From Candidatus Limnocylindrales bacterium (GTDB lineage: Bacteria; Desulfobacterota; Binatia; UBA1149; CAITLU01): a DNA stretch of 64,000 nt. The notes under the pieces were generated by a model. The model did not search any database, had not been told where the DNA came from, and saw only the letters and a list, made by a program, of their open reading frames with translations. The stretch spans positions 248,001 to 312,000 of the forward strand of contig DATNBU010000011.1 of NCBI GenBank assembly GCA_035571835.1. Reading direction: 5' to 3'. Positions 1 through 64,000 of the stretch are shown here, piece by piece (position 1 is the first letter of the stretch; each line of letters begins with the position of its first letter). The position numbers and the translations under genes are program-made.

Positions 1-259
1 GGCGAACGTGCAGGATGGACACGAACTTCCCGGCCGGCAGTTGCTGAACCATGTGACGATACGCGCCGGGATTTCCGCCGTCCTCCACGCGCTCGGCGGA
101 TTGCTCCGTATCCGGCGTCAGCGCGGTGACCTGCCAGTCGCTGTCGAGGAAGTTGCCGTCCCTGATCGGGTACGGAATGGGCTCTGCGCGGACGAGTCCG
201 GGCGCCAGGCACGCGCATGCGAAGAGCGACGCTGCGACAGTGCGTAAACAACGGTTCAT
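1..259 (-). CDS. secreted protein, N-terminal part (cut by window edge)
   Basis: An open frame reads leftwards from an ATG at 259 to the window edge without a stop, about 86 residues. A GGAGGT ribosome site lies just upstream. The first 24 or so residues form a signal peptide: MNRC, a hydrophobic stretch, then cleavage near VRA-EP. The mature part begins PIPYPIRDGNF and looks like the start of a beta-rich extracellular domain, but no family can be assigned from this fragment. It follows the SDR gene on the same strand after a 164-base gap that holds a small inverted repeat. The plus-strand frame over the same bases is a shadow. Function unknown. Confidence 0.7.
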   Translation of the reverse strand, partial: MNRCLRTVAASLFACACLAPGLVRAEPIPYPIRDGNFLDSDWQVTALTPDTEQSAERVEDGGNPGAYRHMVQQLPAGKFVSILHVR

Positions 260-279
260 GGGCGAGACCTCCTTTTCGT

Positions 280-300
280 GATCCCGTGATCACCGGGATC
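280..300. promoter_or_regulatory. inverted repeat upstream of the secreted protein gene
   Basis: GATCCCG is followed by 7 bases and then CGGGATC, a perfect 7-bp-arm inverted repeat whose near edge is about 20 bases before the ATG at 259. It could be an operator or a leader hairpin for that gene. It has no T-run, so it is not a typical terminator. Confidence 0.35.
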
Positions 301-423
301 GATTCTCGACTCACCCTCCCCACGACGGCGGCCGTTCCGGCGTCGCCGCAGCGTACGAAAAATTGAAGATGCTGGCCATCGAAGCGGCAGAGGTGCGACA
401 GCCGCGCGGCTGGCGTTTGCCGG

Positions 424-1230
424 CTAGCGCACGCAGTCGGCCGCGCCGCCGTCCACGCGAAGATCAACCGCGTTGATGTACGCGGCCTGTTCGCTGGCAA
501 GAAACACGACGGCCGCCGCAACCTCGGACGTGAGCCCGAGCCGGGTCGCCGGCGATCCCGCGCCGATCGTTTCCGCGATCGCGCGTTTTTCGATCTCGCT
601 CCAGTCTTCGCCCCAGCCCTTGCGCGCGGCCCGCGAACGGAAGTGCGCTTCGACCTCGACCGTCCGCAGGATGCCCGGGCTCACGCAATTGACGGTAATG
701 CCGGTGCCGGCGAGCTCCTTGGCAAGGCTGAGCACGACCGCCGGAAGCGCGGCCTTGGCTGCGTAGTACCCGGGCATGACTGCTCGCGGGCGAACGCCGC
801 CCACTGTGCCGAGGAAAATCACGCGGCCCCAGCCTTGCTCTCGCATTGCGGGGACAAGCCTTTGCGCCATGCGGACGCCGGACAGGACATTGCGCTCGTA
901 CATCTCGATCCACGACGTCGACGCCATCGCGTCCCAGCTGCCGCCGGCTGCGACGCCGTAGTTGTTGACGAGCACGTCGATGCCGCCGGCCGCGACGAGC
1001 AGGTCCGCGAACGCGTCGGCGCCCGCGTCGGTCATCAGATCCGCCGTCACGGCATGCGCGTCGCCGCCGCTTGCCGTGATCTCCGCGACAACCATCTCGG
1101 CCTGCCCGGGCTCGAACCCGTGCACGAACACCGACGCACCTTCGGCGGCGAATGCGCACGCCGTCGCATGGCCGGTTCCGCGGTAGCTGCCCGTCACGAG
1201 CACACGCTTTCGGTCGAGCCCGAGGTTCAT
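424..1230 (-). CDS. short-chain dehydrogenase/reductase
   Basis: A 268-residue classical SDR, presumably an NAD(P)-dependent alcohol/ketone oxidoreductase. It shows the nucleotide motif TGSYRGTG (13-20), NNYG (89-92, usually NNAG) and the Y155-x3-K159 active site. The residue 13 before the tyrosine, normally the catalytic serine, is Thr142. The ATG at 1230 overlaps the P450 stop as ATGA, so a longer frame starting at 1335 is not used. The gene ends a patatin-P450-SDR operon, which suggests it oxidises or reduces the P450 product. Substrate unknown. Confidence 0.85.
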   Translation of the reverse strand: MNLGLDRKRVLVTGSYRGTGHATACAFAAEGASVFVHGFEPGQAEMVVAEITASGGDAHAVTADLMTDAGADAFADLLVAAGGIDVLVNNYGVAAGGSWDAMASTSWIEMYERNVLSGVRMAQRLVPAMREQGWGRVIFLGTVGGVRPRAVMPGYYAAKAALPAVVLSLAKELAGTGITVNCVSPGILRTVEVEAHFRSRAARKGWGEDWSEIEKRAIAETIGAGSPATRLGLTSEVAAAVVFLASEQAAYINAVDLRVDGGAADCVR

Positions 1231-2435
1231 GCTTCTGCCGGTTCGCGCGTGACGATCAGCTCGTCGAGGCCGCGAAACGGCCCGCGCTGAAGCCAGACGA
1301 GTGCGTGGTCGGGATGAAGCCGCAGATCCGGCCATCGCGACGAGACGGCGGCCAGCATCACTTCGGCTTCCGAACGCGCGAGCGATGCACCCAGACAGAA
1401 GTGCGCACCGAACGCGAAAGAGATCGGCGCGGCGCCGCTTCGGCCGGGACGAAACGAATCCGGATCGTCGTAGACGTCAGGGTCGCGGTTGGCCGCCGCG
1501 AGGAACACCAGAATCGGCTCGAACGCACCGATTTCGGTTCCGCCGATCGTTACGGACCGCATCGGGATGCGCGCGACGAACAACGTCGGTGTCTCGAATC
1601 GCAGGAACTCGCTGACGACGTCGACAATCGCCCATTCGCCGCTCGTAACCGCCCGGTAGCGCGCCGCGTCGGACAGAAGCACGGACATTCCGTTGGTGAA
1701 CAGATCGCGCGTGGTGCGGTGACCTGCCGAATACAAGGTCGCAGCGAGCGACAGCAGCTCGACGCGCTCGAGCCTCTCGCCCTCGGCCTCTGCCGCAAGA
1801 AGCGCAGACAGCAGATCGTTGCCCGGCTTTGCGGTGCGCTCGTCGAGCAGATGACCGAGATACGCGTGAAACTCCTCGGCCGCTGCAAACGCCGCTTCTT
1901 TCTTTTCTCCCGGAACACGCACGCCGAGCAGTGGAGCGACCGCGTCGCTCCACGACGTCAGCTTGTCGCGGTCCTCGGGCGGCACGCCGAGAAGCTCGGA
2001 GATGACGAGCGACGGAAGCTGGTGCGCGAAGCGGGCGAGCAGATCGACCTCGCGTTCGCCGTCGAGTCCGTCGAGCAGCTCCGCAGCCGTCTGCTCGATC
2101 CACGGACGCAGCGTTGCAATGCGCCTCGGTGTGAACGCTTTCGAGACGATGCCGCGCACGCGCGGATGATCCGGCGGATCGAGGAAGTTGATGCGATGGC
2201 TCATCTCGTCGCGCGCCGCGCCGGGCGGCAGGCCGTCGAGGTAACGCATTGCGATCGGGCTCGATCCGCAGTCGGGATGATGCAGCGCTTCGAGCGCCGC
2301 CGCGTGGCCCGTGATCATCCAGAAGCCGCTCTCCAGCCGCTGCACGCGTCCGCCCGAGCGGATGCGCGAGAACACCGGATACGGGTCGGCGATTGCCTCG
2401 AGATCGGACGGGTCGAACGAAATCATCCGGTTCAT
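1227..2435 (-). CDS. cytochrome P450
   Basis: A 402-residue soluble bacterial class I P450, normal in length. It has the I-helix AGHRTT (237-242), the K-helix ExxR (E276, R279) and the heme loop FAFGAHFCLG with the cysteine ligand at 347. It hydroxylates or otherwise oxidises a small molecule and needs a ferredoxin and reductase; none is next to it. Its ATG overlaps the stop of the upstream patatin gene (ATGA at 2432-2435), and its own stop overlaps the SDR start. All three proteins are therefore probably made from one message at coupled rates. Substrate cannot be read from sequence; a lipid or fatty acid fits the patatin neighbour. Confidence 0.93.
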   Translation of the reverse strand: MNRMISFDPSDLEAIADPYPVFSRIRSGGRVQRLESGFWMITGHAAALEALHHPDCGSSPIAMRYLDGLPPGAARDEMSHRINFLDPPDHPRVRGIVSKAFTPRRIATLRPWIEQTAAELLDGLDGEREVDLLARFAHQLPSLVISELLGVPPEDRDKLTSWSDAVAPLLGVRVPGEKKEAAFAAAEEFHAYLGHLLDERTAKPGNDLLSALLAAEAEGERLERVELLSLAATLYSAGHRTTRDLFTNGMSVLLSDAARYRAVTSGEWAIVDVVSEFLRFETPTLFVARIPMRSVTIGGTEIGAFEPILVFLAAANRDPDVYDDPDSFRPGRSGAAPISFAFGAHFCLGASLARSEAEVMLAAVSSRWPDLRLHPDHALVWLQRGPFRGLDELIVTREPAEA

Positions 2436-3760
2436 GGCTCGGCGAGCAGCGTGAGGATCCGGTCCGAGGATGCCCTTGCATCCTCGCGCCCGAGCTCGAC
2501 GAGGCGGTCGGTGTAGACGCGATCGAAGTAGATGTACGACAGGAAATCGGCTTCGTTTCGCGGCACGCCCATCGTTGCGGTTCTCTTGATCAGCTCCGAG
2601 ACCAGGCTCCGTGCGCCGTCACTGGCATCGCGGCGGTGATAGCACTCCGCCGCAATCCGTCCGATGTCGTCCGACGGGCGCTGCATGAAGAAGTCGATCG
2701 GGTGATATCCCACTCCGCGCACGGCGCGAAGCGTCGGCTCGATGCGCTCGACGAAATCCTTGCCGAACGTGGCCTTGCCGCCGGCCAGCAGCGAGTTGAT
2801 GATCTCGAGCTGGCGCAGCTCGTTCTCGATCGGATCGAGCAGCATCACGTCGAGGAGCTTGCCGAGCAGGAATGCAGGCTGCGTCAGCGCATCGGCCTTG
2901 AAGTACTCGACGTGGTCGTCCTTGGTGCGGGCTTTCTTCAGCCCGATCACGAGCACCTTGTCGGCCTGCAGCCGCACGGCCGGCGACAGCGGCGTGTTCA
3001 GGCGAAGCCCGCCGTCGACGTAGTAACGGCGGTCGATCAGCACGGCGGGAAACAGGAACGGAATCGCGGCCGATGCGCGCACGTGCAGGTCGGTGATCGA
3101 GACGCATACCGCATCGACGTGCGGATCGTACAGCCAAGCCGTGGTGTCGGCGCCGGGTCCGTCGAGGAACACCCGGACCAGTCCGGTGTTGACCTCGGTC
3201 ACGGCGCAGCAAAGCACCGATGGGCGTCCCTGCTTGAGGTTCTCGCGCAGCCGCTGCCACGGAATCCGCGTGCGGACCAGGTCTTCGAGCGGCGCGATAT
3301 CGACGAGACCGCCGCGCGACTCGTCGCCGCTCGCACCGCCGTGCGACTTCGGCCGTCCGAAACCCAGTCCGCGCAGCGGAATGCCGACCATGTCGCGCCA
3401 CGAAAGCCGCATCACGTTGTCGAAACGCATGTTCTTCCACGTCTCGACGAGGTTCTTCGATCGGTCGGCCGGGTCGACGCCGGAAGATGCTGCGACATAC
3501 GCAGCATGGATCGCACCCACCGACGTGCCGCTTACGATGTCGAACTCGAACTGGTCGCCGAGCTTCGGGTAGACGTGCTCGAACAGCCACGACAGTACGC
3601 CGGCTTCGTACGCTCCGCGCGAGCCGCCGCCCGACAGCACGAGCGCGACGCGCTGCTTCCTGCGCGGATCCTTCGCAGCGCCGACGAATCGATTGCTCTC
3701 CGGCAGGTTCGTGGCCGCGTCCTTGCGGGAAAGCAGACTGCTGAAACGGAAATCGGCCAC
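2432..3760 (-). CDS. patatin-like phospholipase
   Basis: A 442-residue patatin-family lipid acyl hydrolase with a Ser-Asp dyad. It shows the oxyanion loop GGGSRG (44-49), the nucleophile elbow GTSVG with Ser80, and the catalytic Asp249 in VDGG. No ATG precedes the core, so the GTG at 3760 (VADFRF...) is taken as the start; its ribosome site is weak. The open frame continues far upstream only as a shadow of the ABC-F gene. First gene of the patatin-P450-SDR operon, so it may release a fatty acid or alcohol for the next two enzymes. No signal peptide is seen, suggesting a cytoplasmic or membrane-surface enzyme. Confidence 0.88.
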   Translation of the reverse strand: MADFRFSSLLSRKDAATNLPESNRFVGAAKDPRRKQRVALVLSGGGSRGAYEAGVLSWLFEHVYPKLGDQFEFDIVSGTSVGAIHAAYVAASSGVDPADRSKNLVETWKNMRFDNVMRLSWRDMVGIPLRGLGFGRPKSHGGASGDESRGGLVDIAPLEDLVRTRIPWQRLRENLKQGRPSVLCCAVTEVNTGLVRVFLDGPGADTTAWLYDPHVDAVCVSITDLHVRASAAIPFLFPAVLIDRRYYVDGGLRLNTPLSPAVRLQADKVLVIGLKKARTKDDHVEYFKADALTQPAFLLGKLLDVMLLDPIENELRQLEIINSLLAGGKATFGKDFVERIEPTLRAVRGVGYHPIDFFMQRPSDDIGRIAAECYHRRDASDGARSLVSELIKRTATMGVPRNEADFLSYIYFDRVYTDRLVELGREDARASSDRILTLLAEP

Positions 3761-3856
3761 GCCGGCGGCAGCGTAGCATGCCGGTCGCGATCGTGCGCGC
3801 GGGGTCGTCTCCTGTGATCCGCGAGATGGGGCGGAGAGTCCGCGCGACACGCCGAC

Positions 3857-3922
3857 GGGATCCGCGCGATGCGCTGGCGGGATCCGCGCGATGCGCTGGC
3901 GGGATCCGCGCGACGCGCTGGG
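3857..3922. repeat. three tandem 22-bp repeats
   Basis: Three head-to-tail 22-base units start at 3857, 3879 and 3901, each GGGATCCGCGCGAYGCGCTG plus two bases. The first two are identical. A degenerate copy can be traced just upstream. They fill the space between the divergent patatin and ABC-F starts. Confidence 0.85.
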
Positions 3923-3967
3923 CGCGACTTGCCCGCGGACCTTCGTCTCCATAGAAAGTCCGGTTCC

Positions 3968-6001
3968 ATGTCGCTCGTCGTCATCGAAAACAGTGAGCTC
4001 GCCTTCGGTGGCCGCACGATCTTCACCGATCTGAATCTCCGCATCGGCGAGGAAGACCGTATCGGTCTCGTCGGTCGCAACGGCTCCGGCAAATCGTCGC
4101 TGCTGCGCGTGCTCGTCGGCCAGCAGGAGCCCGATCGCGGCTCGATCCGCCGCGCCGGCACGATCCGCATCGGGTACCTGCCGCAGGAGCTCGACGTCGA
4201 GGGCGGAAAAACGCTGATCGACAGCGTGCTGTCGAGTGTGCCGGGCCGCGCGCGACTCGAGCAGACGCTCGAGGTCGTCGAGCACGAGCTCGCCGAAGCC
4301 ACGACCGAATCCGAGCAGATGGAGCTTTCCGAGAAACTCGCGACGCTGCACGACGACCTGTCGCACTTCGACACCAACTACTCGCCGCACGAAGCCTACA
4401 GCATCCTCGACGGGCTCGGATTCCGCACGGGCGACGCGACCCGCGACCTGTCCGAGTTCAGCGGCGGATGGAAGATGCGCGGGGTCATGGCCTCCCTGCT
4501 GTTCCAGAAGCCGGACCTGCTCTTGATGGACGAGCCCACCAACCACCTCGACGTCGTGACCGTCGGCTGGCTTGCGGACTTCCTCAAGCGCTACCGCAAC
4601 GCGATGATCCTGATCTGCCACGACCGCGATTTCCTGAACGAGCAGGTCTCGCGGATCGTCTCGTACGAAGTCGAAGGCGTGCGGCAGTACAACGGCAACT
4701 ACGAGGATTACCGGCGCCAGCGCGCCGAGGAAGCCGAGATCCTCGAACGTCGCGCCGTCAACCAGCAGAGGATCCGCGAGCAGACCGAGAAGTTCATCAC
4801 GCGCTTCCGCGCGCAGGCGAACAAGGCTGCGGCGGTGCAGAGCCGCGTCAAGAAGCTCGAGAAGCTCGAGGACGTCACGCTGCTCGGCACCGAACGGACG
4901 CTGCGCTTTCGGTTTCCGCCGTGCGAGCGCGCCGGGACCGACACGGTGATCCTCAACGATCTCGGACACCGCTACGGCGACGTCCAGGTGTTCGAGCATG
5001 CCGAAGGTGTGGTGCGCCGCGGCGACAAGGTCGCGATCATCGGCCCGAACGGCGCCGGCAAGACGACGCTGCTTCGCATCCTGGCCGGCGAGATCGCGCC
5101 TGCAAAAGGCGACTTCCGGCTCGGGCACAACGTCAAGGTCGGCTACTACGCGCAGCACGTCACCGAGAAGCTCGATCTGCGGAGTTCGATCTTCGACGAA
5201 GTCTGGCAGAACAGCGCGTACGACGACCTGACCCAGGTCCGCAAAGTCCTCGGCACGTTCCTGTTCTCGGACGACGACGTCGACAAGAAGATCGCGGTGC
5301 TGTCCGGAGGCGAGAAAGCACGCGTTGCGCTCGCGCGCCTGATGGTCGACCCCGGCAACCTCCTGCTGATGGACGAGCCGACCAACCATCTCGACCTCGA
5401 GTCGTCCGAAGCGCTCGCCGATGCGCTCGGTACGTACGACGGCACACTCATCTTCGTCAGCCACAACCGCAGCTTCGTGCGCCATCTCGCGACGCGAATC
5501 TGGTACGTGCACGACAACTGCGTCGAGGAATTCCCCGGCACGATGGACGAGTTCATGTACCATCTGGCCGCGCAGCGCGCGGGTGCCGAGGCGGCCGCCA
5601 AAGCAGAGAAGCGCCAGGCGAAATTGAAAGAACCGGAGATGCCGGTTGCCGCGCCGTCGCAGGCGGGCGCTGGTGTAGCGGCGCCGGCCGACCGCGCGGT
5701 CCGGCAACCGCCTGCTGCTCGGTCAAAAGAAGAAAAGGCGCGCGACCGCGCGACCGATCGCGAATCGCAGAAGAAACGGCGCGACCTCGAGAAACGCATC
5801 CAGGAATACGAAAAGCGCATCTCCGAGCTCGAAACGCTGCAGGGCGGCCGCAGCACCGAGCTTTCCCAGCCCGACGTCTATGCAGACAAGAACCGTTACG
5901 GCACGCTTCTGTCGTCGTACACCGAGGATCAGAAGAAGCTCGAAGAGCTGATGCTGCGCTGGGAACAGGCGCAGGCCGACCTGGCTTCGCTGGCGGGCTG
6001 A
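3968..6001 (+). CDS. ABC-F family ATPase (Uup/EttA-like)
   Basis: A 677-residue soluble protein with two ABC domains and no membrane segments, so it belongs to the translation-associated ABC-F family, which binds the ribosomal E site. Domain 1 has Walker A GRNGSGKS (36-43), signature SGGWKMR (about 165) and LLLMDEPTNHLD (about 185). Domain 2 has GPNGAGKT (about 359), LSGGEKAR (about 444) and LLLMDEPTNHLD (about 466). A charged linker follows the first domain, and a Lys/Glu-rich coiled coil (about 590-670) ends the protein as in Uup. The start is the ATG at 3968 opening MSLVVIENSEL; the in-frame region upstream is repeat DNA. Confidence 0.93.
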   Translation: MSLVVIENSELAFGGRTIFTDLNLRIGEEDRIGLVGRNGSGKSSLLRVLVGQQEPDRGSIRRAGTIRIGYLPQELDVEGGKTLIDSVLSSVPGRARLEQTLEVVEHELAEATTESEQMELSEKLATLHDDLSHFDTNYSPHEAYSILDGLGFRTGDATRDLSEFSGGWKMRGVMASLLFQKPDLLLMDEPTNHLDVVTVGWLADFLKRYRNAMILICHDRDFLNEQVSRIVSYEVEGVRQYNGNYEDYRRQRAEEAEILERRAVNQQRIREQTEKFITRFRAQANKAAAVQSRVKKLEKLEDVTLLGTERTLRFRFPPCERAGTDTVILNDLGHRYGDVQVFEHAEGVVRRGDKVAIIGPNGAGKTTLLRILAGEIAPAKGDFRLGHNVKVGYYAQHVTEKLDLRSSIFDEVWQNSAYDDLTQVRKVLGTFLFSDDDVDKKIAVLSGGEKARVALARLMVDPGNLLLMDEPTNHLDLESSEALADALGTYDGTLIFVSHNRSFVRHLATRIWYVHDNCVEEFPGTMDEFMYHLAAQRAGAEAAAKAEKRQAKLKEPEMPVAAPSQAGAGVAAPADRAVRQPPAARSKEEKARDRATDRESQKKRRDLEKRIQEYEKRISELETLQGGRSTELSQPDVYADKNRYGTLLSSYTEDQKKLEELMLRWEQAQADLASLAG

Positions 6002-6130
6002 ACAAATCCGCGCGATGCGATTTTTACTCTGGCATTGACTCCGGCGCGGCCGCTATGTTCCGGCCTGTCGCAAACGGTGTCGGGACCGTACGCGTCATTC
6101 CGCAAAAGCCGATCGACAGATGGAGGGGAA

Positions 6131-6841
6131 ATGAGACTGCGATCACTCGCCGGTATTTCGATTGCGTCGCTCGCTTTATCGGCGGGATCCGCGCACTCGC
6201 AATGCGCGTTCGACACCGGGCCGGCGAGGGGCTTTCGCACGTCGATGGTGCGGGCCTACCTTCCGTGCCCAGCCACCTTCCGCGATTCGCCGTTTGCCAA
6301 TAACCAGACCGTGTCCGGCGTGGATGCATGCTCGCCGGTGATACCGTACGTGGAACACTCTGCTGGGACCCCGTACTCGTTTTCCGCCAAGGGCGGATGT
6401 TCGGTCCAGACCAAGGTCAAGGTCGTCTCCGATTGCTCGCAGCTCAATAGCTCGGAGGGGCCCTCGCTCAATCTGCCGGCGGGCGCGTGTCACGTGACGT
6501 CGGTCCGGAGCTCGTGCAAGGGGATCATGAAAGCTTCCGGCAATACTCCGATCGATTCGACGGATGCCGGCTGGACGCTCGCCGTGCTCAGTCGCGCGTC
6601 GATCGACGATCCCGTAGGCGGCGACATGACGTTGATCGACGTGCCGATGACGTTCGAATTCTCGACGCCGGATGACGGGAAGATCTCGCTCGACAGCACA
6701 AGCGCGGAAGCTCTCGCGGACATCCTCGGGACCGGAGACGCGGCGTTGCCGCCGTGCACGTCGATGGAGATTCTCGACATCGTCATCAAGGATCCCACCG
6801 GCCTGCGCTTTGCGGCACCGGGTACGGCGACCGCGCAGTAG
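6131..6841 (+). CDS. secreted cysteine-containing protein of unknown function
   Basis: A 236-residue protein with a GGAGGGG ribosome site and a clear signal peptide (about 1-23, cleaved after AHS). The mature chain has eight cysteines, probably forming four disulfides, is rich in Ser and Thr, and lacks membrane segments. It is followed closely by the VapBC pair but is unlikely to be functionally linked. No domain is recognised. It may belong with the other exported cysteine-rich proteins found at 27-43 kb. Confidence 0.75.
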   Translation: MRLRSLAGISIASLALSAGSAHSQCAFDTGPARGFRTSMVRAYLPCPATFRDSPFANNQTVSGVDACSPVIPYVEHSAGTPYSFSAKGGCSVQTKVKVVSDCSQLNSSEGPSLNLPAGACHVTSVRSSCKGIMKASGNTPIDSTDAGWTLAVLSRASIDDPVGGDMTLIDVPMTFEFSTPDDGKISLDSTSAEALADILGTGDAALPPCTSMEILDIVIKDPTGLRFAAPGTATAQ

Positions 6842-6875
6842 GCGAGTTCCCGCTTTTTCTCCGCTGTTTGTCTTG

Positions 6876-6891
6876 ATATGGGTTCCCATAT
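6876..6891. promoter_or_regulatory. likely VapB operator palindrome
   Basis: ATATGGG, two bases, CCCATAT: perfect 7-bp arms overlapping the antitoxin start codon at 6890. VapBC operons usually autoregulate through palindromes at this place, so this is the natural candidate for the antitoxin-toxin complex. It also explains an upstream in-frame ATG at 6878 that is probably not used. Confidence 0.55.
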
Positions 6892-7165
6892 GAAGACGAC
6901 CATCGAGATCTCCGAGCCATTGCTGGCGAAAGCCAAGGCGCTGGCTGCACGCGAGAAGACCACCTTGCGGGCGCTGATCGAGGAAGGCCTGCGGGAAATC
7001 CTGCTCCGCAAGGGCCGTCCGAAGCCGTTCAAGCTCAAGGACGCGAGCTTCAAGGGCGGCGGCGGTCTTACGCCGGAGATGGAGGCGAAAGGCGGCTGGG
7101 CGAAGCTGCACGAAGCAGCCTATCCCGGATTCTTCGACGATGAAGTCGACGAGGGGCAGTCGTGA
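6890..7165 (+). CDS. type II antitoxin, VapB (DUF2191-like)
   Basis: A 91-residue protein opening MKTTIEISEPLL with the short beta strand and helices of a ribbon-helix-helix DNA-binding domain, then a Gly-rich and acidic tail that would wrap the toxin. It resembles VapB antitoxins of the DUF2191 type. Its stop codon overlaps the toxin start as GTGA (7162-7165). It should neutralise the adjacent PIN toxin and repress the operon. Confidence 0.85.
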   Translation: MKTTIEISEPLLAKAKALAAREKTTLRALIEEGLREILLRKGRPKPFKLKDASFKGGGGLTPEMEAKGGWAKLHEAAYPGFFDDEVDEGQS

Positions 7166-7689
7166 TCGCGGTCGATACGAACGTCCTCGTTCATGCGCAT
7201 CGCGGAGAATCCAGACACTACCGGGCCGCGTACTCCTGTCTTGCGAACCTTTGCGAGAACACTGAAGCCTGGGCGATTCCCTGGCCGTGCATTCACGAGT
7301 TTCTTTCCATCGCTACCAACACATGGGCGTTCGCGCGGGCGAGCTCCCCTGCAGAAGCGCTTCGGCAGGTTGATGTCTGGCTCGAATCGCCTGGTCTCGT
7401 GCTGCTTGAAGAGACCGTGCGACACTGGTCGATTCTTTTGAATCTGGTTCGCAGCTCCCGAGCGACTGGCGGGCGCATTCATGACGCACGAATCGCAGCA
7501 ATCTGCCTCGAGCATGGTGTGCGGGAGCTCTGGACGGCAGACCGTGACTTCGCGCGCTTTCCCGAGCTCGCGACGTTCAATCCTCTTACCGACGATCAGG
7601 TGCATGAGACACCGGCGGGATACGCAGCGGTGCTGCGCGCACGCACCGCCGGGCGCCGCCGCGCGCTGACCGGAATCTCCGCCCGCTGA
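7162..7689 (+). CDS. PIN-domain toxin, VapC-like ribonuclease
   Basis: A 175-residue PIN-domain protein starting at a GTG that overlaps the antitoxin stop. The acidic metal-binding residues are present: Asp in AVDTNVLV near the start, Glu in IHEFLS, Asp in HDARIAA and Asp in TADRDF. It should be a Mg-dependent endoribonuclease that stops growth when the antitoxin is degraded. At 175 residues it is longer than the usual 130-145; the extra C-terminal tail is Arg-rich. A GGGGACAG repeat begins immediately after the stop. Confidence 0.88.
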   Translation: MIAVDTNVLVHAHRGESRHYRAAYSCLANLCENTEAWAIPWPCIHEFLSIATNTWAFARASSPAEALRQVDVWLESPGLVLLEETVRHWSILLNLVRSSRATGGRIHDARIAAICLEHGVRELWTADRDFARFPELATFNPLTDDQVHETPAGYAAVLRARTAGRRRALTGISAR

Positions 7690-7767
7690 AAAATCGGGGA
7701 CAGACACTGATTAGCGGAAATCGGTATCTGTCCCGGATTAGCGGAAATCAGTGTCTGTTCCGGATTA
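7690..7767. repeat. GGGGACAG intergenic repeat, word A (copy 1)
   Basis: The left arm GGGGACAGACACTGATT is followed by an inverted, slightly diverged arm (ATCGGTATCTGTCCCGG) and then a second inverted copy (AATCAGTGTCTGTTCCGG). It sits between the convergent vapC and amine oxidase genes. RNA from either strand would fold into a long hairpin. The same word occurs at 21766 and 51529. Confidence 0.85.
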
Positions 7768-7789
7768 ATGTTTCCGACTAAGTTACGCG

Positions 7790-9271
7790 TCAGTCGAGCC
7801 CTGCGAGCACTTCTTCGGCTGCGCGCTCGCCCGAGCGGACGGCACCGTCCATGTATCCGTTCCAGTACGTCGACGTTTCCGTTCCGGCCCAGTGAATGCG
7901 GTCCACCGGTTGGCGCAGGGCTTCACCGAAATCGACGAGCGTGCCTGGGCCGAGGACGGCCACCGGACATCCGCGATTCCAGGTCTCCTCCGCCCATGCG
8001 AACGTGATGGTTTCGATCGGCGATGACGCTGCACTGCCGAAGAAGATCGCGAGCTGGGCGAGGCATGCAGCTTTGAGATCCTCCGCAGGCTGTCGCTCCC
8101 AGTAGCGCGCTTCGCTGCCGCCGATGAAGCCCATCAGGATTCCGCGGCTGCCGTCCTGCGGCGAGGTATCGAACGTGACCTTGATCGGCCCGTTCTCGCT
8201 GACGACCTGACCGGTCAGGCCGGCCGTGCGCCAGAACGGTGTCGGGTAGACGGCCTCGAACTTCATCAACGAGCCTTGCGGCATCCGCTGCGTGAGCTGG
8301 TCGCGAAGCGCCGGCAGCGGCGGATCGTACTCGATGCGCCCCGCGAGCGTCGGCGGGATCGCGACGATCACGCGCTTCGCGCGAACGCGGCGCCGATCCG
8401 ACCAGACCGTCACGTAGTCTTCGCCCTGGACGATCTTCGTGACCGGTTTCCCGAGCTGGATGCTGTCACCGAGATCGTCGGCGACGTTCAGCGCAATGCG
8501 CTGCGCGCCGCCGACGAAACGGCTTTCCTGCGCGCCGCCGGCGGTATTGAAGTTGCGCTCGAAGGTGCCGGCGTTCTGCTCGTTGCCCGATGCCGCGAGG
8601 TAGAACAGCGTGTAGAGCAGCGAGAGCTCGCCGGGCTCGCAGCCGAAGATCGCTTCGGTCGCTGCCGAAACCACCGCCATGTACTCGCTGCTTCCGCTCG
8701 TATGCGCACGCAGCCACGAGTCGAGGGTCTGGCGGTCGTACTCGAGCGCATTGGTCGCGGTCCACGGACTGTCCACCGGAATTTCGGTGGACAGCTGGTC
8801 GAGCAGCGCAACCGACGCGACGATGTCGGGCGCGACAACGGGGTCGGCCGGCGCGGTGCCTAGCGGCGTGTTGCTCGGGAACTCTTCGCGACGTCCGTTC
8901 GCATAAAACACGTTGTTGCCGGTGTTGTAGGTCGGATACGTACCGACGCCGACTTCTGCAGCGAGAGCCTGGATGCGGTCCTGCGTGGGACCGGTGAACA
9001 TTCCGCCGAGCTCGCTGTAGCCGCCGCTTGCGAGATCGTGGTTGAGGACGCGGCCGCCGACGCGATCGCGCGCTTCCAGCACGATCACCGAGCGACCGGC
9101 TTCGCTGATGCGGCGCGCTGCCGTAAGCCCGGCGAGACCGGCGCCGACGACGACCACATCAGCGACGTGGCGGCTGGCTGCCGCCTCGGCGTTTTTCGGA
9201 AGACGCAGCGCTGCGAGCGCAGCCGTTGCCGCGGTCGCTTCGAGGAACTGCCGACGAGTTAACTTCGCCAC
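7790..9271 (-). CDS. Tat-exported flavin amine oxidase
   Basis: A 493-residue FAD-dependent amine oxidase of the monoamine oxidase superfamily. A GTG at 9271 with GGAGAG upstream gives an N-terminus LTRRQFLEATAATAALAA, a twin-arginine signal, so the protein is folded with FAD and exported. The dinucleotide fold VVGAGLAG (42-48), the EARDRVGGRV segment and the C-terminal FAD-contact region around GTETSTYWNGYMDGAVRSG are intact. The residue aligned with the covalent-flavin cysteine of MAO is not Cys, so FAD is likely non-covalent. A longer frame begins in repeat DNA and is rejected. Substrate unknown: amines or amino acids. Confidence 0.88.
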   Translation of the reverse strand: MAKLTRRQFLEATAATAALAALRLPKNAEAAASRHVADVVVVGAGLAGLTAARRISEAGRSVIVLEARDRVGGRVLNHDLASGGYSELGGMFTGPTQDRIQALAAEVGVGTYPTYNTGNNVFYANGRREEFPSNTPLGTAPADPVVAPDIVASVALLDQLSTEIPVDSPWTATNALEYDRQTLDSWLRAHTSGSSEYMAVVSAATEAIFGCEPGELSLLYTLFYLAASGNEQNAGTFERNFNTAGGAQESRFVGGAQRIALNVADDLGDSIQLGKPVTKIVQGEDYVTVWSDRRRVRAKRVIVAIPPTLAGRIEYDPPLPALRDQLTQRMPQGSLMKFEAVYPTPFWRTAGLTGQVVSENGPIKVTFDTSPQDGSRGILMGFIGGSEARYWERQPAEDLKAACLAQLAIFFGSAASSPIETITFAWAEETWNRGCPVAVLGPGTLVDFGEALRQPVDRIHWAGTETSTYWNGYMDGAVRSGERAAEEVLAGLD

Positions 9272-9360
9272 GAGGAAAGCTCTCCTTTCCCCCTGACCAG
9301 GCGACATGCGCCCGATTGCCCCGGGCGAATATCGCCCGCCTGACGACAGCCAACAATACG

Positions 9361-9448
9361 AAAACGGGACCAGGTACATTTAAAAAACTGTCGTGATTTC
9401 AACAGCCGCGTTTTTTCACGCGAAAATTAAATGTACCTGTCCCCATTT
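9361..9448. repeat. GGGGACAG intergenic repeat, word B inverted pair
   Basis: A left arm (CCAGGTACATTTAAA at about 9370) and a right arm (TTAAATGTACCTGTCCCC at about 9428) are inverted around a 40-base AT-rich loop. It lies between the divergent amine oxidase and methyltransferase genes, so here it is upstream of both rather than at gene ends. Confidence 0.8.
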
Positions 9449-9511
9449 ATTATTTGCTTCGATTGCGTGCCGTCTTCATGAGAAGGCCGCTCCCTGGCTC
9501 GTGAGCGGACC

Positions 9512-10423
9512 ATGACGACTGCATCTACCGCCTCATCAGGGTCCGCCGGAGCCTCGCCGATCTGCAATCTGTGCGGCTCGGCCGACATCGCGACCTATCA
9601 CGACCAGGGCTGGCGCCGCGTGGTCGAGTGCCGCCGCTGCGGTCTCGTGTTCGTCGATCCGATGCCGACGTTCGAGCAGAAGGCCGAAATCGAGCGGCTC
9701 GCGTACGAGGGCGAACTTCTGCCGGAAGTCTCCGACTTCTTCCGCAACTGCCACCGCGACTTCCAGGACGATCCCGTCATCGAGTCGTTCCGCACCGGGC
9801 TGCGGTCGATCGGCTCGATCCGCACGCCCGGCCGCCTGCTCGACGTCGGCCCTGGCACCGGCATCTTCCTTTATCTGGCGAGCAAGGAATTCGGCTGGCA
9901 GCCGAGCGGCGTCGACATCTGCAACGAGAGCGCGGTCAAGGCGAAAGAAGAGTTCGACATCGACCTCGAGGTCGGCGACTTCAACACGTATCCGTGGCCG
10001 GCGGCGAGCTTCGATGCGATCACGATGCTCGACGTGCTCGAGCACACGACCGATCCACTCGGCTCGCTTCGCCGCGCGTACGAGTTGCTCGAGCCCGGCG
10101 GCGCGCTTTACGTCGTCGTGCCGAACCAGCACTGCCTGCTGACGGTGATCCTCGATCGCTGGATCCAGATGGGCGGCCCGATGCACACCTACTTCCTCGA
10201 GCGGCTCTACGTGTCGCCGCACGAATACTACTTCTTCCCGCGAACGCTGCGCGCGTTCCTCGAAAAAGCCGGCTTCGAAGTAACCGACATGCGAACCGGC
10301 AACGTCTATCTCGGCCGCTACCGCCTGCCGCTGTGGATGCGCATCCCGATGGAGATCGTGCTGCAGACCGGAAACCTCTTCGGCATGGGCGCCAAAATCA
10401 TGGCACTGGCCCGCAAGCCGTAA
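9512..10423 (+). CDS. class I SAM-dependent methyltransferase with zinc-ribbon N-terminus
   Basis: A 303-residue protein. Cysteines C18, C21, C40 and C43 (CNLC and CRRC) form a zinc ribbon, followed by a Rossmann methyltransferase with LLDVGPGTGIF (109-119), the DAITMLDVLEH acidic loop and a post-motif EPGGALYVVVPN. This layout is common in Methyltransf_23-type enzymes acting on sugars or small molecules in polysaccharide and secondary-metabolite pathways. A hydrophobic amphipathic C-terminus follows. It stands alone between two GGGGACAG repeats, so context gives no substrate. Confidence 0.87.
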   Translation: MTTASTASSGSAGASPICNLCGSADIATYHDQGWRRVVECRRCGLVFVDPMPTFEQKAEIERLAYEGELLPEVSDFFRNCHRDFQDDPVIESFRTGLRSIGSIRTPGRLLDVGPGTGIFLYLASKEFGWQPSGVDICNESAVKAKEEFDIDLEVGDFNTYPWPAASFDAITMLDVLEHTTDPLGSLRRAYELLEPGGALYVVVPNQHCLLTVILDRWIQMGGPMHTYFLERLYVSPHEYYFFPRTLRAFLEKAGFEVTDMRTGNVYLGRYRLPLWMRIPMEIVLQTGNLFGMGAKIMALARKP

Positions 10424-10450
10424 AAAGGGGACAGGTACATTTAAAATTCC
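10422..10450. repeat. GGGGACAG intergenic repeat, word B (single arm)
   Basis: AAAAAGGGGACAGGTACATT and following TAAA start at the stop codon of the methyltransferase gene and fill the gap to the convergent lipoate ligase-like gene at 10457. Confidence 0.8.
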
Positions 10451-10456
10451 GCTGCA

Positions 10457-11146
10457 TTATCGCAGGTCGGTGATCTCGCTGCGGGCCTGCTCGAGCGCGC
10501 GCGCGAACGCTTCGCGGTCGAGCCCGCCGATTGCTGCGAGAAACTCTCGATGCGGCCGCCCGCGCCGCCAGTCGGGCTCGCGAACGGGATGTCGCAGCAC
10601 GGCCGAGATCATCTCGAGGTCGGGCTCGACCAGCAGCGTTCCGTGCAGCAGCGTCGCATCGCGATGACGGCGCAGCGCGAGCCCGCCGACCTTGCGATCG
10701 GCGATGCGCAGATCGCCCGATGCATCGCTGTCGACCGCTTCGCGCACTCCCGCCTCGCCGAGCGCGCGCACGACGGCCGCGTTGCACGTGCTCCGCACGC
10801 TGCCGAGCGACGGCGGCTCTTTTCCAGCGTCGTGCGCGACGACGAACGCGTACTGCACCGTGCCCGGCCCGATCACCACCGTTCCGCCACCGCTCGCACG
10901 CCGCACGATCGCGACGCTGCGCCGCGCGCACTCCTGCTCCTCGACCTCGATCGAAACGATGCGGCTGACCCCGAGCACGACCGCGCTCTGGTTGCAGGTC
11001 CACACCCGCACACCTGGTCGCGCGCGTTCGAGCATCGCGAAATCGCCTTCGATCCCGTGCACGACTCCGGAAGCCGCACCGAAGAGAACTTCGACCGGCG
11101 TGCGGCGCGGGATTCTCGCCGCCGTGCTCAGACCTTGTCCTTCCAC
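10457..11146 (-). CDS. lipoate-protein ligase A family protein
   Basis: A 229-residue member of the biotin/lipoyl protein ligase fold. It shows the family signature RRASGGGTV (82-90), the lysine of IADRKVGG (Lys152) that contacts lipoyl-AMP, and the HGTLLVEPDL strand. It should attach lipoate or a related acyl group (octanoate) to carrier domains. It is at the short end of the family and lacks a C-terminal accessory domain. Its ATG lies 19 bases inside the end of the upstream repressor gene, so the two are probably co-transcribed, linking lipoylation to fatty-acid control. Confidence 0.8.
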   Translation of the reverse strand: MEGQGLSTAARIPRRTPVEVLFGAASGVVHGIEGDFAMLERARPGVRVWTCNQSAVVLGVSRIVSIEVEEQECARRSVAIVRRASGGGTVVIGPGTVQYAFVVAHDAGKEPPSLGSVRSTCNAAVVRALGEAGVREAVDSDASGDLRIADRKVGGLALRRHRDATLLHGTLLVEPDLEMISAVLRHPVREPDWRRGRPHREFLAAIGGLDREAFARALEQARSEITDLR

Positions 11147-11793
11147 TGCGTCGCCCCGAGGAAGATCACGCGCAGCTGCAGCACGAAGTTCTGCGTCAGC
11201 TCTTCCTCGACCTGCGGCTGGTCGGGAGGAAGATCGATGAAATCGCTCGCGGCGTTGAGCATCGTGTTGACGACGAGGCCGCAGACCATCTGCAGCGTTC
11301 GCATCGAAAGGCTGGGAAGAAGGCTGAGCTCGCGGAGATCCTGCGCCATTTCGGTGGCGAAGTGCTGCGTCTCGTAGCGGATCGAACGCCGGATCAGCGG
11401 CGAGCCGCCCCAGCGCTCGCTCGCCATGAACAGGATGTGCAGCCGGTGCTCGCGCACGAACTGCCGGTAGATGCGCACCGAATGATCGATGATGCGGATC
11501 GGCGGCACGCCGGCGCGCCGCGCATCGCGAAGAAGCCGTCGCAGCGTCAGGCCGGTTTCCTCGACGAGTGCGAGGCCGAGCTCGTCGAGATCGGCGAAGT
11601 GGCGGTAGAACGACGTCGGCACCACGCCGGCCTCGCGCGTGATCTCACGAAGCCCGAGGCTGGTGTAGCTGCGGCCGCTGCTCATCAGCCGAAGCGCGGC
11701 GTCCATGAGCATGCCGCGTGTGCGCTGCTTCTGTGCGGCGCGCGAGCCGGTTCCGTCGGGTGCGCGGCCCGGCACGGCGTCGCGGACGGGCAC
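11128..11793 (-). CDS. TetR-family repressor, FabR/DesT-like
   Basis: A 221-residue regulator. Its N-terminal segment AQKQRT, SLGLREITREAGVVPTSF and YRHFADLDELGLALVEETG closely follows E. coli FabR and Pseudomonas DesT, which repress unsaturated fatty acid genes by sensing acyl-CoA or acyl-ACP composition. The GTG at 11793 is chosen: it has a GGAAGGGAGAA purine stretch upstream and gives family-typical length. A longer frame to 11958 would place an operator-like site inside coding sequence. It is divergent from the ferredoxin reductase and desaturase genes, matching the DesT-desaturase arrangement, and probably controls them and itself. Confidence 0.87.
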   Translation of the reverse strand: MPVRDAVPGRAPDGTGSRAAQKQRTRGMLMDAALRLMSSGRSYTSLGLREITREAGVVPTSFYRHFADLDELGLALVEETGLTLRRLLRDARRAGVPPIRIIDHSVRIYRQFVREHRLHILFMASERWGGSPLIRRSIRYETQHFATEMAQDLRELSLLPSLSMRTLQMVCGLVVNTMLNAASDFIDLPPDQPQVEEELTQNFVLQLRVIFLGATQWKDKV

Positions 11794-11897
11794 GTGTGCG
11801 CGCGCTTCTCCCTTCCGGCTCTTCGCGTCTTCCCGGCCGATTCCGGTCGTGTCGGCGAGCGCGGAACGGTCCGGAGAGTGCCGGGACCTTCGTTTTC

Positions 11898-11915
11898 GAT
11901 GTACGAGTGTAGTCA
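11898..11915. promoter_or_regulatory. FabR/DesT-like box 1
   Basis: GATGTACGAGTGTAGTCA, the weakest of three sites with the TGTAC-n-GTGT core, lies on the repressor side of the intergenic region and could serve autoregulation. Confidence 0.4.
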
Positions 11916-11975
11916 CGTCAGTGGGGCGAAAAGAGCAGCATTTCCGAGCCATAGCCAACCGTGTCTGTGCTTTTC

Positions 11976-11993
11976 AGTGTACAGGTGTTGACA
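11976..11993. promoter_or_regulatory. FabR/DesT-like box 2, overlapping a -35 element
   Basis: AGTGTACAGGTGTTGACA has the form AGT-nn-ACA-nn-TGT-nn-ACA. From memory this resembles the 18-bp imperfect palindromes bound by FabR and DesT. A consensus -35 hexamer TTGACA (11988-11993) lies inside it and reads toward the reductase gene. Confidence 0.55.
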
Positions 11994-12007
11994 GAAACCA
12001 TCGGTTC

Positions 12008-12025
12008 GGTACACAAGTGTTCACC
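12008..12025. promoter_or_regulatory. FabR/DesT-like box 3, overlapping the -10 region
   Basis: GGTACACAAGTGTTCACC is a GGT-nn-ACA-nn-TGT-nn-ACC palindrome that ends one base before the reductase ATG at 12027. A TACACA hexamer (12010-12015) lies 16 bases after TTGACA, so transcription would begin at about 12020-12023 and the message would be nearly leaderless. A repressor here would cover the promoter and the start codon. Confidence 0.55.
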
Positions 12026-12026
12026 C

Positions 12027-13253
12027 ATGACGACTTCAGCGAATCCCGAACCGCCGCGGACCGACGGCCAGCCTCCAAGGCCGAGCGCAAGCCCGACCGG
12101 TCCCTCCGCAAGCCCGACCGGCCGCTCCGCAAGCTCGACCGGCCGCTCCGCAAGCCTGACCCGTCGTTCCGCAAGCCCGAACGGCCGTTCCAGCTGGACC
12201 CGCATTCTGTCCAGCCCGTGGCTGAGCCCGCTCAACGATACGGCCGCCATCGACGACCTGCTCGGGCTCGTCGATCCGACCTGGTCGGTCGCCGCCGTAC
12301 GCGCGCGCGTCGTTTCGGTGAATCGCGAGACCGACGATGCATCAACGCTCGTGCTGCGGCCGAACCGGCTGTGGCTTGGCCATGTGGCCGGACAGCACGT
12401 GCAGCTCACGGTCGAGACCGGAGGGCGGCGTCACGTGCGCACGTTCAGCATCTCGTCGCCGCCGCGTGCCGACGGCCTCGTCCACGTGACCGTCAAGCGC
12501 CGCGCCGGCGGCAAGGTTTCCAGCTGGCTCGCTGACAGCGCCGCGGCCGGTGACGTCGTCACGCTCAGCAACCCCGCCGGCGACTTCGTGCTGCCGCCGG
12601 TGTTGCCGCCGCGCATCGTCCTCGTCTCGGCCGGTAGCGGCATCACGCCGGTGATGGCGCTGCTGCGAACCATCGTCGAGGCCGGGGGACCGACGGATGT
12701 CCTGTTCGTGCACACGTCGCGCTCGCGCCGCGACGTCATTTTCGCGCACGAGCTCGAGACGATCGCGCGAACGCATCCCCGCATCGAGATCCGCCTGCAC
12801 CTGACCGAAGAGAGCGGCCGTCTCGACGCCGCGCAGATCTCAAGCATTGCCGCCGAAGCCGCCGGCGCGCCGGCGTTCGTCTGCGGCCCGGAATCCTTCA
12901 TGACGAGCGTGCGCTCGGCGTGGGGCAGCGCCGGCAACGCGGAGCATCTGCGCTTCGAATGGTTCGGTGCGCCCGCGCGCGAGAACATCGGAGGCGAAGC
13001 GCAGAGCATCAGCGCCGAACATTCCGGCACGCGCTTTACCGCGCTCGCCGGCCAGTCACTTCTCGTTGCAGCAGAAAACGCGGGTCTGCGGCCGCTTTAT
13101 GGATGCCGCATCGGTGTCTGCCACACGTGCAAGTGCCACAAAATCTCCGGCGTCACCGAAGACCTTCGCGACGGGCGAATTTCCGATGAGCCGGGCGAGA
13201 TGATCCAGCTCTGCATCTCGACCGCACGCTCCGACGTCTCGATCGAAATCTGA
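12027..13253 (+). CDS. ferredoxin reductase-ferredoxin fusion for the desaturase (DesC-like)
   Basis: A 408-residue electron-transfer protein. Residues 1-55 are low complexity, with SASPTGR-type heptads. An FAD domain with RTFSISS (138-144) and an NAD(P) domain with SAGSGITPVM (201-210) follow. The C-terminal plant-type [2Fe-2S] domain binds the cluster through C360, C365, C368 and C396. It would take electrons from NAD(P)H through FAD to the iron-sulfur centre and on to the diiron desaturase 26 bases downstream, as DesC does for DesB. The ATG at 12027 has no ribosome site, in keeping with a near-leaderless message. Confidence 0.9.
   Translation: MTTSANPEPPRTDGQPPRPSASPTGPSASPTGRSASSTGRSASLTRRSASPNGRSSWTRILSSPWLSPLNDTAAIDDLLGLVDPTWSVAAVRARVVSVNRETDDASTLVLRPNRLWLGHVAGQHVQLTVETGGRRHVRTFSISSPPRADGLVHVTVKRRAGGKVSSWLADSAAAGDVVTLSNPAGDFVLPPVLPPRIVLVSAGSGITPVMALLRTIVEAGGPTDVLFVHTSRSRRDVIFAHELETIARTHPRIEIRLHLTEESGRLDAAQISSIAAEAAGAPAFVCGPESFMTSVRSAWGSAGNAEHLRFEWFGAPARENIGGEAQSISAEHSGTRFTALAGQSLLVAAENAGLRPLYGCRIGVCHTCKCHKISGVTEDLRDGRISDEPGEMIQLCISTARSDVSIEI
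12083..12187 (+). repeat. five tandem 21-bp repeats coding SASPTGR heptads
   Basis: Five 21-base units (starting 12083, 12104, 12125, 12146, 12167) with core CTCCGCAAGCCCGACCGGCC sit in phase in the reductase gene and encode a heptapeptide repeat, S-A-S-P-T-G-R with variants. The length keeps the frame, so copy number can vary without breaking the gene. Confidence 0.85.
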
Positions 13254-13279
13254 AACCCAGCGGACCTCGAGGAATCACG

Positions 13280-14383
13280 ATGAAATCTCCTGCCAGCAAT
13301 CTTACCCGCGAACAGATCGACGCGATCGCCATCGAGCTCGACGGCATCCGCGACGAAATCCTCGGCGACCTCGGCGAGCGCGACGCCGCGCACATCCGCC
13401 GGGTCGTGCGCCTTGCGCGTGCCAGCTCGATTGCCGGCCGCTCGATGCTCGCGTTCGGTTTCACTCCGGTAAGCTTCGGTGCAGGCGTTGCGCTGCTGTC
13501 GCTCGGCAAGATCCTCGAGAACATGGAGATCGGCCACAACGTCATGCACGGTCAGTACGACTGGATGAACGATCCGTCTCTCGATTCGAAAACCTACGAG
13601 TGGGACAACGTCTGCGATTCGTCGCAGTGGCGCCACTACCACAACTATGAGCACCACACGTTTACGAACGTGCTCGGAAAGGATCGCGACGTCGGCTACG
13701 GGATCATCCGCGTCAGTGAGGATCAGTACTGGCACCCGAAGCACCTCATGCAGCCGGTCAGCAACGTGCTGCTGTCGCTGCTGTTCCAGTGGGGCGTCGG
13801 AATCCACGACATGGATCCGATGCGCGTGATGCTCGGTTCGAAAGACGACGAGGAATCGAGGGCCGCGCGCGCCGAGTTTCCGGCCAAATGGCGGCAGTTC
13901 CTGCGCAAGGCCGGACGTCAGCTTTTCAAGGACTACGTGCTGTTTCCGCTGCTGACGCCGTGGAACGCGCCGCGCGTGCTGCTCGGCAACCTTTCCGCCA
14001 ACGTCATCCGCAACGTCTGGACCAACGTGATCATCTTCTGCGGGCATTTCCCCGAAGGCACGCGCGTCTACACGCAGGAAGAGACGGCGACCGAGTCGCG
14101 CGGCGACTGGTACGTTCGCCAGATGCAGGGCTCGGCCAACATCGAAGGCAGCTCGTGGTTCCATGTGATGACCGGCCACCTGTCGCACCAGATCGAGCAC
14201 CATCTTTTTCCGGACCTCCCTGCGCATCGGTACCCGGAAATTGCCGGACGCGTGCGCGACCTTTGCGAGCGAAACGGGCTTCCGTACAACACCGGGAGCT
14301 TCGCCGAACAGTACGGAAGCGTGCTTTCACGGATCTTCCGGTTCGCGTTGCCGACGCGTGCCACGCAGGCGCAGACGGCGTAA
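13280..14383 (+). CDS. membrane fatty acyl desaturase (DesB-like)
   Basis: A 367-residue integral-membrane diiron desaturase. The three histidine boxes are complete: H86-x3-H90, H121-x3-HH (125-126) and HQIEHH (303-308). It introduces a cis double bond, probably delta-9, into acyl-CoA or phospholipid acyl chains using O2 and electrons from the adjacent reductase. It is preceded by a weak GAGGA site 26 bases after the reductase stop, so the two form one operon under the FabR/DesT-like repressor. The pair would adjust membrane fluidity. Confidence 0.92.
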   Translation: MKSPASNLTREQIDAIAIELDGIRDEILGDLGERDAAHIRRVVRLARASSIAGRSMLAFGFTPVSFGAGVALLSLGKILENMEIGHNVMHGQYDWMNDPSLDSKTYEWDNVCDSSQWRHYHNYEHHTFTNVLGKDRDVGYGIIRVSEDQYWHPKHLMQPVSNVLLSLLFQWGVGIHDMDPMRVMLGSKDDEESRAARAEFPAKWRQFLRKAGRQLFKDYVLFPLLTPWNAPRVLLGNLSANVIRNVWTNVIIFCGHFPEGTRVYTQEETATESRGDWYVRQMQGSANIEGSSWFHVMTGHLSHQIEHHLFPDLPAHRYPEIAGRVRDLCERNGLPYNTGSFAEQYGSVLSRIFRFALPTRATQAQTA

Positions 14384-14396
14384 GATCGGGGCCGCC

Positions 14397-14945
14397 ATGC
14401 CGGTACTCTCGCTCGTCGTCGGCGACATCACGAAGCAGAAGGTCGACGCGATCGTCAACGCCGCCAACACGCGCCTGGTCGGCGGCGGCGGCGTGGATGG
14501 AGCGATCCATCGCGCGGGCGGCCCCGCGATCATGCTCGAATGCAACCGGATCCGGGCCGAGAAGGGCGGTTGCCCGACCGGCAGCGCCGTTGCGACGACC
14601 GCCGGAAACCTTGCCGCAAAGAAAGTGATTCACACCGTCGGTCCGGTATGGAGCGGCGGGCGCCGCGGTGAGGCGGATCTGCTTGCGAGTGCGTATCGAT
14701 CGAGCCTCGAGTTGGCGGCGTCGCTCGGACTTCGCACCGTCGCATTTCCGTCGATCAGCACGGGTGTCTACGCCTATCCGCTGAAGGAAGCCGCCAGCAT
14801 CGCGCTTTCCTCGATTCAGCGCGTGCTCGACGAGCGGCCTCAGGATTTCGACGAAGTCGCGATGGTCCTGTTTTCCGACCGCGACTTCCGGATCTATGAG
14901 AGCGTTCGAATCGAGCTCGAAGACCGACGCACGCAGCGCGCGTAA
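14397..14945 (+). CDS. macrodomain protein (ADP-ribose / O-acetyl-ADP-ribose hydrolase)
   Basis: A 182-residue single macrodomain of the MacroD/YmdB group. The ADP-ribose site motifs are present: GDIT near the start, VNAANTRL, the GGGGVDGAIH loop, HTVGPVW and SISTGVYAYP. It likely removes O-acetyl-ADP-ribose or mono-ADP-ribose from proteins. The ATG at 14397 is 14 bases after the desaturase stop, so it may be a passenger of that operon. Its stop directly abuts the stop of the convergent DUF2889 gene. Confidence 0.9.
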   Translation: MPVLSLVVGDITKQKVDAIVNAANTRLVGGGGVDGAIHRAGGPAIMLECNRIRAEKGGCPTGSAVATTAGNLAAKKVIHTVGPVWSGGRRGEADLLASAYRSSLELAASLGLRTVAFPSISTGVYAYPLKEAASIALSSIQRVLDERPQDFDEVAMVLFSDRDFRIYESVRIELEDRRTQRA

Positions 14946-15506
14946 TCAGTCGGCGAAACTGCGGACCGGCATCTGCTGCTCGAGCAGCCGCAGCGGCGAA
15001 GCCTTCTCCTCGATCAGCTGCTCGTGCTCATCGTTGTAGCTGAAGCACGTATTGCGCATTCCCGGTATCGCCGCATTGACCGCGCGCCAGCGCTCGATCG
15101 GCACGTCCGCGCGCTCGCGAATCTCCTTCGGCACCGACTGAAAGAACTGCACGAAGTGAAGCTGGTACGCCGCCTGCGCAATCTCGACCACGAGCTCGGA
15201 TATGCGATGACAGCCCCCGGTCCCGCCAACCGCCGCGCGCGCCGCCAGCGTGAACCCGCGCCCCACTTTCATCCCGACCAGAGCATTCATGTTCACATGC
15301 GTCAGGTTGCAGACGTTCGTAAACGGCCCATTGCGAATCTCACTGCGCGCCGCCGCAATCTCGAGCGAAGGATGCAGAATCTCCACTTCGACGACGACAT
15401 CATGAACTTCGTCTCGAAGCAGCGCCTCGATAAGAAAGCGGTCTTCTGCGAGCGGATAAATATTGGTTTGCTTCGTACGGTGATAGATCGCGCGAATGTC
15501 AGGCAT
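14946..15506 (-). CDS. DUF2889 family protein
   Basis: A 186-residue protein matching the DUF2889 family pattern, with an N-terminal strand-rich half, the conserved GGTGGCHRISELV segment about two thirds along, and a charged C-terminal part. No catalytic residues are known. It has no signal peptide or membrane segment. Its last base touches the last base of the convergent macrodomain gene with no spacer. Function unknown. Confidence 0.8.
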   Translation of the reverse strand: MPDIRAIYHRTKQTNIYPLAEDRFLIEALLRDEVHDVVVEVEILHPSLEIAAARSEIRNGPFTNVCNLTHVNMNALVGMKVGRGFTLAARAAVGGTGGCHRISELVVEIAQAAYQLHFVQFFQSVPKEIRERADVPIERWRAVNAAIPGMRNTCFSYNDEHEQLIEEKASPLRLLEQQMPVRSFAD

Positions 15507-15602
15507 GCCCGCTGTTTAGCGTGCGGCCGGTGCGATGCAACCAGACAAAAGGCCATTCGCGGGTTTCGTCCCCATCGACAAGATGCGGACTGCGACGACG
15601 TC

Positions 15603-16895
15603 TCACGGAGCGGCCGCCATTCCCCGACATTCCCCGGGGAATGTTCGCGCACCGGCGAGATTGCTGCGCCTCGCATCCATGAAGGCGCGGCCGAAGTCGA
15701 GGTCCGCCTGATACTGGTTGTGTGCAGCGCAGCGCAGCTCGATGTTCTCGGGCGTAGGACGTCCGCCCGTCGCGAAGGGGACTCTGTGGTGGAACTCGAT
15801 GTTGCTGGTCTCGCGGCAGCGAAGTCCTCGGCCGTCTATGTAGCAGCAGCGCCCCGAGTCGCGTCGCCATACCTCGCGCCGCACGGCCGCGGGGATGGTC
15901 CGGGATCGCTGTTCTCGCTGCAATGCCGTCGTATCGGCCGCGGGCGTTGTGGCGGGTCGATCGGTGCATTCCGCGTTCGTCGATATGGTTGACCTCGGTC
16001 GATCGGGGCATTTTTCTTTCGTCGACGTCGTCGGCTGCGGTCGATCGGTGCACCCTGCCTTGCGCGAGAGTGTCCGGACGAGCAGCACGTCGATCGCACG
16101 ACTGATGATCGCGGCGGCATCGCGACCGGTCGACGAGCGGCCCAGCAGATCCTGTAGCGACCGAAGCTTGTCATGCGTTTCTTCGTCTACGGTGATCTCG
16201 ATTTTGTAACGACGCGGGCTGAGCGGAACGATTGGCTTCGGCACTTTTGCCGGCTGTGCTGACGGTGGAACGATCGCGAGGCCGACGACCGCGAAGTCTG
16301 TGGAGGCCGGCCGATTACTCGAGCAACCGACGGACTCGCGATCTGTCGAAGCGCACCGATCTCTCGCACCGCCGGCCTGTTCGCAATCCGTCGAAGTCGC
16401 GCTGGCCGCCACCGCCGGCCCAGTGTTCGCCGCGTCCGCACCGCGACGCCGCGGCATCGCACGAATACGCGACGCCACATCCGCTCGCGGCGCAAGCTCG
16501 GCAACCAGCCGCTCGACCTCGCGCGAGCTCTTGTGCCTCGCGCGCTCGAGCACTTGCAGGTGATTATCGGCCGTCAAATGCCTGGCCAGCAGATGGATCG
16601 CGCTCAGATGCAGTTCGCCGCGTGCGACCAGGTCGAGGACGACCGGAAAACGGCGCGCCGTACGCGCAGCCCAAAGCCGCTTGGCCGTAACCTGCTCCGA
16701 CATGTGGAAGCGCTCCATGCAGAAGCTGAACATGGAAGAGCAGGCATGCCTGGCCCAGAGCTTGCGCTCGTCGATCTCGGCGATCGCGACGAGTAGCGAC
16801 GCTGTCATACGACGGTCGCGGGCGACGAGGTGCTCGAAGTGATCGAGCAGTTCCTGTTCGGAGAGCTTTGCAATGCTGTTGAAGGATGTCGTCAT
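15603..16895 (-). CDS. HNH endonuclease with DUF222-like N-terminus and internal repeats
   Basis: A 430-residue protein. The N-terminal helical part (ARRFPVVLDLVARGELHLSA and following) is the type found in HNH proteins of soil bacteria. A middle segment YKIEITVDEETHDKLRSLQD resembles a structural DNA-binding helix pair. Between it and the nuclease are repeats of a C-T/P-DRP-x-STxSTxx unit. The C-terminal HNH domain includes the IEFHHRVPFATGG histidines (about 369-370) and CAAHN (about 392). It should nick or cut DNA with a metal ion. The last codons contain one copy of a palindromic 25-bp repeat whose second copy lies 5' of the gene. Confidence 0.8.
   Translation of the reverse strand: MTTSFNSIAKLSEQELLDHFEHLVARDRRMTASLLVAIAEIDERKLWARHACSSMFSFCMERFHMSEQVTAKRLWAARTARRFPVVLDLVARGELHLSAIHLLARHLTADNHLQVLERARHKSSREVERLVAELAPRADVASRIRAMPRRRGADAANTGPAVAASATSTDCEQAGGARDRCASTDRESVGCSSNRPASTDFAVVGLAIVPPSAQPAKVPKPIVPLSPRRYKIEITVDEETHDKLRSLQDLLGRSSTGRDAAAIISRAIDVLLVRTLSRKAGCTDRPQPTTSTKEKCPDRPRSTISTNAECTDRPATTPAADTTALQREQRSRTIPAAVRREVWRRDSGRCCYIDGRGLRCRETSNIEFHHRVPFATGGRPTPENIELRCAAHNQYQADLDFGRAFMDARRSNLAGARTFPGECRGMAAAP
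15627..15651. repeat. palindromic direct repeat, copy 1 (inside HNH 3' end)
   Basis: The perfect 18-bp palindrome ACATTCCCCGGGGAATGT is followed by TCGCGCA. The second copy is at 17332-17356 in the same orientation. A partial extra CATTCCCCG lies just before it. Confidence 0.8.
15955..16060. repeat. two to three diverged in-gene repeats of about 51 bp
   Basis: Units beginning GGTCGATCGGTGCA / GGTCGATCGGGGCA recur at about 51-base spacing within the HNH gene and encode the STxSTxxxCxDRP segments, a flexible, probably variable linker before the nuclease domain. Confidence 0.6.
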
Positions 16896-17480
16896 GACGA
16901 CGCTTGTAACATGGGTTTTTCAGGCGTCGTTCGTCCCAAGGACGCGACCGCTCAGAGACATGCGCCTGTCGCGACAAGCCGCGAGATCCAAGCGGCGTAA
17001 CGCTCGAAGTCGGCGAAAAAATCCGTGCGCTCCGTTTCGCTTCGTTATAGGCGACGTCAAGCGACGAAAATTCGCGTCAAGCGAAATCGACATCGCGACG
17101 ACGCTTCCATAACAAAAGTGGCATAGCCGGCCGTGATCCGCGCCCGACGCGGCGCGTGTTTTTCGACGAACTTTTCAGACCGATAGCCGGCCGCTGTCCG
17201 AGCCCGACGCCGCACGCATCCGAGTCGACGCCGCGCGCGTACGATCCGACAAACCTCCGGACCCACGCCGGTGCAGATGCTCAAAGACACCGATCATTCT
17301 GAGCACTGATGCATCGGACGAAACCTGGATCACATTCCCCGCGGAATGTTCGCGCAGCAGGCACATAGCGCGCTGGCCGTTCTGCGCATCGCAACAACAA
17401 GCCCATCGCAGCAGCGGCATCGACACGAGCCGGTGTCCAGCCGCCTGAATCAGGAAGGGCGGGCGTCGTGACCAGCCGCT
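16896..17480. other. 585-base gap between the HNH and MocR genes
   Basis: No convincing gene is seen: frames here are short and Arg-rich in every phase. It contains copy 2 of the palindromic repeat (17332-17356) and two similar stretches starting ATAGCCGGCCG (about 17124 and 17178). As both neighbours read leftwards, this must hold the HNH promoter. Confidence 0.6.
17332..17356. repeat. palindromic direct repeat, copy 2 (upstream of HNH gene)
   Basis: ACATTCCCCGCGGAATGT followed by TCGCGCA matches copy 1 at 15627 over 25 bases with one or two differences. The two copies bracket the HNH reading frame about 1.7 kb apart in direct orientation. Confidence 0.8.
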
Positions 17481-18980
17481 CTACATGAGATCGAGCGCAC
17501 GCCGAAGACGCTTGATCCCTTCACGAATCGTCTCTTCGCTGAGCGCCGCGTAGCCAAGCAGCAGCTCCGCGTGCGCGGGCGGCTTCGAGTAAAAAGGCCC
17601 CGCCGGATAAACCCCGACGCCGAGCTCACGACACGCCTGGCGTAGCCGCGTCACATCGCGCGCATCCATGTCCGGAATCTTCATCAGCACATGCAGGCCG
17701 GCGCTTGCACCGAGCACCTCGACGCGACCTGCCAGCTCGCTGTCGACGCTCTCGAGAAGGGCCCGACGCCGTGCGGCCGTTCTGGTGCGGGCCTTGCGGG
17801 CATGACGCTCGAGATGGCCTTCGGAGATGAAGTCGGCGAGCGCGAACTGCTCGATCGATGGAGTGCCGGTGTCGGCGAGCGCCTTGGCGTTGAGGCAGTA
17901 CGGCGCAAGCGCCGGCGGTGCGATCAGCCACCCGATCCGCAGCGACGGAAACAGCAGCTTGGATGCGGTTCCGGTGTAGATCACGCGTCCGCTGCGATCG
18001 AGCGCCTGCAGGCATTCGATCGGCTTGCCGTCGAAACGGAACTCCCCGTCGTAGTCGTCTTCGAGCACGTAGCTCTCGTGCCGCGTGGCCCAGTCGATCA
18101 GCGCGAGGCGTCGCGCCAGCGAAAGCACGGCGCCGGTCGGGTACTGATGCGACGGCGTCACGCAGACAAGGCGCGCGTCCTCGACATGCTCGAGGTCGTC
18201 GGTGCGCAGCCCGTGCTCGTCGACGCCGATGTGCACGAGACTCGCCCCTGCAGCGTTCAAGCAGAACGAAAAGCCGGTGTAATGCGGCTCCTCGATGACG
18301 ACCGGATCTCCGGGATTGACGAGCAGCCGTGCGACCAGGTCGACGGCCTGCTGCGAGCCGTGCACGATGACGATGTCGTCCGGTGAACAGACGACGCCGC
18401 GCGCGCGGCCAAGATATCCGGCCAGCGCTTCGCGAAGCTCGGCGGCGCCGCCGGGCGGCTGATACGCGAGACGCCGCGCAGAAAGCCGGCGCGCGCGGCG
18501 GCCGAGAATCCGCGACCATGCGTCCATCGGAAGGTCGGAGAACGACGGTTCTCCGTAACGGAAGTCGTACGGCAGAAGCTCGGGCCACGGGCTCCACGAT
18601 GCGCGGCCCGGTGGAGCGACGAGCGAGAGACGTTCGCCGAGCGACGACAGGCGAGGCTGTGCGCCGCCCAGGGACGAAACCGTAGACGCGGAGCCGAGCG
18701 TACGCGGGCCGCGCGGCGGTTGGGGTAGCTCGGACGCGACGTAAGTTCCCGATCCTACGCGCCCGCTCGCGTAGCCTTCCGCTACGAGCTGGTCGATCGC
18801 CTGCAGGACGGTGTTGCGCGACAGGCCGAGCTCGCGCGCAAACGAACGCGTCGACGGAAGCCGCTCGTCCGGCCCGAGACGCCCGTCGAGGATCGACGCG
18901 CGCAGTGCACGGTAGAGCTGGCGATGAAGGGCGCCTTCGCCGTCGAGTTTGACCCACAGCACGCGCGCAAGCGGTACCAT
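17481..18980 (-). CDS. MocR/PdxR-type transcription regulator
   Basis: A 499-residue fusion of a GntR winged helix (1-80, with LPSTRSFARELGLSRNTVLQA) to a fold-type I aminotransferase domain. The PLP-binding lysine is Lys341 in TGTASKLLFPSLRIGW; the EDDYDGEFR motif lies at 307-315. MocR proteins regulate neighbouring genes in response to PLP or an amine/amino-acid ligand. It is divergent from the double SnoaL gene and GNAT gene, the likely targets, with about 90 bases between the starts. Confidence 0.92.
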   Translation of the reverse strand: MVPLARVLWVKLDGEGALHRQLYRALRASILDGRLGPDERLPSTRSFARELGLSRNTVLQAIDQLVAEGYASGRVGSGTYVASELPQPPRGPRTLGSASTVSSLGGAQPRLSSLGERLSLVAPPGRASWSPWPELLPYDFRYGEPSFSDLPMDAWSRILGRRARRLSARRLAYQPPGGAAELREALAGYLGRARGVVCSPDDIVIVHGSQQAVDLVARLLVNPGDPVVIEEPHYTGFSFCLNAAGASLVHIGVDEHGLRTDDLEHVEDARLVCVTPSHQYPTGAVLSLARRLALIDWATRHESYVLEDDYDGEFRFDGKPIECLQALDRSGRVIYTGTASKLLFPSLRIGWLIAPPALAPYCLNAKALADTGTPSIEQFALADFISEGHLERHARKARTRTAARRRALLESVDSELAGRVEVLGASAGLHVLMKIPDMDARDVTRLRQACRELGVGVYPAGPFYSKPPAHAELLLGYAALSEETIREGIKRLRRALDLM

Positions 18981-19072
18981 GAAGTTTAAAGAATGTGGAT
19001 CTCGCCGGGGAGCCGCTGGCGGGCGATAGTTGCGGCACCTGAGACGCCGCGATGGCGAAGGAGACGACCGCG

Positions 19073-20083
19073 ATGACGACAGCCGCCGCCCGATCCACCG
19101 AACCGAACGAGACCCCGAGCGATTTGCTGAGCCTGTTCGGCTACATGCGCGACTTCGAAGTCGCCTACGTGATGGACGAATGGAGCGTCCTCGAGCCGCA
19201 CTTCCATGAGGACGCCATCCATCGGATCGATGGTGGAGCGCTGCCGCTCGGTGTCGGCGGGACGGGACGCGAGGCGGTGATTGCGGGGCTTCGCGCCGGG
19301 GTGAATGCCGTCGACCGGCGCTTCGACGCGCGCATTCCCGAGATCGTCGACGGGCCGGTCACGCGCGACGACGGCATCTGGATGCGCTTCGAGCTGACGC
19401 TTCGTCGCGCCGGCGTGCCGGATCTCGTCGTGCACGGCGAACACCTCGCGCGCTATCGCGACGGCCGCATCGAAGCGTTGAGCGAGAAAGTCGCGCCCGG
19501 CGAGGCTGCGCGCGTTGCGGCTTTTCTTGTCGAGCACGACGGCGCGCTTCGGCCCGCCGGCTCGGCGTTCGCGCCGCCGTCGACTGGCGACGCTGCGCTT
19601 CTCGAAGCGGCGATGGGCCGCTCTCTTGTGCGCTGCTACGGCGGTGCCAAGAGCGAGCAGGATGCGGCCGCCGCGCTTGCGGTCTGCGATCCCGGATTTT
19701 CGATCGAGACCATCGCGTTCGGCATCACGTCGCGCGACCGCGAAGACACGCATGCGCAGCTCGAGGCCTTCTTCGCGGCGTTCCCCGATTATCGCGTCAC
19801 GCTCGAAGGCTTCGCGACCGGGCCCGGCGTCGTCACGTGCTGGGGACGCGCGCGCATGACGTTCGGCGGAGATTTTCTCGGCTATCGTGCGACCGGCCGC
19901 AGCGCGGACGCTGCGATCTTCTGCGTGTTCGGACTTGCCGGCGGCACGCTTGCGAGTGAACGCTTCTTCTTCGACCTTGCGGCGTTCTGCGACCAGATCG
20001 GCGTCCCGGTCGCAGAGCTGTCGACAAGCCTCGGACTGCTTCGCGAAGCCGACGCGACTCGAGAGGCGACTGCGGCGGCATGA
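19073..20083 (+). CDS. tandem SnoaL-like / NTF2-fold protein
   Basis: A 336-residue protein made of two NTF2-like halves. The first (about 20-150) starts LLSLFGYMRDFEVAYVMDEW and has the HFHEDAIHRID turn. The second (about 180-310) has the EDTHAQLEAFFAAFPDYRVTLEG segment typical of SnoaL-type ester cyclases and lyases. Each half would form a cone-shaped pocket. AAGGAG lies 9 bases before the ATG at 19073, so that start is preferred over 19052. Its stop overlaps the GNAT start as ATGA. Divergent from the MocR gene. Substrate unknown, perhaps an amine-derived or polyketide-like molecule. Confidence 0.78.
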   Translation: MTTAAARSTEPNETPSDLLSLFGYMRDFEVAYVMDEWSVLEPHFHEDAIHRIDGGALPLGVGGTGREAVIAGLRAGVNAVDRRFDARIPEIVDGPVTRDDGIWMRFELTLRRAGVPDLVVHGEHLARYRDGRIEALSEKVAPGEAARVAAFLVEHDGALRPAGSAFAPPSTGDAALLEAAMGRSLVRCYGGAKSEQDAAAALAVCDPGFSIETIAFGITSRDREDTHAQLEAFFAAFPDYRVTLEGFATGPGVVTCWGRARMTFGGDFLGYRATGRSADAAIFCVFGLAGGTLASERFFFDLAAFCDQIGVPVAELSTSLGLLREADATREATAAA

Positions 20084-20766
20084 GCATTCGACCGTCCGCT
20101 GAAGAAAAGCCCGCGAGCGATTCCGGCAGCGTTCGCATTCGCGACGCGCGGCGTGACGACGTGCCGCTGATTGCGCAGGTTCTCGAGATGGCCGGCCGCG
20201 GTCATCTCGAGCGCGGCCCTTGGAACCTGATCTATCCCGATCCGGTCGAGCTCATGCGCGCGCTCGAGCATTTCGCCGGCGGCGCGACCAGAACCTGGTG
20301 TCACCATTCACTGTTCCATGTCGCCGAGCAGGGCGGCGTCGCGTCGGCGGCACTCGTCACATTCGAGCCGGCCGAGCTCGGCGATACGTCGCTCGCAATT
20401 CCTCTGTACGAGTCGTTCTCGCTGCTCGGCTGGACGCCGGAAAGGATCGCAGGCGTGGGGCCGCTCGTCGCGCCTTATCTCGAATGCTTTCCGGACATGC
20501 CGGCCGGCACGTGGATCGTCGAGAATGTCGGCACGCTCGAGTCGGCGCGGCGGCAAGGCCTCGTGCGCCTTCTGCTCGAACGCGCTGTCGAGCTCGGGCG
20601 CGAGCGCGGATGGAAACAGGCGCAGATCTCGTGCCTGATCGGCAATGACCCGGCGCAGCGGGCGTACGAGCGCGCCGGGTTTGAGGTCGTCGAGGAGCGT
20701 CGCAGCGCGGCGTTCGAGAAACTGATCGGAGCACCGGGATTTTCGCGCATGACGCGCAGGCTTTGA
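20080..20766 (+). CDS. GNAT-family N-acetyltransferase
   Basis: A 228-residue protein with an acetyl-CoA binding core: WIVENVGTLESARRQGLVRLLLERAV (motif A, loop RRQGLV) and NDPAQRAYERAGFEVVEERR (motif B). It should acetylate an amine. Translation is coupled to the double SnoaL protein through an ATGA overlap, so both likely act on one small-molecule pathway controlled by the MocR regulator. Unusually for GNATs there is a long N-terminal insert (about 55-115). Confidence 0.85.
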   Translation: MSIRPSAEEKPASDSGSVRIRDARRDDVPLIAQVLEMAGRGHLERGPWNLIYPDPVELMRALEHFAGGATRTWCHHSLFHVAEQGGVASAALVTFEPAELGDTSLAIPLYESFSLLGWTPERIAGVGPLVAPYLECFPDMPAGTWIVENVGTLESARRQGLVRLLLERAVELGRERGWKQAQISCLIGNDPAQRAYERAGFEVVEERRSAAFEKLIGAPGFSRMTRRL

Positions 20767-20854
20767 CCAGGCATGAAACGCCAGGAATCCAGGCGCGAAC
20801 GGAACAGAGTGCACCAGCAAGAGCAGAGCATGCCGTGACAGAAATGGAGGCCTC

Positions 20855-21754
20855 ATGAACAGCAGCAACGGCACGGACCCCGCGAAGACGTATCGGTCCG
20901 CGGCAGTCGAGCATCACGATCTCGGCGACGCATCGCTCGCCGTGAGAAGGTTCGGCAGCGGACCCGCGCTGGTGTTCATTCACGGATTTCCGACGCACGG
21001 GTATACGTGGCGTTTCCTGCTTCCGGAGCTCGCGAAGAATTTCACGTGCTACACGGTGGATCTTGCCGGCCTCGGCGACAGCAGGTTCGACGCACGCACC
21101 GATTTCCGTTTCACCGCGCAGGCACGCCGCGTCGCCGAGCTTCTCGCGAAGCTCGGCATCGAGCGCTGCGCGCTCGTCGCGCACGACACCGGTGCGACCA
21201 TCGCGCGCCTCGTCGCGCTCGCGGAGCCGTCGCGCGTCAGGCGACAGGCACTGATCAACACGGAAATTCCGGGTCACCGTCCGCCATGGATTCCGCTCTA
21301 CTGCAGGACCGCGAAGCTTCCCGGCGCCGCGCTGTCATTCCGCCCGCTTCTGTCATCGAAGTGGTACGTGCGCTCTGGGATGGGATTCGGCGCGTTCTAC
21401 TCGGATCACAGCCTGTTCGACGATCCGACGCGTCTCGGCCCCTACCTCGATCCGCTGCTGTCATCGCGGGAGCGCATGAACGGCATGCTCGGATATCTGA
21501 CCGGCATCGAGTGGAACGTGGTCGATGGTCTGAAGGAGCGCCACGCGTCGCTCCAGGGACCGACGCTGCTTCTGTGGGGTGAGGACGACGTGACGTTCCC
21601 CGTCGCATACGCTGAGCGTATGGTTCCGGAGTTTGCCGGCCGCGCGAAGCTCGTTCGCATCCCGCGAGCGTCGCTGATGCCGCACGAAGAGCGGCCGGAG
21701 GCGGTGCTGGAAAGCCTCGCGCCGTTTCTCGCGGAGTACGCGGCCTCGGCCTGA
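20855..21754 (+). CDS. alpha/beta hydrolase with aspartate nucleophile (dehalogenase/epoxide-hydrolase type)
   Basis: A 299-residue alpha/beta hydrolase with GGAGG five bases before the ATG. The oxyanion region is HGFPTHGY (43-50). The nucleophile position in VAHDTGAT is Asp111, not Ser, so the enzyme belongs with haloalkane dehalogenases and epoxide hydrolases, which form an ester on Asp and hydrolyse it. A cap region follows, then an acidic WGEDD turn and the catalytic His in LMPHEERPE. The substrate is probably a haloalkane, haloacid or epoxide, but cap residues do not decide which. Confidence 0.82.
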   Translation: MNSSNGTDPAKTYRSAAVEHHDLGDASLAVRRFGSGPALVFIHGFPTHGYTWRFLLPELAKNFTCYTVDLAGLGDSRFDARTDFRFTAQARRVAELLAKLGIERCALVAHDTGATIARLVALAEPSRVRRQALINTEIPGHRPPWIPLYCRTAKLPGAALSFRPLLSSKWYVRSGMGFGAFYSDHSLFDDPTRLGPYLDPLLSSRERMNGMLGYLTGIEWNVVDGLKERHASLQGPTLLLWGEDDVTFPVAYAERMVPEFAGRAKLVRIPRASLMPHEERPEAVLESLAPFLAEYAASA

Positions 21755-21765
21755 CGCATACCGTG

Positions 21766-21790
21766 AAAATCGGGGACAGACACTGATTTT
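21766..21790. repeat. GGGGACAG intergenic repeat, word A (single arm)
   Basis: AAAATCGGGGACAGACACTG followed by ATTTT begins 12 bases after the hydrolase stop. No inverted partner is nearby. Confidence 0.8.
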
Positions 21791-21904
21791 GTGGCTTTCG
21801 CCTGACGCGGATTGCGTGCACGACCCAGGTCTTCGGCTGCCGCTGCGTTCACGCCCGCTTCACGCAGCATTGCGAACCGCGGTCCCGGCGATATAAGCCA
21901 CTCC

Positions 21905-22717
21905 ATGGCAGACGACAGGCGGATCGGCGAAACGGTTCTCATCACAGGGGCTTCGACCGGCATCGGACGCGAGATCGCGAAAGAGTTCGCGTCGCGCGGC
22001 TACAATCTCGTGCTGGTCGCCCGCAACGAAGCCAGGCTTCAGGTGCTTGCGCGCGAGCTCGCGACGGAATTTCCGATCACGGCGCGCGTGATCCCGGCGG
22101 ATCTGGCGACGGCCGATGGTCCGTCACGGGTGTTCCGCGCAGTCAGCGGTCAGGGCATCGCCATCGATATCCTCGTCAACAACGCGGGCATCATGCACTA
22201 CTCGCCGTTCGTCGAGCAGGGAACCGAGAAGAGCCTGGAGATCGTGCGGCTGAACGTCCTCGCGCTCACCGCAATGACGAACCTCTTCCTGCAGCCGATG
22301 GTTGCGCGCGGCCGCGGCCGCGTTCTCAACGTCGCCTCGGTGGCCGCGTTCCAGCCGACGCCGCTGATCGCCGTCTACGGCGCGACCAAGGCTTATGTGC
22401 TGTCACTGACCGAAGCTCTCTCCGCCGAGCTCAGCGGCACGGGCGTCACGATCACGGCGCTGTGCCCGGGCTTCACGTCGACCGAGATGCTCGACAAGTT
22501 TGCCGACGAAGCCGGCGACAACGTGATTCCGGAGTTCCTCAAGCTCGACGCCGCGGCCGTCGCGCGCGAAGGCGTCGATGCGTGCCTCGAAGGCACGACG
22601 ATTCAGGTCAACGGGCTGACGTACAAATTTTTGCTGATGCTCGAGAGCTGGCAGCCGCGCTGGGTGATCCGCACGGTCGGCGGGATCGTTTCGCGAGCAT
22701 TTCGGCCCGCGCCGTAA
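21905..22717 (+). CDS. short-chain dehydrogenase (DltE/SadH-like)
   Basis: A 270-residue classical SDR with TGASTGIG (14-21), NNAG (92-95), catalytic Ser145, Tyr158 and Lys162 in YGATK. The C-terminal FLLMLESWQPRWVIRTVGGI is hydrophobic, as in membrane-associated SDRs that act on lipids. The ATG at 21905 is chosen because the frame upstream is repeat and non-coding. Substrate unknown. A single word B repeat separates its end from thiC. Confidence 0.88.
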   Translation: MADDRRIGETVLITGASTGIGREIAKEFASRGYNLVLVARNEARLQVLARELATEFPITARVIPADLATADGPSRVFRAVSGQGIAIDILVNNAGIMHYSPFVEQGTEKSLEIVRLNVLALTAMTNLFLQPMVARGRGRVLNVASVAAFQPTPLIAVYGATKAYVLSLTEALSAELSGTGVTITALCPGFTSTEMLDKFADEAGDNVIPEFLKLDAAAVAREGVDACLEGTTIQVNGLTYKFLLMLESWQPRWVIRTVGGIVSRAFRPAP

Positions 22718-22753
22718 GCGAAAAACTGGAACTCAGGTTTTCCGCGCAGTTAC

Positions 22754-22776
22754 AAAAATGTACCTGTCCCCTTTTT
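22754..22776. repeat. GGGGACAG intergenic repeat, word B (inverted single arm)
   Basis: AAAATGTACCTGTCCCC followed by TTTTT ends directly at the thiC stop codon (22777), between the convergent SDR and thiC genes. On the minus strand it reads GGGGACAGGTACATTTT. Confidence 0.8.
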
Positions 22777-24483
<1,707 letters not shown>

Positions 24484-24620
24484 TCAACGTGACCTGACGC
24501 CGGTGTTCGGCCTTCACCGGTGCCTTGACTCCTTCGCGCAGCCGCAGCAGAACGCCGCCCGAGCGGCGTAGGCCGCGACAATTTCCGGAGCTGTTCCGGT
24601 TTTGTCGGAAGGGGACTTTG

Positions 24621-25433
24621 TTGACCCGCATCGTTTCGTGGAACATCAACGGCATTCGCGCGTCGGCGAAGAGCGGCTTCTTCGACTTCCTGGAACGCGA
24701 GCTGCCCGACATCCTGTGCCTGCAGGAGATCAAGGCGCGTCCCGATCAGATCGCCGCCGAACATCTCGAGCGCCTGGAAAAACTCGGCTACACGGCGCAC
24801 TGGCATCCGGCGACCAAGGCCGGCTACAGCGGCGTCGCGACGCTGTCGCGCAAACAGCCGCTGTTCGTCACCTACGGTCTCGACTTCGAGCGAGAGGAAG
24901 GCCGCATCCTCGTCTCCGAGCACGGCGACTTCACGCTGTACAACATCTACTTCCCGAACGGTCGCCAGACGCCGAGCGGGCCTGATCCGGAGCGCCTGGC
25001 TTTCAAGCTCGCGTTCTACGAGTCGGTCCTCGAAGTGCTCGAGGAGGAACGCGCCGAAGGAAAGCACCTCGTCGTCTGTGGCGACTTCAACACCGCGCAC
25101 GAAGAGATCGACATCGCGCGCCCGCAGGAGAACCGCGGCACGACCGGATTCCTGTCCGAGGAGCGCGCGGCGCTCGGCAAGTACATGAAGACGGGGTGGA
25201 TCGATACGTTCCGCCACTTCCACCCGGCCCGGCTATACGAGGGCCGCGCGCCGCATGAGCGCGACTACACGTGGTGGTCCAACCGCATCGGCGTCCGTGA
25301 ACGGAACATCGGCTGGAGGATCGACTATCACTTCGTGAACAGGGAGTTTCTGCCGGCGGTAAAGGCCGCGGCGATCTGGGACGAGGTTTACGGCTCGGAC
25401 CATTGTCCGGTCGTCGTGGACCTCAATGTGTGA
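24621..25433 (+). CDS. xth: exodeoxyribonuclease III
   Basis: A 270-residue AP endonuclease/3'-5' exonuclease for base-excision repair. Catalytic motifs of the exonuclease III group are intact: SWNINGIRA, CLQEIK (metal Glu), CGDFNTAHEEIDIA, WRIDYHF and GSDHCPVVV (general base Asp-His). No ATG fits the family N-terminus; the TTG at 24621, six bases after GGAAGGGG, gives LTRIVSWN. A longer upstream frame is Arg/Pro-rich and rejected. It diverges from thiC with about 210 bases between starts. Confidence 0.93.
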   Translation: MTRIVSWNINGIRASAKSGFFDFLERELPDILCLQEIKARPDQIAAEHLERLEKLGYTAHWHPATKAGYSGVATLSRKQPLFVTYGLDFEREEGRILVSEHGDFTLYNIYFPNGRQTPSGPDPERLAFKLAFYESVLEVLEEERAEGKHLVVCGDFNTAHEEIDIARPQENRGTTGFLSEERAALGKYMKTGWIDTFRHFHPARLYEGRAPHERDYTWWSNRIGVRERNIGWRIDYHFVNREFLPAVKAAAIWDEVYGSDHCPVVVDLNV

Positions 25434-25514
25434 CGGCTGCTACATGCGACCGGAGCGGTCGGACGGTCGATCGATCGGGTGGGTCGAGATCCAGCGGCTC
25501 GATCAGCGGCTCGA

Positions 25515-25856
25515 TCAGACGAGAGGGCGCGGCCTCTGCCGGCGCCGTCTCGGCGGATTGCGGAACTGAATCTCCGGCGGACCGTGCCGCCGCGCCGGCA
25601 CATTGATGCTGACCAGGGCCGCGCCGCATACGACGGTGAAGACCATCACCGCGAACAGGATCCCGTAGGTCATGATGTCGGGAAGCCCGGAAAGAAGATG
25701 AAGAGCGAGAACCGTGGTGCACAGCAGCACCAGCATTCCGATCAGGAAAAAGCCGAGCGCCGTCGCTGCGTCGTTCTCGTTTCGAGTAAGACCCGGAATC
25801 AGCTGTTTTGCTTCCACGTTTCCACCCCCCGGTGGTAAGCGGTCACTTTGCGCCAT
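25515..25856 (-). CDS. small inner-membrane protein of unknown function
   Basis: A 113-residue protein starting at ATG 25856 behind GGGAGGAATT. After a hydrophilic N-terminus (about 1-35) come two membrane helices, ALGFFLIGMLVLLCTTVLAL and ILFAVMVFTVVCGAALVSI, and a strongly basic tail rich in Arg and Pro. It is convergent with the exonuclease III gene. No family recognised. Confidence 0.7.
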   Translation of the reverse strand: MAQSDRLPPGGGNVEAKQLIPGLTRNENDAATALGFFLIGMLVLLCTTVLALHLLSGLPDIMTYGILFAVMVFTVVCGAALVSINVPARRHGPPEIQFRNPPRRRRQRPRPLV

Positions 25857-26091
25857 GACCAAAATTCCTCCCCGCGCACTGCTTACATTAGAAAAGGTAG
25901 ACGCGACGCGCAAGCAGCCTGGGCCCTCGATTGAGAAAATACTCAGGCTCCTGTGAGGGGCTTGCTAGCGCCATGAGCCGACATTCAGATTTCTGCAAAG
26001 GTGATATGCGCGCCGGATGCGCACACTGGAAGCTCGATTCAGCAGCCGGCGCACAGCCTGAACAGCGCGCAGAGAACTGAGAGGAGTTTCG

Positions 26092-27510
26092 ATGAAAGAT
26101 ACGGCACTGACTGAACTTCCGATGCACGACTTGGCCGCGATGGTCGGCCGCCGCGAGATCTCTCCGGTTGAATCGGTCGCTGCATCGCTGGCCCGAATCG
26201 AGGCTCTCAACGCGGCGCTCAATGCATTCGTGCATCTGGATGGCGAGCGTGCACTTGCCGAAGCACGCGCGCAGGAAAAATTGCTTATCGCGGGAAAAAC
26301 AATTGGCCCGCTTGCGGGAGTCCCGTTCGGGGTAAAAGACCTCGAGAACGTTGCCGGCATGCCGACGTCGTTCGGATCCAGCGTGTTTGCCGGCCGCATT
26401 GCGAAAGAAGACTCGGTTCAGGTCGCACGTCTTCGTGCGGCCGGCGCGATCGTTGTCGGCAAAACCAACACGCCGGAATTCGGTTACACCGGGTTCACCA
26501 AAAACCGCCAGTTCGGCGTCACGCGAAATCCCTGGAACCTCGAACGCACACCGGGTGGCTCGAGCGGTGGCTCGGCGGCCGCAGTCTCCAGTCGAATGGT
26601 CGCGATGGCGACCGCTTCCGACGGCGGCGGCTCGGTGCGTATTCCGGCGTGTTACGTCGGCGCATTCGGCATGAAGCCGTCGTTCGGTCGCGTGCCGCCC
26701 GGAGACGCGTCGATGGGAATGCTTCGCTGGTCCGACACCGTGCACTCGGGGCCGCTCACGCGTTCCGTGCGCGATGCGGCGCTGATGCTCGACGTGACTG
26801 CGGGTCCGCATCCGAGCGACCCCGATTCATTGCCGCATCCCGGAATTTCCTACGTCGAGTGCCTCGGCCGCGAGCTGCCGCGGCTTCGCATCGCGTTCAG
26901 CGCGGGGCTCGGCCACGCGCGCGTCGATGCGGATGTCCTGCGCGAAGTTCGCGCGGCCGTCGCAGTGCTTTCCGGGCTCGGGCACGACGTGGACGAGATC
27001 GATACGGTTTTTCCGGACGTGGGCCGTGCGTGGGCGTATCTCGCCGGTTCGGAAGTCTATGCGGAAGTTGCCCGCGAGGTTGCCGGCAAGGAGCACCTGC
27101 TCGGCCGCGGCTTCTGGCAGGGCTCGCTCGCGACGAGCGGCATCACTGCGCTTCAGATGGGCGATATCCAGCGCGAGCGCTACGCGCTGAACACGGCGCT
27201 GTGGCAGCTGTTCGACCGCTACGACGTTCTTCTGACGCCGACGCTTCCGACCGAAGCATTCGGTGCAGCCGGGCCTTTTCCGTCCACGATCGGCGGTGAG
27301 CCGGTCGACTCGCCGCTTCACGCAGTCGCGTTCACGTATCCGTTCAACCTGTCGGGCCATCCCGCCGCGACGGTGCGCGCCGGATTCACCGACAACGGAC
27401 TTCCCGCCGGGCTGCAGATCGTCGCGCCGCGCCATCGCGACGACCTCGTGCTTCAGGTGGCCGCAGCGTACGACCGCGTACGGCCGATGGATTGCTGGCC
27501 GGAGCTGTAA
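26092..27510 (+). CDS. amidase-signature enzyme
   Basis: A 472-residue amidase of the amidase-signature family with the Ser-cisSer-Lys triad: Lys82 in FGVKDL, cis-Ser157 in GGSSGGS and nucleophile Ser181 in DGGGSVRIPA. It hydrolyses an amide to acid and ammonia. It could be mistaken for GatA, but no gatB or gatC is nearby and the sequence around the C-terminus fits stand-alone amidases. GAGAGGAG precedes the ATG. Cytoplasmic, without signal peptide. Confidence 0.9.
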   Translation: MKDTALTELPMHDLAAMVGRREISPVESVAASLARIEALNAALNAFVHLDGERALAEARAQEKLLIAGKTIGPLAGVPFGVKDLENVAGMPTSFGSSVFAGRIAKEDSVQVARLRAAGAIVVGKTNTPEFGYTGFTKNRQFGVTRNPWNLERTPGGSSGGSAAAVSSRMVAMATASDGGGSVRIPACYVGAFGMKPSFGRVPPGDASMGMLRWSDTVHSGPLTRSVRDAALMLDVTAGPHPSDPDSLPHPGISYVECLGRELPRLRIAFSAGLGHARVDADVLREVRAAVAVLSGLGHDVDEIDTVFPDVGRAWAYLAGSEVYAEVAREVAGKEHLLGRGFWQGSLATSGITALQMGDIQRERYALNTALWQLFDRYDVLLTPTLPTEAFGAAGPFPSTIGGEPVDSPLHAVAFTYPFNLSGHPAATVRAGFTDNGLPAGLQIVAPRHRDDLVLQVAAAYDRVRPMDCWPEL

Positions 27511-27570
27511 CGATTCCGCGGCCGACACGTGCAATGCACGCTTTGCGGCGGCGTGGGTAAGTGAAGAAAG

Positions 27571-29442
27571 CTAGGGGCGCGGATCTTTTCGCGCCGTTAC
27601 CGGTGCATCCTGACAATTCTCATCGCATCCGTCGCCGTTTACAGAATTCCCGTCGTCACACATCTCGTCGCAACCGATTACACCGTCTCCGCATCCGCAG
27701 ATCGTGACGAACGCACGCAGATCTGCGGTTCCCGGGCCCGGAATCGTGATGCCCGCGTCGAGGAAGCCGCTGCGCGTCCCCGACGCGCAGACGAGCGCCT
27801 CGAGGTTCGGCGCAAGAGCGCTGTATGCGCACGTGTCGTCCGCGCTGCCGCAATCGACGTTGGTCGTGCACGGATTCCGCGCGATCCGGCAGTACGCGCC
27901 ATACGGCGAAGGGCTGCCTTCGCGCTCGATCCGCGACTCGTAACATTTCTCCGGGCCGACGACGCACGAGCCCGCATCATTGTCGGCGCAGATCGTCGAC
28001 TCCGCCGTGCATGGCCGCTCCGGCGCGAGCGAGCAATGTCCGGCGACGCTCTGTGAACATTCCTCTGCCGCGGACAATCCGCAGATGAATTGATCCTCCG
28101 AACACTGGTTCGGAAGCTGCTGCGGGCGATTCGCTGCCTGCAACAGCCCGGTCCCGACCTCACACGTCGCGCCGTCGGCGCATTCGGAGCTTTCGAAGCA
28201 GGGCTGATCTGGATCGTCGTCGCAGTAGCCGCAGTGGCACCAGTAGCCGCATGTGACCGGCTGGTCCGGCGCGGTCGCACACGCGCCATGACCGTCGCAG
28301 TCGGAATTGCTGCTGCACGCAATCGACGGCTCCTCCGAGCAGCGCCGGCAATCGGCGTTCGACGTGCACGCCGACTGGTTGTCGGTACACGTGGCATCGC
28401 CCTTCAGCGGATTGTCGAAGCCGGTCGCCGCGCACGGAAGCAGCGCCGTGCGCGACGTCGCACCTGTGGTCAATCCGCGCAGCGGCACCGCGATCGGTGT
28501 CGGCGTGATTTCGTCCTCGTCTCCCGTGGGGCAGTCGGTCGAGGCGCCGCCGAAGATTTCGTTCACCGCCTCGACGGCACATGGCTCGCCGTCCTTGGTT
28601 CCGCCTTCGCACACGAAGGTGTCACCGATCGTCGGGTTGTCGGACGGCTTGCCGCATCGCGGGCACGCCTGGCCGCCGCCGACGCCGTAGTACAGCGTCG
28701 CGAGCAGGCGGCCGTCGAGATCCATCGCGCCGCTTTGGGTATCCAGAGTTCCGTGCAGGCCTTCGTCCAGCCAGAGCGTCATGCAGAACAGGGAATTTTC
28801 GAACGCGGCGCCGACCGGCGGTGCCACGAGCGCAACACACGGCTCGTCGTCTTCGCAGTCGGAGTTGCTCGCGCACTCGTCGAATGATTCCAGACAGTGA
28901 CCGCGGCCGGTGGGACCGATGATTTCGCACGTCGTGTCGACGACGCAGTCGCACGTGGCCACGCACGTGCCGTTGCCGCAGTCGTCGTCGCTCGTGCACG
29001 GCGCCGCGTCAGTCGAGCACCGCCTGGCAATGCGGAAATCGATCGGCAGTGCGCTCGCGAGATCGAACTGCGTCTTGCGGCCGTACCCGAGGTCCAGCGT
29101 CGAGCCTTCGCCGAGATGAATCTCTCCCGACGAGCATGCGATTCGAGCGATCGGCGGACACACCAGTGTCACCTCGAGACCGACCGCCCGACGAAGCACC
29201 CGGAGTGCGTCCCCGGCGGTGATCGCGCCGCTGCTGTCGACGTCACAGACAGAAGGCGGACACACCGCCTGTCCGACTGCGACATCGAGCACACGCTTTG
29301 CGTCGGTCGCCGTAGGCTCCGGTCCGCTTGTAACAGGCTGCCCGCAGGTTGCCTCGGCGCTGCCTCCCGCGGCTAACGAGATCACTATTGCCATGGCGGC
29401 GGCGAAGCCGCATCGGTGTACGCGAGAAATGGAGTGTCGCAT
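27571..29442 (-). CDS. secreted cysteine-rich protein with dockerin-like repeat and DUF4215 module
   Basis: A 623-residue exported protein. After a signal peptide (about 1-32) comes a dockerin-like pair: DAKRVLDVAVG, then CDVDSSGAITAGDALRVLRR, with Asp/Ser positions of a calcium loop. The middle contains many C-x-S-x-x-D-C 'ground' repeats such as CTSDDDCGNGTC and CASNSDCEDDEPC, some 60 cysteines in all. The end has CGDGVIGCDEMCDDGN and VNGDGCDENC, a DUF4215-type module. It is most likely a cell-surface or released scaffold protein held together by disulfides. It converges on the amidase gene. Confidence 0.8.
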   Translation of the reverse strand: MRHSISRVHRCGFAAAMAIVISLAAGGSAEATCGQPVTSGPEPTATDAKRVLDVAVGQAVCPPSVCDVDSSGAITAGDALRVLRRAVGLEVTLVCPPIARIACSSGEIHLGEGSTLDLGYGRKTQFDLASALPIDFRIARRCSTDAAPCTSDDDCGNGTCVATCDCVVDTTCEIIGPTGRGHCLESFDECASNSDCEDDEPCVALVAPPVGAAFENSLFCMTLWLDEGLHGTLDTQSGAMDLDGRLLATLYYGVGGGQACPRCGKPSDNPTIGDTFVCEGGTKDGEPCAVEAVNEIFGGASTDCPTGDEDEITPTPIAVPLRGLTTGATSRTALLPCAATGFDNPLKGDATCTDNQSACTSNADCRRCSEEPSIACSSNSDCDGHGACATAPDQPVTCGYWCHCGYCDDDPDQPCFESSECADGATCEVGTGLLQAANRPQQLPNQCSEDQFICGLSAAEECSQSVAGHCSLAPERPCTAESTICADNDAGSCVVGPEKCYESRIEREGSPSPYGAYCRIARNPCTTNVDCGSADDTCAYSALAPNLEALVCASGTRSGFLDAGITIPGPGTADLRAFVTICGCGDGVIGCDEMCDDGNSVNGDGCDENCQDAPVTARKDPRP

Positions 29443-29707
29443 GAGCCCTCGCCTATCGCGCCAGGTAGCTGTTCGCCAGTGGGAAAATGAGGGTGCTCGA
29501 GGATTCCGGCGGCGTGGAGTCGTCAGCCGGAGTTACATTGTCGTCAACAACCGCCGTGGTCGGCTACGGCTGGCGTTGGACGGTTGCAGGCGAGACAACG
29601 CTTCCGGAGCTTCACCGGTTTCGGACCTCAGGCACGATCCGGTCCACCTCCTGCTTGAATTGCGATCTCGAACATTGACTGACCAGAACCCGAATTGGAG
29701 AGAGCCG

Positions 29708-29974
29708 ATGAAACCGAAAATGAGAACGCGAAGAGCGATTTATGCGTTGGCTGCGGTCATGGTCATGGCGTACGTGGCCCCGACGTACGCGCAGACCCAG
29801 GGCATGGACCGCCGCAACGAGCGTCGCGATGACCGCGCCGGAGCTCGCGCAGAGAAACAGGCGTGCAAAGCCGGCGACGAGAAGACCCGCGCGGAATGCC
29901 GGCAAGTGAAGCGCGATACCAAGCAGCAGGGACGGAACGACGGCGGGGCGCCCGGAACGAAACCCGCGCAGTAG
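29708..29974 (+). CDS. small basic exported protein
   Basis: An 88-residue protein with GGAGAG upstream, a signal peptide (about 1-29, cut after TYA) and a short mature part rich in Arg, Lys, Asp and Gln with two cysteines (QACKAGDEKTRAECRQVKRD). The pattern resembles PsiF-type repeats but is shorter. It diverges from the dockerin-like gene. Function unknown. Confidence 0.65.
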   Translation: MKPKMRTRRAIYALAAVMVMAYVAPTYAQTQGMDRRNERRDDRAGARAEKQACKAGDEKTRAECRQVKRDTKQQGRNDGGAPGTKPAQ

Positions 29975-30162
29975 CAGGCCAGCTCGGCGGGCCTGACGGC
30001 ATCGGCTCGCACCCGACTCGTGCAGCAGGCGCCGCGCCGAGCGCGCGGCGTCTGCACACGTCAGTACGGAGTCATGGAAAGGTCAGCGTCGAACAGTCGA
30101 CTGCCGGAAACCCAGCGATCCGGAGCCTTTGTCGGGCCTGCATCAGGCGGAAACACCGATCG

Positions 30163-31365
30163 CTACCGCACGACCGCTTTGGACAACACGTCTTTCAACA
30201 CATGCGGCGAGATCACATGGTCGCGGTGAGTGTCGTCGATAAAGATCGACCAGTCGCCGTGGTTGATCGCGCCGGTCAGTTGCTCGAGCGGCTCGGCGTA
30301 GGTTTTGTAGACGTCTCCGTTGAAACAGCATGAATCGAATCGATTCAGCACCTGGATCTGCTTGCGAGGGCGTCCACCCGTCCGTGGGATCCCGCCGAGC
30401 GCGAAGACTTCGAGCCACGAGGCGATGCCGGTTGCGCGATCGAGGAAGCCGTCGTTGTTCGAGTCTTCTTCGCCGAAGATCGGGCGATATTCCTGTTCCG
30501 AATCTCCGGAGCTGCCGGGGCTGAACGGTCGCGCATACAACGGAAGCGCCCCGGCCACCGCGATCGAGACATCGATGCGCGGATCAACTGCAGCGCATAG
30601 GTGAGTGGCCCATCCGCCGCCGGACAGACCGATCATGAGCAGTTGATCGGGATCGGGGTAGTCGGCCAGCAGCTCGTTCACGGTCTGCGCAACCGGTTCG
30701 AGGAAGAAGCGCATCGTTCCGGCCCTCAATACAGGTTCGACCTTGGAGAACAGCTCGTCGTGACCGAGTGAGCTTCGCTGGTCGACTTCGATCTTCCTGC
30801 CGTCGACGACGCCCTCTGCATCGCGATTCCATGCCGTTAAAGGCATCTGCATGATCGCCACGACGTAACCGTCGCGGAGTAGCTGATTCACGGTCTCGCT
30901 CAGTCCGAACACGAGATAGTTCGCGCGACCTTCGGGCATGTGGCCGCAGTGAACGATCGCCAGTTTTTTTCCCAGACGGCCGTCGGCTGCGGGGACGACA
31001 ACGTAAACATTGGCGTGCCAATCGAAGCCCGACACGTTCACGTCGAGGCGCGTGGCCGATACGATCAAATTCGCATCGAGGCTCGCGAGCGGGTCGGAAT
31101 TCTTCGCTGCGTCATGGGTGACGGGGCGGGTTTTCGGCAGCCCGCCCGGCCAGATGGCGTGGATCAACCGCTCGCGGGCCGCCTCGGCTTCGATCGGATC
31201 ATGGAACCGTACGAGCCCGTCGATACGAAAATCCTTCAAGGCTTCGGGCTTCGCCTGTGCGATGACGTCGCGCGCGGTCAGAAAGCACAAGCCGATGGAT
31301 ACGAGCGCGTGCCACGAGAGACCAGGAAGCGACGTCACTTCCGATAAAGTGCCACGGCCCCGCAT
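30163..31365 (-). CDS. exported alpha/beta hydrolase
   Basis: A 400-residue protein with an N-terminal signal-like segment (about 12-37, ending IAQA). It has strands and HCGHMPEGR typical of the alpha/beta hydrolase fold, and the nucleophile elbow GLSGGG (about 245). DDTHRDHVIS near the end carries the probable catalytic His. It may be an esterase or acyl hydrolase acting outside the cytoplasm. ATG at 31365 is used; a GTG at 31338 would give a tidier signal peptide. It is divergent from the GST-like gene. Confidence 0.75.
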   Translation of the reverse strand: MRGRGTLSEVTSLPGLSWHALVSIGLCFLTARDVIAQAKPEALKDFRIDGLVRFHDPIEAEAARERLIHAIWPGGLPKTRPVTHDAAKNSDPLASLDANLIVSATRLDVNVSGFDWHANVYVVVPAADGRLGKKLAIVHCGHMPEGRANYLVFGLSETVNQLLRDGYVVAIMQMPLTAWNRDAEGVVDGRKIEVDQRSSLGHDELFSKVEPVLRAGTMRFFLEPVAQTVNELLADYPDPDQLLMIGLSGGGWATHLCAAVDPRIDVSIAVAGALPLYARPFSPGSSGDSEQEYRPIFGEEDSNNDGFLDRATGIASWLEVFALGGIPRTGGRPRKQIQVLNRFDSCCFNGDVYKTYAEPLEQLTGAINHGDWSIFIDDTHRDHVISPHVLKDVLSKAVVR

Positions 31366-31500
31366 TTCTCAATTCTGTTTCTCAGATTCTCTTCCGAATC
31401 CAAGTCCGGACAGATGCGAGGCAGGCCCGGTCTGCATTTCGTTTGCGATCGAGCGGCATGAGGATAGCAATGCGCCCGATTTCCGCGGCCTGCTCCCAAG

Positions 31501-32442
31501 ATGCGACTTCGCGATCCCGAAACTCTCCTGACTCTGGCGCTGTACGCGCTGCCCGTTGCCGTCGCGCTGTTCGGATTCGGCGTGCCGGCGGCATTCTTTG
31601 CGAGCCTGGTGATCATCGTGGTCGGGATCTTCGTCCGCTCGCGCCGACTCGTCGGACGCGTCGATCCGTCACGGCTGGAGCTGCATACGATCACGTACTC
31701 GCACTACGTCGAGAAGGCGCGCTGGTGCCTCGACCGACTCGGGGTCGCGTACGAAGAAGTACCGAGCATCGGAATTCTCGGCGTACTGCTGACCGGGCGA
31801 ACCGTTCCGACGCTCGCCGTTCCGGCCACGAGGACGTCCATCGGCGACTCGACGGAAATCCTGCGCTTCCTGTGGGGGCGTTATTCCGGCGAGTTGCCGG
31901 ACAGGACCCGGTTTCTCGCTCCGAGCCCGGAAGCGATCGCGCTCGAGACGCATTTCAATGAGGACCTCGGCGTGCCGGTGCGGCTGTGGTCGTACTGGCA
32001 TCTGCTCGAGCGCCCCGACCTGACGCTCATCATGTGGGGTCACGAAGAGCCTTCGATTCCGCAGTGGCAGAAGGCGCTCCTGCCGCCGCTTCGTCCGGTC
32101 CTGGCTGCGCTGCTTCGGCGAATGCTCGGCCTCAACGAAGCGAACGCCGCCCGCGGCATCGTAAAGACTCGCGAAATCTTTGCCGAAGTCGATACGATGC
32201 TCGCCGACGGCAGGCGCTATCTGATGGGCGGCGACGAGCTCACGTTCGTCGACATCACGTTCGCGAGCCTCGCAGCGCTGATCATCTTTCCCGACGGTTA
32301 CACCGGCGGATCCGCAAGCGTCACTCAGCTTCCCGTCGAGCGGCTTCCCGCTGACTGGCGCGCCGAGGTCGAAATGCTGCGGGCGACGAGGGCAGGGCAG
32401 TTCGTGATGCGCATGTATGCCGAGGAGCGGCGGCCCCGCTGA
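31501..32442 (+). CDS. glutathione S-transferase-like protein with N-terminal membrane anchor
   Basis: A 313-residue protein. Residues about 8-46 form two hydrophobic helices (LLTLALYALPVAVALFGFGV and AAFFASLVIIVVGIFV), then a thioredoxin-like GST domain begins at LELHTITYSHYVEKARWCLD with the usual Ser/Tyr active-site region and the cis-Pro in RTVPTLAV. The C-terminal helical domain includes MGGDELTFVDITFASL. GSTs are normally soluble, so the anchor is unusual and suggests a role at the membrane, perhaps with lipid peroxides. The ribosome site is weak. Confidence 0.75.
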   Translation: MRLRDPETLLTLALYALPVAVALFGFGVPAAFFASLVIIVVGIFVRSRRLVGRVDPSRLELHTITYSHYVEKARWCLDRLGVAYEEVPSIGILGVLLTGRTVPTLAVPATRTSIGDSTEILRFLWGRYSGELPDRTRFLAPSPEAIALETHFNEDLGVPVRLWSYWHLLERPDLTLIMWGHEEPSIPQWQKALLPPLRPVLAALLRRMLGLNEANAARGIVKTREIFAEVDTMLADGRRYLMGGDELTFVDITFASLAALIIFPDGYTGGSASVTQLPVERLPADWRAEVEMLRATRAGQFVMRMYAEERRPR

Positions 32443-32709
32443 TCTCTTTCGTCCAAGGGCGATGCATATCGAAGAGCGGCGGTCGGCGACGGCCGCGTTC
32501 GGATGGCCGGGTGCTGTTTTGTCAGCATTCGATGGCGGAACTCCGTCGCGAACCTTGTCATGGCGTGGGCAAGTCGGCAGGTAGGACGCCTTCGACGTGC
32601 CATTGGGCGACGCCGTGTGGCTCAGGCTACACAACGGAATTCCAAGGTCGGTCGTAACCACTGCGAACCTGCTCGGCATTCGAGCCGCAGGACGCTCCTG
32701 GGGGACTCG

Positions 32710-35700
32710 ATGTTGTCACACAACCCGGCTGGCTCTCGTCTTTCCATTCGATCCTCGCGCCGATCGTCGTGCCGATCCTCGCGCACATTCCTGAGCTGGA
32801 CGCACTACCGTGGCGGCACAACCGCGAAGACGCTGTTCGTCGCTTGCTGCGTGACAGTCGCGATTGCGTGTATGCCGCTGGCAGCGGAGGCCGCCACGCT
32901 GGTCGGCTGGTGGCCTTTCGAAGGCACGAACGCCGATGACGTTACCGGCAACTTCGCCTCGACGACGCTGTTCGGAGCCGCAGTCGCCAACGGGCGGCTT
33001 TCGGTTTCGGCGTCGCTCGATACTTACGCCCGCAGCGGCACGTATTCGGGTCCCACGCTCACGGAGAAAACTCTCGTCACCTGGGTCTATCTCGACAGCC
33101 TTGCCGACCGCGGCGGCTCCGCGCTGACGATCGAGAAGCAAACCGACAATGTCTTCGACGCGGTCGTCTACGCGGAGCGCGAGAGCTTCAAGTGGATGTC
33201 GGGAAGTAACGTATTTGCCCGTACGGAGGACCCGCCCCAGCAGGGGACGGCGGAGGGCTCGAGCTCGTCGACCGTGATCAAGATGGCGATCGTGTACAAG
33301 GCGGACAATTCGATCACGATCTACCGCAACGATGTTCTTTATAGTGCATACACGAAAGGCGCGTTGCAGACGTACCCGGGCGGCAGCGATACGAACGTCA
33401 TGTTCGGGCGTCGCCATGGAACAGCCGACCCAGGCAATCGCGCACTGACCGGACGGATCGAAGAAGCGCGCGTCTACGACGGCGCGCTGACGGCCTCGGA
33501 AATCGCAGCGCTGACGCCCATCGATTGCGACGACGGCGATCCGTGTACGCTCGACGACTACGACTCGCTTGCCTCGAGCTGCACGCATGATGCTCCGTCG
33601 TGTACGTGCTCGAGCGGCACGTGTGCCCCGGTGCCGCCCAACATGGTGAGCTGGTACCCCATGGAAGGCTCTGTCGCCGACCGGCTTGGTACAAACAATC
33701 CTTCGGCTTCGGCAAACGTCAGCTTCGTGGCCGGTAAAGTCGGGCAAGCGGTGTCGCCGGACGCAGGCGGCTACATCGACGTCGCAGATTCACCCAGTCT
33801 GCAGCTCCAGCAGATTTCGATCGCTGCGTGGGTGCGGCCCGACGGTCCGGGCCCGAACCTCGACGGCAGCATCATCGTGGTCAAGAACTCGAACGCCAAC
33901 GACGTTTCCGTCGGGATGGGCTGGAATCCGCAGACCAACGGTCTGGGGTTCGTCGTTGGAACCACCGGCGCGGGAGCAGACAACGTCTTCCCGCCGGGTT
34001 CCTTCTACCATGTGGTCGGCACGTACGACGGGGCGAACGTGCGCTTTTACCGCAACGGCGAGCTCCAGGCGTCGACCCCGCTGGTCACGACGATTTCCTA
34101 CAACAGCTCGGTGCCGTGGGTGATCGGTGCGAACAACCCCGAGGCGCGCGGAATCGGCTTTCCGCGCACGTTCAACGGCGTGATCGACGAGGTCGAAATC
34201 TTCGATCGCGCGTTGTCGGGGTGCGAGGTGGCCGCCATGTATGCCGCGGACAGTCGTGGAACGTGCACCTGCGGTAACGGCATCGTCGAGTCCGGCGAAG
34301 ACTGCGAAGACGGCAATACGAACGATGGCGACGGCTGCGACAACAACTGCACGTTTACCGGATGCGGCAACGGCGTGACCACCAGCGGTGAACAGTGCGA
34401 CGACGCCAACACGTCGAACGGCGACTGCTGCTCGGGGGCGTGTCAGTTCGAAACGCTCGGCGCGGCGTGTGCCGACGAGGGCAATGCCTGTACGATCGAT
34501 GCATGCAACGCCACCGGCACGTGCGTTCATACAGCCGGAAATACCGGCGCCGTATGCCGGCCTGTGAACGGCAGCTGCGACGTCGCGGAATCCTGCAACG
34601 GCAGCGCAACGTGCCCCGCCGACGGCTTCGCCGACGCGAGCGTCGTTTGCCGCACGGCCTCGGGCGGCTGCGACCTGGAGGACCACTGTTCCGGCTCGAG
34701 CGCCGTCTGCGCCGACGCCAAGAGCACGGCGCCGTGCCGCAATGCCGTCGGCGACTGCGACGCGGCGGAAAGCTGCGACGGCGTGGGCAACGATTGCCCG
34801 GCTGACCAGCTGCAGCCGACGACACAGGTCTGCCGGGCTTCGGTCGGGGCCTGCGACGCGCCCGACTACTGCACGGGGACGGACCTGGATTGCCCCGCCG
34901 ACGCAAAGAGCAATTCCGTGTGCCGCCCGCCCGCCGGGATGTGCGATCTCGCAGAAACCTGCGATGGCGTGTCGGACACGTGCCCGGCGGACGGTTTTGT
35001 GTCGAACGGCACGAGCTGCAACGACGGGAACCTGTGCACGAGCGGCGACCAGTGCAGCGGCGGATCGTGCGCCGGCTCGTCGGTGCCCGACGGCACGTCG
35101 TGCACTGACGACAATACCTGTACGACAGCCGACCAGTGCAGCAGTGGCGTATGCGGCGGAGCATCGCGACCCAACGGCGCACCTTGCGACGACGGCAATA
35201 CGTGCACGACCTTCGATTTCTGCCTCGTGGGATTCTGCGTCTCGAACTCGCCGCTGGACGGTCCGTCGTGCAACGACGGCAACAGCTGTACGACCGGCGA
35301 TCATTGCGTCAACGGTTCCTGCGACGCCGCTGCGTTGCGGCCCGACGGCACGTCGTGCGTCTCGGCGAACGACTGCGTCAGCGGCGGGCAGTGTGCCGCT
35401 GGAATCTGCGACAGTACCCCGCGCCCGAACGGCACGCCGTGCAACGATCACAACTTCTGCACGAGCCCGGATCAATGTCTTGGAGGGAGCTGCAATGGTG
35501 CACCCGTTGGCAACGGTACCGGGTGCGACGATACGAACTCCTGCACGAACGGTGACCAGTGCACCTATGGCTTCTGCAACGGCGTGACGCAGGCCGACGA
35601 CACCGTTTGCGACGACGGGAATTCGTGCACGGCGAACGACATCTGCGCTGCCGGGCTCTGTTTCGGTACCGGTGTGGAGAACGGAAGAATCTGCAGCGAC

Positions 35701-36681
35701 GGCGAAGCCTGCACGACCGGCGACCAGTGCCTGTTCGGAGTCTGCCGCGGTGACGCGCAAAGCGACGGTGCGCCGTGCAACGACGGCACGGTCTGCACAG
35801 GCTCCGATCAGTGTATCGGCGGCACCTGCACGGGCAGCCCGGCCAACGACGGCGCCGCCTGCTCGCAGGATTGTACGACCGGCACGTGCGATGCCGGAGC
35901 CTGCGAAGGAGGAGCAAGCACCGACGGTACGTTGTGCAGCGACGGAGCAGTCTGCACGAGGAACGACGCATGCATGAACGGCGTCTGCACTGGTGAGCCG
36001 GGCTGTGTCGACCCGTACCTTTGCTACAAGACGAAGGTCACACAGTACTCGAACCTGCCGTCGGTCTCATTGGTGGATCAGTTCGAGTCCACGCAGGCGA
36101 CCGTGAGCAAGCCGAAAGACCTGTGCCTGCCGGCAGACGCCGACAGCGATGGCGTCGTTGATCCCGTAACGCATCAGCAGTCCTATCCGATCAAGCAGGC
36201 GCTCGATCATACACCCCAGCTCGACATCACCGTGACGGACACGTTCGGAACGCTCGAGCTCGATACCGTCAGGCCGGCACGGCTTTTCGTTCCGACGAAC
36301 AAGCAGCTCGGGAGTGCGCCGAGCGGGCCGCCGGAGATCGGTACGGCCGATCACTTCAAGTGCTACAGCGTCAAGATCACGAAAGACACCATGAAATTTC
36401 CCAAAGGAACGCAGGTCACCGTCACAGACCAGTTCCAGACGACCATGCGCGTCTATGACGTGAAGAAGCCCAGGCTGCTGTGCAATCCGGTGGACAAGAA
36501 CGGGGAAGGTATCCAGCATTCGCTGGATCGTCTCGTCTGTTATCAGGTCAAGCCGGCCGCAGACGAGCCGAAGCATGTGCCGCTCGTCGGTCAGATATTC
36601 CTCGAGAACCAGTTCGGGGTCGGTCGCGTCGACACCGTCAAGGAGGACGTGCTCTGCGTGCCCGCGACGCAGATGCCTTGA
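32710..36681 (+). CDS. giant secreted LamG and cysteine-repeat surface protein
   Basis: A 1323-residue exported protein. A long basic N-region and hydrophobic core (about 41-61) give a signal peptide. Two LamG/concanavalin-like domains follow (about 65-265 and 311-515). Then comes a DUF4215 pair (CGNGIVESGEDCEDGN, and CGNGVTTSGEQCDDAN, about 520-575) and five disintegrin-like repeats of about 29 residues (CDxAExCxGxxxxCPADG, about 610-765). Twelve repeats of about 28 residues follow, of form DGTxCxDGNxCTxxDQCxxGxC (about 763-1095). The C-terminus has four related strands-and-turns units ending LCLPAD, LFVPTN, LCNPVD and LCVPAT. It would form a long disulfide-stiffened rod displaying carbohydrate-binding heads. 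ATG 32710 is the best start, but the ribosome site is weak. Confidence 0.82.
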   Translation: MLSHNPAGSRLSIRSSRRSSCRSSRTFLSWTHYRGGTTAKTLFVACCVTVAIACMPLAAEAATLVGWWPFEGTNADDVTGNFASTTLFGAAVANGRLSVSASLDTYARSGTYSGPTLTEKTLVTWVYLDSLADRGGSALTIEKQTDNVFDAVVYAERESFKWMSGSNVFARTEDPPQQGTAEGSSSSTVIKMAIVYKADNSITIYRNDVLYSAYTKGALQTYPGGSDTNVMFGRRHGTADPGNRALTGRIEEARVYDGALTASEIAALTPIDCDDGDPCTLDDYDSLASSCTHDAPSCTCSSGTCAPVPPNMVSWYPMEGSVADRLGTNNPSASANVSFVAGKVGQAVSPDAGGYIDVADSPSLQLQQISIAAWVRPDGPGPNLDGSIIVVKNSNANDVSVGMGWNPQTNGLGFVVGTTGAGADNVFPPGSFYHVVGTYDGANVRFYRNGELQASTPLVTTISYNSSVPWVIGANNPEARGIGFPRTFNGVIDEVEIFDRALSGCEVAAMYAADSRGTCTCGNGIVESGEDCEDGNTNDGDGCDNNCTFTGCGNGVTTSGEQCDDANTSNGDCCSGACQFETLGAACADEGNACTIDACNATGTCVHTAGNTGAVCRPVNGSCDVAESCNGSATCPADGFADASVVCRTASGGCDLEDHCSGSSAVCADAKSTAPCRNAVGDCDAAESCDGVGNDCPADQLQPTTQVCRASVGACDAPDYCTGTDLDCPADAKSNSVCRPPAGMCDLAETCDGVSDTCPADGFVSNGTSCNDGNLCTSGDQCSGGSCAGSSVPDGTSCTDDNTCTTADQCSSGVCGGASRPNGAPCDDGNTCTTFDFCLVGFCVSNSPLDGPSCNDGNSCTTGDHCVNGSCDAAALRPDGTSCVSANDCVSGGQCAAGICDSTPRPNGTPCNDHNFCTSPDQCLGGSCNGAPVGNGTGCDDTNSCTNGDQCTYGFCNGVTQADDTVCDDGNSCTANDICAAGLCFGTGVENGRICSDGEACTTGDQCLFGVCRGDAQSDGAPCNDGTVCTGSDQCIGGTCTGSPANDGAACSQDCTTGTCDAGACEGGASTDGTLCSDGAVCTRNDACMNGVCTGEPGCVDPYLCYKTKVTQYSNLPSVSLVDQFESTQATVSKPKDLCLPADADSDGVVDPVTHQQSYPIKQALDHTPQLDITVTDTFGTLELDTVRPARLFVPTNKQLGSAPSGPPEIGTADHFKCYSVKITKDTMKFPKGTQVTVTDQFQTTMRVYDVKKPRLLCNPVDKNGEGIQHSLDRLVCYQVKPAADEPKHVPLVGQIFLENQFGVGRVDTVKEDVLCVPATQMP
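35000..35990 (+). repeat. twelve tandem repeats of about 84 bp
   Basis: In-phase repeats within the giant surface gene encode DG-x-x-C-x-DG-N-x-CT-x-x-DQC-x-x-G-x-C units. Copies are diverged at DNA level, so the array is old rather than freshly amplified. This is protein repeat structure, not a CRISPR array. Confidence 0.85.
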
Positions 36682-36717
36682 GGGCCGTGCAGGTGGCCGG
36701 TTGGACCGGCTTTATCG

Positions 36718-38562
36718 CTATGGTGTCTCGGCGCTGAAGCGCTCGCCGTCGTTGCGATCTGCCGAACTAAACTCGCTCGTAAGGCAAAGACCGTTGCTGG
36801 CGACGAGCTGCACGACGACGCTCGGCGACATCGCAAAATAGCTGGACGGCGATACCGGCGTCGGCATCGAGAAGCTCTCGCCGCCGGCAATCAACTTGAC
36901 AGCCGCCGATCCGTCGCTCTTCAGCTTGATCTGCAGCGACCGCAGGCCGCTCGGCGGTGCGTCGCCGCCGCGGAAGATCCAGCCCCTCGGGTCGCGCGAG
37001 ATCCAGCGCAGCGCAGAGCCGGACACGCTGTGCACCTCGGCCGATGCCGCACCCGACGCGTAGTCCCACACGCAGAAGTCGTACGTCGTGTCGTCGTGGG
37101 GATTGCCGAGGTCGGACTGCACGACGGGACCGGCCGACGACCAGCGCCAGGTGACACGATCCTTTGTGGCGATCGCGGAGTCTCTCACTTGCAGGCTGCT
37201 GGCGTCGCCGACGATGCACTCCTCTGCAGGCCGGGGCTCGAGTAGGTGAACGCACTGGGCGGAATCGTTGCAGACGTCGCGGCTGCACGGATTGGTGTCT
37301 GCGGTACACGCCGAATCGGCGGCGGCAGCTTCGCACGCAGCCGAGCAGCAGTCGCCGTTCCAGAAGTTGGAGTCATCGCAATCTTCCGCCGGGTCGACGG
37401 TGCCGTTGCCGCACGGGCCCAGCCAGATCACCGGTTGCGAAAGGAGCACAGGTGTATCGTCCGGGTCATCGGGCCCGATCTCGTCCAGATACGCGCCGAC
37501 GGTATGCCCCGCGTTGTTGATGTCGTCGGCGATGCTGGCGAATCCGTCCTCGTGAACGACGAGCGTGCCGGCGCTCCACGTGAACGCGCGTTCGACCGGC
37601 GTTCCCGCCTCCAGCCGACGAATCAATCCCGCGACCTCGCCGTTGTCGTTGACCGCGCCTACGAAGCTTTCGGTGGATGAGACCGATGCCGCGAGATCCG
37701 TCATCACGCCGGCGCTCCACACGAACGCGTGCATGACGCCGCCTGCGATCTCGGCCCTCCCGATCACGGTGTTCGACTCGTTCACGCCGCGGGCTTCACT
37801 GCTGTTTCCGCCGAGCGTGCCGAGGTCCTGCATCGTTCCGCCGGAGTAGAGGAACGCACGGGTGACTGCGTCACCTGCGATCTTGCTGGTGCCCACGATG
37901 GCGCCCGCTTCGTTCAAGGCTCTGGCCTCGGAGAACGAGCCTCCGAGCGTGCCGAGATCCGTCATCGTCCCGGCGCTCCAGGAGAAAGCATGGGTCTGAG
38001 TATCACCAGCAAGGTCCGCGCTGCCGACGACCTCGCCGGATTCGCTCACGTCGTATGCGACGCTGCCCGTGCCTCCGAGCGTTCCGAGATCGATCATCGT
38101 GCCGCCACGATAGAGGAAGGCGTGCTCGACGGTGTCGCCGGCCAGCCATGACGAGCCGACGACGTCGCCCGCGCTGTTGACGGCGTACGGGAAGCTCCTG
38201 CTTCCGCCGAGCGTGCCGAGGTCGGTCATGACACCGTGCTGGTAAAGAAATGCGTGGTACGCGTTGTTGCCCGGGAGGTCGGAAAAGCCCGCCACCAGAC
38301 CGTTTTCGCTTACTGCAATCGCCGAGCTTTCGTTCCCGCCCAGGGTTCCGAGATCGATCGCGTTACGGTCGCCATCGGCCAGGAACGCGTGGCGGTAAGA
38401 ACCAAGGAGGTCGCCGACGATCTGGTTCGCATCGTTGATCGCGTAGGCCCAGCCTCCCGCGTACTCGCCGGTCGACAGGCGGTACGTGGTGGCGCCCGAA
38501 GGCAACGGCGCTGCGATGGCCGCGACAAGGCTGGCGGCGGCGAAAGCCTGGACGAGTTTCAT
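36718..38562 (-). CDS. secreted HAF-repeat protein with C-terminal cysteine module
   Basis: A 614-residue exported protein. AGAGGA lies five bases before the ATG at 38562 and a signal peptide covers about 1-24. At least five HAF-type repeats of about 45 residues follow, each with HAFLY/W....MTDLGTLGG and a V.GxS/A tail (about 45-330), forming a beta-propeller-like fold. After that comes the DUF4215-like module CGNGTVDPAEDCDDSN, WNGDCCSAAC and CTADTNPCSRDVC (about 410-470), then a beta-rich C-terminal domain. It converges on the giant LamG gene and shares its cysteine module, so both probably act at the cell surface. Confidence 0.82.
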   Translation of the reverse strand: MKLVQAFAAASLVAAIAAPLPSGATTYRLSTGEYAGGWAYAINDANQIVGDLLGSYRHAFLADGDRNAIDLGTLGGNESSAIAVSENGLVAGFSDLPGNNAYHAFLYQHGVMTDLGTLGGSRSFPYAVNSAGDVVGSSWLAGDTVEHAFLYRGGTMIDLGTLGGTGSVAYDVSESGEVVGSADLAGDTQTHAFSWSAGTMTDLGTLGGSFSEARALNEAGAIVGTSKIAGDAVTRAFLYSGGTMQDLGTLGGNSSEARGVNESNTVIGRAEIAGGVMHAFVWSAGVMTDLAASVSSTESFVGAVNDNGEVAGLIRRLEAGTPVERAFTWSAGTLVVHEDGFASIADDINNAGHTVGAYLDEIGPDDPDDTPVLLSQPVIWLGPCGNGTVDPAEDCDDSNFWNGDCCSAACEAAAADSACTADTNPCSRDVCNDSAQCVHLLEPRPAEECIVGDASSLQVRDSAIATKDRVTWRWSSAGPVVQSDLGNPHDDTTYDFCVWDYASGAASAEVHSVSGSALRWISRDPRGWIFRGGDAPPSGLRSLQIKLKSDGSAAVKLIAGGESFSMPTPVSPSSYFAMSPSVVVQLVASNGLCLTSEFSSADRNDGERFSAETP

Positions 38563-39164
38563 GGTTTTCCTCTTTTTTGGGTCGCGACTGTCTGGCAACC
38601 GCGGCGCACGATACCGGGGGGTCGACGCATCAAGCAATGGGCTAAAAAGGTCGCTTCTTCGCGAAAGCGTCTGCCGTTCGACCCGGCGCGCGTCCCAACC
38701 GAATTCTCACGGGAAACCTACGCCGGCCTGACATGGAAAACCTAGTGTCGGCTCGTGGACGTGTCCTGTCGTCGGCGAATTGCCGCGCGCGGGATCCGAA
38801 TCACTGCCGGAGCGACCAGCTTCACCAATCTCCTGACCGGCAATCTCACGTCGACGATCTCTGTTGATTGTCCTCGGCCGCGTGGGAGCATTCGCCGCCC
38901 TTTGTCGCCTGTAGCGGCACATGCCGCACCACGCGCGGCCGGTCCATGGAAGGGGCATCTCGCTGGCACGCGTGTGTACTTTCCTGCTGCCGCCGAAGAC
39001 GCAGGAGCGTGCCTGTCGGACAAAGGTCGCAAGCATCGACGTCGAACACCGCTGTGATCGCGTAAAAAATCGCTCAAACTCACACGCCATCGCGTCGGAA
39101 AATGCACGATCGCGGATGACGTCATGAAAGCGGCGTGCCAATTCTTCGCGTAAGGAGGCACGTC
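38563..39164. other. 602-base gap, no gene recognised
   Basis: Lies between the divergent HAF-repeat and DUF6496 genes, so it must hold both promoters. Open frames of 60-140 codons exist on both strands but none has a ribosome site with family-like sequence. The last 100 bases before the DUF6496 start are A-rich (GTAAAAAATCGCTC...), which fits a promoter. Confidence 0.5.
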
Positions 39165-39695
39165 ATGCCAGAAAAACGCACCATCGAGAGAGCACGCAAA
39201 GACAAACGCGAAGGCAAGGCGCCGTCGACCCAGGCTGGCGAGTTCGTCCGCGAGGAAATGGATCACATCCGCAGCGGCAAGCACGGAGCGCGATCGACCA
39301 AGCAGGCGATCGCGATCGGGCTGTCCAAAGCGCGCAAGGCCGGCGTTGAGCTCCCAGAGCCGAAAGCCGCGAGGAGCAAGACCACCAAGGCCAGCACTCA
39401 AAAGAGTGCGAAATCGTCGCAGCGGCGGGCAAGCACGCGTCAGACGTCGAAGAGCGCTTCGCAAAAGCGCAGCATGGGCAAGACCACGAGCTCGCGCCGC
39501 TCGAAAGCGACGAGCGAGGCACTCGAGCGCGAGCCGCGTCGCGCGGCTTCGGCTGCGGCGCTCGGCCGCCAGGCGAAGCAGGCGGCGCGCAAGCGCACCA
39601 AGACCGAGCGCAGCCAGAGCGCGCAGAAGGCCGCGCGGACCAGGGCGCGCAATCGCAGCGGCGGCGGCTCGAAGTCGGGCTCGTCGAAGAAATAG
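39165..39695 (+). CDS. DUF6496-type basic protein with histone H1-like tail
   Basis: A 176-residue protein with a strong TAAGGAGG site. The first 60 residues carry the conserved segment RSGKHGARSTKQAIAIGLSK, ARKAGVELPEP, seen in DUF6496 proteins. The rest (about 65-176) is an extended tail of Lys, Arg, Ala, Ser and Thr with no hydrophobic core, much like histone H1 or HU-tail domains. It probably binds DNA or RNA without specificity. No membrane segment or signal peptide. A strong terminator follows. Confidence 0.78.
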   Translation: MPEKRTIERARKDKREGKAPSTQAGEFVREEMDHIRSGKHGARSTKQAIAIGLSKARKAGVELPEPKAARSKTTKASTQKSAKSSQRRASTRQTSKSASQKRSMGKTTSSRRSKATSEALEREPRRAASAAALGRQAKQAARKRTKTERSQSAQKAARTRARNRSGGGSKSGSSKK

Positions 39696-39817
39696 ATCGC
39701 TGGCTGATCACGTAGAAGCGGCGGCGGCACTGGAACACTGGTGCCGCCCCCGCCAGTCGCGCCCGGTAACGACATCGGCGGGCTCCGAATGCCGGAGCCG
39801 TCGCGTACGTGACGAAG

Positions 39818-39853
39818 AAAAGCCGCCGCAACTTTCGTTGCGGCGGCTTTTTT
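39818..39853. terminator. strong hairpin terminator
   Basis: GCCGCCGCAAC, loop TTTC, then GTTGCGGCGGC: an 11-bp perfect stem flanked by A-run on the left and six Ts on the right. It would stop transcription from the DUF6496 gene and, read the other way, from the lipase-like gene. Confidence 0.88.
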
Positions 39854-39861
39854 CTGTGGCT

Positions 39862-39891
39862 GCTCCCGCACCGTTTGCGCGGTGCGGGAGC
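39862..39891. terminator. second hairpin before the lipase-like gene end
   Basis: GCTCCCGCACCG, six-base loop, CGGTGCGGGAGC: a 12-bp perfect stem 18 bases beyond the lipase-like stop codon. It lacks its own T-run but is followed on the minus strand by the terminator at 39818. Confidence 0.65.
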
Positions 39892-39909
39892 GGCCGGTTG
39901 CAGGACGTC

Positions 39910-42549
39910 TTACGGATTGATCACGCAGGCCGCTCCACCGCAGGAGTCGACGATGGCGCCACCCGTCTTCAGGAAGTCCGACTTCATCTGGCGATTCTCC
40001 GGAGTCTTGCGCGGGCACGAGTGCGGATCACCGCTCGAGCTCGACTGCGCGCACAGCGCCAGGTCGTTCCATTCGGGGTCGGTATTGATGATCGGGCCCG
40101 GCGGGACGTTCGCATGCGGCGGCTGCGGATTGCCCGCATCCCAGACGACCATGGCCGAGCCGTCGAACGGATCGGAGGGGATCGCGGGAATGCCGTAGTA
40201 CGGCGTCACCTCGTCGACGACCTTGCCTGGATCGAGAACCGGCGTGTGGATGTACATGCCGTTCGAGCGGGCAGCCACTTCGACAGTGACCGGTGCAACC
40301 TGGTGATCGCCGAATGCAACGCTGTAGAGCGCCTTCTTCGCCGGCGTGTTCTCGTACGGATCCGACAGCACATGGTTGATGTGCCCGTTCGGATCGGTGC
40401 GATCCCAGATCAGCTGCGCGAGCGACAGGATCAGCATGCGGTCGGTCGACGTCGTGTACGATGCCGAGAACAGCACGTAGAACGGGTCCTCGAAGTCGAC
40501 GCTTCGATTGAGCAGCGTGCTGTAGTTGATGCCCGGCACGCCTAGCGAGAATCGCGTGATGTCCTGCTCGAACGCCGCCAGCACGCCTCCGAGGATGCCG
40601 CCCTGGCTGTTGCCGTCGTAGAAGATCTCGCTGGTGTCGATCACGGGCTGATTGCTCAGGTCCCGGAACGCCGGATCGCTGGAGAAGCCGTTCGCATGCT
40701 TCACGAGCCGCGCAAGGAACATCTGGTTCAGGATGCCCTGGTGCTGGACGTCGATGAACGTCGGGAAATAGCTGAAGTCGTTGACGACCGCAGCGGCGAA
40801 GACGTAGTCGTCCTCGGAGAACCCTGTCCAGAACGTCGCGCAGAACGCGAAGTTGTGCTCGGTCGCCATGTCGCGGACGTTGCCGGCTTCGACTTCGTCG
40901 TAGTGGCCGAGCAGTCCGTGCCCGTACAGCGAGATGCGCGCAGGTGTTCCTGCGGTAGCAGACGTCGGGATCAGGCACTCGTAGTGCGCCGTGTAGAAAT
41001 CGCCGCTGTTGAACGGAACGTGATTCGCATCGGTGCGCATCGTCGCTCCCGCGTACGTCCCGGCCGTTCCGTCGTTATTCAGGTACACAGGCACCTGGTA
41101 GGTTCCCGTGATCTTCTTGGCGATGCCCGTGAACGGGTCGGCCGTCACGTTGTCGACCGTGAAGCTTGGCGCACTCGACCCGAGGATCGTGAACGCATCG
41201 TCACGCATCTCGAGCAGGCGTCCGGCCACGCTGTCGGTGCTCTGCGTGGTGAAGTCCCACGCCAGGAACAGGCTGCTGCGCGTAACGCCGCAGGCGGTAA
41301 GCTCGTCAAGGATGGCCTCCGTCTGGGGACGGCGGGCTTCGAGCGGAAGGTTCGTCGTCTGCGTGCCGTCGCGAAGCGCCGCAAACGTGGTGCTCGCCGG
41401 AAGCGTCGCGCCGGCGCCGTTCTTCATGTCGCGAAGCGCGACGATGTAGCGGTGATTTTCCTTGAGGTCCTTCGCGACGCGGATGATCAGTGCCTCGTCG
41501 GCCGTCGACGCTCCGCGCGCGTCACGCTCGACCCACAGCAGCTGCTGCGCGCAGGTGTCCGCGTCGAGGAGCAGAACCGGCGAAGTCGGGCTCAGCGACT
41601 GGGCGAGATCGGTCAGCGGCGGCGCGCCGGTCATGGTCAGGTCGATGTCCGCGTTGCTGAACAGCAGCATCGGACCGACGCTCCAGCCGTCGGTTTCGTT
41701 CCAGCGGGCGGGATTCACGAACGCGCCGCCGGCATTTTTCGGAAGCGCCTTGCTGGCGATGTTGAGACGCCGTCCCGTGGTCGTGACGGGCTGCGTATCG
41801 TCGTCCGACGAGATCGTGAAGTAGTCGCTGGGGAACGGGAAGATGCAGCGCTTGCTGTCGGTCGAGTCACACGGTGACGCAAGTGTCGGCGAGAGCTGAC
41901 GCGTTACGATACCGAGGTAGGCCGACGAGGTTGCGCCGAGCAGCGACGTGAAATTGCAGTCGGTCTTGCCGTCGAGCTTGGCGATTTCCTTCGTGAGGAG
42001 ATCGAAGACAGCTCCCGAGCTGAAATCGAAGCTGCAACCGGTCGGGACGCATTTGCCGAGGTTCTTGAGCGCGCCGCTGTAGTACTTCCCGGCTTCCTTG
42101 GCAGCCGTCAGGATGCATTTCTTGCCGTCGTCATCGGCCGCGCCGTATCCGCCGAACGTCTGGTCGGTCACGAACTGCGCGCGATCTCCGGTGAGATCCT
42201 TGAAATACTTGGCGAGCTCGAGCGTGGGATTGGAAGCACCCGAAGCGTAGCCGCCGTAGCCCGCATCGACGATCGTCGTGTTGGTGCACTTGCTCTGGAT
42301 TCCGCCCTGAACGTCTGCGAGCGCGTCCGCGATCGCGGAATCGCCCGGCGCACAGTCGGAGCCGGTGCCCTTGTAGCACTTGGCATGGGCACCGAGGGTT
42401 TTCTTGATGCCTTTGGAAAGGGACTTTGCGATCGCTTGCGCGCACTGGTCGGCGGGCGTTCCGCCGGCGTTCGCCGACGGTGCCGCGACCAGTCCGGTCG
42501 TCGCCACGAGCGCAGAAAAAATCAGAGCTTTCGCTCGAAGATGAACCAT
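39910..42549 (-). CDS. large secreted lipase-like protein
   Basis: An 879-residue exported protein with GGGAGGAG before the ATG at 42549 and a signal peptide (about 1-28, ending SANA). Residues about 30-215 form a cysteine-containing helical domain with two similar halves (KCYKGTGSDC... and KKCILTAAKEAGKYY...GKC). From about 235 a large alpha/beta hydrolase-like region begins (CIFPFPSDYF), with the nucleophile motif YDGNSQGG (Ser about 647). The C-terminus ends DSCGGAACVINP with paired cysteines. It may be an extracellular lipase or esterase. Its start region shares a divergent promoter with the small exported protein at 42863. Confidence 0.75.
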   Translation of the reverse strand: MVHLRAKALIFSALVATTGLVAAPSANAGGTPADQCAQAIAKSLSKGIKKTLGAHAKCYKGTGSDCAPGDSAIADALADVQGGIQSKCTNTTIVDAGYGGYASGASNPTLELAKYFKDLTGDRAQFVTDQTFGGYGAADDDGKKCILTAAKEAGKYYSGALKNLGKCVPTGCSFDFSSGAVFDLLTKEIAKLDGKTDCNFTSLLGATSSAYLGIVTRQLSPTLASPCDSTDSKRCIFPFPSDYFTISSDDDTQPVTTTGRRLNIASKALPKNAGGAFVNPARWNETDGWSVGPMLLFSNADIDLTMTGAPPLTDLAQSLSPTSPVLLLDADTCAQQLLWVERDARGASTADEALIIRVAKDLKENHRYIVALRDMKNGAGATLPASTTFAALRDGTQTTNLPLEARRPQTEAILDELTACGVTRSSLFLAWDFTTQSTDSVAGRLLEMRDDAFTILGSSAPSFTVDNVTADPFTGIAKKITGTYQVPVYLNNDGTAGTYAGATMRTDANHVPFNSGDFYTAHYECLIPTSATAGTPARISLYGHGLLGHYDEVEAGNVRDMATEHNFAFCATFWTGFSEDDYVFAAAVVNDFSYFPTFIDVQHQGILNQMFLARLVKHANGFSSDPAFRDLSNQPVIDTSEIFYDGNSQGGILGGVLAAFEQDITRFSLGVPGINYSTLLNRSVDFEDPFYVLFSASYTTSTDRMLILSLAQLIWDRTDPNGHINHVLSDPYENTPAKKALYSVAFGDHQVAPVTVEVAARSNGMYIHTPVLDPGKVVDEVTPYYGIPAIPSDPFDGSAMVVWDAGNPQPPHANVPPGPIINTDPEWNDLALCAQSSSSGDPHSCPRKTPENRQMKSDFLKTGGAIVDSCGGAACVINP

Positions 42550-42862
42550 GGACTCCTCCCGTTTAAGCCGAGTGTGGATGTGGGGAACCGGGGAACTATG
42601 CCCCGGTAACTCTGACGAGGAAAGGCAGAATTGCGTCAGTGCCACTGACGCAACACGTCATGCGCTCATCGGCGCCCGGAACGCCGCCCGAGCGCCACGA
42701 CACCGGGTAAAAAAACCGACGGACTGCCACGCACCTGGGCAGAAGAACCTGTTCAGTCGTCGCCGTCGGCTCAGGATGGAGGCTGATCGATCTGCCCTCA
42801 TCCAATGCCAGCTGGTTGCCAGCTGCTGATCGCGACCTTCGGGTCGACGAAGGAGAGCCGTC
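42550..42862. other. divergent control region, 313 bases
   Basis: Separates the lipase-like gene (minus) from a small exported-protein gene (plus). It contains a perfect long palindrome (42631-42653) and no credible gene. Confidence 0.6.
42631..42653. promoter_or_regulatory. 11-1-11 palindrome, putative operator
   Basis: TTGCGTCAGTG, one base, CACTGACGCAA. The perfect arms and position about 80 bases before the lipase-like start suggest a dimeric repressor or activator site acting on one or both divergent genes. It has no T-run and so is not a terminator. Confidence 0.6.
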
Positions 42863-43147
42863 ATGAAGAGAATCGTTTTCGCTACCGTTTGCAGTCTCGC
42901 CCTTGTTGCCGGTTCGTCGGCGTCCGCTCTCGCTGCCGTCAACTGCGGCATCGTCAAGAAGGACCTCGACCGCGGACGGACGCCCGCCGACATTTCGGAA
43001 CGAATGGGCATCAGTGTCTCCGAGGTCAACAAGTGCAAGGAGCAGGGTGGGAACGGGACCACTGCGGCTACCACCGCCCGGCCCGCGCCCGGCAAACCGG
43101 GAACGAGTCCGTCGGAGGCGACGAATCCGAATCCGCACGCCAAGTAA
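42863..43147 (+). CDS. small exported protein with helix-turn-helix-like motif
   Basis: A 94-residue protein with AAGGAGAG before the ATG. A signal peptide (about 1-25, ending ALA) is followed by a compact segment VNCGIVKKDLDRGRTPADISERMGISVSEVNKCKEQ, shown here in two parts: VNCGIVKKDLDRGRTPAD and ISERMGISVSEVNKCKEQ. The second half reads like a helix-turn-helix, odd in an exported protein, with one cysteine on each side. A Pro/Ala/Thr-rich tail ends it. Function unknown; a strong bidirectional terminator follows. Confidence 0.65.
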   Translation: MKRIVFATVCSLALVAGSSASALAAVNCGIVKKDLDRGRTPADISERMGISVSEVNKCKEQGGNGTTAATTARPAPGKPGTSPSEATNPNPHAK

Positions 43148-43171
43148 GCTCGCGAAAACTCCTCGCCAAAG

Positions 43172-43211
43172 AAAAACGCCGGCCCGACGTATGTCGGGCC
43201 GGCGTTTTTTC
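43172..43211. terminator. bidirectional terminator
   Basis: ACGCCGGCCCGAC, loop GTAT, GTCGGGCCGGCGT: a 13-bp perfect stem with A-run before and T-run after. It ends both the small exported gene and, from the other side, pckG. Confidence 0.9.
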
Positions 43212-43231
43212 ATCTCGGAGCAAGGATGCGT

Positions 43232-44989
43232 TCAGATCGCGAGCCGCTTGGCCGTCTCCTCGTACTGCTTCCAGATTTCGGGCGGACAATGGTCCTCGAA
43301 CTTCGCGAAGAACTCCTTCTGGCTCGCGAGCTCAATCTTCCAGTCTTCCTTGTCGATGCGGAACAGCTCTTCGAGCACCGGCGGCGGAACGTCCTCTTCG
43401 ATGCCGCGAAGGTCGAGCGCGCCCGGCGCCGGCACGCGGCCGATCGGCGTCTCGACGGCCTTCCCTTCGCCTTTGCAGCGGTCGAGGATCCAGCGCAGCA
43501 CGCGCACGTTGTCGCCGAAGCCCGGCCACAGGAACTTGCCGTCGGCCTGGCGGAACCAGTTCACGTGGAAGATCTTCGGAAGCTTCGCGGCCTTGGCGGG
43601 ATCCGCGCCCAGCGACAGCCAGTGCGCGAAGTAGTCGCCCATGTTGTAACCGCAGAACGGCAGCATCGCGAAAGGATCGCGGCGGATCACGCCGACGGCC
43701 TGGTTCTGCGCGGCAGCGGTCGTCTCCGACGCGACGGCCGCGCCCACGTACACGCCGTGCTTCCAGTCGAACGACTCGAACACGAGCGGCGCGGTCTTCG
43801 CGCGGCGTCCGCCGAAGATGAACGCGGAGATCGGCACGCCGGTCGGGCTCTCCCATTCCTTCGAGATCCCGGGGCACTGGCGCGCCGGCGCCGTAAAGCG
43901 CGAGTTCGGATGCGCGGCGGGCCGCCCCGAGTCGGGCGTCCAGTCTTTTCCCTGCCAGTCCAGCGCATGCTTCGGCGCAGGGCCCATGCCTTCCCACCAC
44001 ACGCCGCCTTCGTCGGTCAGCGCGACGTTGGTGAAGATGCTGTTCTTCCTGAGCGATGCCATCGCGTTCGGATTGGTCTTGTTGCTGGTGCCCGGCGCGA
44101 CGCCGAAGAATCCCGCTTCGGGATTGATCGCGTAGAGGCGGCCGTCGGGACCGAACTTCATCCACGCGATGTCGTCGCCGACGGTCCAGACCTTCCAGCC
44201 TTCCTGGCTTTCGGGCGGGAGCAGCATCGCGAGGTTGGTCTTTCCGCAAGCCGACGGGAACGCGGCGGCCACGTATGTGACTTCGCCCTTCGGGCTTTCG
44301 AGACCGAGGATCAGCATGTGCTCGGCGAGCCAGCCTTCGCGGCGGGCCATCGTCGAGGCGATGCGCAGCGCGAAGCATTTCTTGCCGAGCAGCGCATTGC
44401 CGCCGTAGCCGGAGCCGATCGAGATGATCTCCTTGTCCTGCGGGAAGTGCAGGATGTAGCGGCGGTCCGGCGACAGGTCGCCGAGCGAGTGGAGACCCTT
44501 GACGAACGTGCCGCTGTCGCCGAGCTGGTCGAGCGCGATCTTTCCCATGCGCGTCATGATGCGCATGTTGATGACGACGTATGGAGAATCGGTGATCTCG
44601 ACGCCGACGGCGGAGATCGGAGAGCCGGCCGGGCCCATGATGTACGGCACCACGTACAGCGTGCGGCCTTTCATGCAGCCCTTGAACAGCGGCTTTACGA
44701 GGGCGCGGGCCTCGGCGGGGTCCTTCCAGTTGTTGGTCGGCCCGGCGTCTTCCTGCTTTTCGCAGCAGATGAACGTGAGGTGCTCGACGCGTGCGACGTC
44801 GTTGATGTCGCTGCGGGCGTAAAAGCTGTTGGGGTAGAGGTCGGGATTGAGTCGGGTGAGCTCCCCGCGGCTTTCCATCTCGCGACAGAGACGCTCGTTT
44901 TCTTCCTCGGAGCCGTCACACCAGTAGATGGCATCCGGCGTCGTCAGCTCCGCAACTTCTTTGACCCACTGCTCGAGTCCTTTGTGCAT
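43232..44989 (-). CDS. pckG: phosphoenolpyruvate carboxykinase (GTP)
   Basis: A 585-residue GTP-type PEPCK, which interconverts oxaloacetate and PEP at the start of gluconeogenesis. It shows the P-loop-like [13 protein letters not shown] (about 237), the metal-binding [10 protein letters not shown] and [13 protein letters not shown] segments, and C-terminal residues of the lid. Family members are about 600 residues; the ATG at 44989 (MHKGLEQW) follows AAGGGA and fits, while the ATG at 45040 would add 17 residues. Monocistronic, ended by the terminator at 43172. Confidence 0.96.
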
Positions 44990-45175
44990 CGGCGGTCCCT
45001 TGCCTCCTGATTTCTTTGATCGGCTTCGCGTGCTGCCCATCCGCTGCGCCGGCGCGTCGAGTGCGCGCCCTATGGCGGCGTCCGGATTTCAGATAAGCGC
45101 CGCTTCTACCGGGTTCGAATCAGAGAAGCCAGTGAGAAGTTGGGGGCGCAAGCGCGCCGTGAAGCCGGCGCTTCT

Positions 45176-45832
45176 CTACGATTGTAGGGGCTTGAATGCT
45201 TCGAGCATCTCGAGCACGCCGACGGCCGTCCGGAAGCGCCAGCGAGGCTCGGCCGGATGGAACCGGGCGATCGCAATGGCCTCGGAGATGGTCGGCGTTC
45301 CGGAATCGGAAAGGAACGTATCGCGCAGCAGCCGCCACGGGTACGTGATCAGTGCCTCCAGGCCGCTCGGCTCCTGCGCCCAGTCGGCCACCAGCAACCG
45401 GCCTCCGGGACGCAGCACGCGCCAACACTCGCGCAGCGCCGTGGCCCGGGTCCGCGCATCGAGCCTGGCGAACAGGCGCGTTGCGCAAACGATGTCGAAG
45501 CTTTCGTCCTCGAACGGCAGCGCCTCGGCGACGCCCTGATAAAGCTCGGCCGCGTGGATGGTTCCCGGAATCTTGTGCGACGCTAGCTCGAGCGCATCTT
45601 CGTTGGGATCGAGACCGACCAGGATTGCTCCCGGTTCCTGGGATGCGGCCATGGCCAGCAGGTCGCCGCTTCCGCATCCGATATCGAGCAGCCGGTCGCC
45701 CGACTTCAGCGAGACGAGCCGCAGGATCTCGGTTACGTACGCGCGCTCCGGGCTCGCCCACTGCACGAGGCGCTCGGACAGGTCCGTCAGCGTGTCGAGC
45801 CCGGCAAGGGCAATGGAGGTCGGCGGCATCAT
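45176..45832 (-). CDS. class I SAM methyltransferase (UbiE/ArsM-like)
   Basis: A 218-residue methyltransferase. It has the SAM motif LLDIGCGSGDLL, an acidic loop in VGLDPNEDALEL, and FDIVCATRLFARLDARTRA, then post-motif GGRLLVADWA. It resembles the UbiE-type enzymes that act on quinones or other small molecules. Start at ATG 45832 or the adjacent 45829; a weak GGAAG lies just upstream. Substrate unknown. Confidence 0.85.
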   Translation of the reverse strand: MMPPTSIALAGLDTLTDLSERLVQWASPERAYVTEILRLVSLKSGDRLLDIGCGSGDLLAMAASQEPGAILVGLDPNEDALELASHKIPGTIHAAELYQGVAEALPFEDESFDIVCATRLFARLDARTRATALRECWRVLRPGGRLLVADWAQEPSGLEALITYPWRLLRDTFLSDSGTPTISEAIAIARFHPAEPRWRFRTAVGVLEMLEAFKPLQS

Positions 45833-46003
45833 CTTCCGTTTCAATCGATCAGCGTTTTTCCATTCGTGGCCATTCGATGGCGTGCCGAAGGCGTCCCGAC
45901 GGCATCGGCACACCGTGCCCGGCCAGTGCGCGATAGTTCGTTACCGCTGCAAATACCAAGCGTTTCCGGCGTCGGGAAGCTTCGAGTAAAGCACCGGGTT
46001 CCG

Positions 46004-47419
46004 ATGAAATCCATGCGACGAATTCGCCGCAGCCGGATGCCGCGGCCGGCGCTGCGCGCTTTGCCGCCGGCGAGAGTGGCTCGTTCGATCGCTGTCGCGA
46101 CGCTTTTCATCGTTGCGGCCTCGGCCGGCTGCCGTCATGAACCACCGCGGCCGGACGTCCTGCTGGTCACGATCGATACGCTGCGCAGCGACCACTGCTC
46201 GGCCTACGGCTACGCGGTGCCGACTACGCCGACCCTCGAGCGGCTGGCGTCGGGCGGAGTCCTCTATCGGCGCGCGTACGCAGAGTCGTCGACCACCGCG
46301 CCGTCGCACGCGGTGCTGATGACCGGCCGCCACTTCCGCACGTTCGGGCTCACCAGGAACGGCGGCACGCTGCCGGACGACGTCGAGACGCTCGCGGAAT
46401 CGATGCATGCGGTCGGATACGAGACGGCAGGCTTCATCAGCTCGTTCCCGTTGATCGGCCGTTTTGGATTTTCGCAGGGCTTCGACATCTACGAGGACCG
46501 TTTCGTACCGGAAGAAGCGTCGGCCGGCCGCCGCCATCCCGGTCAGCAGGCGCACGATCGCGAGGCCGGTGCGACGCTGGCGCGCGTCGTCGCGTGGCTC
46601 GAGACGCGCAATGACACGAAGCCGCTTTTCCTGTGGGTGCACTTCGTAGACCCCCATTTTCCTTATCGTCCACCGGCGAGCTTCGAAGGTGACTGGCCGA
46701 CCGGTCACGACACTGCGATCGAGCGCTACGACGGCGAAGTGCGCTACGCCGACCAGCAGCTCGGCCGGCTCATCGACCGGCTCGCCGCGCGCGAGACCCG
46801 GCGCGGCCAGCTGATCGTCGTCACCAGCGATCACGGCGAAGGCCTCGGCGATCACGACTGGATGACGCACGGGATCAACCTTTACGAAGAAGCCGTGCGC
46901 GTGCCGCTCATTGCGAAGTGGAAAGGCCACCTGCCGGCAAAGAACGTCGTCGACGATCCTGTCGGGCTCATCGACGTCGCGCCGGGAATTCTCTCGCTGC
47001 TCGAGATCGATCCGAAGACCGAGGTGCACGGCCGTCATCTGTTCGATCCGCCGGAGGCCGGCCGATCGATTTTCCTGCAGCGGCGCGACTATCGAAGCAG
47101 CCACGAGCGCGGCCGGCTGATCGCCGGAGAAATGACGGCCGTCGTCGCCGGCTCGTCGAAACTGATCGTCGCGCCCGGCGAACAGCGGCGCGAGCTCTAC
47201 GACCTGGCCGCCGACGCTCGCGAGCAGACCGACCTGCTGAAGAACCTGCCGCCCCCCGCTGCTGCCTCACCGGCCCGAGATGCGATCGAGAATCTGTTTC
47301 GCAGGCTCGACGCCGAGCTGTTCGGCTGGCAGAGCCGCTTCCCTGCCGCGCCGAAATCAAACGAGCGGCTCGATCTCGAGACCCGCAAGGCGCTTCGTTC
47401 CCTCGGGTACGTCGACTAG
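46004..47419 (+). CDS. sulfatase-fold lipoprotein with threonine at the nucleophile position
   Basis: A 471-residue protein. A basic N-terminus and hydrophobic stretch end in the lipobox VAASAGC (Cys43), so it is lipid-anchored, probably in the outer membrane or periplasm. The metal-site Asp58 (TIDTLR) and Asp/His pair in SDHGEGLGDHDW match alkaline phosphatase superfamily sulfatases. At the spot where true sulfatases have C-x-P-S-R, this has Thr98-A-P-S-H, so formylglycine cannot form. It may act instead as a phosphodiesterase or phosphotransferase with a Thr nucleophile, or be a degenerate sulfatase. Confidence 0.85.
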   Translation: MKSMRRIRRSRMPRPALRALPPARVARSIAVATLFIVAASAGCRHEPPRPDVLLVTIDTLRSDHCSAYGYAVPTTPTLERLASGGVLYRRAYAESSTTAPSHAVLMTGRHFRTFGLTRNGGTLPDDVETLAESMHAVGYETAGFISSFPLIGRFGFSQGFDIYEDRFVPEEASAGRRHPGQQAHDREAGATLARVVAWLETRNDTKPLFLWVHFVDPHFPYRPPASFEGDWPTGHDTAIERYDGEVRYADQQLGRLIDRLAARETRRGQLIVVTSDHGEGLGDHDWMTHGINLYEEAVRVPLIAKWKGHLPAKNVVDDPVGLIDVAPGILSLLEIDPKTEVHGRHLFDPPEAGRSIFLQRRDYRSSHERGRLIAGEMTAVVAGSSKLIVAPGEQRRELYDLAADAREQTDLLKNLPPPAAASPARDAIENLFRRLDAELFGWQSRFPAAPKSNERLDLETRKALRSLGYVD

Positions 47420-47520
47420 CGGTGCGTCAAAGGCTGCTGTTGCTTTCGAGGATCGCCGGGGAAACATTCATCGAATTGCGGGCCCGCAGCTCGCGTCCAC
47501 GACGCCGGGAGCGAAACATC

Positions 47521-47856
47521 ATGGCCGACGACATTTTCCAGACCATCCAGTCCCAGATCCAGAAGGACCGCATCGTTCTCTACATGAAGGGAACGCCCCT
47601 GATGCCCCAGTGCGGCTTTTCGCAGAAGGTCACGCTCGCGCTCAAGGCGGTCGGCGCCAAGTTCGCCAGCTACAACGTGCTCGAGGATCCGATGCTGCGC
47701 GAAGGCATCAAGCAGTTCTCCAACTGGCCGACGATCCCGCAGCTCTACGTGGACGGCGAGTTCGTCGGAGGCTGCGACATTGCGATGGCCATGTACGAAA
47801 GCGGCGAGCTCGAGAAGCTCGTCGCCGGCGAAGCCCAGGCAAGCCACGCCCACTGA
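47521..47856 (+). CDS. grxD: monothiol glutaredoxin, CGFS type
   Basis: A 111-residue Grx4-type protein. It has the active-site CGFS at Cys31, the GTPLMPQ loop, and the conserved SNWPTIPQLYVDGEFVGG segment that binds glutathione. These proteins carry a [2Fe-2S] bridge and deliver it to apo-proteins. GGGAG precedes the ATG at 47521. No other Fe-S assembly genes are adjacent. Confidence 0.95.
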   Translation: MADDIFQTIQSQIQKDRIVLYMKGTPLMPQCGFSQKVTLALKAVGAKFASYNVLEDPMLREGIKQFSNWPTIPQLYVDGEFVGGCDIAMAMYESGELEKLVAGEAQASHAH

Positions 47857-47999
47857 CGGCTTCGCCGGCGCATCGCGGCCGCGCCGCGCGTCCGATCTGC
47901 CGCTTCGCGATTCGCCGATAGGCCTATAGGATTGACGAACACTTCGGTGCGCCCGCAGCTCACGGCTTCGCGCCCACTTCTGCTGCTACCGCTTCCCTG

Positions 48000-49553
48000 A
48001 TGGCCACTCCGTCTTTTTCCCCTTCGGACCTCTCCGACCTCGCCGCACGCGGCATCTCGCCGGACGATGCCCACGGCCAGCTCCATCTGTACGCGACGCC
48101 GCCCCGGCCGGCGTGCCTCGTGCGGCCATGCTCGCCGGGCGACGGGATCCTGCAACTGACCGACGAACAGGCCGGCGGCTACGCGTCGCGCTACGACGAG
48201 CTCGCGCGCTCGCTCGACGTCGCCAAGTTCGTGCCGGCCTCGGGCGCCGCGAGCCGCATGTTCAAGTCGCTGCTGGCTGCGCTTGCCGATCCGTCGCTCG
48301 TCACGCGCGGCGATTTCGAAGCCCGCGCTGCGGCCGGTTCCGCCGATGCGAAAGTGGTCGTGACGTTCCTTTGCGGTCTTCGCGATTTCGCATTCTTCGA
48401 TTCGCTGTCCGCCGAGCTTGCGCGGTCCGGTATCGATATCGATTCGGCAGTGACTGGGGACGTGCCGGCGATTCTTCGCGCGCTGCTCGACGACGGTGCG
48501 CTCGGCTACGCGTCGCTGCCGAAAGGCCTGCTCGCGTTTCACCGCGAGCGCGGCCAGGTGCGAACGGCGTTCGAGGAACATCTGATCGAGGCCGCGGCCT
48601 ACGCCCGCGGAAAAGGCGACGTCTGCCGCCTGCACTTTACCGTTTCGCCGGAACACGAAAGCCGCTTTCGCGACCTGCTCGAGCGTGTGCGCGCGTCGTA
48701 CGAGCAGCGCTTCGAGGTTCGCTACGACGTCGGGTTTTCGCACCAGAAACCCGCCACCGACACGATCGCCGTCGATCCGGAAGGTCGTCCGTTCCGCGAC
48801 AAAAACGGACGCCTGCTGTTCCGGCCAGCGGGCCACGGCGCGCTGATCGAGAACCTCGGCGAGACAGGTGCCGACCTGCTGTTCGTCAAGAACATCGACA
48901 ACGTAGCCGTCGAATCGTTCCTGCCGGTGACGTCGCTGTGGAAACGCGCGCTTGCCGGGCTGCTGCTCGAGCTGCGCGACGAAGTCTTCGCGCACCGGCG
49001 CGCAGTCGAAAGCGGCGGCGCCGCCACCATCCGCGCGGCCGCCGATTTCCTTGCGAAGAGGTTCGGAAGCTCGGAGACGTCGGGTGAGCTCGATGCGCAG
49101 ATCGTCATCCGCGCGCTCGACAGGCCGCTTCGCGCGTGCGGCATGGTCTCGTCGGACACGAATCCGGGGGGAGGCCCGTTCTGGGTAGCCGGCGCCGGCG
49201 GCCGCGAGAGCAAGCAGATCGTCGAGACCTCGCAGGTCGACCTTCGCGACCCTGCGCAGAAAGCGATCCTCGCGAGCACGCGCCATTTCAATCCGGTCGA
49301 TCTCATCTGCATCACGCGCGACTGGAAGGGCAGGGCGTACGACCTCGGCGCTTTCGTCGATCGCGAAGCGTTTTTCATCGCCGAGAAATCCCAGGACGGA
49401 CGCCCGCTGCGATCGCTCGAACGTCCCGGGCTGTGGAACGGCGCGATGGCCGGGTGGAATACGGTGTTCGTCGAGGTGCCTCTGGAGACGTTCAATCCGG
49501 TCAAGACCGTCACCGATCTGCTCGAGCCTGCACATCAGGGCCGGCGTTCGTGA
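48000..49553 (+). CDS. DUF4301 family protein
   Basis: A 517-residue protein matching the DUF4301 family, with an N-terminal helical stretch, then KFVPASGAASRMFKSLLAAL, a nucleotide-binding-like loop shared with nucleotidyltransferases, and conserved HFTVSPEH, DTIAVDPEGRPFRDKNG and NIDNVAVESFLPV segments. Best guess is a nucleotidyltransferase-like enzyme; catalysis is not established. The ATG at 48000 overlaps an upstream TGA. Unrelated to its neighbours by context. Confidence 0.8.
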   Translation: MATPSFSPSDLSDLAARGISPDDAHGQLHLYATPPRPACLVRPCSPGDGILQLTDEQAGGYASRYDELARSLDVAKFVPASGAASRMFKSLLAALADPSLVTRGDFEARAAAGSADAKVVVTFLCGLRDFAFFDSLSAELARSGIDIDSAVTGDVPAILRALLDDGALGYASLPKGLLAFHRERGQVRTAFEEHLIEAAAYARGKGDVCRLHFTVSPEHESRFRDLLERVRASYEQRFEVRYDVGFSHQKPATDTIAVDPEGRPFRDKNGRLLFRPAGHGALIENLGETGADLLFVKNIDNVAVESFLPVTSLWKRALAGLLLELRDEVFAHRRAVESGGAATIRAAADFLAKRFGSSETSGELDAQIVIRALDRPLRACGMVSSDTNPGGGPFWVAGAGGRESKQIVETSQVDLRDPAQKAILASTRHFNPVDLICITRDWKGRAYDLGAFVDREAFFIAEKSQDGRPLRSLERPGLWNGAMAGWNTVFVEVPLETFNPVKTVTDLLEPAHQGRRS

Positions 49554-49611
49554 CCTGTCGCTCGACTTCGAAGCAGAGAATCGCTTAATCTTTTTTCACG
49601 AGCGGACCAGC

Positions 49612-50331
49612 GTGCGATACCTGAACTTCGACCTTCTCGAATCCTTCGACACCAGGGCCTTCCAGGCGACGTCCCCCTATCCATTCCTCAACCCGGAGAA
49701 CGCGCTGACCGAAGAAGGCTACCGCCGGCTTCTCGCCACGCTGCCCCCTACGGAAGTGATGCGTCCGTATTTCGGCATCAAGCGGAAACACGGGCAGGAG
49801 CCGCACGATCGCTGGGTGCTCGAGTACAGCCGCAACGCCGAGCTTTCGGACGACTGGCGCGCGTTCATCGGCGAGCTTCGCAGTGCGCGCTACGGCCGAT
49901 GGATCAAGCGCATGTTCGGCCGCGGCGGGCTGTGGCTGAACTTTCACTGGCACTACACGCCGGCGAGCGCATCGGTGTCGCCGCATTGCGACAGCCCGCG
50001 CAAGCTCGGCTCGCATATCTTCTACATGAACGATCCGGAGACCTGGGATCCGTCGTGGGGCGGCGAGACGGTCGTTCTCGACGACGAGGGCAAGCTGCCG
50101 ACCAAATCCGCACCGAAGTGGGAGGACTTCAAGTCGGCGACGCCCGCGATTGCGGTCGGCAACCGCAGCTTCCTGTTCGCGCGGCGCGGCAACTCGTGGC
50201 ACGGCGTGCGCTCGATTCGTTGTCCCGAAGGCAAGCTGCGCAAGGTGTTCATCGTGGTCGTCAACGACATGGTGAAATCGATCCCGTACATCATCCGGCA
50301 GCGGGTCTTTCACCAGGAAGCGGGGTACTGA
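49612..50331 (+). CDS. 2-oxoglutarate/Fe(II) oxygenase-like protein
   Basis: A 239-residue protein starting at a GTG. It has the facial triad H125-x-D127 (SPHCDSP) and H197 (SWHGV), with an Arg/Lys set some 10-15 residues later (KLRKVFIV) to bind 2-oxoglutarate. The fold resembles prolyl hydroxylases. It may hydroxylate a protein or small molecule. It converges on the histidine phosphatase gene. The ribosome site is weak (GAGCGG). Confidence 0.8.
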   Translation: MRYLNFDLLESFDTRAFQATSPYPFLNPENALTEEGYRRLLATLPPTEVMRPYFGIKRKHGQEPHDRWVLEYSRNAELSDDWRAFIGELRSARYGRWIKRMFGRGGLWLNFHWHYTPASASVSPHCDSPRKLGSHIFYMNDPETWDPSWGGETVVLDDEGKLPTKSAPKWEDFKSATPAIAVGNRSFLFARRGNSWHGVRSIRCPEGKLRKVFIVVVNDMVKSIPYIIRQRVFHQEAGY

Positions 50332-50357
50332 CGCCGGGACGCGCCTGTCGCGTACGG

Positions 50358-50993
50358 TCACGGTCCCGGCGACTTCGTCCACTGCGTCCATTGCGCCGGC
50401 GGAAAGACGCGGGCCACCACGCGGTACTTGCCGTCCGCGGGCTGGAACACCACGACTTCTCCCTCGCCGATATCCGAAAATTCCTTTCCGGCCGCGTCCT
50501 GCAGATTCGGAGCGTGGCTGACGATGAGAGTGTTCTTGCCGGCGGCAGGCGCCGTCGACAGCAGCTTGCGAAGCGCATCTGCGCGGCGCTGATTTTCCTC
50601 CGGGGGGACGGTCGCGCCGGTACTCGTGACGTCCGGCGTCGGCTCGGGAGTTCCGACGCCCAGAAGCGTGGCCGACTCGCGGGCGCGCTGCAGCTGGCTG
50701 CAGACGATGCGTCCGATCGGAATCCGGAGCGCGCGCAGCGCCTCTCCGAGCGCCACGGCCTGCTTGCGACCCTCGTCCGTCAACTGGCGTTGCGCGGCGA
50801 TGTTGTCGAGATGGGCCGGGTCGGTGTCCTGCTGCTCGTGATTGGTGGCAAAGTGACGAAGGAACAGCACGTATCCGCCCTTCTGGAGCTCTGCGACGAC
50901 GCTCCTGTCCGGTGTCGGCGGCTGGGCGTGCGCGGCGCAGGCGAGCACAACACCGATCAGCGGACAAAGAATGGATCTGAGCAGCCCCGTCAT
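50358..50993 (-). CDS. exported histidine phosphatase (PGM-like)
   Basis: A 211-residue member of the histidine phosphatase superfamily. A signal peptide (about 1-23, ending AHA) is followed by LFLRHFATN (Arg46-His47 nucleophile) and VSHAPNL, the second conserved His. It should be a periplasmic phosphomonoesterase. The ATG at 50993 is preferred because it opens directly on the signal peptide. The mature protein is short for the family and may lack an insert domain. Confidence 0.85.
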   Translation of the reverse strand: MTGLLRSILCPLIGVVLACAAHAQPPTPDRSVVAELQKGGYVLFLRHFATNHEQQDTDPAHLDNIAAQRQLTDEGRKQAVALGEALRALRIPIGRIVCSQLQRARESATLLGVGTPEPTPDVTSTGATVPPEENQRRADALRKLLSTAPAAGKNTLIVSHAPNLQDAAGKEFSDIGEGEVVVFQPADGKYRVVARVFPPAQWTQWTKSPGP

Positions 50994-51074
50994 GTCGCAT
51001 CCACCTGCGTTTCGCATTGCGCAGCGCAGGAAGGATTCACCGTATAGTCCATTTCAACCTGGAGGTAGGCCGCA

Positions 51075-51524
51075 ATGGAAAAACCCGCAGATGTGAATCC
51101 GCCCGGATTGATCGACGGTCTGTTCAACCGGCTGTTCGGGTGGCTGATCGCACGAGGGCTCGCGCCGTCCAACTTTTTCCTGCTCGAGGTGCGTGGAAGG
51201 AAAAGCGGCCGGATGTATTCGACTCCCGTCGATCTGCTGGCGTACAACGGCCGCGACTATCTCGTGGCACCGCGCGGGCGGACGCAGTGGGTGCGCAACG
51301 CTGCGGCGAGCGGCGAGGTCAATCTGCGTCAAGGCCGCACGAGCCGGCGCTACAGCCTGCACGCCGTTGCGGATGCCGACAAACCGGCGATCCTCAAATC
51401 CTATCTCGATACCTATCGCTCTCAGGTCCAGCGCTTCTTTCCGGTTCCCGCCGGCTCTCGTGTCGAGGCGTTCGCGTCGCTCGTCGATCGCTATCCCGCA
51501 TTCGAGATCCGGCCCGTGGCCTGA
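51075..51524 (+). CDS. deazaflavin (F420)-dependent nitroreductase-family protein, Ddn-like
   Basis: A 149-residue split-barrel protein. LLEVRGRKSGRMYSTPVDLL and YLVAPRGRTQWVRNAAASG match the Ddn/Rv3547 family, which binds coenzyme F420 or related flavins and reduces quinones or nitro compounds. TGGAGGT precedes the ATG. If F420 is used, the organism should have fbiABC genes; none are in this window. A word A repeat follows its stop. Confidence 0.85.
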   Translation: MEKPADVNPPGLIDGLFNRLFGWLIARGLAPSNFFLLEVRGRKSGRMYSTPVDLLAYNGRDYLVAPRGRTQWVRNAAASGEVNLRQGRTSRRYSLHAVADADKPAILKSYLDTYRSQVQRFFPVPAGSRVEAFASLVDRYPAFEIRPVA

Positions 51525-51528
51525 ACGG

Positions 51529-51581
51529 AAAAATCGGGGACAGACACTGATTTTCCGGAATCGGTGTCTGTCCCCGATTTT
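51529..51581. repeat. GGGGACAG intergenic repeat, word A, near-perfect inverted pair
   Basis: AAAATCGGGGACAGACACTG, a short centre, and its inverted copy CGGTGTCTGTCCCCGATTTT. The cleanest copy in the window. It lies between the convergent Ddn-like and lipoprotein genes, where it could act as a two-way terminator. Confidence 0.9.
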
Positions 51582-51655
51582 GCGTGATGCGCGGGAAGCC
51601 GGGCCAGCGACCGCCAGCAAATGCTGGCAGCGGCGCTCGCTGGTGCAGGTCGCTT

Positions 51656-52129
51656 CTAAAGAGTGCTGACAGCGGCGCTCGGCGGTGCAGGGTATTCGAC
51701 CAGCAGCTGGTCCATGACCGGCTTCATCTTGGTTGCCGTACCTTCGTACTTCGTCAACGCGTACCCGCCGCCGCCGCGCAGATGGTATTCGGCATAGGCG
51801 ATCTGTCGGCCGTCGCGCCGCATCCAGATCTCCGCTTTCACCAGGTACGTAACAATGTCCCAGCTCTGTCGCGCCGTATACGTGACGACGACGTCGCAAT
51901 TCTCGGGTTTGGTTCCCGTGAAGGTTTCCGACGTAAATCCGTGGCGCTGGAAACCACCGATCAGCGTGTTGAGGAAGTCGCGAACGATCACGGCCGGATT
52001 CTCCGCGATACAGACATGGCTCACGGGAACCTCGCTGCGCGGGAGCGCTTCTACGTGGATCGCTGTGCAGCCGGCGAGGAACGCCAGCGCAACGGACGTG
52101 GGTAACGCGCAGGATCGAAATGTCGTCAT
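51656..52129 (-). CDS. lipoprotein, possibly Sbal_3080 type
   Basis: A 157-residue protein with an N-terminal signal and lipobox LAFLAGC (Cys21). The body has VRDFLNTLIGGFQRHGFTSETF, VTYTARQSWD and AEIWMRRDGRQIAYAEYHL, a strand-rich fold seen in small lipoproteins named Sbal_3080 in other bacteria; that match is tentative. It is probably anchored in the outer membrane and faces the periplasm. Confidence 0.68.
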   Translation of the reverse strand: MTTFRSCALPTSVALAFLAGCTAIHVEALPRSEVPVSHVCIAENPAVIVRDFLNTLIGGFQRHGFTSETFTGTKPENCDVVVTYTARQSWDIVTYLVKAEIWMRRDGRQIAYAEYHLRGGGGYALTKYEGTATKMKPVMDQLLVEYPAPPSAAVSTL

Positions 52130-52370
52130 CGGGATCTCCGTCGCAGAAGTCTGGCTCGCGGCGATTTGTGCATGGCCGGCTGAGTTGCGGCAATCGCGGT
52201 GTGCGGCAGGTGAGCGCTGTCACGTTGCAGCCCTGGTCCTCCTGCAAGGATTGCCGGCGCAGGAAGATCGAGAAAAGGCGCTCGCCGCACCTCGTCCTGC
52301 ATCGTGCGGTGAATCGATCTCGCCGTAGCTTTTTAGGATCCAGCCGCGCGGCGAATCTCGCCGTTGCTTT

Positions 52371-53312
52371 CTAGGATCCGGCCGCGCGCTGAATCACTTC
52401 CGTTACGGCCGCCGGCTGCTCGACCTGCACATAGTGCCCGCTCGGTGAGACGAGCGTGAGGTTCCCGTGCGCCACTTCGCGCTGAAGCCGTTCGGCCTGC
52501 GCGCTGCGTGCAGCGTCGTCGCGTTGCGCGACGATGTACACGGGGACGTCGATCTCGGCGTAGTGCGGGCTGAGCAGCGCAAGCTCCGCCGTCGAATCCC
52601 AATGCTCGTTGGCCATGGCATGAACGACCTTCGGCTCCGAGTAGATGGGCGCGCGGACAGACAGAAAGTTTTCGGGCGGCGCTCCGGCCTTGAACTCGGC
52701 TGGAATCGACTCGCGCACTTTGCCTTCGGTCGTGCCGCGCACCATGCGCGCCATGCCGACGCCGAACGCCGGTAAACGCAGGAAGCGGAACAGCGGATTG
52801 ACTGCGCGTATCGACGTGTAGGCCGCGCTGTCGAGGATCACCAGTGCTGCCACGCGCGGCGACTTCATTTCACCGAGTGCGAGTGCGGTGGCGCCGCCGT
52901 AGGAATGCCCGACGACGATCGTATTGGTGAGTCCGAGTTTTTCGATCAGCGCGAGCGCGACGCGCGCGTTGTCTCGAATCGAATAGTTGCCGGTGTCGCC
53001 ACTGAAGCCCTGGCCCGGCCGGTCGTAGCGCGTCACGCGGAACGACGTTCGAAGGTCACGGGCCTGCGCGTCGAAGTCCTCGAGGATGCCGGGCGAGCCG
53101 TGGATCATCAGGATGTCGCGGCCGCTGCCTTCCTGCACGACGCGCAACGGGATACCAGCGACGTCCACGTAGCTGCCGGCGAAACCGGACGGGATGGCGG
53201 CCTGGGGACGGTACACCATGCCGGCAATGCTGACGGCGACGCCGAGGAGAACCACGATCAGCAGAACGGCAGAAACGATGCGGATTGCGATCCGTTTCAT
53301 TCCGTTACCCAC
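52371..53312 (-). CDS. membrane-anchored alpha/beta hydrolase
   Basis: A 313-residue alpha/beta hydrolase fold. One N-terminal membrane helix (about 10-33) anchors it, facing outward. Motifs: HGSPG (71-75), GHSYGG with Ser137, and SGHYVQVEQP with the catalytic His (about 298). The enzyme may cleave an ester, peroxide or lactone; substrate unknown. It is divergent from the MAPEG gene. The start at 53312 or the ATG at 53300 are both possible. Confidence 0.83.
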   Translation of the reverse strand: MGNGMKRIAIRIVSAVLLIVVLLGVAVSIAGMVYRPQAAIPSGFAGSYVDVAGIPLRVVQEGSGRDILMIHGSPGILEDFDAQARDLRTSFRVTRYDRPGQGFSGDTGNYSIRDNARVALALIEKLGLTNTIVVGHSYGGATALALGEMKSPRVAALVILDSAAYTSIRAVNPLFRFLRLPAFGVGMARMVRGTTEGKVRESIPAEFKAGAPPENFLSVRAPIYSEPKVVHAMANEHWDSTAELALLSPHYAEIDVPVYIVAQRDDAARSAQAERLQREVAHGNLTLVSPSGHYVQVEQPAAVTEVIQRAAGS

Positions 53313-53440
53313 GTCACTTCGCCCGCACCTGCCATGCGTACTCTCATCGGCCGATCATTGACTCGCGGGAGAGTTGAGGGAAGGAGCGTCTGTGCGAGTC
53401 GACCACGCCTGCTCCTCAACCTGACTCAAGGGGAACTTCG

Positions 53441-53839
53441 ATGACTGGAATCACTGCGCTTTTGCTTTTTGCCGCATGGACGCTCCTGCTGATGTCGACG
53501 TTCGTCGGCTACCGCACCGCGATGGTGCTCGGCGGCCGCAAGGCCGATTCGTGGACGCGCGGCCAGAATTATGAAGTTCCGGGCTGGGTGCGTCGCGCCG
53601 AGCACGCGCACATGAATTGCGTCGAGAATCTGCCGATTGTCGCTGCGGTCGTACTGTCTGCTTACGTGCTCGGAAAGCCGGGAGTCGCGGACTGGGCGAT
53701 GCCGTACGTGCTGGCCGCGCGTGTCGCGCAGAGCGCCGTGCATCTCGCCGGCGTGAATCACTGGCTGGTGCAGGCGCGCGCTGCGTTCTTTACCGTGCAG
53801 GTGGCGCTCGTCGTTTATATGATTGTGGCGCTGATTTGA
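53441..53839 (+). CDS. MAPEG family membrane protein
   Basis: A 132-residue protein with four predicted membrane helices, two at the start (ALLLFAAWTLLLMSTF) and others from about residue 60. The conserved AEHAHMNCVENLPI segment (A-x-x-N-x-x-E-x-x-P) marks the MAPEG family of membrane glutathione transferases. It may conjugate or reduce lipid peroxides using glutathione; the GST-like protein at 31501 may have a similar role. Confidence 0.88.
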   Translation: MTGITALLLFAAWTLLLMSTFVGYRTAMVLGGRKADSWTRGQNYEVPGWVRRAEHAHMNCVENLPIVAAVVLSAYVLGKPGVADWAMPYVLAARVAQSAVHLAGVNHWLVQARAAFFTVQVALVVYMIVALI

Positions 53840-54453
53840 GCGGCGCTCGGTAGCGTCTCAGCGCCGGGACCGACAGTTGCGTCGATCCTGTTGAGGTGCG
53901 GACCCGGCGTTTCGGGCTTGGCGTTCGGCATCGCGGTCACGTTCCTGCTCGCGCTGGTCATTCGCCCTCGGCGATTGCGTTGCGGCTTTCGCGTTGGTTG
54001 TTCGCGCTCGTCGCTCGTCGCTCGTCGCTAATCGCTAATCGCTAATCGCTAATCGCTAATCGTCGCTAATCGTCGCTCATCGTTCGGTCATCGTTCGGTC
54101 ATCGTTCGGTCGTTCGTCGTTCGTCGTTCGTCGTTCGCGCGCGTTCCGTTCGAGGCTGGCATCATCGCCATTCAGCCTCCGACTGGCTTCCTGTGTGCAG
54201 AGCCGGCGTCACGAAATATGACATTTCCAGCATGAAATAAGCCATTTTTGTCTTGCCGGGCTTGTGGATATTTGCTATTTGTTCGCCTGTGATCACAGGC
54301 GGTTCCCAAGCAGAATCTGGCGTTGATCTTTCCTTGCCCGGCGACTCCGCAATGGCGTGGTCCGACCAATTGCGACATCCGGACCGTCGCCATGCCGACT
54401 CTTTTTTGGCGCGGCAGTTCGAAACGATCTCGGACAATGAAGGTTCGCCAACG
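53840..54453. other. gap upstream of the second HNH gene, with short tandem repeats
   Basis: The region holds a run of short repeats (54001-54140) and a 170-base AT-richer stretch before the HNH start. No convincing gene apart from the possible extra N-terminus of the HNH frame beginning 54253. Confidence 0.6.
54001..54140. repeat. short tandem repeats (7-bp and 11-bp)
   Basis: Five CGCTAAT heptamers in a row (about 54026-54060), then three TCGTTCGGTCA units (about 54080-54110) and several CGTTCGT units to about 54136. All share a TCG/CG core and read as slippage-derived. They could change length between strains. Confidence 0.85.
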
Positions 54454-56397
54454 ATGGCCGTGCCCGCTCGACCGGGTCCGCAGTCGATCTCCCCACTCGA
54501 CGTCGTTCGGCAGGAACTCCTCGATCCGCCCGACCGTCCGATTCGCGGCGGCTCGCGCACCGATGCGGGCGTAGTTCTCGATCAGCAGCTCGTTGTGCTG
54601 GCGGGCATGGAAAGCCGCTGCCGCCTTGTCATCGCACGCCTCGCACTCCGGCTGATGAACGCGCGATCGTGGCGGCGACTCGGCTTCGTGCGTTTGTCGG
54701 ACTACGCTCGCGAGCGCATTGGCGTTTCCTCCCGTACGCTCGAAGAGGATGCCCGCGTTGTGCGTACGCTCGATCGACTGCCGCGCCTTTGTTCAGCGCT
54801 CGAGGCGGGCTTGCTCGGCTGGACGAAGGTCCGGATGCTCGTACGGGTCGCGACCACGCAAAACGAGGAAGCGCTTCTGCATCAGGCGCTGACGCTTCCG
54901 ACGCGCGAGCTCGAGGAATTTGTTCGAACGTTCGCAGCGGAGGAGCAGGTCGAAGCTGCTGATGAGCACAGTTGTGATGTACCGGCGCGGCCCGCGGACG
55001 ATGCAATTTCAGCATCCGCACCATTCGATCAGCTTCCCGACCCTGCCGACGAGAGCGACCCTGAAATCCGCTGGAGCATCAATGTCTCGCGAACCGGGCG
55101 CCGGCTCTGGCGCGCGGTGCGCGAGGCCGCCAGCCGAGTTGCGGGATCGCCCCTGTCGCCCGCGCAGGTGCTGGAGCTCGTGGCTGCCGAGGCGGCCAGC
55201 GGATCGCCAAACGAGTTCGTCGGTGCCGATGCCAAGTGGTCGCCGAGCTTCGACGACCACCAGCGCCGCCTCCTTGCTCTTCAGCGTTCGGACGAAGCCC
55301 GCGGCCGCCGCACGCTATTTGCCTATCTCGCGGAAACCGGTGTTGCGGAAGGCTTCCCGTGGCTCGCACCGGCAACCTACGATGCCGGGCCCGCTGCCTG
55401 TCTGGAAAAGCTGACCGAAGATCTCGAAACCGCCGATGCATTCGAGCTCGATCGCCGGCTGCGCGACGCGCATCGCGCCATGCAGCGCATCGACTACCAG
55501 ATGGGCGCGCTGCTGCGCATCGGCGTGGACCGCCGGTTGTTCCGCGAGATCGGCTTCGCCACCGTCAAGCTTTACGTGGAATCACGGCTCGGCTGCTCGG
55601 CGCGCAAGGTCTGGAGCCTGATCGCGATCGAACGCGAGACATGGCGTTCATGCGAACAGCTTCGCGCGGCGTGGCGCGACGGCGAGATTTCTCATCTCGC
55701 CGCATGCACGATCCTGCCGGTAGTCGGCCCGCACTACGGCGAGCAATGGATCCGCCGCGCACGCGAAGTCACGCTTCGCCGCCTTGCCGAAGAAGTCGCG
55801 TGGGCGCTCGAATTCGGCGAGCGTGCATCCACGTCGGGTCGGCCGGCTCCGCCGCCGCTTCACGCCGACCTTAAGATCGATGGTCTCGCCGGCGTGACCG
55901 TCGATGAAGTGCAAATGCGTGCGCATGGCGAAGACATCCCGCGCCTCAAGCTGCCCGGCGAAGAAGTCCGGATCGCGTTTTCGCTTCCGGTTTCGGTTGC
56001 CGCGCTCGTCGAATCGATGCTCTTCCAGGTCAATGGCGGCCGCGGCGCGCGCGGGCGGGCATTCGAACGCATGATCGCGCGAGCGCTTCTCGAGTGGACC
56101 TCGGCGCCGCGGCACCGCGACCCGGTCTTCGAGCGCGACGGGTGGCGATGCACGGTGCCGGGCTGCAGCTCGCGCCGGAACCTGCACGATCATCACGTCA
56201 AGTTCCGCTCTGCGGGCGGGAGCAACGCGCGCGGCAATCGTACGACGGTGTGCGCGGCGCACCATCTGCATGGGATTCACGCGGGAATCGTCCAGGCGAG
56301 CGGGCTCGCGCCGCACGACATTACATGGGAGCTCGGCTGCCGCCCCGGCGAACCGCCGCTGATGCGACTGCACGGGGACCGCTATGTGACCGCGTGA
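54454..56397 (+). CDS. HNH endonuclease with DUF222-like domain (second copy type)
   Basis: A 647-residue protein from the ATG at 54454, which has AAGG upstream. The frame is open to 54253 and a start at 54352 is also possible. A helical DUF222-like N-terminal part (RLALRLMNARSWRRLGFVRL, then SALEAGLLGWTKVRMLVRVA) is repeated in weaker form in the middle (GEISHLAACTILPVVGPHYG). The C-terminal HNH domain has RDGWRCTVPGC, HDHHVKFRSAGG and CAAHHLHGIH, with zinc-type cysteines and histidines complete. It is a different subfamily from the HNH protein at 15603 and longer. Confidence 0.82.
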   Translation: MAVPARPGPQSISPLDVVRQELLDPPDRPIRGGSRTDAGVVLDQQLVVLAGMESRCRLVIARLALRLMNARSWRRLGFVRLSDYARERIGVSSRTLEEDARVVRTLDRLPRLCSALEAGLLGWTKVRMLVRVATTQNEEALLHQALTLPTRELEEFVRTFAAEEQVEAADEHSCDVPARPADDAISASAPFDQLPDPADESDPEIRWSINVSRTGRRLWRAVREAASRVAGSPLSPAQVLELVAAEAASGSPNEFVGADAKWSPSFDDHQRRLLALQRSDEARGRRTLFAYLAETGVAEGFPWLAPATYDAGPAACLEKLTEDLETADAFELDRRLRDAHRAMQRIDYQMGALLRIGVDRRLFREIGFATVKLYVESRLGCSARKVWSLIAIERETWRSCEQLRAAWRDGEISHLAACTILPVVGPHYGEQWIRRAREVTLRRLAEEVAWALEFGERASTSGRPAPPPLHADLKIDGLAGVTVDEVQMRAHGEDIPRLKLPGEEVRIAFSLPVSVAALVESMLFQVNGGRGARGRAFERMIARALLEWTSAPRHRDPVFERDGWRCTVPGCSSRRNLHDHHVKFRSAGGSNARGNRTTVCAAHHLHGIHAGIVQASGLAPHDITWELGCRPGEPPLMRLHGDRYVTA

Positions 56398-56400
56398 GAT

Positions 56401-59274
56401 TTATTCCGCGCGCAGCGCATTGCTGCGGCGCAGGAAGTCCTCGACGACGGCATCGAGGTCGTCGAGGCGCACCAGGTGATGCCTCGCGCCCGGCGGCAGC
56501 GACGCGATCACGCGGCGGAAGTACGGCTTGTCCGCGCGCGGCTCGACGAGAACGATGATCCCGCGATCGGTCGGCGTGCGGATGAGCCGCCCCATCATCT
56601 GCTTGAGGCGCAGCAGCATGCGCGGGATCTGGTAATCACCGAACACCCGGCTGCCGCGCCCGAACAGCACTTCCGAGCGAAGCTGCAGCAGCGGATCGCC
56701 CGGCACGTCGAACGGAAGCTTCTCGATCACGACGGCCTGGCACGCGTCGCCGGGAATATCGATGCCCTGCCAGAACGCGCGCGAGCCGAGCAGCACCGAG
56801 CGCGGATTGTCCATGAACGTGCGTACGAGCTCGTGCGGATCGCTGTTGCCCGCGGCCGGCGTCGCCACTGCAATCCCTTCGGCAGCCAGCTGCCCGGCCA
56901 GAAGATCGGCAACGCGAATCATGCGGTCACGGCTCGTGAACAGCCCGAGCGACCGGCCGTCGAGGCGGCGTGCGATGACCGACAGCGTGCGCGTCATGCG
57001 ATCGACGAGCGCGGCCTGGTCGGTGGCGTCCTGGATGAAGATCACTTCGAGGTTGCGCGCGTAATCGAACGGGCTCGGGATCGCCGGCGCGACGCGATAA
57101 CGGCTGCCAGCATGCTCGTGCAGCTTGAGCTCGCGAAGTGCACCGTCTTCCTCGTCGGCGACGGCAAGCGTTGCGGAGGTCGCGAACATGGTTTCGGCCT
57201 GCTCGAGCACGTGCTCGCGAAAGTCGTCGCCGGGCAGCACGGGAGTCGCAACGAAACGCCACGAGATCGGCGTCGTCCTCGCAAGCCCGCGGATGCGGAA
57301 CACGTACATGTCGGACTTCGGGTACGGCAGCGCATGCTCGAGAACCGAGCCGGCTTCTTCGAGGACCTCGCGCATCCTCGCACGATTGCTCTCGTCGCCT
57401 TCATCGTCTCCGCCCTGGAAGCGGCCGGCGAGCGAACGCAGCGCGCGCGCGAGCTCGAGCCCGGCATCGGTCAGCTCCTTCCATTCGTTTCCCGGCCCGC
57501 TGCGCGGAATGAGCAGCTCGTCGCGGCCGAACTGGAACGCAACCTCTTCGTTGTCGGCGCGCACGATGTGCCGCGCGGTCTCGCCGACCATCGACACGAG
57601 CGTGAGCGCGCGCCGCGCCAGCAGCTGGGTTTCGTCGTCGTCGGCAAGCGGCGGCGCGCCGCGCAGGCCGAGGATTTCTTCCAGCCGGTGCGCGAGCTCG
57701 ATGCCTTCGGCGCTTCGCGCGTACGCGTTGTCGGCTTTTTCGACGAGCTCGTGGGCCTCGTCGAAGATCAGGTGCCGAAGCGGCGGATAGTCCGGCGGCC
57801 AGCGCAGCAGCAGGTCGTGATTGACGACGGCAATCTCGGCGGCTTCGAGCCGGTGACGCGCGGAGCGGAACACGCAGTGGCCGCCGGTGGTCTCGCAGCT
57901 CTGCCTGCGGCATTCGTCGGCGTCCGCACTCGTCACCTCGCGCGCGAAGCGCTCGAACGACGGGTTGAGCTGGTAGAGCACGGTCGGGATGCGGTCGATC
58001 TCGCCGTGCGCGGCGCTGCTCGAAAACGCCGCGATCAGCGCGGACGCGAAGCCTTCCTCGGGATCCATCGTCGCGCCGCCGGCCTGCCGCGCGGTCAGGA
58101 AACGGTCGAGCCGGCGCCGGCACACGTAGTTCGCGCGCCCTTTCATCACGCTGTAGCGAAGATCCGGATATCCGAGCATCGCGGCAGCCGCGGGAATGTC
58201 CTTTTCGAGAAGCTGCGTCTGCAGCAGCTTGCTCGAGGTGGAGATCACCACCTGCTGGCCGGTGTGCCGCGCAAACGGAATCGCTGCGGCAAGATACGCA
58301 AGCGTCTTGCCGATGCCGGTGCCGGCCTCTCCGACCACGACGTTCCGGCCGCCGACGGCAGCGAAGCAGTCGAACACATGCTCGAAGAACTGGATCTGGC
58401 CCGGCCGCTTTTCGTAGCCGGGAAGCACGCGGCGGACATTGTCGACGTCGAGAAGGCGTGCGGAGATGGCTTCCTTCGAAAACGGCACCGGATCGAGCAC
58501 GACGTCCGGAACGACGGGCACCAGACCGTCGCTGACGTCGCTGGTGAACTCGTACCCGACCGAATTCTCGAGGCGCACGCGCCACGCGGACGTCGGATGG
58601 AAGTGCGTCAGCGCGGCGACGGCGTTGGCTCCGGCGGGCGAGCCGCCGCGCGACTCGGCGAGCATGCAGACGAGCACGCGCAGCATGTCGAGGGCGTCGT
58701 CGAGCGCGCGGTGGCGCTCGCCGCGCCCGAGCCCGCGCCGGCAGAACGTATCGAGCTTCATGTTCGCGCTGTCCGGATAGACGAGCGCGAGGATCTCGAC
58801 GGTGTCGAGGAACGGATGCGACGCGAAGCGCGGATGCACGGCCTGGCGCAGCCAGCTCTTTTCGAATGCGGCGTTGTGTGCGACCACCGGCGCGTCGCCG
58901 ATGAAACGGTCGAGCGCGGCGGCAACTTCGACGAGCGGCGGCGCGGTCTGCACGTCGCGCTGCGTGATTCCGGTAAGCCGCTTGATGAACGGCGACAGCT
59001 CCTGGCCGGTATGGATCAGCGTATTGAAGATCCGCGCGCGCTGGCCGCCGGTTTCGATGCGGATCGCGCCGGCTTCGATCAGCTCGTCGAGCTTGGGGTC
59101 AAGGCCGGTAGCCTCGAAGTCGAGGAAGCACAGCGGCCCGCTCGCGACCACCGGCTCGAGCAGCGCCATGTCGATGCCGAGGCGCTCGACGTCGACGGTG
59201 AACTCGAACGGCCCGTGCGCCTGCTCGAGCGGCAACTCTTCGTGCAGTGCGTAGAGCTGGCTGCGATCGAGCAT
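56401..59274 (-). CDS. dinG: DinG-type helicase fused to a DEDDh exonuclease
   Basis: A 957-residue repair protein. The N-terminal DEDDh exonuclease domain has LDFEATGLD, VVAHNAAFE and HRALDDALD. The XPD-like superfamily 2 helicase that follows has Walker A GEAGTGIGKT, IFDEAHEL and the C-terminal motif VI region GRLIRTPTDRG. Four cysteines (NYVC near 390 and CRRQSC, GGHC later) can hold the [4Fe-4S] cluster. It should unwind 5'-3' at DNA breaks and R-loops and trim DNA. This exonuclease-DinG fusion is known in many bacteria. Its end is 4 bases from the HNH stop. Confidence 0.9.
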   Translation of the reverse strand: MLDRSQLYALHEELPLEQAHGPFEFTVDVERLGIDMALLEPVVASGPLCFLDFEATGLDPKLDELIEAGAIRIETGGQRARIFNTLIHTGQELSPFIKRLTGITQRDVQTAPPLVEVAAALDRFIGDAPVVAHNAAFEKSWLRQAVHPRFASHPFLDTVEILALVYPDSANMKLDTFCRRGLGRGERHRALDDALDMLRVLVCMLAESRGGSPAGANAVAALTHFHPTSAWRVRLENSVGYEFTSDVSDGLVPVVPDVVLDPVPFSKEAISARLLDVDNVRRVLPGYEKRPGQIQFFEHVFDCFAAVGGRNVVVGEAGTGIGKTLAYLAAAIPFARHTGQQVVISTSSKLLQTQLLEKDIPAAAAMLGYPDLRYSVMKGRANYVCRRRLDRFLTARQAGGATMDPEEGFASALIAAFSSSAAHGEIDRIPTVLYQLNPSFERFAREVTSADADECRRQSCETTGGHCVFRSARHRLEAAEIAVVNHDLLLRWPPDYPPLRHLIFDEAHELVEKADNAYARSAEGIELAHRLEEILGLRGAPPLADDDETQLLARRALTLVSMVGETARHIVRADNEEVAFQFGRDELLIPRSGPGNEWKELTDAGLELARALRSLAGRFQGGDDEGDESNRARMREVLEEAGSVLEHALPYPKSDMYVFRIRGLARTTPISWRFVATPVLPGDDFREHVLEQAETMFATSATLAVADEEDGALRELKLHEHAGSRYRVAPAIPSPFDYARNLEVIFIQDATDQAALVDRMTRTLSVIARRLDGRSLGLFTSRDRMIRVADLLAGQLAAEGIAVATPAAGNSDPHELVRTFMDNPRSVLLGSRAFWQGIDIPGDACQAVVIEKLPFDVPGDPLLQLRSEVLFGRGSRVFGDYQIPRMLLRLKQMMGRLIRTPTDRGIIVLVEPRADKPYFRRVIASLPPGARHHLVRLDDLDAVVEDFLRRSNALRAE

Positions 59275-59365
59275 CGCGGGTGACTACACGAGCATTCGGC
59301 CGGAGGCTACCGCAGGTCCGGTGCGCTGCTGCATCAGACGCCGTGCGTCACGTCGAAACCGTCGC

Positions 59366-59998
59366 TCATCCCGCTTTGCCGATAAAATCCCGCGCCGCTC
59401 GTTCGACGTCGTCCGAATCCCAGATCGCTCCGATCACGGCGACGGCGTCGGCGCCGTGCTCGCGGCAGTCGCGTACGCGTCCCGCGGTGATTCCACCGAC
59501 GGCCACCAGCGGAATGCCGACGCTGTGCGCGGCATCCGACGCAGCGGAGAGCTCGCGCGTTCCCTTCGGCTGGCCATACGCGCGTTTCGACGCGGTCTCG
59601 AACACCGGACCGTACTGCACGGCGCAAGGAGGGTCGCCTTTCATCGCGGCGATCGCATCGGCCGAATGAACGGACCGCGCGATCCATGCTTGCTCTCCGA
59701 GCAGGCGGCGCGCGTCGGCCACCGGCATGCCGTCTTCCGGCAGATGGACACCATCGGCTTCGCTCGCGAGCGCAATGTCGACGCGATCGTTGACGACAAA
59801 AAGGCCGCCGCTCTCACGCAGCATCGGCGCGACGAGCATCGCCGCGGCGTAAAGCTCGCTCGCGGGCCTCGCCTTGGCGCGAAGCTGCACCCAGCGGATT
59901 CCGCCGGCGAGCGCCGCGGCTACGCGCGAACGCAGATCGTCGAGGTCGGTCCACGCTCCAGTGATGAGCTGAACGGGAGGATCGGGCAGGGCGAGCAT
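59366..59998 (-). CDS. thiE: thiamine-phosphate synthase
   Basis: A 210-residue TIM-barrel ThiE joining HMP-diphosphate with the thiazole phosphate. It shows WVQLRAKARPASEL, VVNDRVDIALASEADGVHLP and GPVFETASKR, then GGITAGR. The ATG at 59998 begins MLALPDPP, 29 bases after the thiG stop; the ribosome site is poor. Last gene of the thiS-thiG-thiE run. Confidence 0.95.
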   Translation of the reverse strand: MLALPDPPVQLITGAWTDLDDLRSRVAAALAGGIRWVQLRAKARPASELYAAAMLVAPMLRESGGLFVVNDRVDIALASEADGVHLPEDGMPVADARRLLGEQAWIARSVHSADAIAAMKGDPPCAVQYGPVFETASKRAYGQPKGTRELSAASDAAHSVGIPLVAVGGITAGRVRDCREHGADAVAVIGAIWDSDDVERAARDFIGKAG

Positions 59999-60027
59999 GC
60001 GAATCGGCGCGTTGCCGCCGGCGGCAA

Positions 60028-60864
60028 TCAGCCGATCAGGTCGGCGAGTGGAGACGATGCGCTCGCATGAAGCTTCTTGGCGATGCGTCCCGCAAGAAAC
60101 GCGGCGCGACCGGCTTCGACGCCGAGCTTCATGGCCCTGGCCATGAGGATCGGGTCGCGTGCGCCGGCGATGGCCGTGTTCATCAGCACCGCATCGCATC
60201 CGAGCTCGAGCGCGTAAGCGGCGTCCGAAGCGGTGCCGACGCCGGCATCGACGATCACCGGCACGCGGCTCTGCTCGATGATGATGCGGATGTTGTACGG
60301 ATTGCGAATCCCGAGACCGGAACCGATCGGCGCAGCCAGCGGCATGACGGCAACGCACCCGGCCTCTTCGAGGCGCTTGCACGCGACCGGGTCGTCGGTC
60401 ACGTACGGCAGCACGTCGAAACCTTCCTTGACGAGGATGCGCGCGGCTTCGATCGTCGCGGGCACGTCGGGAAACAAAGTCTTCTCGTCGCCGATGACCT
60501 CGAGCTTGACGAGCTTGCCGATGCCGGCCTCGCGCGCGAGCCGGCACGTGCGGATCGCATCTTCGGCGGTGTAGCAGCCGGCGGTGTTCGGAAGGATCGT
60601 GAAACGCTTCGGATCGACGAAGTCGAGCAGGTTCGGTTTGGTCGGGTCGGTGATGTTCACGCGCCGCACGGCCACGGTGACGATCTCGGCGCCCGAAGTC
60701 TCGATCGCGATGCGGGTCTGCTCGAAGTCGGCGTACTTGCCGGTGCCGACCAGAAGCCGCGAGCGGTAGCTGCGACCGGCCAGGACCAGAGAATCTTCGC
60801 TGTCCGTAGTCGCGGTTTCGCCCGGGCTCCTCGACTGACTCTGCACAGGTGCTCCCACGGTCAT
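60028..60864 (-). CDS. thiG: thiazole synthase ThiG
   Basis: A 278-residue thiazole synthase. It joins ThiS thiocarboxylate, DXP and an imine from glycine or tyrosine. The Schiff-base lysine is Lys120 in LVKLEVIGD, and the phosphate loops GSGLGIRNP and [11 protein letters not shown] are present. A 20-residue Ser/Thr-rich N-terminal extension precedes the core. The ATG at 60864 overlaps the thiS stop (ATGA). Confidence 0.97.
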
Positions 60865-61061
60865 CCTCCACCGACGAAGTGCACGATCTCGACGACGTCG
60901 TTGTCGGCCAGGCACGCGGAATTCCAGCCGGATGCGGGAACGACTTCCCGGTTGCGCTCGACGGCGACGCGGCGCCCGCCGAGACCGAGCGAGTCGACGA
61001 GACCGGCGATCGTGATTCCGTCGGCGACGTCCTTGTCTTCGCCGTTGATCCGCAGACGCAT
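60861..61061 (-). CDS. thiS: sulfur carrier protein ThiS
   Basis: A 66-residue beta-grasp protein ending in Gly-Gly-Gly after EIVHFVG, the tail that becomes the thiocarboxylate. The N-terminal [12 protein letters not shown] and [12 protein letters not shown] strands are typical. It overlaps thiG as ATGA. It is divergent from alr. Confidence 0.95.
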
Positions 61062-61109
61062 CGGTTCCTGCTAGCTTCACAGGTGCGGTTTTACAACCGG
61101 GGGTCGCCT

Positions 61110-62348
61110 TTGGTACCACGCCGCGTGGCCGTCGTCGCGGCTCCCGTCGGAGCGTCATCCGGAACTTCTTCTACTCGCATCGAGCGAGTTTCTGCGTCCG
61201 AAATTCCAGTTTCCGCGCACCCGGTCGCGCATGCGTCGTCGACACCGTCGGCGCAGATCGATGCCGGCGCGCTTGCGCACAACTACGGTGAGGTGACTCG
61301 CCTCGTCGGCGGCGGCACCGGCGTCATCGCGATGATCAAGTCGGATGCGTACGGGCACGGCGCGCCGCTGTGTGCATCGATCCTCGCACGTGCGGGTTGC
61401 AGCCGCTTCGGCGTCGCAACCATCGACGAAGCGATCGAGATCCAGCCGGTGCTCCAGCAGGCAACCGGCTCGCAGCGCGCGCGCATCGTCGTGCTTGGCG
61501 GTGTGCTCGCCGGCGAAGCGGCGGCAGCCGTCGATGCCGGCATCGAGGTGACCACGCAGGAGATCGACGTGGTGCGCGCCATCGGAGCCTCTGCGGCGGC
61601 CAGCGGCAGCGAAGCGCTGGTGCACGTCAAGATCGATACCGGCATGCATCGGCTCGGCATCGCGCCGGAAGACGCGGTGGACTTCGTGCGCGCGGCGAGC
61701 GCGGTGCGCGGCGTGCGCGTGGTCGCGATCTGTTCGCATTTTGCGCAGGCCGAATCGGTCACCGGCGAAGTCACGGCCGGGCAGCTCGAGGCAATGCTCG
61801 GCGCCGATCGCGCACTGCGTGAAGCCGGATTCGCGCTCGAGCGCCACCTCGCCAACAGCGCCGCGATCCTTTCCCGGCCCGACGCGCATCTGGATGTGGT
61901 ACGGCCGGGCATCATGCTCTACGGCGTTGCGCCCGATCCGGCGCTGCGCGGCCGCGCCGATCTGAGGCCCGTGATGACGCTCGTCGCACGCGTGATCCGC
62001 GTTGCCGACGTTCCGCGCGGCGACGGCATCGGATACGGGCACACGTTCCGCACGTCGCGTCCGACACGCCTTGCGACGGTCCGCTTCGGATACGCCGACG
62101 GCTATCCGCGCTGCCTCGGCAATCTCGCCGTTGCGTCGGTTGCCGGCACGCGCGTTCCGCTCGTCGGCAGGATCTGCATGGATCACGCGATGTTCGACGT
62201 GACCGACGCGCCGCCGGTGTCCGTCGGCGACGAAGTTACGCTGTGGGGCGACGATCCGCGCGTCGAAGAGATCGCATCGCTCGCCGACACCATTGCCTAT
62301 GAGCTGCTCGCGAGAGTGGGGCGCCGCGTGCGCCGGGAGACCAAATGA
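61110..62348 (+). CDS. alr: alanine racemase
   Basis: A fold-type III PLP enzyme, about 412 residues from the TTG at 61110 (GGGGG six bases upstream); a GTG at 61125 is also possible. The PLP lysine is in [10 protein letters not shown], the GYADGYPR and [11 protein letters not shown] segments carry active-site residues, and [10 protein letters not shown] is typical. It supplies D-alanine for peptidoglycan. The N-terminus is about 45 residues longer than usual, Ala/Ser/Val-rich and possibly non-functional. It is coupled to purH by ATGA. Confidence 0.93.
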
Positions 62349-64000
62349 GCTCTGCTTCCACCGCTTCCACCGCAAAATGCGAAAGGGTCGAGGACATGCG
62401 CGAGACACAACCTGTAAAGACGGCGCTGCTCAGCGTCAGCGACAAGACCGGTCTCGTCGAGTTTGCCAAAGGGCTCTCGTCGCTTGGCGTCAAGATCCTG
62501 TCGACCGGCGGCACCGCCAAGGCACTGCGCGAAGCCGGCCTCGCGGTCGTCGACGTCAGCGAGCACACCGGCTCGCCGGAGATTCTCGACGGCCGCGTCA
62601 AGACGCTGCATCCGAAAGTCCACGGCGGAATTCTCGGACGGCGCGGCGAGCCGTCGCACGTACGCCAGATGGAAGAGCACGCAATCGAGCCGATCGACCT
62701 GGTCTGCGTGAACCTCTACCCGTTCGCCGACGTCACGGCGCGCGGCTGCAGCTACGAGGAAGCGGTCGAGAACATCGACATCGGCGGGCCGTCGATGGTG
62801 CGCTCGGCGGCCAAGAACCACGAGAGCGTCGTCGTCGTGACCGACCCGGCCGACTACGAGCTGGTGCTCGACGAGCTCCGCCGCACCGGCACGACGTCGA
62901 TCGAGCGGCGCAAGCTGCTTGCACGCAAGGCGTATCGCGCGACCGCGGCCTACGACGGGATGATCGCCGACTGGTTCGGTCGCGATGCGCTCGCCGGCGC
63001 GGCAGGCGCCTCCGGAGAACAGGCCAAAGCCGCCGAGTTCGGCGAGACGATGCATCACCAGTGGCATCTGGTGCAGAACCTGCGCTACGGCGAGAATCCG
63101 CACCAGCGCGCGGCGTTCTACCGCGCGCCGCGCATTGACGGGCCGTCGATCGCGACGGCACGCGTGCTGCAGGGAAAAGAGCTCTCCTACAACAACATCG
63201 TCGATGCCGACGCGGCGCTACAGCTCGTCATGGAGTTCGACGAGCCGGTCTGCGTCGCGATCAAGCATACGAACCCGTGCGGGGTCGCGGTCGGAACGAA
63301 CGCGCTCGACTGCTTCGTCAAGGCGCGCCGCTGCGATCCGGTCTCGATCTTCGGCGGAATCGTCGGGTTCAACCGCGAGGTCGACCTTGCTGCGGCCGAG
63401 GCGATGAAGGACGTGTTCCTGGAGATCGTGCTCGCGCCGTCGTTCACCAAAGAGGCGCTCGAGCTGTTCGGCAGCACCAAGAAGCTGCAGGCGGTGCGCG
63501 TGCTGGCGGTCGACGCGCGGCAGAAAGGCGGAGCCGACTCGCCCGACCTGAAGCGCGTGCTCGGCGGCCTTCTCGTACAGACGCGCGACCTCGAGCCGTC
63601 GGATGCGGCCGCGTGCAAGGTCGCGACGAGGCGCGCGCCGACCGACGCCGAGCTTCGCGCGCTCAACTTCGCGTGGAAGATCTGCAAGCACGCCAAGTCG
63701 AACACGATCGTGCTCGCGCACGAAGACCACGTGGTCGGCGTCGGCGCCGGCCAGATGAGCCGCGTCGATTCGGCGCGGCTGGCGGTCGCCCGCGCGAGAG
63801 AGCATGGCCTCGTGCTCGAAGGCTCGGTCTGCGCGTCGGATGCATTCTTTCCGTTTCGCGACGGTCTCGACGTGGTTGCGGCCGCCGGCGCAACGGCTGT
63901 CATCCAGCCGGGAGGAAGCCTTCGCGACGCCGAGGTGGTCGCTGCCGCCGACGAGCACGGGATGGCGATGGTCATGACAGGGGTCCGGCATTTCCGGCAC
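62345..64000 (+). CDS. purH: bifunctional AICAR transformylase/IMP cyclohydrolase PurH (runs to window end)
   Basis: A 552-residue frame reaching the window edge with only the stop missing; it ends GVRHFRH, the standard PurH C-terminus. It carries the last two steps of IMP synthesis. The N-terminal cyclohydrolase has LLSVSDKTG and KTLHPKVHGG; the transformylase has RYGENPHQ, AIKHTNPCG and SDAFFPFRD. The ATG at 62345 overlaps the alr stop; another ATG at 62396 would give the usual N-terminus MRETQPVKTALLSVSD and is equally possible. Confidence 0.96.
   Translation, partial: MSSASTASTAKCERVEDMRETQPVKTALLSVSDKTGLVEFAKGLSSLGVKILSTGGTAKALREAGLAVVDVSEHTGSPEILDGRVKTLHPKVHGGILGRRGEPSHVRQMEEHAIEPIDLVCVNLYPFADVTARGCSYEEAVENIDIGGPSMVRSAAKNHESVVVVTDPADYELVLDELRRTGTTSIERRKLLARKAYRATAAYDGMIADWFGRDALAGAAGASGEQAKAAEFGETMHHQWHLVQNLRYGENPHQRAAFYRAPRIDGPSIATARVLQGKELSYNNIVDADAALQLVMEFDEPVCVAIKHTNPCGVAVGTNALDCFVKARRCDPVSIFGGIVGFNREVDLAAAEAMKDVFLEIVLAPSFTKEALELFGSTKKLQAVRVLAVDARQKGGADSPDLKRVLGGLLVQTRDLEPSDAAACKVATRRAPTDAELRALNFAWKICKHAKSNTIVLAHEDHVVGVGAGQMSRVDSARLAVARAREHGLVLEGSVCASDAFFPFRDGLDVVAAAGATAVIQPGGSLRDAEVVAAADEHGMAMVMTGVRHFRH

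Follow-up and report, generated by a model that had tools for sequence, protein, structure and literature searches.

In Pseudomonas aeruginosa, the TetR-family repressor DesT (PA4890) is encoded divergently from a reductase-desaturase operon, as summarized in PMC4273635, and its DNA binding is described as responding in opposite directions to saturated and unsaturated acyl-CoA (PMC10634369). The related FabR is reported to recognize a motif that begins with AGC and ends with GCT (PMC4273635), with the core ACAnnTGTnnnnT (ACAnnTGT; PMC4804515). In mycobacteria, MadR is presented as a TetR repressor of the desaturase genes desA1/desA2 that is released by saturated acyl-CoA (PMC8872791).

Here we describe a locus in a 64,000-nt stretch of genome G000 (the window), in which a FabR/DesT-like TetR gene faces a reductase-desaturase gene pair with three 18-bp sites between them. 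As in P. aeruginosa, the repressor gene is divergent from the operon, and the arrangement is very probably a local, probably autoregulated DesT-type switch of a desC-desB-like operon.

Results

Genes of the locus

The locus comprises the following genes and a tandem repeat:

10457–11146, minus strand: lipoate/octanoate ligase-like gene, accessory (Pfam LplA-B_cat)
11128–11916, minus strand: TetR-family repressor, DesT/FabR type (NF008402, best PDB match, start from relatives)
12027–13253, plus strand: DesC-like NAD(P)H/FAD/2Fe-2S reductase (Pfam FAD_binding_6, NAD_binding_1, Fer2)
12086–12191, plus strand: tandem repeat, 21 bp × 5.0, within an extra N-terminal (or leader) tract of the reductase frame
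13280–14383, plus strand: DesB-like membrane fatty acid desaturase (Pfam FA_desaturase, 89.4 bits)

The kinship of the repressor to FabR and DesT, claimed in an earlier note on this DNA, is confirmed: the scanned frame 11128–11793 scores 161.4 bits against the NCBIfam FabR model NF008402 (cut-off 151), and the best PDB match is DesT (3lsj, E 4.6e-40). The start at 11793 given in that note had to be replaced. Because the repressors of three close relatives begin with MATxVHRK (MATSVHPK in G030) at the position matching GTG 11916, this GTG is most likely the start codon; the predicted N-terminus then consists of the tail MTTLVHRK, a variable linker and the HTH domain. With the start at 11916, the first of the three sites, O1, overlaps the repressor's own start codon, which the first account lacked, and the true intergenic gap shrinks to 11917–12026.

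The facing reductase-desaturase pair is borne out by the Pfam domains, and its order, divergent from the repressor, is that of DesT-desCB. A divergent reductase within 700 nt followed by a desaturase on the same strand is found in 64 of 80 named loci, which are the best 80 of at least 560 confirmed FabR/DesT-like loci. The translation of the desaturase contains three His boxes (HNVMH, HNYEHH and HQIEHH) and is 75–78% identical to those of three close relatives. Comparison of window positions 11128–14383 with L002, L003, L004, L151, L164 and L169 gives a graded identity to close relatives, highest for the regulator core (85–88%), lower for the desaturase and lowest for the reductase that it controls (54–58%).

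The lipoate-ligase-like gene, which overlaps the end of the repressor gene by 19 bases, is an accessory neighbour. Its proposed operon link to the repressor holds in two of the four close genomes, both of one genus (the relative that adjoins the repressor in L004, of the same genus as the window, is 59.5% identical), and fails in L002 and L003, which gave no match. None of the best 80 of at least 560 named loci has such a gene adjoining the regulator within the fetched flanks; weak matches lie ~3 kb off in two of them. The window also contains three exact copies of the word GGGGACAGGTACAT, at 9431–9444 (minus strand), 10427–10440 (plus strand, just past the end of the frame 9512–10423) and 22758–22771 (minus strand), and an extra copy with two mismatches at 9366, which makes four against 0.18 expected; the word looks like a dispersed repeat.

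Palindromic sites between the divergent genes

The sites and the promoter element are located as follows:

11898–11915: O1, weak candidate operator over the repressor start codon (6.2 bits; GATGTACGAGTGTAGTCA)
11976–11993: O2, strong predicted operator holding the -35 hexamer (22.8 bits; AGTGTACAGGTGTTGACA)
11988–11993, plus strand: TTGACA, predicted -35 of the reductase-desaturase promoter (position conserved in 27/27 loci)
12008–12025: O3, strong predicted operator at a distance of 32 nt from O2, probably covering the -10/start-site region (17.2 bits; GGTACACAAGTGTTCACC)

Three sites of the form TGTAC-n-GTGT had been reported at 11898, 11976 and 12008. The positions stand, but the form needs amending: O3 reads GTACAC-AA-GTGT, which is no literal fit to it but fits the DesT/FabR palindrome. 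The initial pattern with three mismatches was unspecific, as it hit 225 times and its reversed control 281 times. With RGTNNACRNNTGTNNAC and at most one mismatch, the window contains five matches against 1.31 expected (five were reached by one of 100 shuffles), and four of them are O2 and O3, each read on both strands. Exact matches to RGTNNACRNNTGTNNAC are almost confined to this locus in the whole genome G000: three of four lie here, in two sites, the fourth is on contig C43, and the reversed control gives none. Across eight genomes, 14 of 18 exact matches are at the regulator locus; the reversed control gives 11, none of them in G000.

Two matrices were used for scoring, the first built from the sites of four close genomes and the second from 60 sites of the named loci, none from the window (consensus AGTGAACACGTGTTCACT). 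The 60-site matrix, the source of the scores given above, is not fully independent, its sites having been chosen with the first; by it O2, O3 and O1 rank 1, 2 and 4 across the 64-kb window.

Conservation of the sites and their spacing

Regulators 85–88% identical to that of the window over the matched part occur in three genomes: G006 (same family), G001 (same genus) and G030 (another family of the class). O2 and O3 are kept in all four close genomes, 31 nt apart in these three and 32 nt apart in the window. Of 148 genomes of the class, four contain the composite O2+O3 pattern; this is a count of the pattern and not of all two-box loci, as the pattern demands TGTTNAC in the downstream box and misses G109, G112 and G113, which the matrix finds. 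The four are exactly those with a regulator at least 85% identical, and the reversed control gives none.

A regulator at E 1e-25 or better is found in 11 of the 148 class genomes. G019, G038, G109, G112 and G113 each have a divergent reductase and a site of at least 21 bits; in the last three, two boxes lie 41 nt apart. No reductase match was found in the fetched stretch of G003 or G004, whose best sites begin with AGC (AGCGAACAGTTGTGCACT, 18.4 bits, and AGCGTACATATGTACGCT, 8.7 bits). The latter, at a regulator without a reductase match beside it (L008), is a perfect FabR-type palindrome and suggests that a true FabR may also occur in the class.

A search for the boxes upstream of desaturase genes in relatives, which the earlier note had proposed, succeeded beyond the four close genomes as well. 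With the first matrix, a site of at least 12 bits is present in 67 of 69 loci, that is, in 62 of 64 named loci and in five of the class, four of which had supplied that matrix; L071 and L101 lack one. Operons of reductase and desaturase genes preceded by the motif occur in Gammaproteobacteria, in Actinomycetota and in one Myxococcota. The boxes are 39–43 nt apart in Pseudomonas, in Alcanivorax and its relatives, and in Moraxellaceae, Oleiphilus, Salinisphaera and Minicystis, as well as in G109, G112 and G113 of the class; the 31–32 nt spacing is a compact variant of this layout. A spacing of 20–21 nt is found in 11 loci, ten of Marinobacter and one of Vreelandella (L058, L061, L063–L066, L068, L076, L078, L080 and L088). 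The paired operators of these 11 loci nearly touch, and the Marinobacter loci have a third 92–96 nt off, which is another layout of the same switch.

Predicted promoter elements within O2 and O3

TTGAC(A/T) ends the upstream box in all 27 loci with boxes 26–49 nt apart and none of their downstream boxes, which is good evidence for the proposal that TTGACA in O2 serves as a built-in -35 element. Such a role would not be universal, since TTGAC is missing from the upstream box in the 11 loci with boxes 20–21 nt apart.

A -10 element inside O3 is weakly supported. In several loci of the 39–43 nt layout a hexamer resembling a -10 immediately precedes the second box (TAAAAA in L060, L069 and L079, TATATT in L050, and weaker forms in the Pseudomonas loci), which would place the transcript start under that box. 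At a spacing of 31–32 nt the -10 would have to fall inside O3. The candidates there are poor, and their distance from TTGACA differs among the four genomes: TACACA with a spacer of 16 in the window, TACACG with 15 in G006, TACACA with 15 in G001 and TACAGG with 17 in G030. The window's TACACA matches TATAAT at three of six positions, and a sigma-70 promoter scan returned no site at threshold. Thus, the claim that the third box covers the -10 region and stops one base before the ATG is exact in its geometry and weak in its -10 part.

The start of the reductase gene

O3 is followed by a single C and then by the ATG at 12027. From this abutment the earlier note had derived a near-leaderless desaturase transcript on which one protein, bound over the -10, could block the start of both transcription and translation. 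The window geometry is exactly as this reading would have it, no in-frame ATG, GTG or TTG occurs between 12027 and 12318, and an additional in-frame ATG 4 nt past O3 makes a start near the box possible in G006. However, the three relatives with the same boxes have reductase starts 19 nt (G006), 17 nt (G030) and 21 nt (G001) after O3, each behind a Shine-Dalgarno sequence (GGAG or GAGG), so the near-leaderless look is not common to their main starts and looks peculiar to G000.

The ATG at 12027 is itself uncertain, given an odd codon-position composition and a repeat array. In BLAST comparisons with the three close relatives the reductase alignment begins at residue 60, with the first 59 residues unaligned; composition by codon position is 0.54/0.88/0.75 over the first 59 codons and 0.68/0.53/0.83 downstream. 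The corresponding tract is short in L002, L003 and L004. The 21-bp, five-copy repeat of this tract is absent from the three relatives, and its unit equals seven codons, so copy changes preserve the frame. Furthermore, TetR-family proteins act by binding DNA and not mRNA, so translation would not be blocked directly. We reject the translation block on this ground and on that of the relatives' starts 17–21 nt after O3, and we regard the near-leaderless reading as a whole as improbable.

O1 as a candidate autoregulatory operator

O1 lies 78 nt from O2; its score of 6.2 bits compares with an average of -9.0 for shuffled sequence (p 0.01, the lowest value possible with 100 shuffles). A counterpart lies 77–78 nt from O2 in all four close genomes, with scores of 5.7–6.5 bits, far below those of O2 and O3. 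O1 sits on the first codons of the repressor, which read ATG GCT ACA nnn GTn CAT C(G/C)A AAG in the relatives and GTG ACT ACA CTC GTA CAT CGA AAA in the window. Part of its conservation is therefore coding, and O1 might be no operator at all if the N-terminal codons of MATxVHRK and a preference for A/T-rich codons after the start accounted for the rest. The low scores agree with this alternative, as do the fact that O1 encodes the repressor start in all four genomes and the position of the conserved A/T third base of codon 7 just outside the 18-mer.

Codon usage argues against coding conservation alone. All four genomes have the same codon 3 (ACA) and the same codon 6 (CAT), and codons 2 and 7 share an A/T third base, whereas none of 200 core codons is both invariant across the four and A/T-ending. 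The repressor core has a GC3 of 0.86 and uses ACA for 1 of 49 Thr codons and CAT for 3 of 22 His codons, so the DNA itself seems to be conserved at O1. A regulator-side third site also recurs (p<0.05) in 31 of 69 loci against ~3.5 expected, 64–109 nt from the upstream main box, though related loci do not count as independent cases (Marinobacter supplies 11 of the 31, the window's class 8). Among the 23 named loci of this set, 13 have the third site upstream of all in-frame regulator starts, nine have a possible start within it, and one (L087) has it inside the regulator frame. Coding conservation alone was thus set aside as the main reading and is kept as a rival with an appreciable, though clearly smaller, chance of being right. 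O1 is likelier to be a weak autoregulatory operator, and its position over the repressor's own start codon suggests autoregulation.

FabR or DesT

The repressor passes the NCBIfam FabR equivalog cut-off, as a true FabR with fabA and fabB as main targets and the desaturase as a secondary one would, but the model does not separate FabR from DesT. In G000 (98.4% complete), fabA (TIGR01749) has no match at E 0.001, which is consistent with a regulator dedicated to the desaturase. A fabA-like match of 170.7 bits, short of the cut-off of 238.15, is nevertheless present in G006, which carries the same switch, and G038 also has fabA-like matches that fall short of it. O2 and O3 begin with AGT and GGT and lack the AGC...GCT form of FabR-type operators, position 3 of the site being T where the FabR motif has C, and three of the four motif matches in the genome lie at this locus.

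In a tree of 91 regulators, which is midpoint-rooted only, the window's regulator shares a clade with those of its three kin (100/100), inside a 12-row group (100/99) that also contains Arenimonas, Nevskia and Limnobacter sequences; this places it among desaturase-linked regulators and away from the rest of the class. The regulators of G003 and G004 fall together with genes of Marinobacter, Tamilnaduibacter and Arsukibacterium that lack a neighbouring reductase match; the branch of this group, like that of Pseudomonas, is long. The lack of a fabA match, the T at position 3, the concentration of matches at the locus and the tree placement led us to reject FabR proper, which we consider very improbable. 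The locus has instead the parts of DesT-desCB: a TetR regulator of the DesT/FabR subfamily, a divergent FAD/NAD/2Fe-2S reductase followed by a membrane desaturase, and, between the divergent genes, palindromes of the AGTGnACAnnTGTnCACT type, a motif derived from the loci compared here. Its patchy presence, together with the placement in the tree, suggests that the switch may have been acquired by horizontal transfer from Pseudomonadota.

Discussion

We infer a scheme in which a repressor dimer would bind O2 and O3, the two strong palindromes of the divergent promoter, possibly in a cooperative manner. The two sites would lie on the same helix face about three turns apart, O2 over the -35 and O3 over the presumed -10/start region, so that RNA polymerase would be excluded and the desC-desB promoter shut. 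By analogy with DesT (PMC10634369), saturated acyl-CoA would release the repressor and unsaturated acyl-CoA would tighten its grip, placing DNA binding under the control of the acyl-CoA pool. The weaker palindrome O1, at the repressor's start, would let the repressor damp its own synthesis.

A more specific, tentative version, which we think rather unlikely, is a compacted three-operator DesT switch. Here O2 and O3 would have moved about one helical turn closer (31–32 vs 39–43 nt), so that the downstream operator would have come to cover the -10 in place of the transcript start; the regulator would have an operator on its own start codon, and repeat expansion at the start of desC would have left a nearly leaderless transcript. 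If so, promoter, operator and start codon would be fused in G000.

For G000, the DesT-type reading gives a TetR gene and its operon a confident function. The recurrence of the sites indicates that one DesT-like operator code spans Gammaproteobacteria, Actinomycetota, one Myxococcota and the window's class. The paired boxes come in at least three spacing layouts (20–21, 31–32 and 39–43 nt), a natural series for how operator position sets repression strength, and the regulator-side sites suggest that the switch repeatedly includes a weak third site.

Among known systems, FabR of Enterobacterales and Shewanella shares its family model with the window's repressor. As given in PMC4273635, fabR and desA of Shewanella are divergently oriented, with the site beginning at the predicted start of the transcript; the FabR site described there is AGCGTACACGTGTTCGCT, compared with the AGTGnACAnnTGTTnAC type here, and FabR targets fabA and fabB. 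MadR is set apart by its description rather than by sequence: it serves different desaturases, and its authors call its ligand logic unlike that of DesT/FabR (PMC8872791). Our literature search met no operator map of a DesT promoter, which we do not take to mean that none is in print, and the closest comparison is with eight Pseudomonas loci (P. aeruginosa not among them). Each of these has a pair of palindromes 41–42 nt apart (31–32 nt here), the upstream one containing TTGACT; a ninth, L071, has no site of at least 12 bits. DesT is reported to bind the fabAB promoter as well (PMC10634369), whereas no fabA was found in G000, and the N-terminal tail of the window's repressor is longer than that of DesT. 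A DesT-type, fatty-acid-sensing switch of membrane fluidity is thus of a well-known kind; what sets G000 apart is how its sites are spaced and how abruptly the gene begins.
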